A stretch of DNA of 10,685 nucleotides from Candidatus Desantisiibacteriota bacterium (GTDB taxonomy: Bacteria > JACRDZ01). Below are positions 1-10,685 of the stretch, piece by piece (position 1 is the stretch's first letter; each line of letters opens with the position of its first letter). The notes beneath the pieces are model-generated. The model ran no database searches. It was not told where the DNA came from and saw only the letters and a list, made by a program, of their open reading frames with translations. The position numbers and the translations under genes are program-made. The stretch lies in NCBI GenBank assembly GCA_016209155.1, contig JACQWU010000327.1, forward strand, positions 1 to 10,685, read 5' to 3'.

Positions 1-23
1 GGAATTCGGTTTATTAAAACAAT

Positions 24-48
24 ATCCCCGATAAAAAATTTCGGGGAT
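24..48 (-). terminator. Hairpin 38 bases downstream of the stop codon
   Basis: ATCCCCGA (24-31) pairs with TCGGGGAT (41-48) around a 9-base AT loop. On the minus strand it follows the stop codon and is trailed by ATTGTTTTAATAA, a weak U tract. It could therefore act as a transcription terminator, or simply be another dispersed hairpin (TGTCATCCCCGAAA type). Positions 1-85 show nothing else. Confidence 0.5.
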
Positions 49-85
49 GACAAGTATTTTTGACTGGGAAAATTTTAAATTTTAT

Positions 86-3000
86 TTAGTAATTAATATA
101 AATTGATTTGACCCAGTCTGTAAGCCTTAAGCCTTCAGCCTGTTCTACCTGAAACGTAGTTTCACTAATATTTGCCCCATCCATATCTTCTGAGAATGTA
201 ACAGCGATACCTGTATTAACATTTACCCATATTGCTCCATTTACAGGGTTTACTGACACAACCCGCGGGGGAATCGTATCAGGCGTACTAAAGCTCCATA
301 TATAATCCTGCAGCATCTCATTCCCCGCTAAATCTTTTACATTTTTTGCAATCGTTACAGTATATATAGCATTAGGTTCTAATGAACTCATAGGAATAAA
401 TGTTGCTACTCTATTATTATATGTCACTTTCCCTTCAACCTTCAGCCTTAAGCCTTCAGCCTTTTCTACTTGAAATGTATTTCCATTTACACTCGTCTCA
501 TCTATATTTTCTGAAAATGAAACAGTTAAAACTGCATTAACATTTTCTCTTTTTGCTCCATCTGCTGGATTTACTGATACAACTTGCGGAGGTATCATAT
601 CAAGTGTACCAAAACTCCATGTATATTCTTGTGGTAATGTATTTCCAGCTAAATCCTTTACTCCAGTTGTAATCGCTGCTGCATATATCGCATTAGATTC
701 TAATGGACTCGTAGGTGTAAATGTTGCTATTCGATTATTATATGTTACTTCCCCTTCAACCTTCAGCCTTAAGCCTTCAGCCTGTTCTACCTGAAATGTA
801 TTCCCATTTACACTCGCCCCATCCATCTCTTCAGAAAATTTAATTGCAACAACTGTATCAATTGGGACTCCATTTGCTTTATCTATTGGATTTATTGTTA
901 CAATCTCTGGTGGTATAGTATCAATTGTTGTAAAATTCCATACATAATTTTCCACTAATGCATTTCCTGCTATATCTTTAATTCCATTTGTAATTGTAAC
1001 TGTATATATAGTATTCGGTTCTAATATATTTGCAGGTATAAATGTTGCAACTCTATTATTATATGTTACTTCCCCTTCAACCTTCAGCCTTAAGCCTTCA
1101 GCCTGTTCTACTTGAAACGAAGTTTCATTAATACTCCCTGCATCTATATCCTCAGAAAATTTAACACTAATAGCCATGCTGGTTGAAATATTTATTTCTT
1201 TATCCTGAGGACTTATAGCAATAACCTGCGGTGAGATAGTATCTAATGTAGTAAAACTCCAAGAATAATTCTGCGCTAATATATTCCCGGCTAAATCCCT
1301 TACTCCAGTTGTAATCGTTGCAGTATATATATCATTAGGTTCTAATGGACTCATAGGAGTAAATGCTGCTATTAGATTATTATATGTTACTTCCCCTTCA
1401 ACCTTCAGCCTTAAGCCTTCAGCCTGTTCTACTTGAAACGTATTCCCATTTATACTTGCCTTATCTATTTCTTCTGAAAATGTTGCGCTTACAACTATAT
1501 TGGCATTTACTCTTGTTGCCCCATTTATAGGATTGGTTAATACAACTTGCGGTGAAATAATATCTATCCCGCCATTATATGACTTCTCACTCCATATCAC
1601 TTCGTAACCTAAAAGAATATAGCTTAATTCAATATGTATGGATTTTATCTGATAAGAAAATGCAGGTTCTTTTACTATTAACCATTCCAGTATTTTTGCG
1701 CATTCCAGTAGTCTATTTATGCTTTCTTCAATATTTTTGCTTGTATCTAATGATGATTTTTGTATTTTGTTTAATTTATCTAATAATTCTTTATCCCGGC
1801 CGCTTTTTATTCTAAGATTATTTATCTCAGTAATTATTCCTGCTATTTTTTCTTTGATACTTTCTTTTATTTCTATTTTTAGCTCCGGTGTATACTCATT
1901 TGTCTCCCATTTGCTTCCTGCTAGATACTGACTAAATGTTTTTAATATATATGTGCCCCCTCTATCTGCCATTTGCAAATTAACAAAAAGAGTTTTCATG
2001 TCTGTACTATCTGCTATTCTTAAATTCCATTGTACCTCTTCCTGTGCTTCATTAATCTGTCCATTTGATTTTTTTGCTTTTAGCCCAGCATAATTTTCCC
2101 TGATTATTAAATCACACTCCTGATCTGCCTTAACAGTAATTTCTATTGGAATATTATTGTAAGGTTCAAATACTACATTTTTTGGTTGTATATACTCTAA
2201 AGCGATATTCAGCAATTTTTTCTTTTTTTCAATATTTTCCTGTGTACTATTTATAGACTTTGGATTAAATGTAAATAATACTGCTTTGCCCTGTCCATAC
2301 ACATTTTCTTTTATCCACGTGGAATCCGTAATCTTAAAATCCCAATTTTCTTTTTCCCCACTATATCCTTTTTGTTTTATTCCTAAAACATTATCAAATA
2401 TTTCTGGATAACGATTTCCTTCTTTTGCCTTAATCCAGATAAATCCATCTCCTGAATATATTGCTTCACAAAGTTCTTTTATTGCTAAATCCCAATTTAC
2501 AGATGAGCAATCTTTATTATTTTTATTATCTGTTTTTTTATCTTTTTCAAAATTCTCACTTTCATCAATTATATACATATTATATTCTCTTGTATTTAGC
2601 TTTTCATAAAACTCCTTTTTGCAATTTGTTATATAAAATATTGCTCCGGATTGATTTAAAATTTCAGGGATAGTACTGTCAAAATTTTCATCTGCATAAA
2701 CCAGTATCCTTCTTTGATCTTTTTTTACATATTTATTTATAAATAATTTTACTCCTGGATTAGATGATAATGTTACCTGATTGGAGAAGCTGCTTTCATT
2801 GCCAGCTCTATCCAGCACTGTTGCAACATAACTATATTTAATATTTACTTCTACACTTGAATCATAATAGTATGTGGAATTAATAATCCCTGTTATTGGA
2901 TTGTATGGTTCTGCTTCATCAGCCTTACGCCTATATACCTTATACCCAGCAGCATCTTCCGCATTGCTTGATGCCCAATATAATTCACACGCTTTATTTT

Positions 3001-6000
3001 TCCCTTCACCAGTTAACCCTGTTATTGCTGGAGGCGGAATAGTATCGCGTTCTATTTTCTGGATATTACCTGTCCAACTGCTTCCTCCTTCATTTGTATA
3101 TGATACTGCTGTAATATTATTTTCTCCTTCGACTAATTCCAGTCTATATTCAAAATTCCCATTATTATCAGTATAAACCGTACCTATCAATTGATTATTC
3201 TGATATATCTTTATTCTGCTGTTTGCTTCTGCAGTTCCATGTATTATGATATATTTTGAGTTTGTCGCTTCAGCAATATAATCTATTTCAGGAGCTTTTG
3301 GCAGGTATATATTTTTAGTATAAATATTATTATTTTCATTATATTCCCTTATTGTATTATCCGGATCAACACTGATTTGTATTTGTAAATAATTTATAGT
3401 TGCCTGATTTATCAGGCTTGCTATTACATCCAGATCTAACCTGAACTCTACCTTCCCTATTGCCCCATTTTCAATAAGCTCAGGTATAATCATTTCTCCT
3501 ATACTTCTTTTTTCCTGTAGAGACGCAAAATTTTGCGTCTCTACCTTTATTATTATATTCTTCGCCGGCATTTCTCTATTTTTCACAACTTCAACTTTTA
3601 CTAACTTATATCCTTTGCCATACTGATCTATTTCCGTACTTCCAAATTCCACATTTTTAATTATTAAATCTGGCAGTTTTGTCCCATAATCAAAATATTT
3701 TTCAGCTTTACTTTTTAAACCTCCTGATTGTAAATTCATTGTTAAAATATGTTGTCCCGGTTGTATCTGTTCAGAAGTAAAAGATGTTGTATCCACAATA
3801 AGTCCTTTACCCTGTATTGATTTCTGCTGCACAGATGTTGTATCAATTTTAATTGTGACTTCACCCTGCTCATCATTTCCTCCGCTATAAATGTACGACG
3901 AAAGCAATACCTCTTCTGTGCCATATGGATATTCAACAGCATTTAGTTTTATTCCGCTTATATTCATCACACCAACTTCAAGCAACTGACGGGTAGTCAT
4001 TAAATACTGTTTTGCTACGCTCTCATTAACAATATAAAATAATTGATGCAGTCCTGACTGGTCTGTTTTAAGTTCGCCTGAAAACTCAATAAAATTTTCT
4101 CCTGGCAATAATTTATAATCCCCTGTAGTTAAGAGTCCATTGTAACCATCTGGTTTCAATAACCATGTTTCTATTTGTATATCCACTCCAACATCACTTT
4201 TTATTAACATCTTCCCTTTTATAGTGTCACCGGGTATATATGAATTTTTATCCAGAGTGATATATGGTATTTTTAAATCTATACCTGCTATATCAAATGG
4301 TATACTGCCAGAGAATTCTTCTTCACTATTTTTTGATTTGAAATTATACGAAATAAAATATGGTCCTGAAATTAATTTTAAAGGAAGCGATAAAATCTGT
4401 CTGGTCTGCCCGTTTTCTATTTCTCCTGACCATTCCCATCCTCCAGGACCGTTTAACTTTAAACTGCCAGAAATTGAATTTTGAATATTCACACTCACAT
4501 TTTCACCGGGATTATATACCTGTTTATCAACACTCACATTAATTACATCTTCCTGTTTTCGTACATACAATTCATTTAAATATACTGATCTATGCGTCAC
4601 TGCCTGGTATATCCCAACAAATAATTTTTCTCCTGTGATTTGAGCAAGCTGCATATTGTACTCAAGAGATATTCGATCTGTGATTGTAAAATTTTGCTCC
4701 AACTCAGTTGTATCATATTTTACCCGGCAAAATAACTCTGTAGCGAGCGAATTACTATTCGCTGCATTACTAATATTTAAAGTAAGCTTAAGCATATCTC
4801 CCTGCTTATATCCCTCTTGATTAAATTGTGCATCTACTTTAAGCTCTATTCCTTTTACTGTGAATGGTATGCTTGCTGGAATCTTTTCACCTTCAATATG
4901 AATCTCTGCCTTATACTCACCTTTTATCATATCCTCAGGAACTTTAAAATTTATTTCCTGTTCTCTTTCTTCTCCTGAAGCAAGCCAGATTTCTTTTTTA
5001 TCCTGATAAAAAGATGCCATATCAATAGTAATACTGGCACGCCCTGTTCTATCCCCAATATTTTTTATTTTGAAAATAATTTTTCCTGCCTGTCCGGCTA
5101 TGTATTCTCTCACCTGAGTTACAGGTTCTATAATAAATTTGCATTCACTGACAATAAAACTCGTATCAAATGTGTTTATAATTCCTGTTCCGCTCTCGAC
5201 ACTTATTTTTAAAGGATAACTCCCTCCAGAAATAGCCGCTGGATTTATCTGAAATACATAATTTTTACTATCACCGCTTTCTATATCAGCTTCTTTTCTA
5301 TCTTGATAAAACCCTGTATTTATTTCTACCTGCCCGCCAATTGCATTAAACCCTATATTATTTACTGCAAAATTTACAGGTATAAGTCCATCCACACTTC
5401 TCCCAATATTTATTTCTTCAATTTTTACCTGTTCTTTAGGAATTACATTAAATTCCGTTTCCGTGCTATCCATAAAATATTTAATTTTTAATTTATACGC
5501 TCCAGCCGATAAATCAGTTACAAACTGCATATCCTTACTCTGATTTTTTTCTATATAAATTTTTTCTATCTTCTGTACAGACGCAAAATTTTGCGTCTCT
5601 ACTTCTATCTTCAATTCTCCATCCACCCCCATCTCTTCAATATTTTTTACTATATATGGAATATTAATTTTCCCTTCAGCATATTTTGATTCAGGAGTTA
5701 TATCTATATCCAGTTTTTCCCCAAATTTTATTTCTTTTTGAATTGTCTTATCCACATCCCCAGTGATCTTAATGGCAAATATTGTATTTTGACTTATATT
5801 CATTTCCTGTTTGATGACTGTCCATTCCTGCGGTTTAAGTATTACTTGTATATTCCCATCAATCCATCCACTCATCAACCCATTAACATCTTTTACTTGT
5901 ATATTCATCTCCAGCTTCGTCGGATTATACAATCTTAATGTTATTGGAAAACTCTTTACCCCTGCAATAGAAGGAGCATCTAAATACATTTGTATCTCAG

Positions 6001-9000
6001 GTTTTACAACTTCAATATTCTTTATTATTACAGGGTTAATACTTGCTCGTAATTGAAAATTTTCATTTGCAACTGTATTTGTCTGACATAAATAGCTTGC
6101 TCCAGCTTCCAATTGTATACTTTCTGTATATATTTCATCCTCACCAGAAAATATTTTTAATTGTCCGGAAAAAAAGTTTCCTCCTTTATTTGTTAACATT
6201 GCCTGAATATTTACAATATCCCCAATACTATAAACATCTTTATCTGTTTTGACCTCCAAACTTATACCTGATGCGGATAAAACTCTTATTTCTGTTTGAG
6301 CGGATTTTAATTTCTGTCCTATGGATGAAAATAATTTCCCTTCAATCAAATAATTTCCAGAACTCTCTATTTTCCCTAAATCCTGTATCCAGCTTATTTT
6401 ATCGCCTGGGAAAAGCGATAAAGTAGTTTCATAACTATAAAGTGTATTCCCTGAAATTGCGCCTCCTGCTTCTCCCCAATAAAATGAATATCCATTTCTA
6501 TCAGGCTCTTTCCATATCTCATAAAGCTTATCCCCAATCCAGACAAAATTTGCTCCTGACATATTTATATTACCATTCAAAGCAATAGAAGTCGGCGGCT
6601 GCGCAGTACCTGGTACTATATATTTTTGTGTGCTTGCGCCATTTTCTTTTTCTTCATAAGCTATTACAACCTGTCCATCAGGCAGTTGAATTAATTTCGG
6701 ATTTTCTCCTTTTTTCCCTGTGGTATACGCTATATTAAATTTATCAAGTACCATTAAACTGCTGTCAGAATTTCCATCCCTATAAAATTCCGTCTTCAAT
6801 TTTATTCTGCCTTCAGAACTGCCTTCAAAATTTGCCCATCGCGCATAAGGCAGTCCATACCAATATTTCCCTTTATGTTCTCCCTGTCTGAAATTATGTT
6901 TGCTATTTGCTCCATACTGTGCCCATTCTATGTTCTCAGGGTCATACCATGCTTTTGTATCTATTACATAAATTACTGGTTTCCCTGAATTGTTTCTGCC
7001 TGCCAGCACAATTTCCAGTTTCCCATCTCCTTCTAAATCCGTTAAAATTGGAGAATTATCATAATTATTAAAATTTATATCTCCCAAATTAATTGGGAAA
7101 CCTGCTACTTTTTCTCCAGTATTATGATATGCATATATTCGATTATCACCAACAATTATTACTTCTGGTTCTCCATCTCCATCTATGTCGCCAATAATTG
7201 GAGTAGTAAAATTATTTTGCCCCCACCCATTAAAATATGGTAAATTATATTCTTTCCCTTCTGAATTAATCACTTTAAATTGATTTTTATTGCTATTCCA
7301 TAAACAAATTTCTAACTTATTATCTCCATCTATATCACCAAGTGAAATACACACTCCCGGCCTTTCATCCAATCCTGCAATTTTAATACTTTTCATAATA
7401 CTTCCATCATTATCATAAATCAAAACATAAGGTTCATGGTATACAACACTTTCTTTTTCTGGGTCATCATCCATATTCCCTATTGCCAATGATAAATATT
7501 TAATAAATTCATCTTGAAGATTAATTCGGGTATATAGATGCGGCCAGCCAGATGTACTCATTTGCTGCTCTCGTTCATCCCATGTTAAATCCCGCCATTT
7601 ATCAGGGACATTAATAGCTCCTATCCAGAAATCACTATTTACCATTATCTCTTCTTTTTTATCTTTATCAATATCCAGAAGCCCAATATTTGTAGATGGC
7701 GTATAAATTTGAGTAACAGGATAATTGCTTAATTTTAATTTAAAAGGACTATCTGGTTTATCTATATCCCATGCATTGATAAAAATATAATCACTTGTAC
7801 CAATATCTGGCAATCCATCTCCATCAAAATCACCTGTATGTAAAGATGGTTCCTCAAAATAATTATAGTAATAATAATCTGCTCCAGGACCATTTACTTT
7901 TCCATGATTATCAAACATATATAATCCAGATGATTTATTTACCATCATCTCTTCTTTGCCATCAGAATTAAAATCTTCAAGAACTACAAAACCCCCTTCA
8001 TCTCCAGATGCAAAACCTACTGGAAAATTCTCTATAATAGTTCCATCCGGTTTCCATGCATATAAACGATTGGGAGTATTTAATAATATTTCTAATTTCC
8101 CATCGCCATCTATATCCCCTGCTTCAGGATTGGTACGCCATGCCCATTTTGCATCATTTAATATTTTCGGCCATCCTTCACGTACTCTATATTCAGGCTT
8201 GCTGATTGTTGAATCATACACTTTCTCCCCCACGCTGAACCAAAAATTCAGTTGATGAGTGGATGAGTTGGTGGGTTGTTGAGTTGAACTCTTTTCGCTG
8301 CCTTCAGCCTTTATCTCCAGTATCTGCGCCATACCCGGAAGATTAATCTCTCCACTCTCCATCCATCCAACTTCATATCCTGGCGCAAGCTTTATCCCTT
8401 TTTCACCAGTGACTGATGACTGGAAACTACTGACTCCTTTACTCTTTCCACTAACCAGCAAATCTTCTGCCTCAATATCTGCCTGCCATAAATCACGTGT
8501 ATATTTTGTTGTACTGGAAAAGTTTGTTTGCCATGTTATTAAAGCAGTGTCAGTGTCAGTGGTCAGTGTCTGTATATTCCCAACCGCATAATATATATTC
8601 CTATCCTCCCCAACATAACTCAACCATATTTTTTTCCCTTCCTCGCCCCTTGTGGGAGAGGACTGAGGTGAGGGGGTAATCAAAACATCAAAACTCTCTT
8701 TATACCCATAAGGCAATGGAACAACTTCTTCTCTCGCAAAATTATCGCTATTTGTTCTATACGCAATTTCCCTATCCTGCCGCAAATAAAATATAATTAT
8801 TTCACTGTCATTGCGAGGTACAACAGATGTAGTGTCATTGCCAGGCGCAGCCGAAGCAATCTCTATTATCTTTGGCTTACTTCCAACCGCTATCTTTTTC
8901 TCGTCACCCCATATTATTTCACTGATTATACTTTGACTCTCTGACTCTCTGACACTTTGACTCTCTTTAATCCATATCGAGTTCTGCTTCTCATACACCA

Positions 9001-10684
9001 GCCATAATTGAGTTGATGAGTTAATGGGTTGTTGAGTGGATGAGTTAATTCCCGATTCTAAGAGCACAGGATTATGATTATTCCCCCCGCTTACTATTAT
9101 TTCCTCTTCTCCCCATATTGAATTCTTACTTCTGTCTTCTGACTTCTGTCTTCTGTATTTTATATTCCCCCCATCTTCCCATATAAATATTAATTCTCCA
9201 TTACTCAAACTATACAATCTTGCATTTTCCGGATTATTCTCAATATAGAATAATTTCTCAATCTCTTTTGGTGCGCTAATTCCTAAATATGGACTTGCCA
9301 ATTTTACATTAAATTTCCCATTCTCTATTTTCTTTGTACCAGTATTTTCAATATCTATTTTCACTTTCGCAATATCAGTACTATCTATTTCAGGAGAAGC
9401 TGCCACTACCTGTAATTCTGCTTGTATCCCTTCCACCTGTATTTCATACCATGTTGTTTCTTCCTGTACAGACGCAAAATTTTGCGTCTCTACTGTAGTT
9501 GCTTGATTTATCAAGCCTGTTGTATCAAAACTTGCTGACTCCTGACTGCTGATTGCTGTCAGCTTTATATAATATTTCCCTGTCTTAAGCTGCTCTTCCA
9601 GCAACAACCCTGTATCATATTTTTCTCCAGCATTTAAAGTTATCTGTTTTTTATAACTGATTAATGGATAATTAGTATTATCTCTTAATTCAACACTATA
9701 TTCCCCTGTCCCACGCACACCGCCAATATTTTCTATCTCAATTTCTACTTCTTCACCTGAATAATATGTTTCTCCTTCTGCCTTCATCCTTCTGCCTTCT
9801 GCCTTTATCTTAAACCCGGGTATATTAAATCTTGATATATGACTATTTAAAATTTCTCCATTTTTTTTACTTACTTCGATTTTAACATCATAATATCCTT
9901 CTCCTATATCATTTGGTAACAATACAGTATATTGATATGAATATTCTTTATTTAGAGGATTATATGTATCTGTCCAACTGCTATCCCAACCAAGATATGG
10001 TATGCTTAAATTAATTTCTGTTTCTCTTTCAACATCTGCTCCATAATATATTTCTATTTTCCCATTTAATAATTCATTCTGCCCATAAAAAGCTTTGCTA
10101 AATTCATTTTTTATTGCATAATTATTAGTTGCATTTATATTTTTATAATATGCATATTTCTGATTATTATAAATAAGAGTATAATACAATCTATATTCAC
10201 CTGACTTTACATCATTCCAATTTACATTTAATTCTTTTTCTATTGTTATTCTATTCCCTGCTTCTATCGAACCAAAATTAAGTTCATCTGTTAATATGCT
10301 TTCTCCTGTATTCTGGTTTTCTAAACTTAATTCAATTTTTCCTCCTTTGCAAAGTACTTCACCTATATTTAATATGTCAAAATTAATTATATTTGTATCT
10401 TTCCAAAAATCAGGGCATTTTAGCAAGATATTCAAATAAGCATTTCCATACTTAATGTTTTCTGACACAGTATATCCAATCCAATCATTTATCGGATCAT
10501 GCATTTTTGCTTCTATATAATAATATCCTCTTGTTAATGTACTGTCGAATTGAATATTTTTAACTATATTAATTGTCTCATAGGCTTTTATGCTTTCAAT
10601 CAATGTACTATCTTTCCATTTCTCCTCATTATTTAATGCTCTCTTCATTGTTAATATTAAATTATTAAATGCTTGCGTTTGTTC
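86..10684 (-). CDS. Giant multidomain extracellular-type protein (Ig-like, propeller, FG-GAP, CARDB, FN3, Big_5), N-terminus outside window
   Basis: One uninterrupted frame of more than 3,520 codons ends at TAA (88-86). The first ATG is at 10648-10646 (MKRALNNEEKW), but I do not think it is the true start. It has no purine-rich ribosome site (upstream reads TTAATATTAACA), no signal peptide follows, and the frame stays open to 10684 (upstream residues EQTQAFNNLILT). The composition is beta-rich, with almost no cysteine and many D-S-T/D-T-T and aromatic residues, typical of secreted bacterial surface proteins. The domain order is listed in separate entries. No hydrophobic anchor, LPXTG, PEP-CTERM or type IX sorting domain is visible at the C-terminus, which ends abruptly (TDWVKSIYINY) inside a Big_5 repeat, so the protein looks truncated there. 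About twenty short DNA repeats are read through within it. The function is unknown; adhesion or structural display is inferred from architecture only. That it is a real gene is near certain from its length. Confidence 0.95.
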   Translation of the reverse strand, partial: EQTQAFNNLILTMKRALNNEEKWKDSTLIESIKAYETINIVKNIQFDSTLTRGYYYIEAKMHDPINDWIGYTVSENIKYGNAYLNILLKCPDFWKDTNIINFDILNIGEVLCKGGKIELSLENQNTGESILTDELNFGSIEAGNRITIEKELNVNWNDVKSGEYRLYYTLIYNNQKYAYYKNINATNNYAIKNEFSKAFYGQNELLNGKIEIYYGADVERETEINLSIPYLGWDSSWTDTYNPLNKEYSYQYTVLLPNDIGEGYYDVKIEVSKKNGEILNSHISRFNIPGFKIKAEGRRMKAEGETYYSGEEVEIEIENIGGVRGTGEYSVELRDNTNYPLISYKKQITLNAGEKYDTGLLLEEQLKTGKYYIKLTAISSQESASFDTTGLINQATTVETQNFASVQEETTWYEIQVEGIQAELQVVAASPEIDSTDIAKVKIDIENTGTKKIENGKFNVKLASPYLGISAPKEIEKLFYIENNPENARLYSLSNGELIFIWEDGGNIKYRRQKSEDRSKNSIWGEEEIIVSGGNNHNPVLLESGINSSTQQPINSSTQLWLVYEKQNSIWIKESQSVRESESQSIISEIIWGDEKKIAVGSKPKIIEIASAAPGNDTTSVVPRNDSEIIIFYLRQDREIAYRTNSDNFAREEVVPLPYGYKESFDVLITPSPQSSPTRGEEGKKIWLSYVGEDRNIYYAVGNIQTLTTDTDTALITWQTNFSSTTKYTRDLWQADIEAEDLLVSGKSKGVSSFQSSVTGEKGIKLAPGYEVGWMESGEINLPGMAQILEIKAEGSEKSSTQQPTNSSTHQLNFWFSVGEKVYDSTISKPEYRVREGWPKILNDAKWAWRTNPEAGDIDGDGKLEILLNTPNRLYAWKPDGTIIENFPVGFASGDEGGFVVLEDFNSDGKEEMMVNKSSGLYMFDNHGKVNGPGADYYYYNYFEEPSLHTGDFDGDGLPDIGTSDYIFINAWDIDKPDSPFKLKLSNYPVTQIYTPSTNIGLLDIDKDKKEEIMVNSDFWIGAINVPDKWRDLTWDEREQQMSTSGWPHLYTRINLQDEFIKYLSLAIGNMDDDPEKESVVYHEPYVLIYDNDGSIMKSIKIAGLDERPGVCISLGDIDGDNKLEICLWNSNKNQFKVINSEGKEYNLPYFNGWGQNNFTTPIIGDIDGDGEPEVIIVGDNRIYAYHNTGEKVAGFPINLGDINFNNYDNSPILTDLEGDGKLEIVLAGRNNSGKPVIYVIDTKAWYDPENIEWAQYGANSKHNFRQGEHKGKYWYGLPYARWANFEGSSEGRIKLKTEFYRDGNSDSSLMVLDKFNIAYTTGKKGENPKLIQLPDGQVVIAYEEKENGASTQKYIVPGTAQPPTSIALNGNINMSGANFVWIGDKLYEIWKEPDRNGYSFYWGEAGGAISGNTLYSYETTLSLFPGDKISWIQDLGKIESSGNYLIEGKLFSSIGQKLKSAQTEIRVLSASGISLEVKTDKDVYSIGDIVNIQAMLTNKGGNFFSGQLKIFSGEDEIYTESIQLEAGASYLCQTNTVANENFQLRASINPVIIKNIEVVKPEIQMYLDAPSIAGVKSFPITLRLYNPTKLEMNIQVKDVNGLMSGWIDGNIQVILKPQEWTVIKQEMNISQNTIFAIKITGDVDKTIQKEIKFGEKLDIDITPESKYAEGKINIPYIVKNIEEMGVDGELKIEVETQNFASVQKIEKIYIEKNQSKDMQFVTDLSAGAYKLKIKYFMDSTETEFNVIPKEQVKIEEINIGRSVDGLIPVNFAVNNIGFNAIGGQVEINTGFYQDRKEADIESGDSKNYVFQINPAAISGGSYPLKISVESGTGIINTFDTSFIVSECKFIIEPVTQVREYIAGQAGKIIFKIKNIGDRTGRASITIDMASFYQDKKEIWLASGEEREQEINFKVPEDMIKGEYKAEIHIEGEKIPASIPFTVKGIELKVDAQFNQEGYKQGDMLKLTLNISNAANSNSLATELFCRVKYDTTELEQNFTITDRISLEYNMQLAQITGEKLFVGIYQAVTHRSVYLNELYVRKQEDVINVSVDKQVYNPGENVSVNIQNSISGSLKLNGPGGWEWSGEIENGQTRQILSLPLKLISGPYFISYNFKSKNSEEEFSGSIPFDIAGIDLKIPYITLDKNSYIPGDTIKGKMLIKSDVGVDIQIETWLLKPDGYNGLLTTGDYKLLPGENFIEFSGELKTDQSGLHQLFYIVNESVAKQYLMTTRQLLEVGVMNISGIKLNAVEYPYGTEEVLLSSYIYSGGNDEQGEVTIKIDTTSVQQKSIQGKGLIVDTTSFTSEQIQPGQHILTMNLQSGGLKSKAEKYFDYGTKLPDLIIKNVEFGSTEIDQYGKGYKLVKVEVVKNREMPAKNIIIKVETQNFASLQEKRSIGEMIIPELIENGAIGKVEFRLDLDVIASLINQATINYLQIQISVDPDNTIREYNENNNIYTKNIYLPKAPEIDYIAEATNSKYIIIHGTAEANSRIKIYQNNQLIGTVYTDNNGNFEYRLELVEGENNITAVSYTNEGGSSWTGNIQKIERDTIPPPAITGLTGEGKNKACELYWASSNAEDAAGYKVYRRKADEAEPYNPITGIINSTYYYDSSVEVNIKYSYVATVLDRAGNESSFSNQVTLSSNPGVKLFINKYVKKDQRRILVYADENFDSTIPEILNQSGAIFYITNCKKEFYEKLNTREYNMYIIDESENFEKDKKTDNKNNKDCSSVNWDLAIKELCEAIYSGDGFIWIKAKEGNRYPEIFDNVLGIKQKGYSGEKENWDFKITDSTWIKENVYGQGKAVLFTFNPKSINSTQENIEKKKKLLNIALEYIQPKNVVFEPYNNIPIEITVKADQECDLIIRENYAGLKAKKSNGQINEAQEEVQWNLRIADSTDMKTLFVNLQMADRGGTYILKTFSQYLAGSKWETNEYTPELKIEIKESIKEKIAGIITEINNLRIKSGRDKELLDKLNKIQKSSLDTSKNIEESINRLLECAKILEWLIVKEPAFSYQIKSIHIELSYILLGYEVIWSEKSYNGGIDIISPQVVLTNPINGATRVNANIVVSATFSEEIDKASINGNTFQVEQAEGLRLKVEGEVTYNNLIAAFTPMSPLEPNDIYTATITTGVRDLAGNILAQNYSWSFTTLDTISPQVIAISPQDKEINISTSMAISVKFSEDIDAGSINETSFQVEQAEGLRLKVEGEVTYNNRVATFIPANILEPNTIYTVTITNGIKDIAGNALVENYVWNFTTIDTIPPEIVTINPIDKANGVPIDTVVAIKFSEEMDGASVNGNTFQVEQAEGLRLKVEGEVTYNNRIATFTPTSPLESNAIYAAAITTGVKDLAGNTLPQEYTWSFGTLDMIPPQVVSVNPADGAKRENVNAVLTVSFSENIDETSVNGNTFQVEKAEGLRLKVEGKVTYNNRVATFIPMSSLEPNAIYTVTIAKNVKDLAGNEMLQDYIWSFSTPDTIPPRVVSVNPVNGAIWVNVNTGIAVTFSEDMDGANISETTFQVEQAEGLRLTDWVKSIYINY
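118..145 (-). repeat. Heptamer block, degenerate copy in truncated Big_5 unit 5
   Basis: Plus strand reads CTGTAAG-CCTTAAG-CCTTCAG-CCTGTTC. Only the two central heptamers match the four-heptamer blocks of the other units. Coding frame gives EQAEGLRL then TD. Homology to the Big_5 domain ends at this block. Confidence 0.85.
432..459 (-). repeat. Heptamer block in Big_5 unit 4
   Basis: Plus strand reads CCTTCAA-CCTTCAG-CCTTAAG-CCTTCAG, four tandem heptamers, coding for AEGLRLKVEG in unit 4 (EKAEGLRL variant just outside it). Confidence 0.9.
753..780 (-). repeat. Heptamer block in Big_5 unit 3
   Basis: Same four heptamers CCTTCAA-CCTTCAG-CCTTAAG-CCTTCAG with no base changes relative to units 1, 2 and 4, although the surrounding domain sequence has diverged. 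Confidence 0.9.
1074..1101 (-). repeat. Heptamer block in Big_5 unit 2
   Basis: Identical 28-bp four-heptamer block; exactly 321 bp from the copies on either side. Confidence 0.9.
1395..1422 (-). repeat. Heptamer block in Big_5 unit 1
   Basis: Identical 28-bp four-heptamer block; the first copy met by the coding strand, about residue 3,080. Confidence 0.9.
1680..1890 (-). other. Helical, possibly coiled-coil segment (residues ~2920-2990)
   Basis: IEIKESIKEKIAGIITEIN, then RDKELLDKLNKIQKSSLD and ESINRLLECAKILEWLI, form a lysine/glutamate-rich amphipathic stretch with leucine/isoleucine at roughly heptad spacing. It is the only clearly helical region in an otherwise beta protein. It separates the alpha/beta segment from the C-terminal Ig array, and may act as a spacer or stalk (inference). 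Confidence 0.55.
2250..2725 (-). other. Glutamine-amidotransferase-like alpha/beta segment (residues ~2642-2800)
   Basis: The beta-sandwich series is interrupted by an alpha/beta stretch. Strand RRILVYADENF is followed by strand AIFYITNC, the N-x-Y-D-like YNMYIIDES, helix WDLAIKELCEAIYS then GDGFIWIKA, and finally GQGKAVLFTFNP. This order matches the non-catalytic class-I glutamine-amidotransferase-like (ThuA/DUF4350-type) fold, in which a G-G-x-[FL]-x-x-[ILV] turn and a final G-[KR]-V-x-x-x-x-[FP] strand recur. The nucleophile elbow (G-x-C-x-G) is absent, so I do not propose catalysis. The assignment is by pattern and tentative. Confidence 0.4.
2764..3046 (-). other. Fibronectin type III domain (residues ~2535-2628)
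   Basis: DTIPPPAITGLTGEG is followed by ACELYWASSNAEDAAGYKVY, then a Y-rich strand (TYYYDSSVE) and KYSYVATVLDRAGNESSFSN. This is the classic FN3 layout: P-P-x-x-x-x-L at the start, L-x-W, G-Y-x-V-Y-R, Y-x-Y-x-V-x-A-x-D-x-x-G-N-E-S at the end. FN3 domains serve as spacers or carbohydrate- and protein-binding modules in secreted bacterial proteins. Confidence 0.88.
3047..3300 (-). other. Bacterial Ig domain of the Big_6/Big_9 type (residues ~2451-2534)
   Basis: The stretch contains IHGTAEANSRIKIYQNNQL, IGTVYTDNNGNFEYRLEL and GENNITAVSYTNEGG. This matches the plan G-x-A-x-x-x-x-x-I-x-V/I-Y ... G-x-x-x-x-D-x-x-G-x-[FW] ... G-x-N-x-I-x-A seen in bacterial surface Ig domains. It lies directly between the CARDB-like and FN3 domains, a common order. 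Confidence 0.75.
3402..3417. repeat. Short hairpin repeat, LINQAT family, copy 2
   Basis: GCCTGAT-TT-ATCAGGC is a perfect 7-bp stem around a TT centre. It is read as SLINQAT in the CARDB-like domain. It matches the hairpin at 9501-9516 including flanks (AGTTGC before), with paired compensating changes in the stem (C-T to T-C, and G-G to A-G on the other arm). It lies in the same reading frame as that copy. Confidence 0.8.
3517..3544. repeat. 28-bp perfect palindrome, copy 3
   Basis: Arm GTAGAGACGCAAAA is followed immediately by its exact reverse complement. It is read as VETQNFASLQ within the CARDB-like domain, after the strand AKNIIIKV. It is the only one of the three copies that is a perfect palindrome. 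Confidence 0.93.
4746..4763. repeat. GCGAAT hairpin within coding sequence
   Basis: AGCGAAT-TACT-ATTCGCT is a 7-bp perfect stem with a 4-base loop, read as NSNSLAT. It resembles short GCGAAT/ATTCGC inverted repeats that I recall as dispersed elements in several bacterial genomes. Only one copy is present here, so its repeat status is not shown by this window. Confidence 0.55.
5575..5602. repeat. 28-bp palindrome, copy 2 (one mismatched pair)
   Basis: GTACAGACGCAAAA followed by TTTTGCGTCTCTAC. It differs from copy 3 by a single base (G to C at its fourth base) and is read as VETQNFASVQ between Ig strands KIEV and KIEKIYIE. It is 2,058 bp from copy 3, a multiple of three, so the frame is the same. 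Confidence 0.93.
5857..5887 (+). repeat. Possible inverted copy of the GTTGAG-rich repeat
   Basis: Plus strand ATCCATCCACTCATCAACCC then ATTAAC resembles the reverse complement of the 9008-9050 block (CATCCACTCAACAACCCATTAAC). On the coding strand it gives NGLMSGWIDG, a plausible native domain sequence, so chance resemblance is possible. Confidence 0.35.
6267..6878 (-). other. Beta-propeller-like blades, part 2 (residues ~1257-1460)
   Basis: After the FG-GAP block the earlier blade pattern returns. KLIQLPDGQVVIAYEEKEN (~1317) and NFVWIGDKLYEIWKEP (~1365) with YSFYWGEAGG show the same strand-turn-strand layout as the blades before residue 700. A beta-rich stretch (SGNYLIEGKLFSS, AQTEIRVLSASG) leads into the following Ig-like series. 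The FG-GAP block may therefore sit inside, or between two halves of, a second propeller. Fold assignment is inferred. Confidence 0.4.
6879..8159 (-). other. Eight FG-GAP/VCBS-type calcium-loop repeats (residues ~830-1255)
   Basis: Eight repeats carry a D-x-D-x-D-G-like loop followed by K/P-x-E-I/V and a strand ending near an A-x-[DN]-x-x-G turn: GDIDGDGKLEI (~845), EDFNSDGKEEM (~889), GDFDGDGLPDI (~940), LDIDKDKKEEI (~990), GNMDDDPEKES (~1056), GDIDGDNKLEI (~1103), GDIDGDGEPEV (~1153) and TDLEGDGKLEI (~1202). The fourth, fifth and eighth loops are degenerate. Loops of this kind bind calcium in integrin-alpha-like seven- or eight-bladed propellers. The block closes with EWAQYGANSKHNFRQGE, resembling the W-x-x-x-x-H-D-x-x-x-T-G tail often seen after such arrays. 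This is the most secure domain call in the protein. Confidence 0.88.
8251..8289 (-). repeat. GTTGAG-rich repeat, copy 2
   Basis: GTTGATGAGTGGATGAGTTG followed by GTGGGTTGTTGAGTTGAAC. It is read as SSTQQPTNSSTHQLN, nearly the same peptide as copy 1. Confidence 0.8.
8301..8314 (-). repeat. Two-unit heptamer CCTTCAG-CCTTTAT
   Basis: A minimal copy of the CCTTCAG heptamer family, read as IKAEG, the same peptide start as at 9774-9808. It is followed within 12 bp by the GTTGAG-rich repeat copy 2. Confidence 0.6.
8406..8437 (-). repeat. Heptamer block CTGATGA-type
   Basis: Plus strand reads CCAGTGA-CTGATGA-CTGGAAA-CTACTGA-CTCC, imperfect heptamers. It is read as VSSFQSSVTGE, a serine-rich linker. 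Confidence 0.6.
8546..8570 (-). repeat. AGTGTC tandem block
   Basis: Plus strand AGTGTC-AGTGTC-AGTGGTC-AGTGTC; read as TLTTDTDTA after blade 4. Confidence 0.7.
8642..8676 (-). repeat. CTCGCCCC/CTCTCCCAC-type dispersed repeat
   Basis: A sharply GC-richer block (CTCGCCCCTTGTGGGAGAGG then ACTGAGGTGAGGGGG) stands out in AT-rich surroundings. Its reverse complement, CCTCACC...CCTCTCCCACAAGGGGCGAG, is a familiar dispersed bacterial repeat. It is read as TPSPQSSPTRGEEGK, a peptide typical of such read-through. Confidence 0.75.
8804..8863 (-). repeat. TGTCATTGC-type dispersed repeat, double element
   Basis: Two half-elements lie in tandem: TGTCATTGCGAGGTACAACA and TGTCATTGCCAGGCGCAGCC followed by GAAGCAATCTC. 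The pattern TCATTGCGAGG...GAAGCAATCTC is one I recognise as a common dispersed intergenic repeat in many bacterial genomes. Here it is translated (IEIASAAPGNDTTSVVPRND) between blades 2 and 3. Confidence 0.7.
8930..8961 (-). repeat. Tandem octamer block
   Basis: Plus strand reads ACTTTGAC-TCTCTGAC-TCTCTGAC-ACTTTGAC, four octamers. The coding strand gives SQSVRESESQS, a low-complexity linker between blades 2 and 3. Confidence 0.8.
9008..9050 (-). repeat. GTTGAG-rich repeat, copy 1
   Basis: TTGAGTTGATGAGTTAATGG followed by GTTGTTGAGTGGATGAGTTAA. It is read as INSSTQQPINSSTQL between blades. It matches the block at 8251-8289 in both DNA and reading frame. Confidence 0.8.
9129..9156 (-). repeat. 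Heptamer block CTTCTGT-type
   Basis: Plus strand reads CTTCTGT-CTTCTGA-CTTCTGT-CTTCTGT. It is read as YRRQKSEDRSK between propeller-like blades 1 and 2. Confidence 0.85.
9466..9493. repeat. 28-bp palindrome, copy 1 (one mismatched pair)
   Basis: Identical to copy 2 over all 28 bases and 3,891 bp from it, again a multiple of three. It is read as VETQNFASVQ. It sits 7 bp from the LINQAT hairpin, giving the composite peptide LINQATTVETQNFASVQ. Confidence 0.93.
9501..9516. repeat. Short hairpin repeat, LINQAT family, copy 1
   Basis: GCTTGAT-TT-ATCAAGC is a 7-bp stem, read as GLINQAT. It is immediately next to the 28-bp palindrome at 9466-9493 and to a heptamer block at 9534-9561, so three repeat families are strung together within about 100 bp. 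Confidence 0.8.
9534..9561 (-). repeat. Heptamer block GCTGACT-type
   Basis: Plus strand reads GCTGACT-CCTGACT-GCTGATT-GCTGTCA, four imperfect tandem heptamers, coding for TAISSQESAS. Confidence 0.7.
9774..9808 (-). repeat. Heptamer block CCTTCTG-type
   Basis: Plus strand reads CCTTCTG-CCTTCAT-CCTTCTG-CCTTCTG-CCTTTAT. Coding strand gives IKAEGRRMKAEGE, a 7-residue period (KAEG) produced by three heptamers. It is a close relative of the AEGLRLKVEG blocks in the C-terminal array. Confidence 0.85.
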
Positions 10685-10685
10685 A

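Follow-up and report, generated by a model that had tools for sequence, protein, structure and literature searches.

A family of giant genes, encoding putative secreted, beta-rich surface proteins, is likely to be a tolerant sink in which small dispersed repeats of many families accumulate. Insertions would have to pass a filter on frame and peptide character, and gene conversion would spread them locally. One member of this family fills the window, the whole stretch of 10,685 nucleotides that was analysed. The window is the entire contig C287 of a genome bin (3.08 Mb, 352 contigs, 79% complete, about 34% GC). The gene family was studied in this one fragmented bin, and the sample genes were crude ORF calls.

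The giant ORF on the minus strand runs through 3,532 codons without a stop, and its 5' end lies beyond the contig. Five Big_5 domains, FG-GAP repeats, one CARDB and one Big_6 domain were assigned with Pfam. From this domain make-up, the product is probably a secreted or surface protein. Compared with the closest paralogue, on contig C285, second codon positions were 77% identical and third positions 52%; thus, the giant gene is under protein-level constraint. The in-frame repeat load of the original prediction was confirmed, and its count of about twenty was refined to about 22 elements with a heptamer tract in all five Big_5 domains (Table 1). These are three copies of REP1, two of REP2, a double unit of GTCATTGCGAG type, the CCTCTCCC block, four octamer blocks, a hexamer block and heptamer arrays. 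The idea that one single gene is special was not borne out. Related giant loci were found on seven other contigs, those compared including C285, C313, C349, C196 and C288, and about eight loci with the window gene share the repeat-rich trait.

Part of the window gene is missing at the 5' end, and the 3' end may be truncated as well. Within positions 1-121 the ORF departs from Big_5 homology inside the fifth heptamer tract, enters ACAGACTGGGTCAAATCAATTTAT and then stops. ACAGACTGGGTCAAATCAATTTAT is repeated in contigs C60 and C86, and window bases 1-46 match contig C30 near the end of that contig. Either an element truncating the gene or a contig ending in a repeat join would account for this. 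In C285 (L060 665-1909) a frame change and two TAA stops were located near the REP2 site, attributable either to decay or to frame switching.

Table 1 Features of the window and the state of the corresponding sites in paralogues
Feature	Positions	Strand	Observation
Giant ORF	86-10684	-	3532 codons, 5' open; FG-GAP repeats, CARDB, Big_6, five Big_5
GGCAGAA heptamer array KAEGRRMKAEGE	9770-9809	-	shorter in paralogue C349
CAGCAGT heptamer-like array (TAISSQESA)	9533-9559	-	first part of compound insert
REP2 GTAG-tagged hairpin, + strand GTAGTTGCTTGATTTATCAAGC (LINQAT)	9495-9516	-	part of compound insert
REP1 (VETQNFASVQ)	9466-9493		missing in C349 together with CAGCAGT and REP2 parts, total gap 24 aa
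CAGAAGA heptamer array (RRQKSEDRSK)	9123-9155	-	AATTCAA heptamer in C349
GTTGAG-type octamer array NSSTQQPINSSTQ	9009-9046	-	11 aa absent in C349
AGAGTCA octamer array ESQSVRESESQS	8934-8966	-	no other genome copy
Two GTCATTGCGAG-type units (APGNDTTSVVPRND)	8807-8844	-	one unit in C285, none in C349
CCTCACC..CCTCTCCC..GGGGCGAGG element (SPQSSPTRGEE)	8641-8673	-	one copy in this genome, several in distant genomes; C349 lacks it
CACTGA hexamer array (TLTTDTDTA)	8545-8570	-	21-mer minisatellite and REP3 in C285
GTTGAG-type octamer array SSTQQPTNSSTHQ	8245-8285	-	two REP3 hairpins in C285
Short GAAGGCA heptamer tract (EGSSEGR)	6806-6827	-	longer related arrays in C285, C313, C349
GTTGAG-type octamer, opposite orientation (VNGLMSGWIDG)	5864-5887	+	CAGAAG heptamer in C285; AGCAATG heptamer in C313 and C349
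REP1	5575-5602		CAGAAG heptamer in C285; GTAGGGGCGG palindrome in C313; no repeat in C349
REP1	3517-3544		same site in C285 and C349
REP2 variant, paired stem changes (SLINQATI)	3396-3417	-	
AAGGCTG heptamer tract, Big_5 domain 1	1395-1426	-	
AAGGCTG heptamer tract, Big_5 domain 2	1074-1105	-	
AAGGCTG heptamer tract, Big_5 domain 3	753-784	-	
AAGGCTG heptamer tract, Big_5 domain 4	432-463	-	
Start of AAGGCTG tract, Big_5 domain 5	123-142	-	homology to other domains ends here
24-bp sequence	98-121		repeated in two other contigs; ORF enters, stops at 86

REP1 is a perfect palindrome of 28 bp (GTAGAGACGCAAAATTTTGCGTCTCTAC) of the form GTAG...CTAC, with GTAG at both ends. It was predicted from its three window copies and is real: 30 places were found genome-wide and none with the reversed control. 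In a genome sample of 0.89 Mb, 7 of 29 copies lay inside ORFs of at least 200 codons and 18 of 29 were clear of any ORF. The predicted LINQAT hairpin, the GTAG-tagged REP2 (GTAGTTGCTTGAT), was also verified; besides its two window copies, eight others were detected in the 0.89 Mb sample, seven of them intergenic. Together with REP3 (GTAGTGCGAGGC), both have the form of GTAG-tagged REPs, hairpins of 20-40 bp with GTAG at one end, and occur in many dispersed, mainly extragenic copies. Outside the giant family, REP2, REP3 and the GTCATTGCGAG repeat were mainly intergenic. The few REPs within ordinary genes were located chiefly in exported proteins or at gene ends.

REP1 is read through in frame three times in the window and furthermore in C349, C285, C196 and two TolC-like genes. 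The latter, which appear TolC-like by their sequence and were named without a profile search, are adjacent (L022 on C70), and the palindrome codes in frame for VETQNFAS in both (16512-16539 and 18660-18687). In one of them it follows directly after the signal peptide. The palindrome was not found in three phylum mates. Its exact 28 bp occur twice in the distant genome G330 (C46 17881 and 182999; L181, L182), in no long ORF.

By exact 14-mer counting the palindrome, the LINQAT core and AAGGCTG were found, besides AT-rich low-complexity words and the contig-end repeat. Exact 14-mers were insufficient for the other families, which required fuzzy patterns. Fuzzy counts refer to the 0.89 Mb sample; key elements were searched by pattern in the whole genome. 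A GCGAAT hairpin (4746-4763), likewise listed as a repeat, was rejected as a dispersed family, with three fuzzy matches in the sample and one in the control.

The heptamer, octamer and GTTGAG arrays are real as well and were absent from Markov controls. The heptamer arrays are short and degenerate, with 3-5 units, and those of AAGGCTG and AGCAATG also recur between genes. In the genome-wide pattern searches of the 79% complete bin, the GTTGAG octamer was detected only in the window and the giant paralogue C196, with no intergenic copy. The AGAGTCA octamer was confined to the window and strict CAGAAG arrays to giant-family contigs, and the CCTCTCCC block was present as a single copy, in the window. 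A 20-base part of this block occurred in 20 of the 145 genomes searched (own included), mostly in several copies each; the control gave 0. Mapping the copies repeat by repeat as intergenic or genic, as the original prediction had proposed, upheld its claim of mostly intergenic repeats for REP1 to REP3 and GTCATTGCGAG, which are dispersed; AAGGCTG and AGCAATG have copies between genes too. The claim failed for the octamers, the CCTCTCCC block and strict CAGAAG, which have no intergenic copy and are private to the giant genes here. The wording fits some of the listed families in the source genome and others only in other genomes. Since the private types have no intergenic source in this genome, they would have to have arisen locally or been imported.

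Two further occurrences of tandem repeats were observed. Ordinary genes with heptamer-coded tails (RLKAEGF...) lie near 8087 of L133 and near 6964 of L136, as if a downstream repeat had turned into the C-terminus. A GC-rich minisatellite of 21 bp (GGCGGGATACAAAGCGGAG type) is present between genes (L067 3555-3606) and in paralogue C285 (L060 7100-7153).

The private arrays also bear on the question of whether the repeats were inserted at all. Replication slippage could have expanded low-complexity loops of a native linker in place, yielding the heptamer and octamer arrays. The octamers and strict CAGAAG without intergenic copies in the source genome would fit such an origin, and so would sites that vary among paralogues without length change. 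Nevertheless, we regard it as unlikely, though not far-fetched, as the general explanation. The GTAG palindromes, GTCATTGCGAG units and CCTCTCCC block are sequence-specific families found elsewhere and are left unexplained by it, and AAGGCTG and AGCAATG arrays recur outside genes. Furthermore, gain of a single unit of 7 bases breaks the frame; slippage under frame selection should therefore favour 3, 6 or 9.

Empty sites were identified within the genome. Paralogue C349, which aligned well on both flanks of each site, has four gaps relative to the window: 24 aa at the hairpin-plus-palindrome compound, 11 aa at the INSSTQQPINSSTQ block, 10 aa at the APGNDTTSVVPRND block and 11 aa at the PSPQSSPTRGEEG block. 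Clean insertion sites, originally sought in orthologues, are thus provided by a paralogue. Orthologues in named genomes gave only weak matches at domain level (26-41% identity), useless for empty sites.

Other sites are filled differently. Three different elements and one unfilled site were found across the window and its paralogues at window position 5575, where the replacement occurred without length change. A hairpin of the Big_5 domains carries AAGGCTG in the window, CAGAAG in C349 and GGCAGAA, CACTGA or AGTAGAC types in C288; other domains have none. Elements of different families coincided at homologous sites 11 times compared with 2.4 expected from circular shifts (p=9e-4), counted on automatically detected elements with one re-placed by hand and one misaligned element dropped. 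For an earlier version per pair with loose spans, p was 0.02-0.18. Coincidences of the same family, including those by shared ancestry, numbered 8 compared with 0.2 expected. With different repeats at the same site and empty sites in paralogues, the proposed tolerant landing site is supported, for the gene family.

Repeat density, counted for REP1 to REP3, exact GTCATTGCGAG and heptamer arrays, was 0.59/kb in the giant family, 0.008/kb in ordinary ORFs and 0.24/kb in intergenic DNA. By Fisher's test the giant family differed from ordinary ORFs with p of about 7e-31 and from intergenic DNA with p of about 4e-4, membership of the family resting on homology to a window that was itself chosen for its repeats. 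Without this window, about 24 elements remained in 48 kb (p of about 2e-22). Collapsing shared sites reduced the density to an estimated 0.4/kb, close to the intergenic value. It is therefore safe to state that the giant family tolerates repeats about as well as intergenic DNA does.

All 19 heptamer arrays of the giant family were purine-rich on the coding strand. Hence, their peptides are hydrophilic, rich in R, K, E, D, Q and S. This bias points to a filter at the peptide level; some arrays are related copies, so that fewer events are independent. Stop avoidance was rejected as the main filter, as the array units are open equally often in sense and antisense (13 of 19 each). The signal from orientation is stronger.

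For the REP1 copy common to three paralogues, third codon positions were 90-100% identical compared with 46-59% in the flanks (9-10 codons). Most differences fell on first and second codon positions, and C285 has paired changes in both arms. Over these 9-10 codons, the pattern suggests that a DNA element was kept rather than a peptide. The comparison of peptide and nucleotide conservation, named beforehand as a possible refutation, thus came out in favour of inserted elements.

Homogenised tracts were detected between tandem domains. In the Big_5 domains of the window, identity reaches 94% over some 66 nt around the heptamer, compared with 64% and 74% in the flanks (21-codon window test, p=5e-5). 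In C349, identity between two Big_5 domains jumps from about 55% to 100% at a point some 15 nt ahead of the heptamer. The simplest reading of these identity profiles is short-tract gene conversion that starts at the repeat or close to it, and re-insertion at the same place would be the alternative. A mechanism copying repeats into the gene, as once suggested, thus receives some support locally, in the repeat tracts of tandem domains, and not beyond. For a gene that creates and exports repeats, no evidence was obtained.

Six Y1_Tnp (RAYT-type) genes are present in the genome. In the flanks examined, REP1, REP2 and GTCATTGCGAG were not found beside any of them. The Y1_Tnp genes of C106 and C314 are each accompanied by their own repeated hairpins (GGAACGGTTTCAAACCGTTCC, L144 1432, 1677 and 2037; GGCAGCGCGGCTTTATCGCGCTGCC, L139 1721 and 2608), which are candidate REPs of these transposases. 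Another Y1_Tnp gene (18020-18349) lies directly downstream of the giant paralogue in C349 and is flanked by two REP3-like hairpins (L032 17838 and 18482; span 17838-18504). It may form a RAYT-REP3 pair with them.

For the tolerant sink, four steps are proposed. Repeats of unrelated classes (GTAG-tagged palindromes, GTCATTGCGAG, heptamer and octamer minisatellites) would move or expand in the genome; copy number was observed, and movement itself is proposed. Ordinary genes would purge insertions, and those keeping the frame in hydrophilic orientation would survive in loops between strands or domains. Depletion in ordinary genes and orientation were shown statistically. Different repeats would then converge on the same loop across paralogues, because tolerant loops are presumably few; the co-location was likewise shown statistically. 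Finally, short-tract gene conversion may carry repeats and their immediate flanks from one tandem domain to another, as the identity profiles suggest. The assignment of the sites to loops is predicted from domain alignment and weak fold models (pLDDT 36 and 45). Among the results that speak against the sink, the private families have no intergenic source in the 79% complete bin, the replacement at window position 5575 without length change is not predicted by simple insertion, and none of the six Y1_Tnp genes could be linked to the palindromes.

It is conceivable, but rather doubtful, that the repeats are actively captured and shuffled into surface loops through repeat-seeded gene conversion or template switching, and that this extends to repeat types which the genome lacks elsewhere. 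If so, a family of surface proteins would obtain its variable loops from small selfish repeats. An active diversity system, in which purposeful transfer of repeats into surface loops varies the proteins or heptamer length switches the frame on and off, seems improbable. Same-site turnover, homogenised tracts, a density at least equal to intergenic DNA and the split of C285 by frame change and stops would agree with it. However, the arrays are short and degenerate, a dedicated enzyme or template locus was not found in the genome and passive filtering would account for the orientation bias just as well. An assembly or binning artefact, with a chimeric contig joined across repeats, is hardly credible. 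In its favour, the bin is fragmented and incomplete, and the contig end 1-121 matches stretches on other contigs, two of which lie close to a contig end. Against it, the 3,532 open codons traverse every repeat, paralogues on other contigs align through the repeats with intact flanks and REP1 was found on many contigs of the bin.

The giant family bears on how bacterial repeats of 20-40 bp spread and on whether they help or harm the host. If the tolerant sink is accepted, the giant family is a readable, alignable fossil record of insertions with paralogues as internal control. The filter on insertions becomes measurable in frame, orientation and hydrophilicity, and a direct test of selfish repeats feeding protein diversity is offered. 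For annotation, peptides coded by repeats (VETQNFASLQ, SPTRGEEG) should not be taken for conserved protein motifs. No description of a gene family collecting many repeat classes in frame with same-site turnover was found in open-licence papers, which is weak evidence for novelty.

Among known systems, small dispersed repeats of cyanobacteria were reportedly described by Elhai in 2008 as hairpins of 20-30 nt beside or inside heptameric STRR arrays, mostly intergenic. The compound of hairpin and heptamer is similar here, but lies in frame in coding DNA. Rickettsia palindromic elements are inserted in frame and translated as an added peptide, and also occur between genes (PMC2229807, PMC10969869). 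REP1 resembles them in its in-frame insertion with open reading through the element and in its intergenic copies. Their size of 105-146 bp (PMC2229807) is not reached by its 28 bp, so REP1 is not classed with them, and they reside in many unrelated genes, often of conserved enzymes, whereas elements of 20-40 bp and many classes share one giant family here. In the Beggiatoaceae, TAACTGA is an intergenic heptamer direct repeat of one family with a proposed regulatory role (PMC4679880); dispersed heptamers are common to both cases, but those are intergenic and of a single family. PARCEL, the palindromic amphipathic repeat coding element, also combines palindromic DNA with coded repeat peptides in surface or membrane proteins (PMC2996958). 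It is a tandem domain of 25 residues and one family, in contrast to the many short unrelated families at scattered sites described here.

GTAG-tagged REPs share the GTAG end, the short hairpin and the mostly intergenic location with some copies in frame within genes. Intragenic cases are known from Opitutus terrae and others, and one remark concerns two Xanthomonas whose recB genes carry different REPs at roughly the same position (Di Nocera 2013, PMC3733652). Only some GTAG families have a RAYT gene flanked by the repeat. REP1 differs from these REPs in being perfectly palindromic, so that GTAG stands at both ends, and no RAYT gene was found adjoining it; the hosts are giant multi-domain proteins instead of repair genes, with tandem arrays mixed in. 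In general, in-frame insertion is already known from Rickettsia elements and intragenic REPs; new are the multi-family load, the same-site turnover and the homogenised tracts.
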